Shown: piece after piece, positions 1 through 43,681 of the stretch
Layout of the letters: every line of letters starts with the position of its first letter
How positions within the stretch are numbered: the first letter of the stretch is position 1
From: a virus
Direction: 5' to 3' (one strand)
DNA: 43,681 bases
IMG/VR virus record: IMGVR_UViG_3300033153_002424
Location: 1 to 43,681 of that record
Made by a program: the position numbers and the translations under genes
The notes under the pieces: model-generated
What the model was told of the DNA's origin: nothing
The model's database searches: none
The model's input: the letters and a program-made list of their open reading frames with translations, nothing else

Positions 1-102
1 GGAAAAGATTACCATATAGTTAGTGTTATTTCTGAGGGGGGAGAGGGCCAAAACGGGGCAAATCTCAAAAAGTGCGAAAAAAGTTTGTCTAAAGAACGGT
101 GA
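1..102 (+). CDS. 3' part of a small gene that wraps round the window ends (inferred)
   Basis: The first 33 codons in frame 1 are open and end in TGA at 100-102, four bases before the terminase ATG. The frame matches exactly the open frame that runs off the right end (43610-43681, 24 whole codons). Joined, they would make a protein of 57 residues with a Gly-rich middle and a Lys-rich C-terminus. This is an inference from frame continuity: it requires the window ends to be adjacent in the real genome. The position just before the large terminase is where a small terminase might be expected, but 57 residues is too short for that family and I see no HTH in it. Confidence 0.4.
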   Translation, partial: GKDYHIVSVISEGGEGQNGANLKKCEKSLSKER

Positions 103-106
103 AATA

Positions 107-2191
107 ATGTCAGGTAATAACAACGAATACCAGCGTAAGCTTATGGAGAGTCGGCGACGGGCTGAGAGGCTTGTTGAGTTGCCGCCTATCGAAAACGTGA
201 AGCGTCGCAAAGCTTGCCTGAAGGATTTGGGTAAGTTTGCAAAGACTTACTTTGGTGAGATGTTTAGTAAACCATGGAGTGAGGCGCACAAGGCTTGCAT
301 GGCGAAGATGATGTACGCCATTCGTAACGGTGGGCAGTTTGCCAACGCTTTACCTCGTGGTGAAGGAAAGACTACGCTTGCCAAGGTGGCTGGAATCTGG
401 GCGCTATGTGGAGGGTACAGGCGCTACCCCGTATTGATTGGCGCTACTGAGCCCAAGGCTGAGAAGTTATTGAAAGACGTCAAGGCTATGTTCCGGTTCA
501 GTGATTTGCTCGCTGAGGATTTCCCAGAGATCGTATGGCCTATCCGCGCTTTGGAGAATAACTCTATTCGGTGTAAGGCTCAGGAGGCGGTGGTAAGTGC
601 AGAGCTTGCTAAGCAGCTTGAGAAGATCTACGACCTTGACGAACCCTTGACTTGTGAGCCGGTAAAGACTGAGATGACGTGGACAGCTAAGGTGGTAGTA
701 CTCCCGACTGTTGAGGGCTGTGTTACTTCTGGGTGTGTTATTGAGATTGGCGGGCTGACAGGAGATATTCGCGGGAAGTGTCTCACCAATACTTCAGGCG
801 AAGTGATACGACCTGACCTCGCAATCGTAGACGATCCACAAACACATGGCAGCGCGGCTAGTCCGGCGCAGTGTAACGACCGTGAAGAAATCATAAACGC
901 TGATGTAATGGGGCTGAGTGGTCCAGGTGAGAAGATCACAGTATTTATGCCGTGTACAGTAATCAAGAGAGACGACCTGGCGGAGCGTTTTCTTGATCGT
1001 GAGCGCAACCCAGACTGGCAGGGTGAACGGCATGCGATGATTAGAAGCTGGCCGGATGATATGGAGCTTTGGGATGAGTACAATGCAGTCAGGATCAAAG
1101 GGCTGAGGGCTGAGGACAGAGGGAAGGCAGCCAATAAGTTCTATCGAAAGAACAAAAACGAGCTTGAGAATGGCGCGGCAGTGAGTTGGGAGGCACGCAA
1201 AAGCAAGAAAGACTGCTCTGCATTACAGCATGCAATGGACCTATTTTTCAGATTGGGCGAAAAGGCTTTTATGAGCGAGTATCAGAACGACCCACCCGAA
1301 GAGAATATGAGTATCTACGAACTACAGCCTGAGATGGTGCGTAGTCGTGCGACCGGGATAGAATACAGGCATGTCCCGTTTGCCTGCCAATTCCTGACAG
1401 CTATGATAGATGTAAACAGGTATGGATTGCATTATACAGTGTTTGCTACTACCGCAGATTTCGCTGGGAATGTTGTAGACTATGGCAAGTACCCACCAAG
1501 CGCGAAGGATGTAATTTGGAGCGAGGAACACCACGGCGGCAGGACTGAGGCCCAAGCCATCTACGAGGCGATTGTCACACTATGCGAAGATCTGACAAAA
1601 CGCCACTATATGAAAGAGGGCGACCCGATGATGTTCGACCTTATCACGGTTGACTGTGGATATTTGATGGATGTTGTATTCCGCGCGGTAGACTTTGCCA
1701 ACAGACAGCTACCGGTTGAGATCGTTGCTAGTCGCGGACGTGCCCAGAAGGATTACCGAGAAACCCACGCGGTGGGCAGACCTGCGGATAATTGCTATCG
1801 GGCAGTCTGGAAAACTAAAGGTAGAGTGCTGGTGCATAACGCAGATTATTGGCGGTCACGATGTCAACAGGGCTGGTTGCTAATCCCCGGCGCTCCCGGT
1901 AGTATGGCGCTATACGGCAAGGAAGGACGACACGAGAACTTCTCAGAGCATATTTGTGCAGAGATACTACGCGAACACATACAGGGAGAGAAAAACGAAT
2001 ACTACGATTGGGCAAGGAAACCGGGAATAAAGAACGACCTACTGGATAGTACAGTGGGTGCAATGGCAGCGGCTAGTATTGTGGGGGCGTCATTCGACAA
2101 CCCCGGCGGTCAGCCTAGCTTTATCCCCGGCGCACACCACGAGACCAAGCCAACGAACGAACCCCGAGTACGAAAAGCAACATATAGCTGA
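107..2191 (+). CDS. terL: Terminase large subunit (packaging ATPase/nuclease)
   Basis: Packages DNA into the prohead through an N-terminal ATPase and cuts it with a C-terminal RNase H-like nuclease. From the ATG at 107 the protein has 694 residues. A degenerate Walker A, PRGEGKTT, lies at about residues 83-90, and a Walker B, DLAIVDDPQ, has its acidic pair near 242-243. Nuclease acidic residues are likely D435 (MIDVNRYG), D516 (TVDCGYLMD) and D647 (NDLLDSTVG). The frame is open back to a GTG at 23, but that start has no ribosome site and would overlap the small upstream frame, so ATG 107 is preferred. Family membership is clear from motif order and genome position; the packaging type (cos or pac) cannot be read from it. 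No small terminase is recognisable beside it. Confidence 0.92.
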   Translation: MSGNNNEYQRKLMESRRRAERLVELPPIENVKRRKACLKDLGKFAKTYFGEMFSKPWSEAHKACMAKMMYAIRNGGQFANALPRGEGKTTLAKVAGIWALCGGYRRYPVLIGATEPKAEKLLKDVKAMFRFSDLLAEDFPEIVWPIRALENNSIRCKAQEAVVSAELAKQLEKIYDLDEPLTCEPVKTEMTWTAKVVVLPTVEGCVTSGCVIEIGGLTGDIRGKCLTNTSGEVIRPDLAIVDDPQTHGSAASPAQCNDREEIINADVMGLSGPGEKITVFMPCTVIKRDDLAERFLDRERNPDWQGERHAMIRSWPDDMELWDEYNAVRIKGLRAEDRGKAANKFYRKNKNELENGAAVSWEARKSKKDCSALQHAMDLFFRLGEKAFMSEYQNDPPEENMSIYELQPEMVRSRATGIEYRHVPFACQFLTAMIDVNRYGLHYTVFATTADFAGNVVDYGKYPPSAKDVIWSEEHHGGRTEAQAIYEAIVTLCEDLTKRHYMKEGDPMMFDLITVDCGYLMDVVFRAVDFANRQLPVEIVASRGRAQKDYRETHAVGRPADNCYRAVWKTKGRVLVHNADYWRSRCQQGWLLIPGAPGSMALYGKEGRHENFSEHICAEILREHIQGEKNEYYDWARKPGIKNDLLDSTVGAMAAASIVGASFDNPGGQPSFIPGAHHETKPTNEPRVRKATYS

Positions 2192-2199
2192 GGTGGAAC

Positions 2200-2685
2200 A
2201 TGCCGGAACTTGTAACCCCTAATATTGGCTTTGCGTTTTATGCAAAAGGCCAAAACACAAAGACTCACATTGTCGGCCATTGGAATGGAAAGGTAAACAT
2301 GAAGTGTTGCGATAGTGACACCGTAGATAAGAACGAATGCCATAGGCAGCCATGGGACTTGGCCCGCGTGTGCAAGAACTGTCTTGATCGAGTAGGAGAC
2401 GTTGCGATTAATCCGCTGCCCTACCATAGGGAGAACACCGCAGATGTGTACGAAGATAACGAAAAGAATTGGTATGCTGTCGGTGTTCGGCATCACAACC
2501 GTGGAACACATACGGGCTCTTTTTACTTCTCAACCTACGGAGATATTAGCCCAGAAGACCTAAAGCACGCTGGGCGCAAATGGGCAAAGAAGAGTGAGGA
2601 AGATTGGCCCGAATTTGCCTTTCGCGGGGCTCCTGTTATTACGTTTTTCCACGAAGTACACCAAGAAAAAGAGGAAACATCATGA
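2200..2685 (+). CDS. Hypothetical protein, 161 aa
   Basis: I do not recognise this protein. It begins eight bases after the terminase stop with a GAGGTGG ribosome site. The N-terminal half carries a Cys pair (KCCDSD) and a later CKNC motif, so it may bind a metal. The rest is rich in Trp, His and acidic residues and has no membrane segment. Its end overlaps the next gene by four bases (ATGA), which suggests translational coupling in a packaging-proximal operon. Confidence 0.75.
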   Translation: MPELVTPNIGFAFYAKGQNTKTHIVGHWNGKVNMKCCDSDTVDKNECHRQPWDLARVCKNCLDRVGDVAINPLPYHRENTADVYEDNEKNWYAVGVRHHNRGTHTGSFYFSTYGDISPEDLKHAGRKWAKKSEEDWPEFAFRGAPVITFFHEVHQEKEETS

Positions 2686-2993
2686 CCGAAGATGAAAAAC
2701 GAGAAGTGAAAGCGTGGACGCAATTCAGCTCAGAGTTTATGGGAATGCTCTGCGCAATGGCAGACTGTGGACATGAGACAATAGACGCTCATTACATGTA
2801 TCGCCCATCTACAGATAGTCCCTTCTTTCGGGCTATAGTCAATTGGCTTGCAACTGGGAAAGGATTTGATGAAGTGATGGAGCTTCACCCAACCAAGGAT
2901 TTAATTAGAGCAAGGATGAGTGAGAGACTTACCGATTTGAACCTATTTGACAAATCTAAACCAACATTAGCTGAGGTGGATTATGAGAGATAG
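2682..2993 (+). CDS. Hypothetical protein, 103 aa
   Basis: Unrecognised, acidic and probably soluble and helical. The ATG at 2682 sits in an ATGA overlap with the previous stop and is preceded by AGAGGAAAC, so I chose it over upstream starts. The first half includes MLCAMADCGHE, with two Cys and a His that could be structural. The C-terminus overlaps the next gene by 11 bases. Confidence 0.7.
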   Translation: MTEDEKREVKAWTQFSSEFMGMLCAMADCGHETIDAHYMYRPSTDSPFFRAIVNWLATGKGFDEVMELHPTKDLIRARMSERLTDLNLFDKSKPTLAEVDYER

Positions 2994-3195
2994 AGATGTA
3001 AGCGAGTCTGTAACGGTAGAGATGTCGGCATTTTGCCCTTATTGTAAGATCCAGATGAAGCGAGCACAGTTCGAAGGCGACGACGTTGTATATTGTGATA
3101 AGAAAGATTGCCCGATTGAAGGCCATCTATACAGAGCCCATCACGAACGCCTTACCTGCGTTGGCAATCAAAGCTCGTTGAAGGTGAAGAAATGA
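2983..3195 (+). CDS. Small zinc-ribbon protein, 70 aa
   Basis: Two Cys pairs, CPYC at about residues 18-21 and CDKKDC at about 38-43, are spaced as in a small zinc ribbon, followed by two His. The fold is inferred from Cys spacing; no target is known. The start ATG lies inside the end of the upstream gene after GAGGTGG, and its stop overlaps the start of the next gene, as expected in a tightly coupled operon. Confidence 0.7.
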   Translation: MRDRDVSESVTVEMSAFCPYCKIQMKRAQFEGDDVVYCDKKDCPIEGHLYRAHHERLTCVGNQSSLKVKK

Positions 3196-3614
3196 AAATT
3201 AAACGATACAGACCAGTTCTGGACCGCGACGGAATCTATTTTAAGAAAGACCCTAAAGGTGAGTGGGTTTCATACCAGGACCACGCCGAAAGATCCGTCG
3301 AGTACGGTTGTAATAAATGCGGGGCTCATAGTGTTTGTAGGTGCAAGGCTGAGGAGCCTGTCAAGCCTAAGTTTAAGCTGTTTGAGATTGATTGGAAGTC
3401 TACATATCCCGCAGTTACCAGCGAATGGGGCCAATGTTTCCCGTCTGTAGGTGCTATATTAGGCCAGTACCGCATCTTCGGGTTTGATTCTGACGGACTA
3501 GATGAGTTCGATGCGGAAAGCCTTAAAACATACATACGCCAAAAGAACTACGACACTCACCCGAGCGACCACACAGGCAACCGGAAGTACGCCATTGGGA
3601 GGTTGGAGCAATGA
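3192..3614 (+). CDS. Hypothetical protein with N-terminal Cys knuckle, 140 aa
   Basis: Unrecognised. A CNKCGAHSVCRC stretch near residues 39-50 looks like a metal-binding knuckle. The remainder is mixed and aromatic without membrane segments. The start overlaps the previous stop (ATGA) after GGTGAAGA, and the stop overlaps the next start, so it is part of the same translationally linked run. Confidence 0.7.
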   Translation: MKIKRYRPVLDRDGIYFKKDPKGEWVSYQDHAERSVEYGCNKCGAHSVCRCKAEEPVKPKFKLFEIDWKSTYPAVTSEWGQCFPSVGAILGQYRIFGFDSDGLDEFDAESLKTYIRQKNYDTHPSDHTGNRKYAIGRLEQ

Positions 3615-3916
3615 ACGTTGACCTGAAACGCTGTAGCGACTGGATTTGTACGGAACATGAGATTTGTGTTACAGTCAAATCACTTACTGAAGCACTCGAC
3701 GCAATCGTCGAGAAACACCCAGACGATGCAGCGGTGATAGATAGGGTTAGAATGATGCTGCTCAGGTGGGAGTCTGACAATATCAAAGCTCATAATGAGT
3801 CATTCAGGAGTACTATCGACGACTTGTATGATAGACTTCGTGATGCTAAAAAGAAAATAGAAAAGCCCGTAGTGAAAAAGAGCATATGGGCTAAAATCAA
3901 GGCTGGAGGTAACTGA
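3611..3916 (+). CDS. Hypothetical helical protein, 101 aa
   Basis: Unrecognised. The N-terminus has two Cys (CSDWICTEHE). The rest is strongly helical with heptad-like spacing (VRMMLLRWESDNIKAHNESF and following), so a coiled coil is likely. ATGA overlap with the upstream gene and a GTTGGAGCA ribosome site support the start. It ends with a short Lys-rich tail. Confidence 0.68.
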   Translation: MNVDLKRCSDWICTEHEICVTVKSLTEALDAIVEKHPDDAAVIDRVRMMLLRWESDNIKAHNESFRSTIDDLYDRLRDAKKKIEKPVVKKSIWAKIKAGGN

Positions 3917-3917
3917 T

Positions 3918-4154
3918 ATGGCAAAACGTAAACGCGGTAGACCTCGAAAGAAACCAGAGATGGACAAGACTATCCAACACGGGATACACCCCCGATATCA
4001 TGCGCCTTGCACCAAGTGCCCAGAGTGCGGGAGTCAGGGCAGGCCGATAGAGACAAAGCCATTTCATCCGCTCCACATCATAGAGAAATATCACCAATGC
4101 GTAAAAGACTCGTCTCACTGGTGGGTTGAGGTACGCGAGATGGGGGCAGTTTGA
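3918..4154 (+). CDS. AT-hook plus zinc-ribbon protein, 78 aa
   Basis: Starts with KRKRGRPRKK, an AT-hook-like motif known to bind the minor groove of AT-rich DNA. Next come CTKCPECGSQG (about residues 32-42) and a later Cys-His cluster, which suggests a zinc ribbon. A role in binding nucleic acid is therefore likely but not specific. It is the last gene before the terminator at 4191 and follows a GGAGGT ribosome site. Confidence 0.72.
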   Translation: MAKRKRGRPRKKPEMDKTIQHGIHPRYHAPCTKCPECGSQGRPIETKPFHPLHIIEKYHQCVKDSSHWWVEVREMGAV

Positions 4155-4190
4155 CGTGCTGACATAGTTAAAATATCCCACCCCAGCACA

Positions 4191-4227
4191 AGCGCCGGTT
4201 CATTTAGTTCCGGCGCTCTTTCTTTTT
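4191..4227 (+). terminator. Rho-independent terminator
   Basis: A perfect 8-bp stem, AGCGCCGG (4191-4198) with CCGGCGCT (4210-4217), has an 11-base loop and is followed by CTTTCTTTTT. It closes the terminase-proximal run of small genes and separates it from the head genes. Confidence 0.9.
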
Positions 4228-4260
4228 GACGCTATCCGTATATCAAAAGGAGCGATTCTT

Positions 4261-4893
4261 ATGTGCAGCGGGTCAGTGGTATTTTTAGGGCTTTATTATC
4301 CCACAGTCGATTCAGTGAAACTCAGGGAACTACAAGTACAGGGTGCGGAAGTCTGGACAATGAACGACTATTATCTGTATTACCCTTGGTTAATGGCTGA
4401 CGGTATATTCCAGATCCATAAGCCGGAGTGGCTACCGCTCAACAAGAACAACAGATGGACGGGCGACTATAAAGGGGAGTACAACGCCGCTAATTGTCCG
4501 GTATACGCTTGTTGGCCGGATAAAGGGCTTGATAACGAGGTGATAATGGATAATACCATGATGAGTAAATGGTTTACAGTGTCCCTCTATCAGTGCACCA
4601 TCTGTTATATGCTGGCGGTTGCTATGGATCAAGGGAAAAAGAAAGTGATCATAGAGGGTATGGAGTTCCTTTCAGACGGTGAGCGTGACTATCAGTTGCC
4701 GTATATCATGGCATGCATCAAGATATCCAGAAAGAACGGCTTAGAGGTCGAGATAGACCCAGAGATTGAGGCTAGATGGGCGAACTCTATAGATTGGGGA
4801 AACCTTAAAGATATTGCAGCCTATCACACAATGGAAAGGCGTACCCCGTTAAGGGGCGATGAGTTGCGAGTAGATATCAGTCCGTATCTTTGA
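4261..4893 (+). CDS. MptE/DUF115-like Rossmann protein, 210 aa
   Basis: The layout matches two other proteins in this window (21187 and 25617). An N-terminal beta strand (SVVFLGLYYP) is followed by VWTMNDYY, then an aromatic ..IHKPEW segment, a helix with MLAVAMDQG, and KVIIEGMEFLSDGERDYQ, which aligns by eye with IYLAGIDYRSPDRAEIEFE of the 25617 protein. Proteins of this shape (DUF115/MptE-like) are found with glycosyltransferases, but the reaction is unknown. It stands alone between a terminator and the head genes, after an AAAGGAG ribosome site. Assignment is by pattern only. Confidence 0.6.
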   Translation: MCSGSVVFLGLYYPTVDSVKLRELQVQGAEVWTMNDYYLYYPWLMADGIFQIHKPEWLPLNKNNRWTGDYKGEYNAANCPVYACWPDKGLDNEVIMDNTMMSKWFTVSLYQCTICYMLAVAMDQGKKKVIIEGMEFLSDGERDYQLPYIMACIKISRKNGLEVEIDPEIEARWANSIDWGNLKDIAAYHTMERRTPLRGDELRVDISPYL

Positions 4894-4932
4894 CGTTGTG
4901 TTTTTTGGTAGTTAACTAAAGAGGTGTATCAC

Positions 4933-5112
4933 ATGGCAGATAGTAAGCCCGTTAGGTCTAAGCCAAAAAAGAAGAAAATTCCAGAAGGTATTACCCCGTG
5001 TGCAGGAAAGTTTAGGGCTACTGCCATCATTAAGGGGCGCAAAGAGTGTCTAGGCTCGTTTGGCACGCTAAAAGAAGCGATTGCCGCTCAGGAGCTGGTC
5101 AATGGCAATTAA
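4933..5112 (+). CDS. Small AP2-like DNA-binding protein, 59 aa
   Basis: After a Lys-rich start the chain reads GKFRATAIIKGRKECLGSFGTLKEAIAAQE, the three-strand-plus-helix pattern of AP2-like domains often found in phage HNH enzymes and integrases. Here the domain stands alone with no nuclease part. The ATG at 4933 is chosen because GAGGTG lies six bases upstream; a GTG at 4924 overlaps that ribosome site. It overlaps the following connector gene by 11 bases. Confidence 0.6.
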   Translation: MADSKPVRSKPKKKKIPEGITPCAGKFRATAIIKGRKECLGSFGTLKEAIAAQELVNGN

Positions 5113-5353
5113 AACAACCCTTTCGCAGATTGAAGAGGTCCAGACCGCTATCACTGCGGTTATGGCTGGGCAGTCTTATAAAATCGGAAACATGACATAC
5201 ACCCGCGCAAGCCTTTCCTCGCTTCAGGAGAGAGAAGATTCTCTACTGACGAGGTACTACCGCGAGCAGGGTAATAATCCTCGCGTATCGCGTTCAAGGT
5301 ACTCAGAGGCAAGCTACCGGAGCGGAGGCGGAACAAATGATCGAGTCAGTTAA
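5102..5353 (+). CDS. gpW-like head-tail connector protein, 83 aa
   Basis: The pattern of an N-terminal helix (LSQIEEVQTAITAVMAGQ), a short hairpin (YKIGNMTYTRASL) and a second helix (LSSLQEREDSLLTRYYREQ) is that of the lambda gpW family, which joins the head to the tail. The position directly before the portal also matches lambda. CAGGAG lies ahead of the chosen ATG. Its Ser/Arg-rich tail overlaps the portal start by 17 bases. Confidence 0.82.
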   Translation: MAIKTTLSQIEEVQTAITAVMAGQSYKIGNMTYTRASLSSLQEREDSLLTRYYREQGNNPRVSRSRYSEASYRSGGGTNDRVS

Positions 5354-6833
5354 AACACTTCTAAGCGATATCGGCGACGTGTTGTCGTTTGGGTATGATG
5401 CCACGGTGAATAAAGACCGCAGGGCAAGACCAGCTACCAGAACAATGTCCGAGGATGACCAGCTTAATTCGTGGGCACGTAAAAAGGCGATAGCTACACA
5501 GCGGGATCAGGTACGAAATCTCTCATGGGTAGCATGGGCAGCACGAAAGCATATCAATTTTGTGTCTCACTTCGCGTTTAGGGCTACAACTGACGACGAA
5601 GACCTGAATAAAAAGCTTGATGAGCTTATGGCGGATTGGAGCTTACCCGAAAACTGCGACGTAGCGAAAAGGCATAGCCTCGATGAAATGATGGCTCTTT
5701 TTGAATCGGGCCAGGTGATTGACGGCGATTGCGCGTTTTTGAAGGCTGGAACGGCCCTACAGGGCATCGAATCGGACAGGATTACGCGACCGACCACGGG
5801 TCAAGTGCCTAGAGATGTTACCGATTTGGGCTTAGTCCTGAAGAAAGACGGCAGTACCAAGTCATATTCTATCTGTAACCGCAGCCAAAGCGGGTTTGAG
5901 CTACAGAAGCTTGCCAAGGCGGCTAATGTGTTCTTTGCTGGGTATTTTAAGCGATTCGACCAAACGCGCGGTATATCCCCCCTTCTTACGGCTACGAACG
6001 ACAATCAGGACATTTACGAGTGCACAGAGTACACGCTTATCAAGATGAAGATGCATTCCATGCTTGGCGCTCAGGTGACAAGGCAGATGCCATCGTCTAA
6101 TGACGGTTGGACATACGACCAGAAAAACTCTACCACCCAGGGCGGCGAGAGTGAGACCTCTTACGAGTTTGATATGGTAGCAGGGATGAAGTTGGAGATG
6201 GACCCAGGCGACAAGGTGGAGATGCTTGAGAGCAAGACCCCATCCGATGAGTTCCAATCGTTCACAGAGTTTATGATCCGTGTCGCGCTCCTCGCCTTGG
6301 ATATCCCGTTCAGCATGTTCAACAGCAAACAGAACAATAACAACGCTATGCGCATGGACTTTCGGCAGTACATCGACAGCGCACGAAAGAAGCAGAGCAA
6401 GAACAAGCGTGTTTTGAATGATATCACCAAATGGAAGCTGCAACAGTGGCTCGTAGCTGATGAGTTGACGGTTGACGAGTTCCAACGTGCATTGTGGATA
6501 TGGCAGCCCAGCGGAACGCCTATCTTTGATCCGCGTACAGAGATTGACGCATTCGCAACAGAAGTTTCTAACGGGTTTAACAGCCGCACGAATATCGCTA
6601 GTGAGCGCGGAATGGATCAGCGTCAGATATTCAAAGACCTACAGAGGGAAGAGCAGGAGATTGAAGCACTTGGGCTAAAAGGCATTACCATCGGCCAACC
6701 TGGGCAGATCTCTATTGGTGCTCAAGAGGAGAAAGCCAAGGCCGACAACGTAGAGCAGCAGGCAGTATCCGAAGGCGTAGAGTTTGAGGAAGGCAAGCAC
6801 TACAACGACGACAACGGTGCTAAGACCTGCTAA
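5337..6833 (+). CDS. Portal protein (lambda B-like), 498 aa
   Basis: Forms the dodecameric ring at the packaging vertex. Lambda-type portal features are visible: the N-terminal ARKKAIATQRDQVRNLSWVAWAARKHINFV segment, a central G..CD region, the long helical PFSMFNSKQNNNNAMRMDFRQYIDSARKKQ stretch and ALWIWQPSGTPIFDPRTEIDAFATEVSNGF near the C-terminus. Length and position fit the family. The start overlaps the gpW-like gene. The C-terminal coding sequence ends within an 11-bp direct repeat (TAAGACCTGCT at 6821 and 6836). Confidence 0.92.
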   Translation: MIESVKTLLSDIGDVLSFGYDATVNKDRRARPATRTMSEDDQLNSWARKKAIATQRDQVRNLSWVAWAARKHINFVSHFAFRATTDDEDLNKKLDELMADWSLPENCDVAKRHSLDEMMALFESGQVIDGDCAFLKAGTALQGIESDRITRPTTGQVPRDVTDLGLVLKKDGSTKSYSICNRSQSGFELQKLAKAANVFFAGYFKRFDQTRGISPLLTATNDNQDIYECTEYTLIKMKMHSMLGAQVTRQMPSSNDGWTYDQKNSTTQGGESETSYEFDMVAGMKLEMDPGDKVEMLESKTPSDEFQSFTEFMIRVALLALDIPFSMFNSKQNNNNAMRMDFRQYIDSARKKQSKNKRVLNDITKWKLQQWLVADELTVDEFQRALWIWQPSGTPIFDPRTEIDAFATEVSNGFNSRTNIASERGMDQRQIFKDLQREEQEIEALGLKGITIGQPGQISIGAQEEKAKADNVEQQAVSEGVEFEEGKHYNDDNGAKTC

Positions 6834-6849
6834 AATAAGACCTGCTCGC

Positions 6850-7602
6850 ATGAGACGGGCAGCTACACCTATAGACGGTGAAGACGGTCTAAGTGGTGTA
6901 GACGGTATCAACGGGATAGACGGCAAAGACGGAATCAATGGAAAGGACGGCAAGAGCGGCGCTAACGGGTTACAAGGTATAGACGGAATCAACGGCGCAG
7001 ACGGGAAGGACGGCGTACAAGGTACAGACGGGGCTGACGGCTTAAACGGTCAAGACGGTGATATTGGTTTGCAAGGCGAAGCGGGCCCACGGGGCGACAA
7101 GGGAGAAGCCGGAGAGCAAGGCCCGAAAGGTGACAAGGGGGACAACGGTCAAACTCCGGATCATCAGATTGACCGGAAAAAGGGGCGAATACGTTTTAAG
7201 CTTGACAATGGCAAGTGGGGCGCGTGGGTAGAGATCAAACAAGAGATTATTGATAGGACTGTGAATTCAGGTGGTCGTGGTGCCCAATCGCTTCAGGCGA
7301 TAAAGGACGTTGGACGGCTTAATTACAATATCCAGCCTATTAAGACCGTAGCAGCCGACTACAACGCAGAAGGCAGAGACTTTTCCATAGTTATCGACGC
7401 GTCTTTGGAAGCTGTCACTGTAACGCTTCCGGCATCCCCGACAAAGGGGAAGGTGTACAATATTCCATGCTTGGACAGTACCAATACTGCCAAAGTTGAT
7501 TTTAACGGAAAACTATTTTATGACAGCTCAGACGATGAGACTTTATTCAAAGGCGAAAATCTAAAAGTGCAGTATTCTGGCACACAATGGGTGAGTGCAT
7601 GA
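6850..7602 (+). CDS. Collagen-like structural protein, about 250 aa
   Basis: From about residue 10 the protein has some 30 Gly-X-Y triplets (GEDGLSGVDGINGIDG and onward to GDKGDNGQTPD), a motif known to form collagen-like triple helices in phage fibres. A globular C-terminal part with beta-rich segments (DFSIVIDASLEAVTVTLPA, GENLKVQYSGTQW) probably trimerises. The start is uncertain: ATG 6850 lacks a ribosome site, and the frame is open to a TTG at 6784 inside the portal gene. Location between portal and protease suggests a virion surface or head fibre rather than a tail fibre. Its end overlaps the next gene (ATGA), pointing to a joint structure. Confidence 0.8.
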   Translation: MRRAATPIDGEDGLSGVDGINGIDGKDGINGKDGKSGANGLQGIDGINGADGKDGVQGTDGADGLNGQDGDIGLQGEAGPRGDKGEAGEQGPKGDKGDNGQTPDHQIDRKKGRIRFKLDNGKWGAWVEIKQEIIDRTVNSGGRGAQSLQAIKDVGRLNYNIQPIKTVAADYNAEGRDFSIVIDASLEAVTVTLPASPTKGKVYNIPCLDSTNTAKVDFNGKLFYDSSDDETLFKGENLKVQYSGTQWVSA

Positions 7603-9386
7603 GTTTATTTGGAGTAATAAGAGAGCTATGGACGAACGGTGCAGAAGCAACCGTGCAGAACCCGTTGCCGGTTGACGGCGATAGCGTCTATGTCAAAGAT
7701 ATCGATCTTACGTCAAGCACATCAGTTGACTTTACTGGTGGCACCGTCGCGGATCTGTTCAACAACCTAAATACAGCATTGAGTAATTCGACTGCAAACA
7801 ACCCAAAGACGCTGATTTTTAACCTTAATCGTCCTGCAAGTGCATCCGGTATTGCGATAGGCAGCACTCAAGGCGGCACGCATTCAAACCTTAAAGTTGA
7901 AGCTCTACGAGGTGGCACAACTTACACGACACTGAATGATAACTCAGCTAGTGCAATTCCGATTGAGTCACGATTCTATTCATTCTCAACTGCCGCCGGA
8001 AATGAAAACATCGGCGTAGTAGCCATCACTGGCTTACGCCTTACGTTCAACACTACCAACGCTATAGAAGTATCGTTCATTAGCCTTAGCAAGACGCTCA
8101 ACCGTATATCCTCACTGCAAGGGTTGAAGCCTGACGGCACTACGACGTTCATCGGAGCTACGAACAATTCAAACCTTGAGGTTTCAGTCCAAGAGTACGG
8201 CGACACCCCTGCTATTGATGCATTCGACCGCCTGCGCACGTCAGAGCCGTTCACACTGTTCGATTCTAAGCAACTGCACGACAAACAGCCGTTGTTCTGG
8301 GGTGAAAAAATAGGCGGCAGTGCTACAAGTGTCCACAGTTCGGCCAATTCAGAAGTTAAAATGTCTGTAACTGCCGACTCAGGTGATTACGTTATCAGGC
8401 AGACCAAGCAACGGTTCAATTATCAGCCAGGAAAGTCTCAGGAGATCTTGATGACGTTCCACAGTCCACAGGCTACAGGAATCACGAGCCGTATAGGGTT
8501 GTTCGATGACGATGGCACGGGCGACAACCTCACTCCTGGGAACGGTATCTTCTTTGAGTGTGACGGCGCGTTGAGTTGGAACATCGCCAAAGACGGGACG
8601 ATTACTGAAACAGTAGCGCAATCAAGTTGGAATGTTGACCCGCTTGATGGCACGGGCAAGAGCGGTAATACATTAGACATGACCTCTGCGCAGATCATGA
8701 TAATGGACTTCGAATGGCTTGGCGTTGGGCGTGTGCGTGTTGGCTTTGTCATTGACGGGCTTATCTTCTATTGCCACTATTTCAACCATGCCAATGACCC
8801 GGCGTTTACGTCAGTCTATATGTCTACACCTAACCTGCCGCTCAGGTACTCAATCGAGACAGACGGCACAACCGCAAGCCACGTAGACCACATCTGTTCC
8901 ACTGTTATGAGTGAGGGCGGAGTTGAAAAGACAGGCGTCCTACGCGGTGTCGATATGGGAGACAGCCTTACGACCGGCTATACCACCGGCAGTAGTTATG
9001 CACTTGTAGGCATAAGGTTAAAAGATGCATACAAAGACATTTCTGTGATACCTGTAAGCGTACCTATCGTCTTGGGATCGTCTGACACATACAAATGGAC
9101 GCTGCAACTTAACCCGACGGTTGCAGGAACGTTCACATATGGAGACCTGGCTGATAGTGCGATCCAGTATGCTACAGGCACCACGTCTAACACGATAACG
9201 CCGGGTTTAATCTTGGCGACAGGTGGCGGATCGACAGCAACACGAGCCTCGGCTGGAGAGCTCGAAACAGCACTAAGAATTGGCAGTAATATAGCAGGCA
9301 CGCAGGATGAGCTTGTGCTAGTATTGACTCCGTTATCAACCAACGTTTCAGCGTGGGGCGGGTTTAACTTCAGAGAACTACTTTGA
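7599..9386 (+). CDS. Virion structural protein, fibre/decoration type, 595 aa
   Basis: The middle of the protein (AFDRLRTSEPFTLFDSKQ, QRFNYQPGKSQEILMTFH, DFEWLGVGRVRVGFVIDG, YMSTPNLPLRYSIET, ICSTVMSEGG) has a pattern I know from large structural proteins of marine and other environmental phages, without a defined biochemical role. The N-terminus is a Ser/Thr-rich beta domain. The ATG at 7599 is chosen over 7587 because it overlaps the collagen-like stop and follows GGTGAG. Coupling to the collagen-like gene suggests both belong to one appendage. Confidence 0.75.
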   Translation: MSLFGVIRELWTNGAEATVQNPLPVDGDSVYVKDIDLTSSTSVDFTGGTVADLFNNLNTALSNSTANNPKTLIFNLNRPASASGIAIGSTQGGTHSNLKVEALRGGTTYTTLNDNSASAIPIESRFYSFSTAAGNENIGVVAITGLRLTFNTTNAIEVSFISLSKTLNRISSLQGLKPDGTTTFIGATNNSNLEVSVQEYGDTPAIDAFDRLRTSEPFTLFDSKQLHDKQPLFWGEKIGGSATSVHSSANSEVKMSVTADSGDYVIRQTKQRFNYQPGKSQEILMTFHSPQATGITSRIGLFDDDGTGDNLTPGNGIFFECDGALSWNIAKDGTITETVAQSSWNVDPLDGTGKSGNTLDMTSAQIMIMDFEWLGVGRVRVGFVIDGLIFYCHYFNHANDPAFTSVYMSTPNLPLRYSIETDGTTASHVDHICSTVMSEGGVEKTGVLRGVDMGDSLTTGYTTGSSYALVGIRLKDAYKDISVIPVSVPIVLGSSDTYKWTLQLNPTVAGTFTYGDLADSAIQYATGTTSNTITPGLILATGGGSTATRASAGELETALRIGSNIAGTQDELVLVLTPLSTNVSAWGGFNFRELL

Positions 9387-9415
9387 CGAATAACAATAAT
9401 TAAAAGGAGTATACC

Positions 9416-10636
9416 ATGGATAGACTGATGACATCTTGGACCTTTGAAAAACAAGGCGGTATCAGCGTAAACAAAGAAAAGGGTATTATTCGCAACGTCG
9501 CAGTTGTATCGGTTGGCACAGCCAAGGGCCATGGCGTAGAGCTGGACAGCGAGTTTATCGAAGAAACAGTGAGGCAGGGAAATGAATTTAGAAACGGCGT
9601 CAAAATGCGATTCGGACACCCCACAATGTCCTCGACGGCTCTTGGAACGTTCCTTGGACGCGCGAAGAACTTCCGAGTTGACAACAGCGGTGAGGTACCT
9701 ATTGCAAGGGCTGACGCATTCCTATCTACGGAAGCAAAAGACACACCCAACGGAAACCTCTTCGACTATGTTCTAGGCATGGCCGATAACGAGTCAGACG
9801 CATTCGGGCTGTCCATTGTTTTTAAGCCGGGCGATAAATTCCAGTTTGATGATGACGGGGTAAAGAAGAAAGACAACTTTGACCCAGCCAAGCCCACATT
9901 CATCGAGAATGATAAATTTAATTTCGTTGACTTCGTAGACGATCCAGCAGCTAACGCGTCTGGGTTATTCTCGACCTTCGACAGCACTACTATTGCAGGG
10001 CAGGTATCAGAGTTCCTTGATACGCATCCTATGATCTGGGACGTGATGAAGGACAGGCCGGATATCTTCGAAACATTCACAGCAAGGTACAACGAATACC
10101 TGCAGCGCAAAGACACGACAACTACAGACGGGTTTGACGCTGAAACAATTAATGAGGAACTATCAGCAGTAGCTGATACTCATAGTGGCTCGGTTGAGCC
10201 GGATAAACAAAACGAGGAACCAAAGATGAGTGACGAACGCAAACTGTTCCAAGAAATGGAAGAAAAGTTTGGTACTGAGATCGCTTCTGAGGTTTTCAAG
10301 ACCGGCGGCACGCTGGAAGATGCACAAGCAAAGTTTGAAGAGCAGAAGTTTACTGCACTACAGGCCGAATGCGATGAGCTGAAATCCAAAAACGCCGAGT
10401 TGAATACTGAAGTTGAAGAACTCAACGCCAAGCTTAAAGCCATTACAGACGGGGAAGCCCCCGTTGACTTCGAAGACGCAGGAGAGGAAACGGTTCTAAA
10501 CGAGCCTGAAGCCATCGACTGTAACGCGAAGATAAAAGAGTACCGGGACCAAGGTCTCAGTGCTACGGAAGCGCAGGATAAGGTCCTGGCTGATTACCCT
10601 GAAGAATTCAAGAAACAATTCAATGTTGGAGCCTAA
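9416..10636 (+). CDS. Head maturation protease with C-terminal scaffold
   Basis: The N-terminal part (about residues 20-190) resembles S78/U35-type prohead proteases. A catalytic-like His68 is in KMRFGHP and Ser133 in AFGLSIVF, spaced as in the HK97 enzyme, with FVDDPAA after them. Residues 271-406 are charged and coiled coil (ECDELKSKNAELNTEVEELNAKLKA), as in scaffolding proteins. The organisation is that of lambda C/Nu3: one frame giving a protease-scaffold and, from an internal start, scaffold alone. The start follows AAAAGGAG. The catalytic residues are assigned by motif spacing only. Confidence 0.82.
   Translation: MDRLMTSWTFEKQGGISVNKEKGIIRNVAVVSVGTAKGHGVELDSEFIEETVRQGNEFRNGVKMRFGHPTMSSTALGTFLGRAKNFRVDNSGEVPIARADAFLSTEAKDTPNGNLFDYVLGMADNESDAFGLSIVFKPGDKFQFDDDGVKKKDNFDPAKPTFIENDKFNFVDFVDDPAANASGLFSTFDSTTIAGQVSEFLDTHPMIWDVMKDRPDIFETFTARYNEYLQRKDTTTTDGFDAETINEELSAVADTHSGSVEPDKQNEEPKMSDERKLFQEMEEKFGTEIASEVFKTGGTLEDAQAKFEEQKFTALQAECDELKSKNAELNTEVEELNAKLKAITDGEAPVDFEDAGEETVLNEPEAIDCNAKIKEYRDQGLSATEAQDKVLADYPEEFKKQFNVGA
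10226..10636 (+). CDS. Nested scaffold protein from an internal start, 136 aa
   Basis: Inside the protease gene an in-frame ATG at 10226 has GAGGA seven bases upstream, an optimal ribosome site, and begins MSDERKLFQEMEEKFG just where the scaffold-like coiled coil starts. Lambda Nu3 and many HK97-fold phages make scaffold this way. Production of the shorter protein is inferred from the ribosome site and the domain boundary. Confidence 0.65.
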   Translation: MSDERKLFQEMEEKFGTEIASEVFKTGGTLEDAQAKFEEQKFTALQAECDELKSKNAELNTEVEELNAKLKAITDGEAPVDFEDAGEETVLNEPEAIDCNAKIKEYRDQGLSATEAQDKVLADYPEEFKKQFNVGA

Positions 10637-10638
10637 TT

Positions 10639-11019
10639 ATGGCAGCTAACCATTGGTTTGATGCAGGCTACGTTCCGTTTACTGCAAGCGGTACCGTAAC
10701 CAAACATAACCTTGTCAAGCTCTCCGCAGCTTCGACCGTCGCTCAATGCGGCGCTGGTGAGGCCGCTATTGGTGTCGCAATGGACACAGTAGCAACCACG
10801 CTAGAAGTAAAAGTTAAACTGTTCAACGCCGCCGGTACATTCCCTTGTATCGCCGCTGGTGCTATCGCCGCTGGTGCTGCTGTTTACACAGCCGCTGATG
10901 GTAAGGTCGATGACAACCAGACCGGAACAGGCGCTATCCTCGGTATCGCTAAGGCTGCATCTGCCGCTGACGCCGATTCTATCGAGATCATCCGTGAATA
11001 CGTCGTAGCAACGACTTAA
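10639..11019 (+). CDS. Capsid decoration/cement protein (DUF2190-like), 126 aa
   Basis: A small Ala/Gly/Thr-rich beta protein (TASGTVTKHNLVKLSAAST, IGVAMDTVATTLEVKVKL, AAGAIAAGAAVYTAADGKVDD) with the pattern of DUF2190-type cement proteins that sit on the capsid surface. It lies directly between protease/scaffold and major capsid genes, as gpD does in lambda. It starts two bases after the protease stop. Confidence 0.82.
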   Translation: MAANHWFDAGYVPFTASGTVTKHNLVKLSAASTVAQCGAGEAAIGVAMDTVATTLEVKVKLFNAAGTFPCIAAGAIAAGAAVYTAADGKVDDNQTGTGAILGIAKAASAADADSIEIIREYVVATT

Positions 11020-11034
11020 TAAGGAGTATTAGCA

Positions 11035-12003
11035 ATGCAATCTACTGCAACACTTCGCCCTCTGCTTCAAACCAGTGCGGCTGAATACGCTGATTCTCTT
11101 CTGAGTCAGTTTATGGCACCAGACGTTCTTCCTGTAATGCAGGTTGACGCCAAGACAGGCACCTATGGTTCTGTCCCTATCGAGAACGTAACAGACGAGA
11201 CAGGTTCTGGTAAACGCGCTCCCGGTTCTGGTTACGAACGTAACGAGTCCAGCGTAGAGACTGACACCTATACTTGCGCAGAGTATGGTTTCGAAGAGCC
11301 GCTTGATGATAGCGATTCTAAGGAAATCGGTCTGGTTCTCAACGCAGAACGTGAAATCACGAACCTCAACACATTCCGCCTCGCTAAAAGGCAGGAAATC
11401 CGCGCTGCTGCTGCTGTATTTAACGCTTCTACATTCTCCGCCTATACGGCTGGTGTAACTGTAGAGTGGGACAATGCATCTGGCACGCCTTATTCGGATA
11501 TTCAGGACATCATCCTGACTCTGAAGAATAACGTAGGCGGCGCTCTTGCCCCCGGCGCTGAGATCTGCTTAGCAGTCAGTGAAAAGGTCTATCGCAACAT
11601 GGTTGTTACCACTGAGATTCAGGGTAAGATCATGGGCGGCGATGGCTCGACCATCGACAAGGACCCAAGCACTAGCCGTGACATCATCGCTAAGGACCGT
11701 CTCGCACGCATCCTCGGCGTTGACAAAGTGTTCACGTCTAACGCTCAGAACGCAAGCGTTGACATCTGGAACGACGAATATGCAATGCTGTTTATTCGTA
11801 ATACCGCCGGTATCGTTGAGCGCATGAACCCGCAGATGGGTAGAACCATGCTATGGTCTGAGGATTCGAACAATCCTTGGACAGTAGAAAGCTATCGCGA
11901 AGAAAACGTCCGTTCGGACATCTTCCGCGTACGTCATAACGTTGAAGAGAAGATCATCAACGCTAATGCCGCTTATCTGCTGAGCAACATTACTACCACG
12001 TAA
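11035..12003 (+). CDS. Major capsid protein, 322 aa
   Basis: Position, length and pattern fit an HK97-fold major capsid protein of the lambda E-like branch. Visible features are the long N-terminal region ending in VPIENVTDETG, a helix with NTFRLAKRQEIRAAAAVFN, the IILTLKNNVGGALAPGAEICLAVSEKVYRNM segment typical of capsid P/A domains, and SYREENVRSDIFRVRHNVEEKIINANAAYLL at the end. The ribosome site TAAGGAG is strong, as expected for the most abundant protein. A large hairpin follows the gene. Confidence 0.9.
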   Translation: MQSTATLRPLLQTSAAEYADSLLSQFMAPDVLPVMQVDAKTGTYGSVPIENVTDETGSGKRAPGSGYERNESSVETDTYTCAEYGFEEPLDDSDSKEIGLVLNAEREITNLNTFRLAKRQEIRAAAAVFNASTFSAYTAGVTVEWDNASGTPYSDIQDIILTLKNNVGGALAPGAEICLAVSEKVYRNMVVTTEIQGKIMGGDGSTIDKDPSTSRDIIAKDRLARILGVDKVFTSNAQNASVDIWNDEYAMLFIRNTAGIVERMNPQMGRTMLWSEDSNNPWTVESYREENVRSDIFRVRHNVEEKIINANAAYLLSNITTT

Positions 12004-12011
12004 TACAATTC

Positions 12012-12051
12012 GCACCAAATGGGCGCGCGGGCAACCGCCGCCCTTTGGTGT
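12012..12051 (+). terminator. Strong hairpin after the capsid gene (partial terminator or mRNA stabiliser)
   Basis: CACCAAA (12013-12019) pairs with TTTGGTG (12044-12050), and inside it GGGCG (12021-12025) pairs with CGCCC (12039-12043). No T-run follows, so it is more likely to protect the 3' end of the capsid message or cause partial termination than to stop transcription fully. Confidence 0.6.
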
Positions 12052-12068
12052 GTTCACGAGGTGCAATT

Positions 12069-12437
12069 GTGGCGGATTGGTTATCATTAGTATCTACAGA
12101 CTTCGCTGATATCATAGGTGAGATAGGCAGTGCAATCACCCTTCAGAAGCCGACATACTCCCAAAACGCTGACGGTGAGTCTGTTGTTTCATGGTCAACA
12201 GTAGAGACGGGGAACGCTGTTGTTGAGATGCGCAACGCCCAAGAGCGCGAACAGGACGAAAGACTACAGGGCAGACTTTTCCATTGGGTATTCTTTGACA
12301 CGAGCGAGGACGTGAAACCGGATTGGCGTTTTCTTGTAGGCGCTCAGGTGTTGAATATTGAGGAACCATTTCCACTCACCCAAGGCGTAACAGTACGCGA
12401 GTTCAGATGTACTCAGGTTTTGGACGGGACCACCTAA
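12069..12437 (+). CDS. Head-tail adaptor (SPP1 gp16-like), 122 aa
   Basis: A small beta-rich protein with the pattern of phage head-closure proteins: an early ITLQKPTYSQNADGESVVSWSTVET, then AVVEMRNAQERE, RLFHWVFFDTSEDVKPDWRFLVGAQVLNIEEPF. It would close the connector beneath the portal. The start is GTG 12069, six bases after GAGGTG; there is no better ATG. The stop overlaps the next start (TAATG). Confidence 0.75.
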   Translation: MADWLSLVSTDFADIIGEIGSAITLQKPTYSQNADGESVVSWSTVETGNAVVEMRNAQEREQDERLQGRLFHWVFFDTSEDVKPDWRFLVGAQVLNIEEPFPLTQGVTVREFRCTQVLDGTT

Positions 12438-12949
12438 TGGCAGAGCAAGCTGCACTATTAGAGTTATTCGGTGACAAACAGTTGCAGAATGCGTTGCTTG
12501 ACCTAGCCGACAATTCAGCATGGCGTGTTATGCGTCCAAGCATTAGCAAAGCATTAAATCCGGTTAAGCAGCAAGCGAAAGCGAATGTTGATAGGAATAA
12601 GCGGTCTGGGGCTCTCCGGAGAGCCATATCAAAGAAGGTGCAAAGGAAGAGGGGTAAAAAGAACAAGGCATGGGGTAAGGTATTCGTTAAATCAAAGCCT
12701 CAAGAATGGAACGGTAAGACTATCAACCCTGCAAAATACGCACATTTGCTGGAGTTCGGTACAGTACACTCAAGGCCGTATCCGTTTTTGCGTGTGGCTT
12801 TAAGTCAGAAACGGGGGGCCATTCAAAGGATAATGATTACTGAGGGGTGGAAGAATATGTCTAAATTTGCAGGCAAGCTAAGACGGAAGCATAATACAAT
12901 GGACGCACTTAGAAAAGGCAGGAGAAAAGGCAGGAGGCTATTCCGATGA
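12437..12949 (+). CDS. HK97 gp10-like neck/tail completion protein, 170 aa
   Basis: The signature ...PAKYAHLLEFGTVHSRPYPFLRVAL near the centre is that of the HK97 gp10 family, which works at the head-tail junction. Flanks are very basic, including a C-terminal RRKGRRLFR. It starts at ATG 12437 inside the stop of the adaptor gene (TAATG) and overlaps the next gene by four bases. Confidence 0.85.
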   Translation: MAEQAALLELFGDKQLQNALLDLADNSAWRVMRPSISKALNPVKQQAKANVDRNKRSGALRRAISKKVQRKRGKKNKAWGKVFVKSKPQEWNGKTINPAKYAHLLEFGTVHSRPYPFLRVALSQKRGAIQRIMITEGWKNMSKFAGKLRRKHNTMDALRKGRRKGRRLFR

Positions 12950-13365
12950 GCACTTTCCAATCCGCTTTAAGAACATATTTACTAGCAGATTCAGATATAA
13001 CAGATATTATTGGCGCTAGCGGTGTATATGCTTTCCCCGTAGCCCAAAACCAAGAGCCTCCCTACATTGTAATCAGCCGGATACTTGAGGAGCCTTTCAA
13101 TAACTTAGACGCGGTTCAGGCAGTAGTTAGGGAAGAGTGGCAGCTTGATTGTATCGCACTGTTGAACGATGACTCGGAATCCCTGAAGACAGCAGTGATA
13201 GGCAGGATTAATAATGCGAGCCCGACAACCCTTTCAGGGTTTGACGTATCGCTTTTAATAGTAACGAGTGTATCTGATTTGTCAGAGCTTGAAGATGACG
13301 GATCACAAACAAAGGCAATTCGTAAGACTATCACGGCGACAGTCAAGCGGACGCCAACAACATAG
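12946..13365 (+). CDS. DUF3168-like tail terminator/completion protein, 139 aa
   Basis: The order TFQSALRTYLLADSDITDIIG, VYAFPVAQNQEPPYIVISRI, EEWQLDCIALLNDDSESLKTAVIGRIN matches the DUF3168/lambda gpU-type pattern of proteins that cap the tail tube at the head end. It follows gp10-like and precedes the tail tube gene, as in most siphoviruses. ATGA overlap with the upstream gene. Confidence 0.8.
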   Translation: MSTFQSALRTYLLADSDITDIIGASGVYAFPVAQNQEPPYIVISRILEEPFNNLDAVQAVVREEWQLDCIALLNDDSESLKTAVIGRINNASPTTLSGFDVSLLIVTSVSDLSELEDDGSQTKAIRKTITATVKRTPTT

Positions 13366-13375
13366 GTAAAATACA

Positions 13376-13774
13376 ATGGCATCTACCTTTGAAGGCAATG
13401 GCGTAAGCTTTACTTTTGCAGGCTTAACGCTGAAAGCGCAGACAATCGAGATCCCCGGCTGGACTAAAGCCATCCTGGATATCTCCACGCTGTCGAACGT
13501 TGCGGCAAGAACTAAATTCGTTGGTGCATTGAAGGATTTTGGTAGCCTTGTCCTTAATTGCGAATTCGACGCTTCCGTGTATGACTCACTCCCAGAGACT
13601 GAGCAGACTTTAATTATCACTGTTCCGTCGGTTGGCACGATAACTTACTGGGCTAAAATGTCAGAGCTTGGAAGTGTTACTATGGCTAACGATGAACAGC
13701 CGCTCTATCCTATTACGTTAGCAATTACTAACCTAACCGGAACGACTGAAACAGTCCCTGTATTCTCTACTTAA
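13376..13774 (+). CDS. Major tail tube protein, 132 aa
   Basis: A short beta-rich protein (GVSFTFAGLTLKAQTIEIPGWTKAILDISTLSN...) of the siphovirus tail tube class, which stacks as hexameric rings around the tape measure. The pattern PGWT..DISTL.N and the position before the frameshifted chaperones support this. At 132 residues it is at the small end of the family. Confidence 0.8.
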   Translation: MASTFEGNGVSFTFAGLTLKAQTIEIPGWTKAILDISTLSNVAARTKFVGALKDFGSLVLNCEFDASVYDSLPETEQTLIITVPSVGTITYWAKMSELGSVTMANDEQPLYPITLAITNLTGTTETVPVFST

Positions 13775-13795
13775 TAACAGTTAAAGGTGCGAACG

Positions 13796-14128
13796 ATGAA
13801 ACTGTCAGAAAGGATAAAGGCGAAAGCAAAGGTCAGGCGTAGCGCCACATGTAAGATATTCGAAGAAGAAGTTCTGTGTGTGCTCCATAGCGCAGCAGGT
13901 ATGTCGGAATTGGGCAACGAACTAGACAAAGCAGCAGAAGGCGCGTCTTTTGAGACCGCCAAAATTATAGCGAAACAGTTCCTCGATCCTGATACCAACA
14001 AACCGTGCATGACTGCAAGCTTTATTGATAAAGAATGTAGTCAGACAGACGCTATGGAGCTTTTGCGCATATTCTTGAGAATGAATGGGTCAGGTTCTGG
14101 CTCATTGGAGCAAGCTGAAAAAAACTGA
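13796..14128 (+). CDS. Tail assembly chaperone, upstream frame (lambda G-like)
   Basis: An acidic, helical 110-residue protein between tail tube and tape measure genes, the place of lambda G. The ATG at 13796 follows AAAGGTG; a GTG at 13787 is inside that ribosome site. It ends GAA AAA AAC TGA, which contains the slippery heptamer A-AAA-AAC (14119-14125) immediately before the stop. A -1 slip would carry translation into the next frame (see the following entry). Confidence 0.82.
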   Translation: MKLSERIKAKAKVRRSATCKIFEEEVLCVLHSAAGMSELGNELDKAAEGASFETAKIIAKQFLDPDTNKPCMTASFIDKECSQTDAMELLRIFLRMNGSGSGSLEQAEKN

Positions 14129-14454
14129 CGGAAGACCCTGAGTTATATCTAATGCACAGGGTCGCAGATGAAATATTTAGCTGTTCAGTTGAAGAGATGA
14201 GCGAACAGATAACATATAAGGAGTTCGTAAATTGGGTTGCATATCTGAAACTGAAAGACGAACGCTTCGAGAAGTGGGAGTTTTATGCGGCCCAAATAGC
14301 CCATGCAGTTGTTCAGGTGCAAAGCAAAAAGCGATACACTATAGCCGACTTCACTATTCAGGACCAATCGCCCACACAGGCGGACCCCGCGAAGATATTA
14401 GAGATACTTGCAGCTTCATTCGGCGGCAAAATAAAGAGGTTAGATGATGGCTAG
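14125..14454 (+). CDS. Tail assembly chaperone extension reached by -1 frameshift (lambda T-like)
   Basis: This frame is open in -1 relative to the upstream chaperone from the slippery heptamer at 14119-14125. It continues as LTEDPELYLMHRVADEIF..., so a G-T fusion of about 219 residues would be made. It also has an ATG at 14152 but no good ribosome site there, which favours frameshifting. In lambda the fusion protein loads the tape measure into the growing tail. The ratio of products cannot be read from sequence. Confidence 0.75.
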   Translation: MTEDPELYLMHRVADEIFSCSVEEMSEQITYKEFVNWVAYLKLKDERFEKWEFYAAQIAHAVVQVQSKKRYTIADFTIQDQSPTQADPAKILEILAASFGGKIKRLDDG

Positions 14455-15877
14455 GCCTATTGGTGCATTGTCTGTATTTCTCACAGCAAATACAACACCC
14501 TTCCAGAAGAGCATGTTCAATGCTCGACGCAGCTTAAAAACACTTAGCGGTGCAGCGAAGATTGCGAGTGCTGCTATTGCCGGTGGTATAGCTGCATTGT
14601 CGGTTAGCGGGTTTAGGGCTGCTGTTGCAGCAGAAGAGATTGAGAGCAAGTTTGGCGTGGTGTTCGGTGCTATCCCTGACATGGCCGGAGAAGCGGCGAA
14701 GCAGATATCTAAGGATTTCGATCTTGCAGACAGTACGGTACAAAAGATGCTTTCAAGTACTGGTGACTTGCTTACGGGGTTTGGATTCACTCAAGGTTCA
14801 GCGTTAAGGCTATCGCGCACAGTTGCCAAGCTTGCTGGTGACCTAGCATCATTCCAGAATATCGAAGGCGGAGCGGCTGACGCTGCATTCAGACTTACCA
14901 AGGGTATCTTGGGCGAGACTGAGAATCTGAAATCTCTAGGCATTGTCGTCAGGCAGGACACTAAAGAGTTTAAGGATATGGTGGCCCAGCTTGTCAAGGC
15001 TGAGGGACTAACTCAACAGCAGGCTAAAGCCCAAGTAATCCTCACAGGTGCTATCAAACAATCAAAGAACGCAATCGGCGACTATGCACGCACCCAAGAC
15101 AGTACAGCTAATTCGATCAAGCGTCTCAGCGAGGCTTGGAAAGAGTTTAGAGAGGGATTTGGCGAGGTAGTTAAACAGCTTGTCACGTTTACAGCTGGAA
15201 CAGGGAAAGATTTTGCGGCGACCCTTAAAGACATCGGGAAGGAATTAAAAAACATTGCCGATCAAGTGAAGCTCTTAAGCAAGGCTGGAGGGTTTAGGAA
15301 CCTTTTGAATATAGCCGGAACGGGTAGGTCATTGGCCGAGTCGGGCGCTGACGAACTACGCGCAATGGTTGAGGATGAGCTCGGTGGCATCGACGTTGCA
15401 GAGGCTACAGAGAAACAGCGTGAGCGTGCCATAAAGGCGGTTCTCGCTGAGTCTGAGTTTACCGCTGGTGCAATCAAGCTATTTAGGACGGGGCTACCAG
15501 CTGCCGCCAAAGAGGTTAAGGAGTTCGCAGATGGCGTAAAGAAAGCAAGAAAGGCAAGAGCCGAGGCACTGCGAAAGGGCAAAGCCGCAATAGATGAAGA
15601 TGAGTTTGATCCTACTGGAGACATTGAGCAGAGTATACTTGATAAACTCCCAGACTTTAAGAAGGTCTCAGGTGGCCCGAATCTATCAGCAGCCATACGG
15701 GCAGAGACGCAAGCGGCATTTGCCCTTAGAACTGCGGGCGTAGGGGCGACAGGAACAGAAGAAAAGATGCGCAAGAAAAACGTTAAAGCTAATATCGAAA
15801 CTGCTAACGAGATAAAGAAGCAAAATCGTATAGGCGTTAAGATACAGAACCTGAAAGTAGTCGGGAGCCTCGCATAA
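14444..15877 (+). CDS. Tape measure protein (short), 477 aa
   Basis: Begins with GALSVFLTANTTPFQKSMFNARRSLKTLSGAAKIAS, the usual start of tape measure proteins, followed by an Ala/Gly-rich hydrophobic stretch (AAIAGGIAALSVSGFRAAVAA), then FGAIPDMAGEAAKQISKDF and TGDLLTGFGFTQGSALRLS. The rest is long charged helix. Tape length sets tail length in this family, so 477 residues imply a short siphovirus tail of roughly 70 nm (inference from the usual 0.15 nm per residue). ATG 14444 and ATG 14447 are both possible; AAAGAGG lies upstream. Confidence 0.88.
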   Translation: MMARPIGALSVFLTANTTPFQKSMFNARRSLKTLSGAAKIASAAIAGGIAALSVSGFRAAVAAEEIESKFGVVFGAIPDMAGEAAKQISKDFDLADSTVQKMLSSTGDLLTGFGFTQGSALRLSRTVAKLAGDLASFQNIEGGAADAAFRLTKGILGETENLKSLGIVVRQDTKEFKDMVAQLVKAEGLTQQQAKAQVILTGAIKQSKNAIGDYARTQDSTANSIKRLSEAWKEFREGFGEVVKQLVTFTAGTGKDFAATLKDIGKELKNIADQVKLLSKAGGFRNLLNIAGTGRSLAESGADELRAMVEDELGGIDVAEATEKQRERAIKAVLAESEFTAGAIKLFRTGLPAAAKEVKEFADGVKKARKARAEALRKGKAAIDEDEFDPTGDIEQSILDKLPDFKKVSGGPNLSAAIRAETQAAFALRTAGVGATGTEEKMRKKNVKANIETANEIKKQNRIGVKIQNLKVVGSLA

Positions 15878-16821
15878 TGGCAATCACACTAATAGGATTA
15901 CACAGCGCAGAGAAGCGAAACGGCGATACCCCCACCGGCGTTAAGACCTTCATACTTGAGTCAGACACCCAGATTACCGACGACATTGATTTAATTCTGG
16001 ACTTCTCAGATGTCCCAGCTTATGACGAGACATGGGACGCTACCAACGCAGGGCTCAAGGTACGGCAGAAAGGCGCAACCGCCATGGATGAGCAGGAAGG
16101 CTTTATGTGGATGGTCACGGCCAACTACGAAGTCTCAGACACCAACTCGGACCAAGACGCGGACCCTCGTGACAGGGCTTGGGATTGGTCTAAAGGCCCA
16201 GACAAACGGCAGATAGTAGCACCCTCAAGTCTGTTCGCTACTACCGGGCATGTCTACCCTGACACTGCTGGAGGGGTGAATAAGAACCTTGCAAAGGGTG
16301 ATGCCATCCAGAACACGGCAGGGCTACCGTTTAGCGATGGGGTTGTCAGGACAATCTCCCGCCAGATCATCACACTGACAAAGTATGTAGATGATTACAG
16401 CGATTTGGGCCAGGCGTCGTGGACGGTGTTAGACGCGTTTGTTGATAGTGTCAACAGCGATACTATTTCAATACTTGGCGTCAGTTACCCAAAGTGGCAG
16501 TTGCTCATGGATGATATCAGCTATAGCCCGCATTCAGAGAACGGGTTTGATGTCATCAAGGTATCGTTGAGGATTATTGCAGATCCCACATATACGCACG
16601 TTGGCAGTTTTCCAAGTCAAGGCTATAAGCAGATTAAAGCTACAAAGCTTGTTCCTATTGTAGACGACAAGGGCAACGAGGTGGCAGAGCCCAGGCTTTT
16701 GGACATTGACGGGCTAGCTATCCCTGTCACAGGTGCTTTGATTGATCCGATATACGTTAACGCTGGGCTGAACATTGCGACGGCGTGGACATCGCTGACG
16801 TTGCCTGCAACCATCCCATAG
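15877..16821 (+). CDS. Distal tail protein (probable), 314 aa
   Basis: A beta-rich protein that follows the tape measure with a TAATG overlap. It is where Dit-like or minor tail proteins normally lie. I do not recognise a named domain. It has a strand-rich centre (VVRTISRQIITLTKYVDDYSDLGQASWTVLDAFVDSVNS) and no Cys or membrane segment. Tail tip is an inference from position only. Confidence 0.6.
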   Translation: MAITLIGLHSAEKRNGDTPTGVKTFILESDTQITDDIDLILDFSDVPAYDETWDATNAGLKVRQKGATAMDEQEGFMWMVTANYEVSDTNSDQDADPRDRAWDWSKGPDKRQIVAPSSLFATTGHVYPDTAGGVNKNLAKGDAIQNTAGLPFSDGVVRTISRQIITLTKYVDDYSDLGQASWTVLDAFVDSVNSDTISILGVSYPKWQLLMDDISYSPHSENGFDVIKVSLRIIADPTYTHVGSFPSQGYKQIKATKLVPIVDDKGNEVAEPRLLDIDGLAIPVTGALIDPIYVNAGLNIATAWTSLTLPATIP

Positions 16822-16830
16822 GGGAATATC

Positions 16831-19650
16831 GTGGACTATAATGTATTCAGTGACGACGCAGTCAGGCAGATACAGCAAATCGGCCTGAAGGTAAAGCAAT
16901 TGGAGCAGAAAATAGGGTTGCTCGGTGGCGCTCCTAATCAGCGGCGTACACAACTATTCGCTAGGATCGACTCTAATATATCCGACCAGACATACACGGC
17001 GGATCAGGTTATAGCAGGGGGTGACGGTTTACTTGGAACTACTCCTACAGACCCCCTACGATGGGACTCTACAGCAATCGGCTACCTTTACTCGATGGAT
17101 GACGCTACCGACACAACAGGTATATTCCCTGTATTCCAGACGAGCGACGGAACAGATATGTTCTGGTCATTTAGTCCTGGCGTAGAAGATGAATTCCGGC
17201 ATGTATTCAAGGTGACCGCTGACGGTACGGACGCTGTAATTGGCGCTGATAGGGGTGACGCTAATTATGAGTTCAGCGATACTATCACCATGTTCGACGG
17301 TCAAGACGGTGATATTTTAATTATCTCTTTTGCTGATGCTGAGAATGTCACGTTAGAAAGCGGCACAAATCACGTGTACTATGAAGTGCTGAAGAGCACG
17401 GGCGGAGCTTGGGAGGCAACGCCCAAGAGAACGGGAACATGGCCCCCATCAGACATAGACGACGATCAGCAGAAATTCCCGCTATTGGTTGCAGAGGTGG
17501 AAGTAGACGGGACTGATGCGGTGGTAGGTCAAGAGCTTTTCCATAATCCAGAGATGAGACCTAAACAGTTTACCCCGTCATTCTCGCCTATCCATAATAA
17601 TGGCTTTGTTAAGATCACAGCTGGCAAGGTGCGGCTTGCATCTGGCGACGTGTCGTTGGCTGCGGTAGAGTTTGCAACGACTTCAAACGTCATTGTATAT
17701 ATCGAGATCGTATCCAATGCCGGGACCGATACCCCGACAGTTACGGATACAGAGATTAAATCAGCGGCATCAATAACCTACTCGGCCAAAGACGCTGACG
17801 GGAACCTCACAAGACAGATACCGCTTGGTTTTATCACCGCGGCAACAAACAAATATACCCCTTATCATACCGGAGACCTTTTATTAGGCACTCAGTATCA
17901 GCCATCATTCCACGCAGATGTAAGACCGTCAATAGATAAGAGCCAAGTACAGCTATTAGGCCAAGAAAGCGTCACATCGGTTGGCGCGGATATGACCACT
18001 TTCCTATCCGGTCATAAAATGACCTGGGACTGGAACGGTGGCGACCTTGAAGACAATACGGACGACGGCACGTTCAGCTTTGGCGGCATCACCGCAACAC
18101 GCGACCAAAATGCTATTACGGGCGTATCGAGTGACGGAACAAATCTAACGTTTACCATTACCGAATTCCAAGACGACTGCACTGCTGGCCTTACCCAGGA
18201 CATGACAAACGTAGACGGCACTAATATTATTATTGCATTCCCCGGCGGTGACACGACAGGTGCTACTGTTAATGTCAATGAAGACTTCCTTTCCAGCGTT
18301 GACACTGCCACTGTGAACGAGATAGACATCAACAAACGCAACCTTGCAATACAGACCACAGACGGACTTGTGCAGGCGTTTACGATTGGTGCAGAAGCTG
18401 TTGAGTCGTCGCTTACTTGTGATGAGGAGTGGATCGAGATCGAAGCAGGCGGAAGGTTCAAACACGCGCGCGCAAACATCACAGGCGTTGCTGATCCTAA
18501 GCACTGGACAAGCGTTTCGCATGACGGAACAAGCTGGACTGATGGTGTCATTACGGGTACTGACATGACAATGAGGCTTGATATTAATAGACATCCATAT
18601 GAATTTATCATTGATGGCACATCGGTTGATCAGCCTACTGACGAGACAAACTGGAGATATGAAGACTGTACCAATTCGGGTAGTGAACGAGTCTACGACT
18701 CGTCGACCGATGGCGTTTTTACTGATGACGGTACATGCTGGTTTTTGATTGGTGAGACAGACGCGACTTCCGACCACACGCTGCCATCTGTCGACTATAC
18801 TGATTGCTCAGATTGTTTAGGTGACCAGACAAACGAGATATGGAAGGAATGCCCATCTCCAGGGTCTACGGAATACTACCTTGCTGCTAGTGCATCTGCG
18901 GATCTAGCTGCATGGGGGTGTATCGGCAGTGTATGGACAAAAATATACAACACAGAGACCTCTACCGCACTGGCCGCAACAGTAACAGACGTTATAGATC
19001 AATGCGACGGTGCAGTTGACTGTGATGGACTTGTTGGTTGGTTGCTTTTTGATAACTTTGCCGCTGGCGGTTGTCAGTCGTCCACGGGGAATCTTAACAC
19101 TAATATATGGGATCTTGTCTATGATCCAGACGGTGGGGGAGGGAGCAATGTTGTAAGTGGGTCCAAGCTGAGAATCACCGCAGCGAGCACGACGGGCGAG
19201 TATGGTATAGAAAACAGCCGTTCGGCGTGGACCGGCGATTTCTTTATCTCCTGCGACTTTTCGAATATATCATTTGCAACGTTAGGCCAAGGAACTAGCT
19301 GGATAGGACTTGTTATCTTTTTTCAGGGTGGCGGCGTTATGAACATGGAACGCAATCGAACAAGCGCGGACAACTGGGAATCGCTGGGTAATGTCCAGGC
19401 GACCTCGGCCACATCCGGCACGTTGTCTATCGAACGCAAGGCGGGTAGCTCAACAGTTAGAGCCCGGTACAACGGCACGAGCCTTCACACTATCTCAAAC
19501 TCAAACGCGATTACCAGAATCATCATAAGGGCCAACGCGGCTGGAATAACTGACCAAGACGTCGCCGCAGACATCAGCGACGTTCAAGGTTCTGACGCTA
19601 TTGAGCCTGACGTGGTCGCATGGGACCCCACTGGAAAAGCATGCCCGTAA
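16831..19650 (+). CDS. Tail fibre or tip protein with lectin-like C-terminus, 939 aa
   Basis: The largest protein here. It starts at a GTG (16831) about four bases after GGGGAAT, opens with a coiled-coil segment (AVRQIQQIGLKVKQLEQKIGLLGG), then repeated beta-rich blocks containing DGT motifs. A Cys-rich part near residues 600-730 (DCTNSG, DGTCWFL, YTDCSDCLGD, WKECPSPG, AAWGCIGSVW) is probably disulphide-bonded. The final 190 residues look like a concanavalin/LamG-type beta sandwich. The role inferred is host receptor binding. It shares a 20-base identical string with the collagen-like gene. Confidence 0.7.
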   Translation: MDYNVFSDDAVRQIQQIGLKVKQLEQKIGLLGGAPNQRRTQLFARIDSNISDQTYTADQVIAGGDGLLGTTPTDPLRWDSTAIGYLYSMDDATDTTGIFPVFQTSDGTDMFWSFSPGVEDEFRHVFKVTADGTDAVIGADRGDANYEFSDTITMFDGQDGDILIISFADAENVTLESGTNHVYYEVLKSTGGAWEATPKRTGTWPPSDIDDDQQKFPLLVAEVEVDGTDAVVGQELFHNPEMRPKQFTPSFSPIHNNGFVKITAGKVRLASGDVSLAAVEFATTSNVIVYIEIVSNAGTDTPTVTDTEIKSAASITYSAKDADGNLTRQIPLGFITAATNKYTPYHTGDLLLGTQYQPSFHADVRPSIDKSQVQLLGQESVTSVGADMTTFLSGHKMTWDWNGGDLEDNTDDGTFSFGGITATRDQNAITGVSSDGTNLTFTITEFQDDCTAGLTQDMTNVDGTNIIIAFPGGDTTGATVNVNEDFLSSVDTATVNEIDINKRNLAIQTTDGLVQAFTIGAEAVESSLTCDEEWIEIEAGGRFKHARANITGVADPKHWTSVSHDGTSWTDGVITGTDMTMRLDINRHPYEFIIDGTSVDQPTDETNWRYEDCTNSGSERVYDSSTDGVFTDDGTCWFLIGETDATSDHTLPSVDYTDCSDCLGDQTNEIWKECPSPGSTEYYLAASASADLAAWGCIGSVWTKIYNTETSTALAATVTDVIDQCDGAVDCDGLVGWLLFDNFAAGGCQSSTGNLNTNIWDLVYDPDGGGGSNVVSGSKLRITAASTTGEYGIENSRSAWTGDFFISCDFSNISFATLGQGTSWIGLVIFFQGGGVMNMERNRTSADNWESLGNVQATSATSGTLSIERKAGSSTVRARYNGTSLHTISNSNAITRIIIRANAAGITDQDVAADISDVQGSDAIEPDVVAWDPTGKACP

Positions 19651-19661
19651 AGGAGTGCAAG

Positions 19662-19814
19662 ATGAAAAAGAAGGTAAAACCATCAGACCTGAAACGAGAC
19701 GCGAAGGGTTTCCTTATCGTCAATGGTGAGGATGAATTCAAGGCGTACATGGAGGGCCGGAACTCTGGAGAGATCAAAGAGAGGAAGGTCAAGCCAGAGC
19801 AAGGTAAAAAATGA
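19662..19814 (+). CDS. Hypothetical small charged protein, 50 aa
   Basis: Starts at ATG 19662 after an AAAGGAG ribosome site; upstream in-frame ATGs overlap the fibre gene and lack one. Very Lys/Glu-rich (MKKKVKPSDLKRDAKGFLIVNGEDEFKAYMEG) with no domain I recognise. It overlaps the next gene by four bases. Confidence 0.65.
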   Translation: MKKKVKPSDLKRDAKGFLIVNGEDEFKAYMEGRNSGEIKERKVKPEQGKK

Positions 19815-20008
19815 AACCACCTGAAGTGAAAGCAGGTGAATGGTCTGCGCTCCTCGGCGTACCGTCGTCGATGGTTCGTAAGATGGATATGTACAAGGTA
19901 TACAAGGCCGAGTATATCGAATGGCGTACAGCCAACCCTAAAGGCGACTTTGACCCGTTCACCAGTGACCCCGGCTGTAAGAATTGCGGTAAAAAGAAAA
20001 AGACTTGA
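19811..20008 (+). CDS. Hypothetical small protein with C-terminal CxxC, 65 aa
   Basis: Coupled by ATGA to the preceding gene. The C-terminus DPGCKNCGKKKKT carries a single CxxC pair before a basic tail. Such small tail-region genes sometimes assist fibre assembly, but nothing in the sequence shows this here. Confidence 0.62.
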   Translation: MKPPEVKAGEWSALLGVPSSMVRKMDMYKVYKAEYIEWRTANPKGDFDPFTSDPGCKNCGKKKKT

Positions 20009-20036
20009 CGTTTAGCTTTATATAGCTGGAGGTCAT

Positions 20037-21194
20037 ATGAAAAGATACAAGACGCTGGAAGAATACAGGGATAGACTCCCAAACTTCGTTATTATCGAGA
20101 TGATACAAAACGGTGCAATTGCGTCGTATGGTAGCAAATATCCGGTACAGAAGGGTCAAGAGATCCTGATGATAGCTGGAGAGGCAAAGAAGGCCGTTGA
20201 GTCTGGTGCTGGAATAATCTCACGCAGGACAATGAAGGGGCAGTATAGACGGTACAACGGGGAGAACCTAAACGGACGTAGGCTGATGATATGGCGTGCA
20301 GGCGGTATAGGTGATTTAATGTGGGTTCGTCCTATCCTTTGCCATCTCAAAGATAAATACCCCGAGTCTACTATTTTGTTCGCCACTCGCGAAATGTTTC
20401 ATTGCATGGTGGCAACTTGGGGAGATTGCCTAGACGGTCTATCTGTTGTGCCTTTGAACATGTCAGACACTATGGATGCTGCTGACTATCATTTAAGCTT
20501 TGACGGACTTGTAGAATCGTGTGACGAGGCAGAGACCACAGACATACACGACCTATTCGCAAGGCACGCAGGTTGCGACCCTGACGAGGTTAATTGGTGT
20601 AGGCCGATGAGACTGCCGAATTGGGAACCGGACAAAGAACACGACAAAAACCCGTGTATACAGTACATGGTAAATAAGCGCAAGTATGCTGTTGTTCAGT
20701 ATCGGGCATCGTCGCCCATGCGCACGCCTTATCTTGGCAGTATTGTTGCGGCGTGCAATGCGGTTACTGATTCGGGGTATAGAGCGGTGTTGTGTGACCT
20801 TCCCTCTAGCGCAAGGGAGATTGATAATATAATCAGTTGCTGCAAGACTCCAGCCATGGTGTATAACTTTTCCGAAAGGGCTAGGGATATACTCGACACT
20901 ATCCGGCTGATAAACCATTCAAGGCTTGTTGTAGGCCCTGACTCTTCACTAGTTCATATCGCAGCTATGCAGGGCATTCCCTCGGTTGGTATCTACGGGC
21001 CGTTCCCTGGCATGACACGGCAAGCGCGAAACCCGCTCGCGAAATGGATAGAACCGCCAGAGTCAAAGGTATGCAAGAGCAAGGGGCGGCATTGCTTCAA
21101 GAATAGAACAGAGTGCGACGGTGATTATAAGTGCTGGGGCAACCTGAACAACGCAAGGCTACAGGAAATAATAGCAGAGGTGCTGAATGGATGA
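20037..21194 (+). CDS. GT9-like (heptosyltransferase-like) glycosyltransferase, 385 aa
   Basis: The two Rossmann-type halves of family GT9 are visible. RLMIWRAGGIGDLMWVRPILCHLKDKYPESTILFATR (about residues 80-117) carries the GGIGD loop, and RLVVGPDSSLVHIAAMQGIPSVGIYGPFPGMTRQ in the C-terminal half carries the nucleotide-sugar binding PDSS.VH.AA motif. Known relatives add heptose or other sugars to lipopolysaccharide. An unusual Cys-rich end (VCKSKGRHCFKNRTECDGDYKCWG) follows. First of five tandem modification genes; a strong TGGAGGT ribosome site precedes it. Confidence 0.82.
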   Translation: MKRYKTLEEYRDRLPNFVIIEMIQNGAIASYGSKYPVQKGQEILMIAGEAKKAVESGAGIISRRTMKGQYRRYNGENLNGRRLMIWRAGGIGDLMWVRPILCHLKDKYPESTILFATREMFHCMVATWGDCLDGLSVVPLNMSDTMDAADYHLSFDGLVESCDEAETTDIHDLFARHAGCDPDEVNWCRPMRLPNWEPDKEHDKNPCIQYMVNKRKYAVVQYRASSPMRTPYLGSIVAACNAVTDSGYRAVLCDLPSSAREIDNIISCCKTPAMVYNFSERARDILDTIRLINHSRLVVGPDSSLVHIAAMQGIPSVGIYGPFPGMTRQARNPLAKWIEPPESKVCKSKGRHCFKNRTECDGDYKCWGNLNNARLQEIIAEVLNG

Positions 21195-21753
21195 CTTTAG
21201 AAAACTAATGAACGCCCACGAGGGAAAAGCGGCTGTAGTCCTAGGCAAAGGCCCGAGCTTGGATAAGTACGAGCCTATCGAAGGCCCGATTATAATCGGG
21301 GTAAACGATGTCGGCAATACTATTCCTGTTGATTACTCGGTGACTACAGACGGATTCAAGCCGGGAGTGCTAGGGAAGGCCAAACTTGCAAAGCTCACAG
21401 CCATCCCGAATAGAGCTGGATTTGATTATAACGAAGACGAAGTATGGTTTTTACATTGTGATGATACCGGCGACGGCGGCCCGTCAAGATTAGCAAGAGA
21501 GGATGTTGCTGAGAGCAGGTGGCTATATACGTGCTCAAGTAGTGCTCAGCCTGCTATTCATTTGGCGTGGTACCTTGGATGCACCTACCTTCATATGTTC
21601 GGCATAGACGGGGGAAGAGGTTATGCAAAGGGGATGATAGAGCATGAAGAGAAGGACTACAACCACCCAGACAGGTTTACAAAATATATAAACAGCACTC
21701 TAAGGATAGCCAATATATGCTTTGGTAATAGGTGGGAGCGATGTTCAAAATAG
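21187..21753 (+). CDS. MptE/DUF115-like protein, 188 aa
   Basis: AAVVLGKGPSLDKYEPIEGPIIIGVNDV at the N-terminus is the phosphate-loop-like GxGPSLD motif of MptE/DUF115 proteins, and LGCTYLHMFGIDGGRGY near the end is the second conserved block. Family members accompany glycosylation genes, including flagellin and surface sugar loci; the reaction here is unknown. It overlaps the GT9-like gene by eight bases and the next gene by 13. Confidence 0.72.
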   Translation: MDDFRKLMNAHEGKAAVVLGKGPSLDKYEPIEGPIIIGVNDVGNTIPVDYSVTTDGFKPGVLGKAKLAKLTAIPNRAGFDYNEDEVWFLHCDDTGDGGPSRLAREDVAESRWLYTCSSSAQPAIHLAWYLGCTYLHMFGIDGGRGYAKGMIEHEEKDYNHPDRFTKYINSTLRIANICFGNRWERCSK

Positions 21754-22286
21754 TAAGTATGTACACTGCCGACACCCCCTACGAGGATGAGATAAAAAAG
21801 CTTCAGGAGTCCTTAGTACGGTTCAAGCTCAGTCATACTATCTACAGGTGTAAGTCGCGCGGGTCATGGGCTAAAAACTGTCAGATGAAAGCCAACGTAA
21901 TAGCAGAGGCATTAAATAGCTCAGACGGGGATATAGTATGGACTGACGCCGATAGTGTCATACTTAGGGCTCCATCTTTGTTTAATGAGTTGTCTTGTGA
22001 TATTGCGTTGCACGCATTACGGCAGCGGTGGGGGATGGAGTATCTTTCAGGTACAGTCTACTTTGCCAACAACGCCAAGGTGAAGCAGGTTGTGAATAAT
22101 TGGATAAGGCTCAATCAAGAGAACGACGAATGGGACCAGAAGAATCTACAGCGTGTAATGTCAGGGGTAGACTTGTCATTTCTTCCCCCTGAGTATTGTA
22201 AGATATTCGACAGGCACAGCCAACGCGTATCTAATCCTGTAATAGTCCATAACCAAGCATCACGGAGGTTCAAAGGTTTAATATGA
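21741..22286 (+). CDS. GT8-like nucleotide-sugar transferase, 181 aa
   Basis: A short GT-A type enzyme. The metal-binding DxD motif is in IVWTDADSVILRAPSLF, preceded by a helix NCQMKANVIAEAL, and followed by MEYLSGTVYFANNAK and WDQKNLQRV, a pattern typical of GT8/nucleotid_trans proteins. ATG 21741 is chosen because GGTGGGAG precedes it; a GTG at 21732 is inside that site. Substrate not deducible. Confidence 0.72.
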   Translation: MFKIVSMYTADTPYEDEIKKLQESLVRFKLSHTIYRCKSRGSWAKNCQMKANVIAEALNSSDGDIVWTDADSVILRAPSLFNELSCDIALHALRQRWGMEYLSGTVYFANNAKVKQVVNNWIRLNQENDEWDQKNLQRVMSGVDLSFLPPEYCKIFDRHSQRVSNPVIVHNQASRRFKGLI

Positions 22287-22762
22287 TCGAACAACGGATT
22301 TTGGAACTCATCTTACCAGGTTCTACGTTGGACCTTGGATGTGGGGATAAAAAGTTCTCACCTGACAATGCAGTTACGATAGATGCGTGGGAAGGATGTG
22401 AGCCTGACTACCAACTAGATATAGGGACTGAATCCCTACCGTTCCCTAAAGGGTCATTTGACAACGTACTTATGATAGATGTCATTGAGCACATGCCACG
22501 GCTGGAGGGCTATCACGCCCTAAAAGAGGCTAAGAGGGTATGCAAGGGAAGGGTCATAATCTTCACCCCGCTTGTGTGGGACGATAACCAAAAGAATATA
22601 GAGGATGTTTCGAGACCGGCCTACTACCAGAATCCCCACAACCTACATAAAAGCCTATGGGCTTTAACAGATTTCCTAGGGTGGGTAGATGTTGATGTTA
22701 CTAACATGTGGTATCTAGGCTACTGGGAGCAAGTCAATCATCAAAAAGGGGGAGTAATATGA
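22283..22762 (+). CDS. SAM-dependent methyltransferase, class I, 159 aa
   Basis: LDLGCGDKKF near residue 17 is motif I (SAM binding). FDNVLMIDVIEHMP is motif II/III of the UbiE-type fold, and GRVIIFTPL follows. The protein is short and lacks a DNA-recognition domain, and it is embedded between glycosyltransferases with a four-base overlap. A sugar O- or N-methyltransferase is therefore the likeliest role (inference from context). Confidence 0.8.
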   Translation: MIEQRILELILPGSTLDLGCGDKKFSPDNAVTIDAWEGCEPDYQLDIGTESLPFPKGSFDNVLMIDVIEHMPRLEGYHALKEAKRVCKGRVIIFTPLVWDDNQKNIEDVSRPAYYQNPHNLHKSLWALTDFLGWVDVDVTNMWYLGYWEQVNHQKGGVI

Positions 22763-23481
22763 TATCTATACTGATACCGACATTTAACAGGTCTGATTTA
22801 CTGGTGCATGGCCTTGCATCACTAGAGCGGCAGTGTGCAGATTATGAAGTGCTGATACTTGACGAGTCTCACCAGCCGGATAGCGAAGTGATGAGGATTG
22901 CGGCGGATCACACGTACATACACACTGGAGCAACCAAAGAGAAAGAGCATTGGCGCATTCCTGGCTTCGCTTTGAATATAGGATTCAGGCAAGCAAAAGG
23001 TGACACTATTATAATCACATGCCCAGAGGTGGTACATTTTGGCGAGTCGATTAAAGAACTCGGTACAGCTAAGTCAGGTATTATGACTTATCCGGCTATG
23101 GCCCGTGATGACGTGAAGAATGTGATAAACCCCAAGACCGCTTCGATATCTGACTTTTGCAAGTGTGCGCTGTTAAGTGCAAAGCTTCCTTTCAGTATGG
23201 GGTTTTGCAGGGATGATATAATTAAAATCGGTGGCTATGACGAGGACTTTACAGGCGTTTGTTATGACGACAATGATTTCATAGAAAGGCTGCTCTCGTA
23301 CGGCTGCAAGCATCGTCCGGTAAAGTGTGCAGTGTTGCATTTGTACCACCCACGAGGGAATGCAAAGGGCTCAGATACGAGAAAGCGTGCTGAGTATAAT
23401 AAGAAATTGTATCTCTCAAGGCGTGGTATTGTCCAGCGTAACGAGAAACGTGATTGGGGATCGCTTGACGTTACTGTGTAG
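22759..23481 (+). CDS. GT2 family glycosyltransferase, 240 aa
   Basis: MISILIPTFNRSDLLVHGLASLERQ is the start of a GT-A family 2 fold. EVLILDES holds the first acidic site and FSMGFCRDDIIKIGGYDEDFTGVCYDDNDFIERLL holds the acceptor loop with ED/DDND acidic residues in the positions typical of GT2. A GGGGGAG ribosome site precedes the ATG, which overlaps the methyltransferase stop. Last gene of the modification cluster. Confidence 0.82.
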   Translation: MISILIPTFNRSDLLVHGLASLERQCADYEVLILDESHQPDSEVMRIAADHTYIHTGATKEKEHWRIPGFALNIGFRQAKGDTIIITCPEVVHFGESIKELGTAKSGIMTYPAMARDDVKNVINPKTASISDFCKCALLSAKLPFSMGFCRDDIIKIGGYDEDFTGVCYDDNDFIERLLSYGCKHRPVKCAVLHLYHPRGNAKGSDTRKRAEYNKKLYLSRRGIVQRNEKRDWGSLDVTV

Positions 23482-23509
23482 TTTAAGGAGTACTCTGTAT
23501 GGTGGCAGC

Positions 23510-23538
23510 TTGAACAAAAAAGAGCACTTATCTATATT
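23510..23538 (+). promoter_or_regulatory. Sigma70-type promoter before the lysis-like genes
   Basis: TTGAAC (23510-23515), a 17-base spacer and TATATT (23533-23538) lie in the gap after the glycosyltransferase cluster and 27 bases before the next gene. Assignment rests on the boxes alone. Confidence 0.5.
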
Positions 23539-23564
23539 GGGTAAAATAGCAAAGTGGTTAATGC

Positions 23565-23990
23565 ATGACAGCTAAAAAGCTCACCGAAGCAGTATCTGAA
23601 GTCGAATGCGACAAGAAGCATACTGATATACGTCAGGAGATAGCCTCACTAAGAGACGCTATCATAGGTGTTCCAGGTGATACCTCAAGATGCGGGATAA
23701 TGGGGATGCTAACCAAGCAATCAATCTTGATGGAGCAATTAACCAAAGAGGTTGGCGAGATAACAACAGAGCATTTTGCAATGCAGATAATGGGGCTAAA
23801 GGCTGAGATAGACGCAAACACTTTAGAGATGGACCGACTTACTACAGCTAATGAACAGTTTGTACAGGCATCAAATGACGCGCCGCAGATTACATGGCTC
23901 AAGATTACCATGGCCATGCTTACAATTTGCACTGCTACTATGGGGCTTGCTGGGGCAGTCGTAATTCTACTAAAGGTCAAGTTCGGATGA
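23565..23990 (+). CDS. Coiled-coil protein with C-terminal membrane anchor (XhlA/holin-accessory-like), 141 aa
   Basis: A long helical part with heptads (IRQEIASLRDAI, LTKQSILMEQLTKEVGEI, LKAEIDANTLEMDRLTTANEQFV) ends in one hydrophobic helix (ITMAMLTICTATMGLAGAVVILL) and a Lys tail. This is the layout of haemolysin XhlA and other lysis accessory proteins, which insert in the inner membrane. It precedes a three-helix membrane protein with an ATGA overlap. Function is inferred from topology and neighbours. Confidence 0.6.
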   Translation: MTAKKLTEAVSEVECDKKHTDIRQEIASLRDAIIGVPGDTSRCGIMGMLTKQSILMEQLTKEVGEITTEHFAMQIMGLKAEIDANTLEMDRLTTANEQFVQASNDAPQITWLKITMAMLTICTATMGLAGAVVILLKVKFG

Positions 23991-24403
23991 AACCATTTAA
24001 CCCAGACAAAGACTTATGGCAGTGGAAGGGCTACCCGCCTCCCGGTAATATGTGGCTTGGTGGTTACTGTTACCGTGTTATCCCCCCTAAGATGACCCAG
24101 CACGATATTGATATGCGTATTAGGGCTCAGGAGATGCAGAGGGGCGCAGACTTGATGTATTGGGGCGTTATCATAGCTTTAGTGTGTGCAGTGGCCCACG
24201 GTTGCTCAAGCGTTAAAGCTTTAGGTAGGATAGCAGAGTGGGGGATAGTCGGTGGGTTGCTCGCTGTAGTATCGGGATTGCTCTACAAGAAAGCCACTCA
24301 ATACGAAAACTGGATTATACTTCTGGTTGTCGTCGCGGGCGGTGGTTTCCTTCTGTACCGCTACCGCGGTTGGTCTCTTTCTCATATATTTAAGAAGAAA
24401 TAG
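23987..24403 (+). CDS. Probable holin, three membrane segments, 138 aa
   Basis: After a Trp/Pro-rich N-terminus and a helical linker come three hydrophobic stretches: LMYWGVIIALVCAVAHG, WGIVGGLLAVVSGLLY and WIILLVVVAGGGFLLYRY. They end in a basic tail (HIFKKK), the general form of a class I holin. Coupling to the coiled-coil membrane protein supports a lysis pair. No endolysin gene is seen nearby, so this stays tentative; a generic membrane protein is the alternative. Confidence 0.55.
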   Translation: MKPFNPDKDLWQWKGYPPPGNMWLGGYCYRVIPPKMTQHDIDMRIRAQEMQRGADLMYWGVIIALVCAVAHGCSSVKALGRIAEWGIVGGLLAVVSGLLYKKATQYENWIILLVVVAGGGFLLYRYRGWSLSHIFKKK

Positions 24404-24404
24404 A

Positions 24405-24433
24405 TTGACATAGCGCAAGCGTTGGGGTAATGT
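24405..24433 (+). promoter_or_regulatory. Early promoter with dyad operator (site A)
   Basis: TTGACA (24405-24410), a 17-base spacer and TAATGT (24428-24433). The -35 box is part of the 15-bp dyad TTGACATAGCGCAAG (24405-24419), whose reverse complement is identical to the site at 36526. It reads into the regulator operon at 24464, which suggests that a repressor or activator acts on its own promoter. Confidence 0.75.
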
Positions 24434-24463
24434 TTAGTAACTCTAAACAGGGAGATACTATGC

Positions 24464-24667
24464 ATGAGTAGACAAATCAAGCTAACAATGTACCCAGAAG
24501 AGATCATAGCAACGGAGAAGGCGCTTAGGTTTATCGTAAAGGATGACAGCCGTGATATCCGCCTTCACTTCACAAGCAGTCAGTGGTCGGAACTCCAAGA
24601 CGCGTGGTGTCGTGTGTTTGCAGAGCTGTCAAGAGCGATAGAGGAATCGCAATGCGAAAACGATTAG
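24464..24667 (+). CDS. Hypothetical protein, 67 aa
   Basis: First gene after promoter A. Unrecognised and probably alpha/beta; it contains LHFTSSQWSELQDAWCRVFAELSRAIEE. An ATG four bases upstream is closed by an immediate stop, so translation starts at 24464 after CAGGGAG. It overlaps the next gene by 16 bases. Confidence 0.65.
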   Translation: MSRQIKLTMYPEEIIATEKALRFIVKDDSRDIRLHFTSSQWSELQDAWCRVFAELSRAIEESQCEND

Positions 24668-24888
24668 AACAGCGCATGTCTACAGAACAGCACCAGCAGT
24701 TCAATATGGACCTACACGAGGTAAAGTATGCGGCATACCTAGAACGTGCGTCTATAGCTGCTTATGCGGTAGTAGACGCCAAACAGAACGGACTAGTTGA
24801 TAAGCTCGACAGCATCCGGTCGCAACGTGAACACTGGTTAGACCAAGCACGACAAGAGCGCGAACTATGCGAGGTAGCTTGTGAATGA
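24652..24888 (+). CDS. Hypothetical helical protein, 78 aa
   Basis: Unrecognised. Almost wholly helical and charged, with Gln/Arg-rich stretches (KLDSIRSQREHWLDQARQERELCEVACE) suggesting a coiled coil. The ATG at 24652 follows AGAGGAATC within the upstream gene; it also overlaps the regulator gene by eight bases. Confidence 0.65.
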   Translation: MRKRLEQRMSTEQHQQFNMDLHEVKYAAYLERASIAAYAVVDAKQNGLVDKLDSIRSQREHWLDQARQERELCEVACE

Positions 24889-25615
24889 TTGTCCTGATTG
24901 CTATTCGTCGTACAGCGCCTCAACAAAATGTAACGGCTGTGAGTATCGCAAATGGTGTAAGGAGTCAACCAAGATAGACAAGGACAGTATGAGCGCGTGC
25001 TTTGCTTATGATGATATATCATATTCAGAGTCATACGCGGAATCACCGGAGCAATGGAAAGATAAGGAGGGCGGCCAGAGTCCACGCAAACTACTTGCAG
25101 AGCTATTGTATGCCATCCACGACCAACCGCACAGGGCGGCTAGTATATTGCAGGTGCTGAATCAGGTATGCAGTATTTACAGGAACAACCCAGCTTGCTT
25201 CAGTGTGACTATCACTAAGATCCTACACCCTGAGATGAGCTATGAGAAGATAGCAGAACGCCACAACACATCTAAACAGCTTGTAGAGTACTACCTAAAG
25301 AGATCTATTGAGCAAATTCCGTCGCTACAGTCTGCAATATTAGTTGACAGGCGTAGAATACCGCACTTGAAGTGTCCCTTTCCTTTGACGTTATCCCATA
25401 ACGCATTGAGGCTCAACGAGAAAAAAAGGTCATTTACTAACTGGATATACGATAAGTTCGGGACTATTTCAGAGTTCTCAAGACGGTCTGAAGTTAAGCG
25501 GACCACGATACTGGGAATCATAAACGGCAAGAAACCACGGCTACAAACGCGGGAACTGCTCGCTGAGGCTATGGGAATCACCCTCTACCAACTATCAACC
25601 AAATACGGGATATAA
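24881..25615 (+). CDS. Three-part DNA-binding regulator (Cys cluster, sigma-like HTH, Xre-like HTH), 244 aa
   Basis: Residues 4-26 hold CPDCYSSYSASTKCNGCEYRKWC, a four- or five-Cys metal site. About residues 110-150 read MSYEKIAERHNTSKQLVEYYLKRSIEQIP, a sigma-region-4/LuxR-like HTH. The C-terminal 60 residues (ISEFSRRSEVKRTTILGIINGKKPRLQTRELLAEAMGITLYQL) are an Xre/Cro-like HTH. The start is GTG 24881 after GAGGTAG. It is encoded just downstream of promoter A, so it is the leading candidate for the protein that reads the dyad sites. That link is inferred. Confidence 0.7.
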   Translation: MNDCPDCYSSYSASTKCNGCEYRKWCKESTKIDKDSMSACFAYDDISYSESYAESPEQWKDKEGGQSPRKLLAELLYAIHDQPHRAASILQVLNQVCSIYRNNPACFSVTITKILHPEMSYEKIAERHNTSKQLVEYYLKRSIEQIPSLQSAILVDRRRIPHLKCPFPLTLSHNALRLNEKKRSFTNWIYDKFGTISEFSRRSEVKRTTILGIINGKKPRLQTRELLAEAMGITLYQLSTKYGI

Positions 25616-25616
25616 C

Positions 25617-26318
25617 ATGTCAGGACTATTAGTAATCATCGGTAAAGGCAACACGCGCGGGCAAGGTAGGGTTATCGCGAGGAACGGCAACGCCCAAGCG
25701 GTATGGGGTATAAACAACGTGGAACGCTATCCAGAGCTCACTATGCTATGGGAGATGCACCCTTGGCCTGCAATACGCAAATACAACCCGGTTAATATTG
25801 ATATGCTGCCGGTGATGATGCAGGAAAAGTATATTGACTTGCCACATTCTAAGCGATACCCACTTGAACAGATGGAGGAAATCTACGGCGGTATCTACGC
25901 GAACAACACCCTTGCATATATGTTGATGCTTGCTATTGCCAGCAAGTTATCGAGAGGCGACAGGCGGTTCAGTACTATTTATTTAGCTGGGATTGACTAC
26001 CGCTCGCCGGATAGGGCAGAGATAGAGTTTGAACGTGCATGCACTGAGTATTGGATTGGGTATGCGTTGGCGCGTGGTATCAACGTCTACTGGCCTGAAG
26101 AGTCGAATCTAATGACCTTCCCCGGCTATGTACCCGGCATCCGGTACGGCTACGACAAGGCAGCTCCAGAGCTTGTAAGGCAAGCAAGGGAGAACTATAG
26201 CCAAGTTTGCGCTGAGGTATTGCTTGAGACGTACGGGACCAACAAACAGAAAGAGGATCACGACCACGACAAGTACTGCGAATACATCAAGGGCTGCGTT
26301 AAGAGGTGGAAGAAATGA
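25617..26318 (+). CDS. MptE/DUF115-like protein, 233 aa
   Basis: Begins LLVIIGKGNTRGQGRVIARNGNAQAVWGINNVERYPELTMLWEMH and later has FSTIYLAGIDYRSPDRAEIEFERACTEYWIGYALARGINVYWPEES. The spacing of the IGKG loop, the xWGINN block and the GID block matches the proteins at 4261 and 21187. It sits alone in the early region, away from the glycosyltransferases, so it may make or sense a nucleotide or modify a metabolite; nothing more can be said. Confidence 0.6.
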   Translation: MSGLLVIIGKGNTRGQGRVIARNGNAQAVWGINNVERYPELTMLWEMHPWPAIRKYNPVNIDMLPVMMQEKYIDLPHSKRYPLEQMEEIYGGIYANNTLAYMLMLAIASKLSRGDRRFSTIYLAGIDYRSPDRAEIEFERACTEYWIGYALARGINVYWPEESNLMTFPGYVPGIRYGYDKAAPELVRQARENYSQVCAEVLLETYGTNKQKEDHDHDKYCEYIKGCVKRWKK

Positions 26319-26500
26319 CCAAAAAGACTGTTGCTATGTTTATGATCCTTCAATTGATTCCCGTTTGCTGGCTGGTAAGCTGGGGTTTTTCTTCGTTCCA
26401 CTCCTCGTGGATGTGGGTACCGTGCGTTACAAGCGAGGCTCTACTTTATCTCCTTAGCTTCTGGCTTGCATACTCAGGCTTAAAATACTTGAGAAAATAA
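26315..26500 (+). CDS. Small membrane protein, two helices, 61 aa
   Basis: Two hydrophobic segments (VAMFMILQLIPVCWLVSWGF and SEALLYLLSFWLAYSGLKYL) separated by a short Trp-rich turn, ending in LRK. ATG 26315 overlaps the previous stop (ATGA) after GAGGTGGAAG. Too small for an assigned role; a second holin or an inner-membrane exclusion peptide are possibilities. Confidence 0.62.
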   Translation: MTKKTVAMFMILQLIPVCWLVSWGFSSFHSSWMWVPCVTSEALLYLLSFWLAYSGLKYLRK

Positions 26501-26511
26501 CACCGCATGCC

Positions 26512-26539
26512 TTGCGGAATGTCAAGCGGGCAGTATTGT
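26512..26539 (+). promoter_or_regulatory. Early promoter with dyad operator (site B)
   Basis: TTGCGG (26512-26517), 16 bases and TATTGT (26534-26539). The dyad CTTGCGGAATGTCAAG spans 26511-26526; its first 15 bases are the exact reverse complement of the dyad at 38788. Confidence 0.7.
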
Positions 26540-26568
26540 AAGGTAACACCAAACAACGGAGACACGAC

Positions 26569-26934
26569 ATGGGCAAGATAAAAGACATTGTAACGGCAAA
26601 GGCAGAGGATGTAGCAACGATTGCCAATATATCGTTTGATGCTGCAACTACTGCTGTGATGGATTGCAGTAACCCATTGACCGCAAGTGCTGAGGAGATC
26701 ATTGCAGAGATGGACGTGCCCGAGGATATCAAGCTTGCCCGCAAGTCTGTAGCAGTCTTTCGCGATGGCATGGACGCTGCAACGCTGGCAGAGGACTACG
26801 ACGAGGCTGGGCTATTGCAGGACATAGTTGATAGCATGGAAGACTATCTAACGCGTCACGACCCCGACTTCATCCGCGAGATGGGCAGGCAGAACGACAC
26901 AGAATTCGAAACTTTGTACGGAGAGCAGGCATGA
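26569..26934 (+). CDS. Hypothetical acidic protein, 121 aa
   Basis: First gene after promoter B, with CGGAGAC upstream. Acidic and helical (PEDIKLARKSVAVFRDGMDAATLAEDYDEAGLLQDIVDSMEDYL), no Cys cluster or membrane segment. Such small acidic early proteins are often inhibitors of host enzymes or DNA mimics, but there is no specific evidence. ATGA overlap with the next gene. Confidence 0.68.
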   Translation: MGKIKDIVTAKAEDVATIANISFDAATTAVMDCSNPLTASAEEIIAEMDVPEDIKLARKSVAVFRDGMDAATLAEDYDEAGLLQDIVDSMEDYLTRHDPDFIREMGRQNDTEFETLYGEQA

Positions 26935-27314
26935 AGGAAAGCCTATCATTTGCAGCAGGGTTTAGTCAGGAAATTAGGTCTAGAGGCGAAGGCAAGACAA
27001 CATTCAAGGTAATGGACTTTACCAAAGCTAAAGAGGTGATCAAGAATTATTGTGAAGACGATAACGGTATCACCGCAAGTATGGGACTTCAAGAGGATTG
27101 GGCTTGTACATCGGGCTGTGTGTTTAAGGACGGTAAGTTTCAACAGGTGCATGATTGTGCATATCTTGGATCTCTATGGGCTACCCCGCTGCTTTGTATT
27201 GAGAAGTCTGACGGTAGTGTCCGAGATTTGGTAATGTATACTGAAGTCGGCAGGGATGACGTACAAGAAGATCTTTCAAAGTGTCCAGACTGGTGGACAG
27301 GAGAACACGCATGA
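26931..27314 (+). CDS. Hypothetical protein, 127 aa
   Basis: Unrecognised. Soluble, with scattered Cys (NYCEDD, DWACTSGCVF, VHDCAY, SKCPDWW). It overlaps the neighbours at both ends by four bases, so it is translated as part of the promoter B operon. Confidence 0.65.
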   Translation: MKESLSFAAGFSQEIRSRGEGKTTFKVMDFTKAKEVIKNYCEDDNGITASMGLQEDWACTSGCVFKDGKFQQVHDCAYLGSLWATPLLCIEKSDGSVRDLVMYTEVGRDDVQEDLSKCPDWWTGEHA

Positions 27315-27598
27315 CACATACAGAATTACCATGGTCCGAAGACTGGCACGAAGATCACCGAAACGGTGTTGAACATGTTCTGATTATTGGCGATGATGGT
27401 ATGATCGCTGAAGTCTTCAACGAAGACGGCAAGCAAACGCCAGACGCAGCATTCATCGTCAAAGCCTGCAATAGCCACAACGACCTACTTGAGGCGTTAG
27501 AGGGAATGTATAATATGTGCACAATGTCACCTGCTAGTGCACCTCACAGGGTCAACGCTCGCGCAGCTATCGCTAAAGCTAAAGGAGAACACGCCTGA
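27311..27598 (+). CDS. Phage protein of the AFIVKACNxHD family, 95 aa
   Basis: Starts THTELPWSEDWHEDH and has DAAFIVKACNSHNDLLEALEGMY in the centre. The same two blocks occur in the protein at 36215 (TKLPW and AAFIVKACNNHDPLTKAAQ), so these are paralogues. The family is widespread in tailed phages and of unknown function. Its stop codon lies within the first of two hairpins that follow. Confidence 0.75.
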   Translation: MTHTELPWSEDWHEDHRNGVEHVLIIGDDGMIAEVFNEDGKQTPDAAFIVKACNSHNDLLEALEGMYNMCTMSPASAPHRVNARAAIAKAKGEHA

Positions 27599-27645
27599 GG
27601 CTGGCGTGAGGCGCAGGGCTCTGCCGGAGGGGCAACCCTGCATTT
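27590..27645 (+). terminator. Tandem hairpins, terminator-like
   Basis: CACGCC (27590-27595) pairs with GGCGTG (27603-27608). GCAGGG (27613-27618) pairs with CCCTGC (27636-27641) and encloses TGCC/GGCA, followed by ATTTT. The second looks like a weak terminator; its loop buries a GGAGG sequence. The first overlaps the stop of the upstream gene. Confidence 0.5.
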
Positions 27646-27683
27646 TAACTAACATCAACACACTTCCAAAAGAGGGAAAAGAA

Positions 27684-27989
27684 ATGATTTGGTCAATAAT
27701 GACATTCATTGGAGTAGCTTTAATCTTATCGTCAGGATCGGGCTTTGTGCTATGGTTCGTTCTTCGCTTCTTGAAGTCTGAAGAGACCGCAAACAAAAAA
27801 CAGGAGCCATCCAACAAGTGCATGATTGCAGGCTGTGACGTATTCCCAGCACTCACCACGTCGGAGGGGGAGCCCCTTTGTCTGTACCACTGGGAGAAAC
27901 TATGCGACCTAGACGCAGAAATGGAGATGCGCGAGAAGATCGAAGCAGAGTATAAGCCGCAGCCATGGTACGGCGGTTGCTGCAAGTGA
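27684..27989 (+). CDS. Membrane-anchored protein with Cys/His cluster, 101 aa
   Basis: An N-terminal hydrophobic helix (MIWSIMTFIGVALILSSGSGFVLWFVL) is followed by a cytoplasmic part with KCMIAGCD, LCLYHWEKLCD and GGCCK, a Cys/His arrangement that may bind zinc. AGAGGGA precedes the ATG. The frame stays open upstream but through the hairpins, so the ATG at 27684 is preferred. Confidence 0.62.
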   Translation: MIWSIMTFIGVALILSSGSGFVLWFVLRFLKSEETANKKQEPSNKCMIAGCDVFPALTTSEGEPLCLYHWEKLCDLDAEMEMREKIEAEYKPQPWYGGCCK

Positions 27990-28387
27990 GATACAACCTA
28001 AAAGGATCTATTCCTCGCGAGAAGGCGCAAGCGTACTTGGACAAACTAATGAAGAAGGGTGCAGATGTCGAGATCATCGAGAAACGAAACCAGAGATCGC
28101 TCAACCAGAATGGATATTGGTGGGTATTGGTGCAGCTATACGGGCTGGAGATCGGATATACCAAGAAGGAGGCTGCTATCGTTATCAAGAACCATCTCGG
28201 CATGGTCTACGAGAAAGACGGCTATGTTATGTACAAGTCATCGGCAGACTTAGACACGAAGGAATTTGCAAAGATGACAGACGAGCTTATCCGGTGGGCA
28301 GGCGATTTCGGCATCAGCCTACCATCTCCAGAGAAGTACAAAGAGAACCGCAACGAATACGACAACCACATCGAACAGAACACATAG
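27986..28387 (+). CDS. NinB-like recombination protein, 133 aa
   Basis: RNQRSLNQNGYWWVLVQLYGLEIGYTKKEAAIVIKNHLG is close in pattern to the core of lambda NinB (Orf), which binds single-stranded DNA and helps load recombinases. The gene lies just before the Rad52-like and SSB genes, which supports a recombination role. The start could be GTG 27986, overlapping the previous stop (GTGA), or ATG 27965 seven codons earlier; neither has a strong ribosome site. Confidence 0.65.
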   Translation: MRYNLKGSIPREKAQAYLDKLMKKGADVEIIEKRNQRSLNQNGYWWVLVQLYGLEIGYTKKEAAIVIKNHLGMVYEKDGYVMYKSSADLDTKEFAKMTDELIRWAGDFGISLPSPEKYKENRNEYDNHIEQNT

Positions 28388-28395
28388 GAGACAAC

Positions 28396-28659
28396 ATGAA
28401 TCACAATTGCAATGGTGATTTTTTCAAAGCAGGAAGGATACTTTGGTACCGCTGTTTCAGGGGGAGCTCGGTAATTCGTGCGCTTAACACGGACATGCAT
28501 GGAGATGACGGGTTGATCTGCACGGTTTGCAATCGCGAAATCGAGGCAAGCTCACACGATCAAGAGGTCGAGATCAAAACCAAGGCGTATGTTGTCATTC
28601 AAGGCCATGAATGGTATTTGCCAGAATCTTTCAACCCAAACGTGAATAACGAAGATTAG
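28396..28659 (+). CDS. Hypothetical protein, 87 aa
   Basis: Unrecognised. Contains HNCNG, YRCF and LICTVCNREIEAS, so a small zinc site is possible. The ATG lies six bases after AGGAG and 11 bases upstream of the Rad52-like gene's spacer, placing it in the recombination operon. Confidence 0.65.
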   Translation: MNHNCNGDFFKAGRILWYRCFRGSSVIRALNTDMHGDDGLICTVCNREIEASSHDQEVEIKTKAYVVIQGHEWYLPESFNPNVNNED

Positions 28660-28669
28660 GAGAGACAAC

Positions 28670-29335
28670 ATGGAAATCAATCACTTAGAATTAACACGGC
28701 CATTCAGGGCTAACCAGATCAAATGGAGGCTAGGCGCTACGAACGGCGAGAAGTCAAAGGGCGTAGGGCTTGCCTATATCGACGCACGCGACGTAATGCA
28801 GAGGCTTGACGGTTGTGCTGGCTTTGGTAGCTGGCAGTGTACTTACCCTGCAACAGGCGTATGCGAGCTATCAATCAAGGTAGACGGCGAATGGATAACA
28901 AAGACAAACGTAGCAGGAGAGACGCGGGTAGAGGCCGAGAAGGGCCAAGCAAGCGATGCGTTCAAACGTGCCGCCGTACTTTGGGGCATTGGTAGATACC
29001 TCTATTACCTTCCTAACGTCTGGTCGCCCATCAAGCCCGTTGGCACAACATCTCACAAGCTGGTAAGTACTCCATCGCTTCCCGATTGGGCATTGCCTGA
29101 GGATTGGGAGACCATCTATCCAGAGATGTTCGGAGTCGGACCATACGAACCGCCGCAGCAGACGCAGCAGTACACCAAGAAAGACGCAGAGGAGCTGCTC
29201 GTAGCCCACCAGGCCGAGCTTAATCAGGAGCAGAAAGACTGGGCAGCACGGCACATAGCATCAGCCGCCTACGACAAGTGTGTCGACGGCCTAACCCAGA
29301 TCATCGCTAAGAACAAAACCAAACCAACAGAATAA
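28670..29335 (+). CDS. Rad52/Rad22-type single-strand annealing protein, 221 aa
   Basis: Anneals complementary single strands during phage recombination. The family pattern is clear: FRANQIKWRLGA..., GLAYIDARDVMQRLDGCAGFGSWQCTY, and EAEKGQASDAFKRAAVLWGIGRYLYYLP (about residues 83-112), the conserved Rad52 core. The C-terminal 70 residues are Gln-rich and less conserved, as usual. It is followed by SSB, its normal partner. TAGGAGA precedes the ATG. Confidence 0.88.
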   Translation: MEINHLELTRPFRANQIKWRLGATNGEKSKGVGLAYIDARDVMQRLDGCAGFGSWQCTYPATGVCELSIKVDGEWITKTNVAGETRVEAEKGQASDAFKRAAVLWGIGRYLYYLPNVWSPIKPVGTTSHKLVSTPSLPDWALPEDWETIYPEMFGVGPYEPPQQTQQYTKKDAEELLVAHQAELNQEQKDWAARHIASAAYDKCVDGLTQIIAKNKTKPTE

Positions 29336-29351
29336 ACAAAGGATAACAACA

Positions 29352-29855
29352 ATGAGCCAAGACACTAATATAGTAATCATCACAGCACGACTCACCCGCG
29401 ACCCTGAGGGGAAAAGCCTGAATAGCGGCACCAACCTTGCAGACCTTGGGGTAGCAGTAAACGAATCATGGTTTGACAAACAGACTCAGGAGCGAAAGGA
29501 GAACACCCACTTTGTAGACGTTACGTTCTTTGGTCAGCCTGCCGACTTCGCATGCCAGTACCTCAAGAAGGGCGACAAGGTAATTATTGAAGCCGCGCTA
29601 GATATGCAATCGTGGACGGACAGGGATTCAGGGCAGAAGCGTTCAAAGCTAAAGCTGAAGGGCCGAAGGATTCAAAGCCTGATGACTAAAGTAACAGACC
29701 ATCCTCAAAACAACCCTCAACAAAGTAACAACCCACCGCCCCAGCAAAGTAACACACCGATGTCTAAGCAAGTACCGTCAGAGTGGCCTGACAGCGACTC
29801 CATACCTGGGCTTGAATCTGGGGAAGAATCAATAGAAGATATTCCTTTTAACTAA
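29352..29855 (+). CDS. ssb: Single-stranded DNA-binding protein, 167 aa
   Basis: An OB fold (NIVIITARLTRDPEGK, FVDVTFFGQPADFACQYLKKGDKVIIEAAL, KLKLKGRRIQSL) covers the first 110 residues. A Gln/Pro-rich linker and an acidic tip ending DIPFN follow, as in bacterial SSB (DIPF). It coats single-stranded DNA in replication and recombination and the tip recruits partners. AAAGGAT precedes the ATG. Confidence 0.93.
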   Translation: MSQDTNIVIITARLTRDPEGKSLNSGTNLADLGVAVNESWFDKQTQERKENTHFVDVTFFGQPADFACQYLKKGDKVIIEAALDMQSWTDRDSGQKRSKLKLKGRRIQSLMTKVTDHPQNNPQQSNNPPPQQSNTPMSKQVPSEWPDSDSIPGLESGEESIEDIPFN

Positions 29856-29908
29856 GCGGTTTAGCTTGACCGCATAGCGAAAACAAGCCTAACACAGGAG
29901 TAATTACA

Positions 29909-30157
29909 ATGACACCAATGACACCCGCAGAGATGCTGCAAGGCTGGAGTTACATCAAGACAGACAAGGAACGTTTTGAATACCTCAGAGTACATCAAGA
30001 TACTGGCGTTGTTTTGTATCTGGACAATGATTGTATGTTCTGGGGAATCCCCGACCTTGAAATTGAAGAGAACACATACTTTGATAGTTACATAGGCTGG
30101 AATGACGGTGCTCTTGCTCTGTGTGATGCCTACGGAATCAAGGCTGAGTGCGTATGA
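29909..30157 (+). CDS. Hypothetical protein, 82 aa
   Basis: Unrecognised acidic, aromatic protein (YIKTDKERFEYLRVHQDTGVVLYLDNDCMFWGIPDLE). CAGGAG lies upstream. The 50 bases before it hold TTGACC and a CTTGAC...CAAG inverted pair that resembles the dyad sites only loosely, so I do not call a promoter. Confidence 0.65.
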   Translation: MTPMTPAEMLQGWSYIKTDKERFEYLRVHQDTGVVLYLDNDCMFWGIPDLEIEENTYFDSYIGWNDGALALCDAYGIKAECV

Positions 30158-30210
30158 TAGACCCCTACACCCTAAACACATTCCAGATGTCCCAAAACAA
30201 AGGAGCGATC

Positions 30211-30444
30211 ATGGATAAGGATTGGCGCGATTGCGATATCGAAGATGAAGAGTATGTCACCATCCAGCCTATACCGCTCACTAATTATGCATGGATATCA
30301 GGCACTACTAAGCTTGTCACACCAAGACGCCTAAGTGCTCCCAAGGTGCGCAGGAAGCGTCTTAAAAAGAAAGCTAGAAAGGCCACCAGTTACAGTTATG
30401 GAGCATGGCGAAAAATCTTTATTCAGGAGGAAGACAATGAGTAA
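30211..30444 (+). CDS. Hypothetical protein, acidic head and basic tail, 77 aa
   Basis: ATG 30211 is chosen because AAAGGAG lies six bases upstream; an ATG at 30154 overlapping the previous stop has none. The N-terminus is acidic (DKDWRDCDIEDEEYV), the second half very basic (PKVRRKRLKKKARKATS), so nucleic-acid binding is plausible. Ends eight bases after the next gene starts. Confidence 0.62.
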   Translation: MDKDWRDCDIEDEEYVTIQPIPLTNYAWISGTTKLVTPRRLSAPKVRRKRLKKKARKATSYSYGAWRKIFIQEEDNE

Positions 30445-30667
30445 ATACCTACAATGCCCACAGTGCGATTCGTTCGCCTGCGACCCTATCGAGGAGGGTG
30501 ATCAGTGCTGGTGTGGGGAGGCTGAATACAAGATAACCAGCAACCCGCCCTTTGAGGGGTTTGAGATGGGGTGCACACGTTGCGCCTACGAGTGGTCATC
30601 AATCAAGGCCGGAGAGTGCACACGCGGTAAGGCGATGAACTATACATCATGCGGGGCAACGGGCTAG
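30437..30667 (+). CDS. Zinc-ribbon protein, 76 aa
   Basis: Four Cys pairs or near-pairs (CPQCDSFAC, QCWCG, GCTRCAYEW, CTRG) fit one or two zinc ribbons, reminiscent of transcription-factor-like ribbons (CxRC.YEW). AGGAGG precedes the ATG, which lies within the end of the upstream gene. Confidence 0.68.
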   Translation: MSKYLQCPQCDSFACDPIEEGDQCWCGEAEYKITSNPPFEGFEMGCTRCAYEWSSIKAGECTRGKAMNYTSCGATG

Positions 30668-30897
30668 TGTGGCAATGTTGCAATAGACACTATGCAGACG
30701 GAATGCGCTCTTGTAAGATCTGCGGCCTAGCAAAGAAGGTGCACACCATCGAAGGCGGGAAGATAGTGGAGAAACGACCAAAGCAGGACAAGAAACGCGA
30801 AGCAAAGAACCGTAACGATAAGATCGTTAGCAAGATCAAGATGGACGACGAGATATTCTGGACAAGCACAATGAAGAGAAAGGAGAAAGACAAATGA
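30649..30897 (+). CDS. Zinc-knuckle protein with basic C-terminus, 82 aa
   Basis: The N-terminus has QCCNRHY and CKICG, a small metal site, followed by a very basic Lys/Arg region that may bind nucleic acid. The start may be ATG 30649 or GTG 30667 next to the previous stop; neither has a strong ribosome site. Its stop overlaps the next gene (ATGA). Confidence 0.58.
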   Translation: MRGNGLVWQCCNRHYADGMRSCKICGLAKKVHTIEGGKIVEKRPKQDKKREAKNRNDKIVSKIKMDDEIFWTSTMKRKEKDK

Positions 30898-31175
30898 ACG
30901 GAGATTTTATTGACAGACCTTTGGATCAGTGGTTTGCAGAGACCATGCCACGCTGCGCAGATCAATGGCCGGTACACTGTCGATTCTTGCTTGAGGATAA
31001 CGACAAAGCCGAGTCGGTAATGAGGGCCTTTGCAGGCTCTATGCGCATTGATTGGTGGCATGCTATGGTAAGCGGATCTTCTTTTGTAGTGTCAGAGAAT
31101 AGACGACTCAAGGCTGAGAATGAAAAGCTGTGGAAGCAGAACCGCAACCTACGAAAACGGCAACGCAAATCATGA
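30894..31175 (+). CDS. Hypothetical protein with C-terminal coiled coil, 93 aa
   Basis: Unrecognised N-terminal part (PLDQWFAETMPRCADQWPVHCRFLLEDND). The last 30 residues (SENRRLKAENEKLWKQNRNLRKRQRKS) are a leucine-zipper-like basic coiled coil. Coupled by ATGA on both sides. Confidence 0.65.
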   Translation: MNGDFIDRPLDQWFAETMPRCADQWPVHCRFLLEDNDKAESVMRAFAGSMRIDWWHAMVSGSSFVVSENRRLKAENEKLWKQNRNLRKRQRKS

Positions 31176-31480
31176 GTGACATAGACAGCAGACCCCAGCA
31201 CAAGCGAACAGCAGACCGCAAGCGACAAGACAAGGAGAACAGCCTTGCAGCAGCTGAGAGGGCTGGTAATTGCTGTGAGGCGTGCGGGCTATGGGCTCCA
31301 CCGGAACACGGCGGGGTTGGACATCACTCTCATCGCAAGGGGGCCAAGGCGCTGCGCAACGACATGGCGTTCATCGTTCACTTATGCTGGAGATGTCATC
31401 ACGACGCCCACGGAAACAACCCTCAGGACATAAACGAACGGTGCGAGGCTATCATAAAAAGGAGAAAAGAAAATGCCTAA
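31172..31480 (+). CDS. Small HNH-type nuclease-like protein, 102 aa
   Basis: CEACGLW..., then GHHSHRKG (His pair of the HNH beta strand), and LCWRCHHDAHGNNP. These give the two CxxC pairs and the H-N-H signature of small HNH endonucleases. No DNA-recognition domain is attached. Phage HNH proteins act in packaging or as mobile nucleases; the early location favours neither. ATGA coupling to upstream gene. Confidence 0.72.
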   Translation: MSDIDSRPQHKRTADRKRQDKENSLAAAERAGNCCEACGLWAPPEHGGVGHHSHRKGAKALRNDMAFIVHLCWRCHHDAHGNNPQDINERCEAIIKRRKENA

Positions 31481-31712
31481 GACACTCGGCAGAACAACAG
31501 TAATAGTATTCGGAGTACAAGACACTCATGGACGTACCGATTATGCTGTAGTATCTGAACCTGCGGACAGCATCCAAATATGCGGAATGTACACCGCCGA
31601 AGGGACGGCTTGCTATTTCGAGTCAGAAGCATATCACCTTGAGGATTGGTGCAATACCAACGGCTTTGAGTTCATCAGGAAGGATGTCCAAGTAGAAATG
31701 ACTTTCGCTTGA
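31473..31712 (+). CDS. Hypothetical protein, 79 aa
   Basis: Unrecognised beta-rich protein (RTTVIVFGVQDTHGRTDYAVVSEP). AAAGGAG precedes the ATG within the HNH-like gene. The stop codon falls inside the -35 region of the following promoter. Confidence 0.62.
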   Translation: MPKTLGRTTVIVFGVQDTHGRTDYAVVSEPADSIQICGMYTAEGTACYFESEAYHLEDWCNTNGFEFIRKDVQVEMTFA

Positions 31713-31736
31713 CGAAATCAGAACATAGGTTATAGT
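31709..31736 (+). promoter_or_regulatory. Sigma70-type promoter of a short RNA unit
   Basis: TTGACG (31709-31714), a 16-base spacer and TATAGT (31731-31736). No gene begins in the next 70 bases; a terminator at 31782 ends the unit. Confidence 0.7.
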
Positions 31737-31742
31737 ATACTC

Positions 31743-31814
31743 GTTTGGTGGATTTGCCTCCACTGTTGTCTCTTCCTACTGCCCAACCGGGGAGACAATC
31801 CGGCTGGGTTTTTT
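31743..31814 (+). ncRNA. Short structured RNA or attenuated leader, about 72 nt
   Basis: Between a good promoter and a terminator lies no reading frame with a ribosome site. GTGGA (31748-31752) pairs with TCCAC (31759-31763). TTGTCTC (31766-31772) can pair with GAGACAA (31792-31798), which competes for the loop and context of the terminator stem. This could be a free small RNA or a leader whose terminator is controlled. Not a known RNA family to me. Confidence 0.55.
31782..31814 (+). terminator. Rho-independent terminator
   Basis: CCCAACCGG (31782-31790) pairs with CCGGCTGGG (31800-31808) with one A-C mismatch and is followed by six T. Confidence 0.85.
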
Positions 31815-31837
31815 ATTATTTCTTTCCAATAGGGGCC

Positions 31838-31865
31838 TTGCGTTATGTCAAGGGGAGGGTATTGT
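31838..31865 (+). promoter_or_regulatory. Early promoter with dyad operator (site C)
   Basis: TTGCGT (31838-31843), 16 bases and TATTGT (31860-31865); a perfect TATAAT overlaps at 31865-31870. The dyad CTTGCGTTATGTCAAG spans 31837-31852. Confidence 0.72.
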
Positions 31866-31899
31866 ATAATTAGAAACCAAACCTAATGGAGTGAAGGCC

Positions 31900-32097
31900 A
31901 TGAACGCAATGAACAGAATCCGCAAGATCCGTAAAGAACTTGAAATCTTAGTCTCCGATATCGACGCCTTTGACGATTACCTTAATTCCATCTATCGCGT
32001 CGGGATTGACATAACTTTCGTATTAAGCGTTGTCCTTGACGGAAAGGCGGCATCCTCAGACGTTACCATGGCCTTTGAAGACTGGCAGACTAAATAA
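31900..32097 (+). CDS. Hypothetical protein, 65 aa
   Basis: First gene after promoter C. Starts MNAMNRIRKIRKELEILVSDIDAFDDYL, a charged helix, then a hydrophobic strand (IDITFVLSVVLDG). ATG 31900 is preferred to GTG 31891 because TGGAG lies just upstream. Unrecognised. Confidence 0.62.
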   Translation: MNAMNRIRKIRKELEILVSDIDAFDDYLNSIYRVGIDITFVLSVVLDGKAASSDVTMAFEDWQTK

Positions 32098-32109
32098 CCC
32101 CTTCACTCC

Positions 32110-32129
32110 GCTCCGCCTTCGGGCGGGGC
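32110..32129 (+). other. UUCG-tetraloop hairpin
   Basis: GCTCCGCC (32110-32117) pairs with GGCGGGGC (32122-32129) round a TTCG loop, one T-G wobble. This is a very stable RNA hairpin. No T-run follows, so it is more likely an mRNA-stability or processing element than a terminator. Confidence 0.75.
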
Positions 32130-32144
32130 AACTTAGGAGACAAG

Positions 32145-32189
32145 ATGAACGCAGCCAAACAAATCAGATACTGGAGACTAAGACGATGA
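32145..32189 (+). CDS. Tiny 14-residue peptide frame
   Basis: ATG 32145 follows TTAGGAGA, encodes MNAAKQIRYWRLRR and stops in an ATGA overlap with the next gene. Its sequence resembles the first turn of an Xre-type HTH (QIRxxRLRRG), so it may be a remnant, or a leader peptide that couples translation of the gene behind. Supported only by ribosome site and coupling. Confidence 0.35.
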   Translation: MNAAKQIRYWRLRR

Positions 32190-32383
32190 CAGCCAAAGAG
32201 GCAGCACAGAAGATCATTGACCAGAAAGGCTCGTGCAGGGACATCCTTTGTAGGGATTGCTCGATACATAAAGGCTGTGACACCCTGCTGAAGGCAGGCG
32301 CTGAGGATATTGATTTCAGAGAGCCTAGCCCGGCCCATGTCGAGCTTGCACGCGAGTATCTGCTAGAGGCGAAGTATGCCTGA
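32186..32383 (+). CDS. Cys-rich small protein, 65 aa
   Basis: The centre reads GSCRDILCRDCSIHKGCD, a four-Cys cluster within 15 residues, probably a metal site; similar small phage proteins are known without function. CTGGAGA lies upstream of ATG 32186. The stop overlaps the next gene by eight bases. Confidence 0.68.
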   Translation: MTAKEAAQKIIDQKGSCRDILCRDCSIHKGCDTLLKAGAEDIDFREPSPAHVELAREYLLEAKYA

Positions 32384-32687
32384 CATCAGGCTACAGATAC
32401 CAACAGACACCTACGACCTGCTCAACGCTATGTCGCTACGCTCTAACACGTCTATAGCCGATATCATCAGGGACATCCTTTTTTCTACACCGAGAATGGT
32501 CAACCTTGAGATTTCAGGAACGACCGAACGGTACAAGATAGACCTTGAAACGGATCTAACGCGGGAGAACATCATAGCGATACTGAACTGGCGGACGCAC
32601 CAGGAGAAACCAGCGCTTGAGAAGTGGCGCGATTCATACAAACCCTTTACCAGCGGCCTGATTGAAGGCTTGCATTACTTAACCTAG
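32376..32687 (+). CDS. Ribbon-helix-helix-like protein, 103 aa
   Basis: The first 40 residues (DIRLQIPTDTYDLLNAMSLRSNTSIADIIRDIL) show a strand followed by two helices as in ribbon-helix-helix DNA-binding proteins. The rest is unassigned. GAGGCGAAGT precedes the ATG. A regulatory role is possible. Confidence 0.58.
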   Translation: MPDIRLQIPTDTYDLLNAMSLRSNTSIADIIRDILFSTPRMVNLEISGTTERYKIDLETDLTRENIIAILNWRTHQEKPALEKWRDSYKPFTSGLIEGLHYLT

Positions 32688-32700
32688 AGGAGATAGAGAG

Positions 32701-32931
32701 ATGAAAGACCTAACACAGAACGCGTGGGTACTACAGACCCTGGAGAGGGGCAGGCAGCTAACGCAGAACGACGCAGGACGGTTATACGGCATAGCGAGGC
32801 TAGCGAGGTGCGTGAACGACTTGAAAAACGAGGGCTATAACGTCCGCAAGGTAATGATAGCCGTACGGAACAGACGCGGCCAATGCGTCAAGGTGGCCAA
32901 GTACTTCCTACGCGGCAAACAACCAATCTAA
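32701..32931 (+). CDS. Small helix-turn-helix protein, 76 aa
   Basis: VLQTLERGRQLTQNDAGRLYGIARLARCVNDLKNEGYNVRKVMIAV is the winged-HTH pattern of a family common in phages (LTxxDAxxxYGIxRLAxxVxxLKxxGYxV). A basic wing follows. It probably binds DNA. A GAGGAGATAGAG ribosome site is strong. Confidence 0.75.
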   Translation: MKDLTQNAWVLQTLERGRQLTQNDAGRLYGIARLARCVNDLKNEGYNVRKVMIAVRNRRGQCVKVAKYFLRGKQPI

Positions 32932-32943
32932 AGGACAAAGAAG

Positions 32944-33141
32944 ATGCCAGACTTTTTAGAAGAATTACAGAACTTGCTCAACACTCACAATGCGGCCATC
33001 ATACGGTCTGCAAACAAAACGAACTCGCTGGTAGCAAGCGTACAGACAGGCCCGTCAACCTTTGTTGATGTTGAGTTTGAAGAGGATATCGACGAAAGCC
33101 AGATCAAACAAAAGAACTACGAATATATAAGGATGGCATAA
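32944..33141 (+). CDS. Hypothetical protein, 65 aa
   Basis: Unrecognised; helical start (FLEELQNLLNTHNAAIIR) and acidic centre (VDVEFEEDIDESQ). AAAGGAC upstream. The stop overlaps the next start (TAATG). Confidence 0.62.
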   Translation: MPDFLEELQNLLNTHNAAIIRSANKTNSLVASVQTGPSTFVDVEFEEDIDESQIKQKNYEYIRMA

Positions 33142-33314
33142 TGGATAGAAACCAAGCGATATTCAACAGATGCCAATCGCGTCGGGACAGCTCAGAGCAC
33201 CCTGACTACTGGGAAAACCCCATCTACTGCCACAAGTGCGGCGAAGAGGCCACAGCAAACGACGAAAACGAAAACCCGGTATGCGATGAATGCGAGGACA
33301 AAGAATATGAGTGA
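33141..33314 (+). CDS. Small zinc-ribbon protein, 57 aa
   Basis: CHKCGEEAT and CDECEDKEYE at residues 30-33 and 48-51 form a standard two-knuckle zinc ribbon. It starts in a TAATG overlap and its own stop lies within the first codons of the Lar-like gene, so it is placed by coupling on both sides. Confidence 0.65.
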   Translation: MDRNQAIFNRCQSRRDSSEHPDYWENPIYCHKCGEEATANDENENPVCDECEDKEYE

Positions 33315-33516
33315 TATAAAACCATGCCCCTTCTGCGGGTGCGAGGCGGAATTGCACGAGGACGGGTTTAGGGACAAGGAAAGCTATGACATACGCTGTA
33401 CTGACGGCAACTGTTACCTGTCCTACGGCGCAGGCTGGCGATTCAGCACAGTAAGCGAAGCTAGAGAGCTATGGAATCGTCGCGACGAGCTTGACAACAC
33501 AGACCAGAAAGACTAA
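33307..33516 (+). CDS. Lar-like restriction alleviation protein, 69 aa
   Basis: KPCPFCGCEAELHEDGF, then YDIRCTDGNCYLSYGAGW and TVSEARELWNRR, matches the Lar family (Rac prophage Lar), known to reduce cutting by type I restriction enzymes. Many members are uncharacterised, so anti-restriction is a family-based inference. The gene overlaps the preceding zinc-ribbon gene and ends before a terminator. Confidence 0.75.
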   Translation: MSDIKPCPFCGCEAELHEDGFRDKESYDIRCTDGNCYLSYGAGWRFSTVSEARELWNRRDELDNTDQKD

Positions 33517-33555
33517 TGTATGAGTAGCATAGTAAAGCATGCAGTAATCAACTTC

Positions 33556-33603
33556 GCCACCGGAGCTTTTCACAAAGCTGCTTTACCCGGTGGCTTTTAT
33601 TTT
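33556..33603 (+). terminator. Rho-independent terminator
   Basis: GCCACCGG (33556-33563) pairs with CCGGTGGC (33587-33594). Inside it AGCTTT pairs with AAAGCT (33564-33569/33574-33579). TTTTATTTT follows. It closes the promoter C operon. Confidence 0.9.
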
Positions 33604-33621
33604 ACATAGGAGTAAAGCCTT

Positions 33622-34041
33622 ATGAGTATGAAGAAGAAACGCAAGCCGTATGAAGTCCAGCTAAAAGACCCGCGCTGGCTTGAGTTGCGACAGAAGGTGT
33701 TAGAGCGTGATGATTGTGTATGTTCATCATGCGGACGGCAGCAGTCGGCACATCAGGCATACCAAGTGCACCATAAAGACTACAGGCCCAATGCAATGGC
33801 GTGGGAGTATCCACTTGAAGACCTTGTAACGATGTGTGATGACTGTCACGGCCATATTCATTCATACCTTGAAAGCATCAGGAAGCTTGTTCGACGCATG
33901 GACCCTGACGAGCTTGAGGTGTTTGTTCATATGTGCTTTGGTCGTTTCCATTCTTGGATGGATCGAACGGGAGGAACTAGCCGTATTAGATACTGGCGGG
34001 AATGTAGCGAGATTATACCAAGATCGGAGGACAAACAATGA
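33622..34041 (+). CDS. HNH endonuclease, 139 aa
   Basis: DPRWLELRQKVLERDDCVCSSCGRQQSAHQAYQVHHKDYRPNAMAWEYPLEDLVTMCDDCHGHIH contains the CxxC pairs, the HH of the beta strand, the central Asn and the last His of the HNH fold. AGGAG precedes the ATG. It is directly upstream of the initiator gene with ATGA overlap, so it may be a cargo or homing-type nuclease, or a resident processing nuclease. Confidence 0.8.
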   Translation: MSMKKKRKPYEVQLKDPRWLELRQKVLERDDCVCSSCGRQQSAHQAYQVHHKDYRPNAMAWEYPLEDLVTMCDDCHGHIHSYLESIRKLVRRMDPDELEVFVHMCFGRFHSWMDRTGGTSRIRYWRECSEIIPRSEDKQ

Positions 34042-34844
34042 ACGGGTGGTTGAAGGTTCACAGGAAATTTAAGGAGTGGGAGTGGTACTCTGACTCCAAG
34101 GCGGTCCACTTGTTCATACACCTGCTTTTAAGCGCCAACCATGAGCCTCGTAAGTGGCGCGGGGTAATGATCGAGTCAGGCCAATTCGTTACGTCAATAG
34201 AGAGCCTTAAGGCCCAGACGGGGATAAGCTCACAATCAGTCAGGACTATACTCAAAAAACTGTGCCAAACAAGAGAGGTAACATGCCAACCAACAAACAG
34301 ATTTACTATGATAACTATCTGTAACTGGGCTAGTTACCAAACTATAGATTCGCCGATCAACACGCCAGCTAACAAACAACTAACAAACAATCAACAAACA
34401 GCTAACAAACAACTAACAACAAACAAGAAGGATAAGAACTATAAGAATGAAAAGAAAATACAGTGCAACCTAGCGCCGTTGCTCCAAGCTTACCAACGTC
34501 GATACTCCGCTACTCCAGACTTAAATGGATTCAGGGCAGGAATTACAGAAGCCGTCAAGTCTGGTTTCATGCAGGAGAATATTCAACCAGCTTTGGATTT
34601 TCTTAACACACAGACCGACTGGAAGTATATCCCTGCATTCAACGCACCAAACAAGCTAAGGGATAACCTTGGCAGGATCTACGCCCTTTCTCAGGAATCA
34701 ACCGACAAGGAGGAAGAGAATAGGAACTTAGCTCTTGATATCTTGAGCGAACCTAAGGATGCAGAGATAGACCGAGCCTCACCAGAAGAGATAAAGGAAG
34801 CAACAAGCGAGCTTACAAAGAAGTTCAAAAGGCATGGTAAATGA
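34038..34844 (+). CDS. DnaD-like replication initiator containing iterons, 268 aa
   Basis: The N-terminal 100 residues are a winged HTH of the phage replication type (WLKVHRKFKEWEWYSDSKAVHLFIHLLLSANHEPRKWRG..., GQFVTSIESLKAQTGISSQSVRTILKKL, FTMITICNWASYQ). Then comes an Asn/Gln/Thr-rich linker encoded by 11-bp repeats, and a DnaD-like C-terminal part. It probably binds the origin and recruits the DnaB helicase encoded next (ATGA overlap). The arrangement parallels lambda O, whose origin also lies within the gene. Confidence 0.8.
   Translation: MNGWLKVHRKFKEWEWYSDSKAVHLFIHLLLSANHEPRKWRGVMIESGQFVTSIESLKAQTGISSQSVRTILKKLCQTREVTCQPTNRFTMITICNWASYQTIDSPINTPANKQLTNNQQTANKQLTTNKKDKNYKNEKKIQCNLAPLLQAYQRRYSATPDLNGFRAGITEAVKSGFMQENIQPALDFLNTQTDWKYIPAFNAPNKLRDNLGRIYALSQESTDKEEENRNLALDILSEPKDAEIDRASPEEIKEATSELTKKFKRHGK
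34369..34423 (+). repeat. Five 11-bp iterons, candidate replication origin
   Basis: CTAACAAACAA occurs at 34369, 34380 and 34402, with the variants TCAACAAACAG at 34391 and CTAACAACAAA at 34413. The spacing is exactly 11 bp. A purine-rich, A-rich stretch follows. Repeats lie inside the initiator gene, as lambda ori does in gene O. Confidence 0.65.
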
Positions 34845-36187
34845 TTGATAGACCATTACCGAGTAGTGCAGAGATGGAGCATGCTGTCTTAGGTTGTCTG
34901 TTACAGTCTCCCGATAAGGTGATTGATACGATATCTGAGTTGATGGTTGATGACTTCTATTCACCACGCAATAAAGAGGTGTACGCAAGCTCTATCGAGA
35001 TAATTGATGCAGGGAAAACGCTCGACCTACCAACGCTCGACGCCCTACTGCAAGACAAAGGCGGACATACCACCATTGAGGAGCTACGACAAATCAGGAA
35101 CAGCGTGGCTACTGTTGCAAATGTTAGGTCATTTGTCCAAACCGTTAAAAACTACAGCAATGCGCGAAAGATAATCTGCACATGCAGTGACCTAATGGGA
35201 CAAGCATTTGAAACCAAGGCAGACGACATACCAAAGCTGCTAGACTCCGCAGAGGGTTCAATCTTCACCATAGGAGCATCTACCAAGGAAGAAGGCTTTA
35301 CGCACGTCACAGGCGCATTAGGCGGCGCTATCGAAGGAATTATGGGTATGGCTTCCGGTGACCCACGGCATGCAGGGATACCAACTGGGTTTACAGAGCT
35401 GGATAAGTGGATAATAGGATTGCGTAAACAAGAGATTATCGTTATTGCCGCGCGTCCATCGCTAGGCAAGACCGCCCTTGCGTTGAATGTGCAAAGGCGC
35501 ATGGCGTCAAGTGGCCATTCGGTAGGCATCGTATCACTTGAAATGTCAAAAGAGAAGCTTTGCCAGCGGCAGATATTTGAGATCTCTGGAATTGACTCGC
35601 GCTCGCTGTCGAACGGAAGTATAACAGCAGCCCAAATAAATGTCGACATTCCCAAGGCTTGCGAAGAGCTTTCAAAAATGCCTATCTATTATTACGACTC
35701 CACCCCAGATTGGCCGACAGTCAAAAGGCGCATCAGGCAAGCTGTCAGGGAGCACAATATAGATTCTATCATGATTGACTATTTACAGCTTCTAAGGCTT
35801 GGCCGAAAGATGGACTCACGGCAGTTAGAGGTTGCTGAGCTGTCCGCTAACCTGAAGATGCTTGCGAGGGAGCTGGATATTCCTATTGTGATATTAGCTC
35901 AGCTTAATCGCGAGGCGGAGAACAAGACGCCGAAGATATCCGACCTGCGTGAGTCTGGTGCTGTTGAGCAGGATGCAGACATCATTATTCTCTTGGACAG
36001 GAAGCGAGAGTCAAGCGATGCCGACACCGCCAGATGTGTCCAGGAGGGCAGAGGAATTGAAGTGAAAGGGATTATAGCAAAGAACCGTAACGGCGCAACA
36101 GGAACCGCCAACCTATTGTTTTTCCCAAAATACACCCGCTTTGAAGATCAGAGCAGGATGTATGATTCAGACGTACCGAATTTTTAG
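34841..36187 (+). CDS. dnaB: Replicative DNA helicase, DnaB-like, 448 aa
   Basis: Unwinds DNA at the fork as a hexamer. The DnaB N-terminal domain (SAEMEHAVLGCLLQSPD...) covers residues 1-120. The RecA-like domain has Walker A AARPSLGKTAL at about 203-213, Walker B SIMIDYLQLL with Asp313, and DLRESGAVEQDADIIILLDR downstream. Full length for the family. Start overlaps the initiator stop (ATGA). Confidence 0.94.
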   Translation: MIDRPLPSSAEMEHAVLGCLLQSPDKVIDTISELMVDDFYSPRNKEVYASSIEIIDAGKTLDLPTLDALLQDKGGHTTIEELRQIRNSVATVANVRSFVQTVKNYSNARKIICTCSDLMGQAFETKADDIPKLLDSAEGSIFTIGASTKEEGFTHVTGALGGAIEGIMGMASGDPRHAGIPTGFTELDKWIIGLRKQEIIVIAARPSLGKTALALNVQRRMASSGHSVGIVSLEMSKEKLCQRQIFEISGIDSRSLSNGSITAAQINVDIPKACEELSKMPIYYYDSTPDWPTVKRRIRQAVREHNIDSIMIDYLQLLRLGRKMDSRQLEVAELSANLKMLARELDIPIVILAQLNREAENKTPKISDLRESGAVEQDADIIILLDRKRESSDADTARCVQEGRGIEVKGIIAKNRNGATGTANLLFFPKYTRFEDQSRMYDSDVPNF

Positions 36188-36214
36188 CATGTATAAACAC
36201 AAAGGAGTAGAGAG

Positions 36215-36523
36215 ATGACACAACACACAAAACTACCATGGACGCTAGGCAAGGGAGCCGTCAGGCTACGGACCGAGGACGGCACTCTAGTTGCTGAATG
36301 CTACACGACTGGCAACTATATCCGCTACCCTAAAAAGTCAGAGCGGGAAGCTAACGCCGCTTTTATAGTCAAGGCCTGCAATAATCACGATCCACTCACC
36401 AAGGCAGCTCAAAAGCTACTCCACCTACACCTGTGCGAGATGGAAGGAATTGAGAGCGGGCAACCCACGCCGGATCAATGGGCAGAAGCTGTAGACGAAC
36501 TATCACAGATACTTGAAGATTAG
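36215..36523 (+). CDS. Phage protein of the AFIVKACNxHD family, 102 aa
   Basis: THTKLPW-type start (QHTKLPWTLGKG) and NAAFIVKACNNHDPLTKAAQKLLHLH, clearly a paralogue of the protein at 27311. The family is common in phages and its function is unknown. AAAGGAG precedes the ATG. Its stop is directly followed by dyad site D. Confidence 0.75.
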   Translation: MTQHTKLPWTLGKGAVRLRTEDGTLVAECYTTGNYIRYPKKSEREANAAFIVKACNNHDPLTKAAQKLLHLHLCEMEGIESGQPTPDQWAEAVDELSQILED

Positions 36524-36526
36524 CCC

Positions 36527-36554
36527 TTGCGCTATGTCAAGGATGCAGTATAGT
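36527..36554 (+). promoter_or_regulatory. Early promoter with dyad operator (site D)
   Basis: TTGCGC (36527-36532), 16 bases and TATAGT (36549-36554). The dyad CTTGCGCTATGTCAAG spans 36526-36541; its first 15 bases are identical to the reverse complement of site A. Confidence 0.75.
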
Positions 36555-36580
36555 AAAGCAAACCAAGGGAGGCAAACCCA

Positions 36581-36790
36581 ATGAACTTCACGCCAACAAA
36601 AGAGCGGGTACAGAGGCATAGAGCTATTAGAGCACAAAAGCGACGGGATAATGATCTGCTACTAGAAGAGATTTGGGCGGAGCATGACGCCCGCGAAATG
36701 GAGCGACTATCAGAGTCTAAGCGTAAGCTTGAGATCAGGCTTGTAAATGTTAATAAGGCCATCGAGAGGCTATCTAGGGGTAACCAATGA
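36581..36790 (+). CDS. Coiled-coil protein, 69 aa
   Basis: First gene after promoter D, with GGGAGG upstream. Almost entirely charged helix (HRAIRAQKRRDNDLLLEEIWAEHDAREMERLSESKRKLEIRLVNVNKAIERL). No known domain. ATGA overlap with the next gene. Confidence 0.66.
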   Translation: MNFTPTKERVQRHRAIRAQKRRDNDLLLEEIWAEHDAREMERLSESKRKLEIRLVNVNKAIERLSRGNQ

Positions 36791-37008
36791 AGACAACAGC
36801 TAGGCTACTCATCGCTATCATGGCAACCGCAGTATTTATCTGCATGATCGTAGGAATGTTAATCCTCGACAAGACGCAACAAGACAGCAAACAGCTCATA
36901 CAGCAGGCACACAGACGCATAGCAGTGCTAGAGGCATACGTAGAGCACACAGAGAGCAGGCACGCGCCTTGCGACCTGACAACGTTTGAATTTGAGGAGG
37001 TGGAGTGA
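36787..37008 (+). CDS. Single-pass membrane protein with periplasmic-type helix, 73 aa
   Basis: TARLLIAIMATAVFICMIVGMLIL is one membrane helix, followed by a helical domain (QDSKQLIQQAHRRIAVLEAYVEHTES) and one Cys. The shape resembles small Rz-like spanins but the length and position (early operon) do not fit lysis well. Function unassigned. Confidence 0.62.
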   Translation: MKTTARLLIAIMATAVFICMIVGMLILDKTQQDSKQLIQQAHRRIAVLEAYVEHTESRHAPCDLTTFEFEEVE

Positions 37009-37295
37009 TGAAATGCTTTACACCAGACGGACTACCAGTACACGAGCTTGAGGGTGTTGGATTGGTCGTTGAAGCCCATCAGCACAACGCGGCGATGTCA
37101 TCTCGTGAGAGTATGCTGTCAGGAGCAGAATTCCAGCGAGACGAGCTCAAAGAGTCACTGAAGGAAATTGTGTCTCTACACCAGAAGCTAGAGGAAGAGG
37201 AGGCCTTACGCGGAATGGAAGGCTTGACGACAAGAGACGACATGAACAAGGCAATCAGAAGCGCCAAACAGCTACTAAAGGAGATAGAAGCATGA
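37008..37295 (+). CDS. Hypothetical coiled-coil protein, 95 aa
   Basis: Starts MKCFTPDGLPVHELEGVGLVVEAHQHNAAMSSRESMLSG, then charged helix (QRDELKESLKEIVSLHQKLEEEEAL). ATG 37008 overlaps the stop of the membrane protein, after GAGGAGGTGGAG. ATGA overlap with the next gene. Confidence 0.64.
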   Translation: MKCFTPDGLPVHELEGVGLVVEAHQHNAAMSSRESMLSGAEFQRDELKESLKEIVSLHQKLEEEEALRGMEGLTTRDDMNKAIRSAKQLLKEIEA

Positions 37296-38656
37296 TAAAG
37301 GCAAAGGAAGGGGTAGCACTTTTAGTCCAGGCTAAAACAGGTAGAGTACATGTTGCGCACGGGCCTTTTCTCTGCGGAACTACCCTGTCAGAGCCGGGTG
37401 TTCTAATTGACACTTGCGAAGAGTCAGAGATGTGCAGTAACTGCCTCAGGATTGCCAGGAAGCGAGGGTTGATCGAGGAAGTAGAGGACCAAGTACTACC
37501 TGCTGAGCACCACCCGCCGCCGCCAGAGGATATGACGCTGCAAGGCCCGTTTACTTCGAAGGAATGTCAAGGGAAGGTCGTGCCTAAAAGGGCTAGAGTG
37601 TGGAATAATCCGTCTTGGGAACACTCAGGTCTGATTGGCAAAGAACCCTGTCCGTTCTGCTACTACGCCATCCCCGAAGGCACTAGCATGACGCCGGAGC
37701 ACCCTAAGGTAACCTGTGAAGAGTGCGACGGTACGGGGTTCTATGGCGATAATGGACCTGGCATAATCGGAAACTGCGAATACCATGCGTGTGAATGCGG
37801 AGCTGAAAACGCTATGTATACCTCGCTTGCAGAAGCTGACGACAAAGCCACTCGCGGTTGGGACCACCTGAAAGCGATCTGGGAAGCTATGGAGTTCGGT
37901 TATGATTGGGAGTATGGCGGGTTCCTTGCTCGGCATGTGGTCGGTAAGTACGAGGAGATGAAGAAGCGTATTAAGGAGCTGGAGGCGGACGTGGAGCTGC
38001 TTGAGGGTAAGTCGATAGGGGTCAATAGCTGGGTGGCGAGCCTGAGCGACCCTAATACAGTTTATTGCCTCATGTTGAGGGGAACGCTTGGCACGCCGGG
38101 TGAACTGTCCTTGTTGAATCTATGCCCAGAGACAAAGGCTAAGGTGGCTGAGCTGGAAGCAGCAAACGACGAACTGAACGAGGATGACGCAAAACAGACC
38201 AAACTCCTGTGTGACTACGACCGAGCCACAGCAGGCCACACCCTAGCCAATGTCACCTTGATTATGAAGCACATCCTTGTTGAGGAGCTGGCTGGCGGCC
38301 TCACCCTCGAATTCCGACTACCGAAAGCTGGCGACGAGTGGCTGTATATTGATGGGTACCAACGTGTATGGCGCAAGTCTCTAGTCGATTGGGAATGCAA
38401 CATGCTCCCCAAGTTCATCCGCACCCCAAAAGTAGAATGGCTTGAAGGCGGCCTATTCGGTAACAGCCTGATACGAAGCCAACGCGCCCACATGCCATGC
38501 CAGTTCAAAGAAGGCACAAAGAGCGATTGGGAAAAAGGAACGTTGCTTGCGCGACTCGATCACGAACTAACGCCATTCGCAGTTCTTGGGACTGACAACC
38601 TGCTTGTAGCTGCCGTTGAATGCCGCATCAAGAAATCAGACATAAAGGATCAATAA
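37292..38656 (+). CDS. Multidomain Cys-rich protein of unknown function, 454 aa
   Basis: Unrecognised as a whole. The N-terminus has CEESEMCSNCLRIARKRG. About residues 120-175 hold a Cys-rich module (PCPFCYYAIPEG, TCEECDGTGFYGDNG, CEYHACECGAE) like DnaJ-type zinc centres. Residues 220-240 are coiled coil (EEMKKRIKELEADVELLEG), and the C-terminus has EWLYIDGYQRVWRKSLVDWECNMLPKF and ESS-like AHMPCQFKEGT. It may be a fusion of several small early proteins. Coupled by ATGA to the gene before. Confidence 0.62.
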   Translation: MIKAKEGVALLVQAKTGRVHVAHGPFLCGTTLSEPGVLIDTCEESEMCSNCLRIARKRGLIEEVEDQVLPAEHHPPPPEDMTLQGPFTSKECQGKVVPKRARVWNNPSWEHSGLIGKEPCPFCYYAIPEGTSMTPEHPKVTCEECDGTGFYGDNGPGIIGNCEYHACECGAENAMYTSLAEADDKATRGWDHLKAIWEAMEFGYDWEYGGFLARHVVGKYEEMKKRIKELEADVELLEGKSIGVNSWVASLSDPNTVYCLMLRGTLGTPGELSLLNLCPETKAKVAELEAANDELNEDDAKQTKLLCDYDRATAGHTLANVTLIMKHILVEELAGGLTLEFRLPKAGDEWLYIDGYQRVWRKSLVDWECNMLPKFIRTPKVEWLEGGLFGNSLIRSQRAHMPCQFKEGTKSDWEKGTLLARLDHELTPFAVLGTDNLLVAAVECRIKKSDIKDQ

Positions 38657-38657
38657 C

Positions 38658-38786
38658 ATGAGCCCCATATACAACCTATACACAGACCTCAGCGAGTTTA
38701 TGCAGCGGCTGACCCTGTTAGAGATGGACCAAGCACTAGAAGAGCTATACCACCTATGGCAGGCATCAGGAAAACCGTCAAGCTAG
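38658..38786 (+). CDS. Small acidic helical protein, 42 aa
   Basis: Follows the 454-residue protein by one base; encodes MSPIYNLYTDLSEFMQRLTLL... ending ASGKPSS. One amphipathic helix (LEMDQALEELYHLW). The GGATCAATAAC before the ATG is a weak ribosome site, so re-initiation after the upstream stop is likely. Its stop lies just before promoter E. Confidence 0.5.
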   Translation: MSPIYNLYTDLSEFMQRLTLLEMDQALEELYHLWQASGKPSS

Positions 38787-38787
38787 G

Positions 38788-38815
38788 TTGACATTCCGCA
38801 AGCGTGTAGTATATT
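38788..38815 (+). promoter_or_regulatory. Strong promoter with dyad operator (site E), drives the tRNA-like RNA
   Basis: TTGACA (38788-38793), 16 bases, TATATT (38810-38815), the best match to consensus here apart from the promoter at 39485. The dyad TTGACATTCCGCAAG spans 38788-38802 and is the exact reverse complement of the first 15 bases of site B. No coding gene follows for 440 bases. Confidence 0.8.
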
Positions 38816-38964
38816 ACAATCAAGATCTAAGACAATTGAAACCACCACGAGGCGAGAGGTTCGCACGAATCGAAAGATTGAATGAATGCGGCCATGTAAC
38901 ACGCACCGCAACGCCTGTACAGCAGAGCGGCATTAGTCCAGCAAGATGCTACGGTACCCGATTC

Positions 38965-39051
38965 CACTGTGTCTCGGCGTAGGGGCCAAGGAAGGACTCG
39001 CGAGGAAACACCTTGGTAGGTTCTCCGGTTAAAATCCGGACGTGGTGACCA
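38965..39051 (+). ncRNA. tRNA-like module with encoded CCA, 87 nt
   Basis: CACTGTG (38965-38971) can pair with CGTGGTG (39041-39047) using three G-T wobbles. CCAAGG (38986-38991) pairs with CCTTGG (39011-39016) round a 19-nt loop, and TCCGG/CCGGA (39024-39040) with a 7-nt loop forms a T-arm. Then ACCA. There is only a poor D-arm (GGC/GCC). The alternative is that CACCACG at 38843 is the true acceptor partner, giving a 209-nt RNA with tRNA-like ends, as in tmRNA. The two models cannot be separated by eye. Confidence 0.45.
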
Positions 39052-39151
39052 ATCGCCCTCTACGAGGAGAGATCGAAGCCTATTCATTTAGGTAATTACA
39101 GGAAGCAATGACTGTTGAATCGTAGATGACAGCCGGGAAAGACCGGCATAA

Positions 39152-39238
39152 GCTGACGTAGTTCAATACGAGCAGAACACTCGCTGGGCCTGAGAAAATA
39201 TGCGAGAGATTGAAGTGCAAATCTTCACGTTGGCACCA
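39152..39238 (+). tRNA. Unusual tRNA-like cloverleaf with 17-nt anticodon loop
   Basis: Acceptor GCTGACG/CGTTGGC (7 bp, two G-T wobbles), TA, D-stem GTTC/GAAC with a 10-nt loop, one A, anticodon stem CTCGC/GCGAG (5 bp), a 17-nt loop instead of 7, a 4-nt variable region, T-stem TGAAG/CTTCA with loop TGCAAAT, discriminator A and encoded CCA. The D-loop lacks the usual GG and T-loop position 55 is G, not T. All stems are complete, but no normal anticodon can be assigned. A degenerate tRNA, a tRNA with a 10-nt insertion, or a tRNA mimic are all possible. Confidence 0.6.
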
Positions 39239-39256
39239 AACCCAAAGGAGGACTAA

Positions 39257-39460
39257 ATGAAGGACCACGAACGACTAAAGGCAGCAGTAGACGCCTATAT
39301 CGAGAAGAACGACGCTACATACCGCAGCATCGCAGCAGAGCTAGGCACAGACGAGTTCCAGCTAAACCGCTGGCGGAAAGGCGACTCAAGCCCACGAGCA
39401 AAGCGGGCCGTGACTCGGGACGACGTAAACAAGTTCTTCGGAAAGAAGATCTATAAATAA
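39257..39460 (+). CDS. Small HTH DNA-binding protein, 67 aa
   Basis: YIEKNDATYRSIAAELGTDEFQLNRWRKGDSSPRAKRAVTRDDVNKFFGK is a short Cro/Xre-like helix-turn-helix followed by a basic stretch. An AAAGGAGGA ribosome site is very strong. It is the first gene after the tRNA-like RNA, so it may share the promoter E transcript and may regulate it. That link is inferred. Confidence 0.68.
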   Translation: MKDHERLKAAVDAYIEKNDATYRSIAAELGTDEFQLNRWRKGDSSPRAKRAVTRDDVNKFFGKKIYK

Positions 39461-39484
39461 TCCCAAAATAGTTGTACAAAGCAC

Positions 39485-39513
39485 TTGCACACGTCCTAAT
39501 ATGGTTGTATAAT
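39485..39513 (+). promoter_or_regulatory. Near-consensus sigma70 promoter
   Basis: TTGCAC (39485-39490), a 17-base spacer and a perfect TATAAT (39508-39513). The palindrome TTGTACAA lies just upstream (39472-39479) and TTGTATAA overlaps the -10, so a second type of operator is possible. Confidence 0.8.
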
Positions 39514-39551
39514 AAGGTATGAAAGAAACCAACACAACCAAGGAAAGCAAC

Positions 39552-39737
39552 ATGAGCAACCTACTTACCAGAACACAAGCACGGTATCAGGCAAAGTCCC
39601 TCACACGAACCACCAACATTAAGCACGTAGCAATCAAGGCGTCTTACGTTCCAGTTCAATCGTTTCTCGATGACGAGGATTTTGGCGAAGCGAATCGAGT
39701 TTATGGTTACATGGTGCAGATGCGGGTTACAAAATGA
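39552..39737 (+). CDS. Hypothetical protein, 61 aa
   Basis: ATG 39552 follows AAGGAAAG; an ATG at 39519 would be leaderless from the promoter at 39485. Basic start (LLTRTQARYQAKSLTRTTNIKHVAIKASYV), then acidic patch. Unrecognised. ATGA overlap with the next gene. Confidence 0.62.
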   Translation: MSNLLTRTQARYQAKSLTRTTNIKHVAIKASYVPVQSFLDDEDFGEANRVYGYMVQMRVTK

Positions 39738-40144
39738 AATGCAATAACTGCAACTCCATTGACGCACATGTCCGACTCCATGAGATAAAAACTGCCATAC
39801 ACTCACAACACGCTAACGTTGACTGCATGCAATGCGGCGTAAGTCAGTATCGAAGCATCAATAAACATGATCTCTCCCGCGACCTGAGCCTATGTGAGAC
39901 ACCTTGGCTAATCTTGCATCTTGACGTTATCTATACTATTTCTATAGACGACAACTGCGAGCAGTGTGGCGAGCTAAAGCCTACTGCGCAATACATTCTC
40001 AAAGAGGCTGCAAGATGCGCAGCTAGGCGGAGGTGGAACGGCATCGCTGACGACTTCAACCAATGGGACTGCCTTGGGTTTGAGAGGCAGGGACCATTAG
40101 AAGAAAAGGAAATGTTTAGATTCCAACTGGAGGGTGCAAAGTGA
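39734..40144 (+). CDS. Zinc-ribbon protein, 136 aa
   Basis: Two CxxC sites early (CNNC, CMQC) and a third (CEQCG) near residue 78 suggest one long zinc ribbon and a second half-site. The rest is Trp- and Arg-rich helix (KEAARCAARRRWNGIADDFNQWD). Unrecognised. Overlaps the next gene by four bases. Confidence 0.66.
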   Translation: MKCNNCNSIDAHVRLHEIKTAIHSQHANVDCMQCGVSQYRSINKHDLSRDLSLCETPWLILHLDVIYTISIDDNCEQCGELKPTAQYILKEAARCAARRRWNGIADDFNQWDCLGFERQGPLEEKEMFRFQLEGAK

Positions 40145-40335
40145 AATACAATAAAAAAGAACAAGGAAAAAGGAAGCGCAAAAAAATATGCTGGTGCAGA
40201 ACTGAACTCTATAGCCTCCACTACATGAGGATAACAAACTCAAAAAGTGGAGTTTGCCCTACATGTGGAGATTGTGGGTTTATTTTCGACGGCATGGAAC
40301 CATTGGCCGAAGTAGGGAGCAGTGTTATCCAATGA
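40141..40335 (+). CDS. Basic Cys-rich small protein, 64 aa
   Basis: GTG start after TGGAGGG, in a GTGA overlap. Very basic N-terminus (KKEQGKRKRKKICWC), then CPTCGDCGF, a metal knuckle. Probably binds nucleic acid, otherwise unassigned. Confidence 0.6.
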   Translation: MKYNKKEQGKRKRKKICWCRTELYSLHYMRITNSKSGVCPTCGDCGFIFDGMEPLAEVGSSVIQ

Positions 40336-40493
40336 TCACTAAATTCATCACCAAGCACAACATCACGCTATACCGCTTATCAAAGCTTACCGGCGTACAC
40401 CTCAACACTCTATGCCGATGGCGCGACAAAGGCCCACAGCACCCCAAAGTAATGGAGATGGCGTTAAAGCAGCTTGCGAGGGAGATGAAATGA
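40332..40493 (+). CDS. Small Xre/Cro-like HTH protein, 53 aa
   Basis: ITKFITKHNITLYRLSKLTGVHLNTLCRWRDKGPQHPKVMEMALKQL is a complete short helix-turn-helix of the Cro/YdaS type. ATGA overlap with the previous gene. A second repressor-like protein of the right arm. Confidence 0.68.
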   Translation: MITKFITKHNITLYRLSKLTGVHLNTLCRWRDKGPQHPKVMEMALKQLAREMK

Positions 40494-40735
40494 AAGACAA
40501 GCACAAAGAAGAGATGGGCGTGAAGCTCAAGGAGTGTGTGATCTGCGGCGATACGTTCAGACGTAACAACCAAAACCAGAAAACGTGTTGCAGGGAGTGC
40601 AGCAAGCAACGCCGCATTGAAAACAAGCGAGAATACCTGCAACGCCCTGAAGTAAAGACCCAGATAAGGAAATACCAGCGCAAATACTACCTCGATCGAC
40701 TACAAAGCACCAAGGCTAGTCATGAGCAGGACTAA
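40490..40735 (+). CDS. Zinc-finger/HNH-like basic protein, 81 aa
   Basis: KECVICGDTFRRNNQNQKTCCRECSKQRRIENKREYLQRPEVKTQIRKYQRKYY is a CxxC...CxxC finger with a basic helix. It resembles the front part of some HNH homing nucleases, but the His/Asn of the active site are missing, so it may be a stand-alone DNA-binding remnant. Confidence 0.62.
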   Translation: MKDKHKEEMGVKLKECVICGDTFRRNNQNQKTCCRECSKQRRIENKREYLQRPEVKTQIRKYQRKYYLDRLQSTKASHEQD

Positions 40736-40883
40736 CGCACAACCAATACCATACACCGACAAGGGGAGGGACAATTTCAACCGCATATTCAGGAGAGACA
40801 ATGAACCACAACTTCCTCAAGAAGTACCACAGGATCATAAACCAACACCAAACGAAAAAGAAAAAGAGGAGGCCGAAAAATGA
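40722..40883 (+). CDS. Small charged protein, 53 aa
   Basis: Starts MSRTNAQPIPYTDKGRDNFNRIFRRDNEPQ and ends EKEKEEAEK. Pro/Gln-rich and disordered. Placed by overlaps with both neighbours (starts within the upstream gene, ATGA at the end); no recognised family. Confidence 0.5.
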   Translation: MSRTNAQPIPYTDKGRDNFNRIFRRDNEPQLPQEVPQDHKPTPNEKEKEEAEK

Positions 40884-41281
40884 GATACATCCTAACGCTG
40901 ATCCTGCTGACCGCAACAGCGACAGCATACGACCCAGTTAAAGACCTAGCACACCAGAAGGACCAGCTGACAAAGAACGTCAACAAAGCAGACGAAGACC
41001 TCAGGGCTACATTCGTAGCAGCTGACAAGGCCAAGCGACGTGCACGCAAAGTCAGGGAGATAGCAGTACGCAGGTCAATCGGGTTCTATATCAACGCCCT
41101 CAAAAAGGCTCAGACGTACTGGACCAAAAAAGGCAACCTCGAAAAAGCAATCCAGATCCGCGACGAGATATGGACATTCGAAAAGCACCTAGGCTTCAAA
41201 CCTAAGCCGGTAAAGGTCAGGGTAATCCACGTACCAAACCTAGACCACCAAGCCCACTCAGACACTGAGGCTATGAAATGA
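40880..41281 (+). CDS. Exported coiled-coil protein, 133 aa
   Basis: MRYILTLILLTATATA is a typical signal peptide with an Ala-x-Ala cut site. The mature part is helix (KDQLTKNVNKADEDLRATFVAADKAKRRARKV... AIQIRDEIWTFEKHLG). It is a paralogue of the protein at 41446, with the same start and the KAIQIRDEI/EALRISELI repeat motif. Probably acts in the periplasm or host envelope (inference). AGAGGAGG upstream. Confidence 0.72.
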   Translation: MRYILTLILLTATATAYDPVKDLAHQKDQLTKNVNKADEDLRATFVAADKAKRRARKVREIAVRRSIGFYINALKKAQTYWTKKGNLEKAIQIRDEIWTFEKHLGFKPKPVKVRVIHVPNLDHQAHSDTEAMK

Positions 41282-41445
41282 AAGACAAAGATGTTGAGGT
41301 GGAATACAAGACCCACCCATGCGGGTGCGTTACTAGGGTTGACTATAAAAACAAACAAATAGTACAAATCAAAGAATGCCCCTTTCCAGACTGTGGCAAC
41401 AACCAAAATGACCAACAAGTACGACGCTGCTGCGGGGGTAGATAA
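41278..41445 (+). CDS. Small Cys-rich protein, 55 aa
   Basis: Contains HPCGCVTR, ECPFPDCG and RRCCGG, a Cys-rich metal site. It sits between the two exported coiled-coil genes, with ATGA at its start and its stop touching the next ATG. No signal peptide, so it is probably cytoplasmic. Confidence 0.58.
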   Translation: MKDKDVEVEYKTHPCGCVTRVDYKNKQIVQIKECPFPDCGNNQNDQQVRRCCGGR

Positions 41446-41964
41446 ATGAGATACCTAATAGCACTCCTAATCGTTGCAACGGCTTTCGCTGGACCGCGTA
41501 AGTCACAGCTCGCAAGGGCTCAGGAGAGATACCACAAAGCAATCGCCACAGCACGCAAACGCTACGCCAAAGACCTACAACAAGTCAAACGCGCAATCAT
41601 GCAGAAGGGCGGCGATATAGACGAAGCTCTCAGAATCAGCGAGCTAATCAAGGCCATTGAAGGCAAACCCAAGAACGGTGAATACGCATCCATCATATCT
41701 GAACACAAGAACCGTCCACCTATCAGAACACGCACCACATACATATTCTCTGACAGGGGCGTTAAGGTAGGCCGCAGGAAGTGGCAATACATCGAAGACC
41801 CAAGAGGCTTCATTCTGAGAAACCCAGACTCCGCAGAGGTAGAGCTATGGGAACTCAACACCACCCTCACAGGGTACACTGTAAAGCGATGGACCACTAT
41901 CGACGCCATGAAGGCCGGACTATTGCCGGGTAAATGGGGCATGGGCGTGAGGACTACCAAATGA
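41446..41964 (+). CDS. Exported coiled-coil protein with C-terminal domain, 172 aa
   Basis: Signal peptide MRYLIALLIVATAFAG, then a helical repeat (ARAQERYHKAIATARKRYAKDLQQVKRAIMQKGGDIDEALRISELIKAIEG). A beta-rich end follows (TTYIFSDRGVKVGRRKWQYIEDPRGFILRNPDSAEVELWELN). The helix-plus-small-domain layout and the GDIDEALRI motif recall secreted proteins abundant in Planctomycetes/Verrucomicrobia/Lentisphaerae. This could be host-derived. GGGTAGATAA gives only a weak ribosome site. Confidence 0.7.
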   Translation: MRYLIALLIVATAFAGPRKSQLARAQERYHKAIATARKRYAKDLQQVKRAIMQKGGDIDEALRISELIKAIEGKPKNGEYASIISEHKNRPPIRTRTTYIFSDRGVKVGRRKWQYIEDPRGFILRNPDSAEVELWELNTTLTGYTVKRWTTIDAMKAGLLPGKWGMGVRTTK

Positions 41965-42365
41965 GCCTAATACAGAGACTTAAAGATTGGTTGATCGGCA
42001 TAGAGCGTATAGACTGTTTAGCCATTAGCGAGCCAGCAGACCCCAAGGCCATTAGCGAGCCGGTAAAGAAGGTACTCCACCTAATGGAGACAGACCCAGA
42101 TAGATTCCTTGTCACCACTGAATCCCTGACATTAGGGTGCTGGGAGACCGTTACACATGACAAGGTAACAGGGGCCACATTCAACACTACCCACTCACCT
42201 TATGGTATGATCAATATCGAACTGACTAAAGATGAGGACAGGGCAATCGACAACGCAGCATGGAAGATAAGAGGCGATAGAGGCAGGGCCAAGGAGCAAG
42301 CCAAGCAACAAGAGAGACGAGCAAAGATAGAAGAACTATACAAGGACGTGAGGACAACCAAATGA
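41961..42365 (+). CDS. Hypothetical protein with short tandem repeat, 134 aa
   Basis: Contains a tandem AISEPADPK / AISEPVKK near residues 20-37, a short duplication. The rest has IDNAAWKIRGDRGRAKEQAKQQERRAKIEELYKD, a basic coiled coil. ATGA overlap with the exported protein and with the next gene. Unrecognised. Confidence 0.64.
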   Translation: MSLIQRLKDWLIGIERIDCLAISEPADPKAISEPVKKVLHLMETDPDRFLVTTESLTLGCWETVTHDKVTGATFNTTHSPYGMINIELTKDEDRAIDNAAWKIRGDRGRAKEQAKQQERRAKIEELYKDVRTTK

Positions 42366-42733
42366 AGAAACCAACCAAGCGATGGAGAGTACACTGGATA
42401 TATGAATATTACGGTGGCGCAGGAAACCACTGCAACGGGGCACACCAAGAAAGCAGAGACGTAAGATCCAAAGAAGCGGCGAAAGAGATAGCAAAGATGC
42501 AGGATGGCACCATTGAAGACCTATGGGATACTGTACGCTGCGAGCATTGCGATAACGAAGTAAGGCGAAACCAGACCATAACCGACTGCTTCTGCAATGG
42601 CGTCCGTAAAACCGTATGCCAAGATTGCTACGGCCATTATATGGGCAATGGATGGCTGCCTGTAGCCGAGAAAGAAATGGATAAGGCTAGAACCACCGAT
42701 ATAGAGAGACAACCAAAGCAGGGAGAGGAATAA
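42362..42733 (+). CDS. Zinc-binding protein, 123 aa
   Basis: CEHCDNEVRR and DCFCNG, CQDCYGHY form a Cys-rich ribbon pair in the second half. The N-terminus has WRVHWIYEYYGGAGNHCNGAHQES. Unrecognised. Its last base overlaps the ATG of the next gene. Confidence 0.64.
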   Translation: MKKPTKRWRVHWIYEYYGGAGNHCNGAHQESRDVRSKEAAKEIAKMQDGTIEDLWDTVRCEHCDNEVRRNQTITDCFCNGVRKTVCQDCYGHYMGNGWLPVAEKEMDKARTTDIERQPKQGEE

Positions 42734-42981
42734 TGAATAGTCTATACATTAAGAAAAATATTTACGGAACAGAAATAATACTCAACGGTGAACCTATTGA
42801 GTTTGTTAGAGAGTTCATAATCAAGGCGGGATATGACTACTCACAGCCTCTGACAGCAACATTTACAGTACTGATAGACGAGGTGCGGCTTGAAGGCGTC
42901 AAGGTAGATATGAAGGGTGAGTTGATCTGTAGCGACTGCCAAGCATCTAATTTCATAGCACTACCAAAGGGCGACCAATGA
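42733..42981 (+). CDS. Hypothetical protein, 82 aa
   Basis: A short beta-rich protein (TEIILNGEPIEFVREFIIKAGYDYSQPLTATFTVLIDEVRLEGVKVDMKGELICSDCQASNF) with one CxxC at the end. GGGAGAGG upstream. Unrecognised. ATGA overlap with the next gene. Confidence 0.64.
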   Translation: MNSLYIKKNIYGTEIILNGEPIEFVREFIIKAGYDYSQPLTATFTVLIDEVRLEGVKVDMKGELICSDCQASNFIALPKGDQ

Positions 42982-43616
42982 CCACACTACACATAGCAAT
43001 CACAGCATACACATTCATAGGGCTAATCATGACAGGCTTTATATGGGGCGTATCACAGGACGACCATCCTATAACACGCTTGGCACTAGGGGTAGCATGG
43101 CCCATTATTCTAGGTGCACTCATAGCAGCTGTATGCAAAGGCATGGCAGACCAACCATCTATAGAGAAGATCAACACAGATGCACTAGACATACTAAGGT
43201 TAGCACTTGAACACGAGCTGGCAACACAAGAGCACAGCGGCAGAGGGACACCAAGCAACGGATGGGTAGAGATGGCACAAGAGCTACTGAAGCGCACAGA
43301 TGAATGGACTGAAGTAACAAGCGTAAAGGATATAGCCAACAACCCAACACAAGAAGCATACGGAAAGGTCAGAGATATAAAAGAGATGCTGAACGGTTAC
43401 TCATGCCACCTCACTCAACTACTATCAGCCGATACTATACAGTGGGACGAAGTACATAAGCTACTGACGCCAGCAGACCCCACAAGCACAGCAGCATTCG
43501 AAGCATGGCTAGAGACAGATGAAGGCAAGGCTAACTGTGTTAAGTGGACCGAAGAGTACAAGGACCGACTCAATTCTTTAGGCAAGACTAAAACAGTAAG
43601 GAGTGACAAATGTTGA
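42978..43616 (+). CDS. Membrane protein with cytoplasmic helical domain, 212 aa
   Basis: Two hydrophobic N-terminal segments (AITAYTFIGLIMTGFIWGV and RLALGVAWPIILGALIAAVC) precede a 150-residue hydrophilic helical part (LDILRLALEHELATQEHSGRG..., VRDIKEMLNGYSCHLTQLL). No domain recognised. It overlaps the last frame of the window by seven bases. Confidence 0.65.
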   Translation: MTTLHIAITAYTFIGLIMTGFIWGVSQDDHPITRLALGVAWPIILGALIAAVCKGMADQPSIEKINTDALDILRLALEHELATQEHSGRGTPSNGWVEMAQELLKRTDEWTEVTSVKDIANNPTQEAYGKVRDIKEMLNGYSCHLTQLLSADTIQWDEVHKLLTPADPTSTAAFEAWLETDEGKANCVKWTEEYKDRLNSLGKTKTVRSDKC

Positions 43617-43681
43617 CAGCCTTCACAAACTATATCAGACTTTATAAAGACCCCCTACCCAAGGAATTCTTTGGAGGGGGG
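43610..43681 (+). CDS. 5' part of the last small gene, running off the window
   Basis: ATG 43610 follows AAGGAGTGACA, a strong ribosome site, and the 24 codons are open to the last base (MLTAFTNYIRLYKDPLPKEF...). The frame continues in phase from base 1 to 102 if the ends are joined, giving 57 residues. See the entry at 1-102. Confidence 0.55.
   Translation, partial: MLTAFTNYIRLYKDPLPKEFFGGG
43651..43681 (+). other. Strong hairpin at the right end of the window
   Basis: CCCCCT (43651-43656) pairs with AGGGGG (43675-43680), and CCAAGG (43659-43664) pairs with CTTTGG (43669-43674) round an AATT loop. It lies within the open frame at the end. It could be a terminator whose T-run is beyond the window, or an end-associated element; GAGGGGGG recurs at 34-41. 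Confidence 0.55.

Follow-up and report, generated by a model that had tools for sequence, protein, structure and literature searches.

What is the use, to a phage, of a leader that is free of genes and carries two units resembling tRNAs? The question is raised by a viral contig of 43.7 kb, the window in what follows (the whole stretch of 43,681 nucleotides that was analysed, positions 1 to 43,681 of the IMG/VR record IMGVR_UViG_3300033153_002424). The contig belongs to a tailed phage and encodes a lambda-type portal, a gpA-type terminase, an Erf-like annealing protein, a DnaD-like loader and DnaB. Its gene-free stretch (38787-39256, around 470 nt) is flanked by the replication side, with DnaB at 34841-36187, and by a series of small genes of no assigned function towards the end of the record. 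An HNH endonuclease-like gene (33622-34041) stands directly before the genes of the DnaD-like loader and DnaB.

The answer that we propose is that the strongest constraint in this leader is a UGACA/GAAAGA element ahead of the second tRNA-like unit, a fold that is common, almost letter for letter, to hundreds of unrelated bacterial viruses, and which probably marks either the site where the transcript is cut or the way in which it is read.

The leader and its two tRNA-like units

The leader opens with the strong promoter that an earlier, sequence-only reading had noticed (Table 1), from which a transcript is predicted to start at around 38822. This promoter heads two tRNA-like units, both with ACCA ends, and the next gene is preceded by AAAGGAGG and encodes a product without any match in Pfam or PHROG. 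We searched for close relatives with the window DNA and with four of its proteins, and none was near enough to share the RNA; the terminase was the only one of the four proteins that gave matches (29-35% identity, on short contigs). The leader as a whole does not fold better than its shuffles (z -1.1).

Table 1. Features of the leader, in coordinates of the window
Feature	Position	Strand	Basis or remark
Sigma-70 type promoter, TTGACA-16-TATATT	38788..38815	+	11/12 consensus matches
-35 box, TTGACA	38788-38793	+	spacer of 16 nt to the -10 box
-10 box, TATATT	38810-38815	+	
tRNA-like unit 1, 209 nt	38843..39051	+	large insert replacing the normal anticodon domain; shuffle test, minimum-energy fold
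Unit 1, acceptor	38843-38849/39041-39047	+	
Unit 1, D-arm	38852-38864	+	
Unit 1, T-arm	39024-39040	+	
Unit 1, ACCA	39048-39051	+	
P1 helix, 5' strand, TCTACGA	39059..39065	+	perfect 7-bp partner of 39120-39126; P1 register rule in relatives
P1 helix, 3' strand, TCGTAGA	39120..39126	+	ends at the base before UGACA; register rule
Conserved linker, TGACA	39127..39131	+	invariant in the covarying set bar rare TGGC/TGACG variants
P2 hairpin, GCCGG-GAAAGA-CCGGC	39132..39147	+	exact family consensus; conservation, covariation
Tail, ATAA	39148..39151	+	A-H-H conserved, G at 1%; putative RNase P cut at 39151/39152
tRNA-like unit 2, 87 nt, ACCA end	39152..39238	+	acceptor is helix P3; relaxed ARAGORN match, spacing rule
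Next gene, 67 aa	39257..39460	+	ORF list

Both units have the hallmarks of a tRNA, namely acceptor, D-arm, T-arm and CCA end. In unit 2 all the stems previously described were recovered: an acceptor GCTGACG/CGTTGGC with two wobbles, a D-stem GTTC/GAGC closing a D-loop of 5 nt without GG, and a T-stem TGAAG/CTTCA with the altered T-loop TGCAAAT, followed by ACCA. The anticodon loop of 17 nt that had been claimed for it holds in the minimum-energy fold, which is a cloverleaf with that loop. ARAGORN with relaxed settings takes these 87 nt for a tRNA-Pro(GGG) that has a normal 7-nt loop, CTGGGCC, and a long variable region, therefore the 17-nt loop is one of two readings of this unit. The relaxed search gave no match in 2000 dinucleotide shuffles and none elsewhere in the window. 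With default settings ARAGORN finds 0 tRNAs in the window and does not accept unit 2, and neither unit passes the tRNA model of Rfam (RF00005, no match in the window at E <= 10). Neither of them folds better than its shuffles (z only -0.82 in each case).

Regarding unit 1, the T-arm (TCCGG-TTAAAAT-CCGGA) and the ACCA behind it were found as described. Two partners had been offered for its acceptor strand, CACCACG at 38843 or a site at 38965. A perfect acceptor of 7 bp at 38843 is not rare in itself (871 of 40000 shuffles); combined with a D-stem GCGA/TCGC at precisely the distance of a tRNA, 2 nt behind the acceptor, it occurs in only 12 of 40000. Therefore 38843 is the better supported partner and 38965 the less supported one. 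The free-energy fold of 38843-39051 yields acceptor, D-arm and T-arm unprompted, and contains no 5-bp arm with a 7-nt anticodon loop.

A conserved hairpin between the two units

Between the units lies a closed domain of 7 bp followed by a GCCGG/CCGGC hairpin. The sequence-only reading had named this module in passing; both of its parts are present, the module (39059-39151) folds better than shuffles (z -2.4), and it is the important part of the stretch. It is a member of a widespread phage element. The element consists of a helix P1, the linker UGACA, a hairpin P2 (NNNNG-GAAAGA-CNNNN) and A-H-H. The pattern TGACR, a 5-bp stem closed by G-C, a GAAAGA loop and A occurs at 39127-39148 with the exact consensus, and the acceptor of unit 2 (helix P3) begins 4 nt after P2. 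Actually, the window obeys every rule of the family: P1 to the base, the consensus P2, the 4-nt tail, the tRNA-like and its CCA.

When phage records were searched permissively with the leader, 25 matches were obtained, and all but four fell on one spot of 28 nt (39124-39151), in unrelated and mostly unannotated places. The consensus TGACAGCCGGGAAAGACCGGC is found in at least 120 stretches of IMG/VR and at least 119 stretches of a species-level genome set, while the chance expectation for its 21 fixed bases is well under one. At other loci there are copies with differing stems, nearly all of them base-paired. In a separate scan, where the third stem pair was forced away from C-G and the remaining free positions were left open, all four free pairs were complementary in 76 of the 123 matches, against an expectation of 2%, and 22 different stem pairs were counted. 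The covariation score was 0.454 (60 distinct sequences, chance matches included) against 0.192 +- 0.026 in shuffles; none of 500 shuffles reached this value, and structures slid along the sequence scored at most 0.149. The covariation of the stem means that the P2 hairpin is real at the level of RNA (or of a single strand). The constant parts of the P2 region are UGACA, G-GAAAGA-C and the A that follows. We discarded the idea that the TGACA of the hairpin is part of a -35 box TTGACA, because TGAC is preceded by C in 51% of cases and by T in 9%.

The window has no match to any Rfam family at gathering or permissive thresholds (E <= 10). Among 14 related loci compared with Rfam at the gathering threshold there was no intron, and no known family, a group I intron for example, accounts for the fold. 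Nor did we find a description of the element, by string or by topic, in the published open-access papers searched. The P1-UGACA-P2 element is apparently undescribed, and is absent from Rfam.

Carriers of the element

The genome stretches with the consensus come from many phyla, and the hosts of the carriers include Bacteroidetes, Clostridia and Proteobacteria. The general pattern was matched five times in 200 genomes from a single bacterial phylum, and only one of these matches is fully base-paired; this one belongs to the very genome that had led us to that phylum, with three copies of the motif on one contig. Given this near-absence from the sampled host chromosomes, the element looks like a feature of phages or prophages. 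In E. coli genomes the matches listed were weak ones inside an integrase gene.

Motif-bearing records mostly have one copy and up to six. When six motif-bearing phage records were compared, the window included, no protein was common to more than three of them. At the sensitivity of this comparison it is therefore unlikely that a phage partner protein is required; a host factor is more likely, or else the RNA itself.

The lambdoid phage mEp390 (L015:1439-1521) and the unrelated Dibbivirus PSKM (L262:2453-2536) have in common a segment of 83 nt, 94% identical and with P2 at its end, which suggests that the module moves between phages. On the minus strand of a 322-kb contig (L265:4128-4384) there are tandem units of 78 nt, each with P1-UGACA-P2, followed by an intrinsic terminator. 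This array is a free-standing, multi-copy version of the element.

Such an array resembles a sponge, and one can ask whether the element is a binding site or sponge for a host nuclease or regulator, or whether the tRNA-likes act as decoys for defences that target tRNAs. The latter, which is close to what the sequence-only reading had imagined, would agree with the remodelled anticodon arms of around half of the tRNA-likes. Nevertheless, the array of L265 holds five copies, whereas most genomes have one, too few for titration; about half of the units linked to the hairpin are ordinary tRNAs (29 of 54); and no Ro/TROVE protein was found in 24 motif-bearing records, hence this is not a Y RNA system. 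Decoys for CCA, EF-Tu or synthetase enzymes, which the sequence-only reading had also offered, have no specific support either, and the strongest constraint lies on the UGACA/GAAAGA element, to which that reading gave no weight. We consider sponge and decoy improbable.

What precedes and follows the hairpin

Upstream of P2 we found no strongly conserved sequence. A Watson-Crick partner of 6 bp within 60 nt was present in 22 of 256 cases (baseline 5.6 +- 2.6), and this excess exists at a single offset, where the helix P1 ends exactly at the base before UGACA (-1). The interior of P1 varies in size, being a tetraloop at the least and more than 100 nt at the most. We rejected a simple short hairpin immediately before P2 as a general rule: its excess was weak and the long-range test of P1 was clearer. 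The P1 domains of L233, L298 and L327 share CCCTTAACYGGTG ... ATACRGGT..AACAGT, which hints that the interior of P1 may hold a larger conserved RNA.

Downstream, a long-range helix P3, often a tRNA acceptor, begins 3-6 nt after P2 (around 20 cases per position versus 3.4 +- 1.7). A tRNA or tRNA-like lies within 14 nt of P2 at 64 of the 279 non-redundant sites, where 2.5 were expected. Canonical tRNAs, predicted by default ARAGORN and hence blind to the motif, begin almost only 3-7 nt after P2: 35 start within 14 nt after it and two between 14 and 80 nt. There are none on the opposite strand within 400 nt, and none that end less than 36 nt upstream of P2. The copies of the element lie on one strand, the sense strand. 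The order module, P2 and tRNA is repeated four times each in L029 and L199.

Default ARAGORN accepts 29 of the 54 strictly defined linked units. The other 25 are non-canonical, 17 of these being longer than 100 nt (up to 214 nt), with an oversized or absent anticodon arm while acceptor and T-arm are kept. The proposal that linked tRNAs are less canonical than others was dropped, as the difference is not significant within 60-100 nt (29/37 versus 125/146, p 0.31). The tRNA-Leu-like RNAs behind P2 in L279, L306, L311, L345, L377 and L379 form a family that keeps D- and T-arm, but in which the anticodon or variable region is enlarged by tens of bases. In the Pantoea phage PSKM, an unannotated stretch of 1.5 kb between helicase and terminase (L262:1485-2957) contains several unannotated tRNAs or tRNA-likes and a P2 with a GAAAGT loop, and in a gut phage contig (L019:1798-2182) a tRNA-Pro linked to P2 is closely followed by a tmRNA and another tRNA.

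The undescribed RNA with tRNA-like modules that the sequence-only reading had postulated is therefore not a peculiarity of the window, and since its odd anatomy recurs behind the hairpin in unrelated phages, it is not the product of local decay. One could regard the units as decayed ordinary tRNA genes beside an unrelated hairpin, without joint function, given that unit 2 is readable as tRNA-Pro(GGG) and that both units fail the tRNA model and fold like shuffles. However, the spacing from hairpin to tRNA recurs in dozens of unrelated phages, a 25-fold excess, which contradicts this explanation for the family and makes it the least probable one that we considered.

Other features behind P2 are only modestly enriched (long stems 15 versus 3.4, terminators 18 versus 9.1). 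At 46 of the 279 sites a gene starts behind P2, and 144 have no assigned downstream device. The conserved unpaired core, with helices and insert lengths that vary freely, is typical of self-cleaving ribozymes and ligand-binding RNAs, which P1, UGACA, P2 and P3 might build together. However, neither the 5' side of P1 nor the 3' side of P3 showed conserved bases, and no specific gene class downstream was evident by eye from the translated starts, so we judge such an RNA very improbable. In Acinetobacter phage Alexa (L014:1517-1570) a hammerhead-like core CTGACGA...GAAA...GTC, with stems I-III complete, stands right behind P2; the match has 20.4 bits (E 0.011), below the Rfam gathering threshold of 52. 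The hammerhead core CUGANGA...GAAA has no match in the window and is found at L014 only. At the same locus (L014:1508-1553) there is a chance-level match to Flavi_CRE of Rfam (16.5 bits, E 2.1), because the first hairpin of that model resembles P2; it is probably convergence or chance.

Proposed release by RNase P and an alternative

The anatomy of the element is secure, and from it we infer transcription, processing and function. The spacing rule, together with an acceptor and a T-arm that persist where a decoding anticodon is missing, suggests an RNase P cut between P2 and the tRNA-like. Our best model, to which we give a probability of around 0.4, is that the tRNA-like would be a target of RNase P, cut just 3' of P2. 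The tRNA-like parts would be kept because the enzymes of tRNA processing recognise acceptor and T-arm and need no anticodon. In the window, RNase P would cut at the 5' side of unit 2 and leave a P1/P2 RNA with a defined 3' end, made of P2 and the 4-nt tail. The 5' side of this RNA would be freed by processing behind the CCA of unit 1, and an RNA of around 100 nt would be excised from between the two units. Other phages have ordinary tRNAs, long RNase III-like stems, terminators and once the hammerhead-like sequence at the same position, each of which could generate an end of the RNA. The functional part would be the UGACA/GAAAGA core, bound by a factor that all bacteria have, given that the carriers compared have no phage protein in common. 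The whole proposal, in which tRNA-likes without any decoding role serve as RNase P substrates and so excise a conserved UGACA/GAAAGA RNA from the polycistronic transcripts of phages of many phyla, and this RNA acts on a host machine found in all bacteria, RNA polymerase for instance, is more tentative, and falls some way short of an even chance.

Several observations weigh against cleavage by RNase P. The 144 sites without an assigned device and the 46 gene starts mean that it is not a general rule, a hairpin so near the cleavage site could hinder the enzyme, and unit 2 alone folds no better than shuffles. Furthermore, leaders of the L115 type, where copies are placed behind a promoter and ahead of a strong terminator, fit antitermination better. 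In that explanation, similar to put, the nascent P1-UGACA-P2 RNA would bind the host RNA polymerase, so that pauses and terminators are ignored in long untranslated stretches (leaders, tRNA arrays), and the tRNA-likes would be passengers or would release the polymerase-bound RNA. Copies are found in the early leaders of lambdoid-type phages; L115 has two of them between the promoter and a strong intrinsic terminator, and the leaders of BUCT708-type phages have two near the promoter, ahead of a strong terminator. Terminators follow the element at twice the control rate, and the element is specific to phages, on the sense strand and without a common protein. There is also a precedent, since put of HK022 needs no phage protein (PMC9378689). 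Nevertheless, antitermination would not need the strict spacing of 3-7 nt to tRNAs, no terminator was found on the + strand near the element of the window, and the element differs in sequence and fold from put, which is around 70 nt long. We regard antitermination, the main rival of our model, as possible, although somewhat unlikely. It is compatible with RNase P processing, since the enzyme could trim an element that is bound to the polymerase.

Comparison with known RNA systems

The units share acceptor, D-arm, T-arm and CCA with the tRNAs of phage clusters, and one linked unit in two is a true tRNA. The units differ from such clusters in the long spacers with the P1/P2 module that separate the tRNAs, and in that the units of the window fail the tRNA model. 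Unit 1 is like tmRNA (RF00023) in that its tRNA-like ends lie far apart and the anticodon domain is replaced, but P2 is not a feature of tmRNA, and searches of the window for the tmRNA model, a tag frame and intron-bearing tRNAs gave nothing convincing. Bacterial Y RNAs (YrlA) have a tRNA-mimicking module joined to a second conserved stem, as the element has; no Y RNA family of Rfam matched.

As put does in HK022, the element would act as a phage-specific cis RNA; it is found in early leaders (in some phages), has two adjacent helical domains and would need no phage protein. The put RNA acts through the zinc-binding domain of the polymerase (PMC9378689). Set against put by its description, the element has another sequence and a smaller conserved core, is not confined to lambdoid phages and has a fixed spacing to tRNAs. 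If our reading is right, it would be a second, far wider protein-free control RNA of phages besides put. A conserved core of 21 bases in phages without a common gene points to a host target common to bacteria, addressed by RNA alone.

In architecture only, the element resembles the eukaryotic lncRNAs MALAT1/mascRNA and NEAT1, where a tRNA-like lies directly 3' of a conserved structured element and needs no decoding anticodon. There the RNase P cut at the tRNA-like sets the 3' end of the upstream RNA, which in the phage element is predicted. MALAT1 and NEAT1 belong to another kingdom and have no sequence relation to the element, in which no triple-helix element was identified. Their tRNA processing is unusual among lncRNAs, and a phylogenetic study of 2025 calls them the only such lncRNAs (PMC12941219). 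If the model is true, the misshapen "tRNAs" of phages may be processing signals instead of translators, existing phage genomes could be re-annotated with the pattern of the element alone, and bacterial viruses would have their own counterpart of MALAT1/mascRNA maturation.
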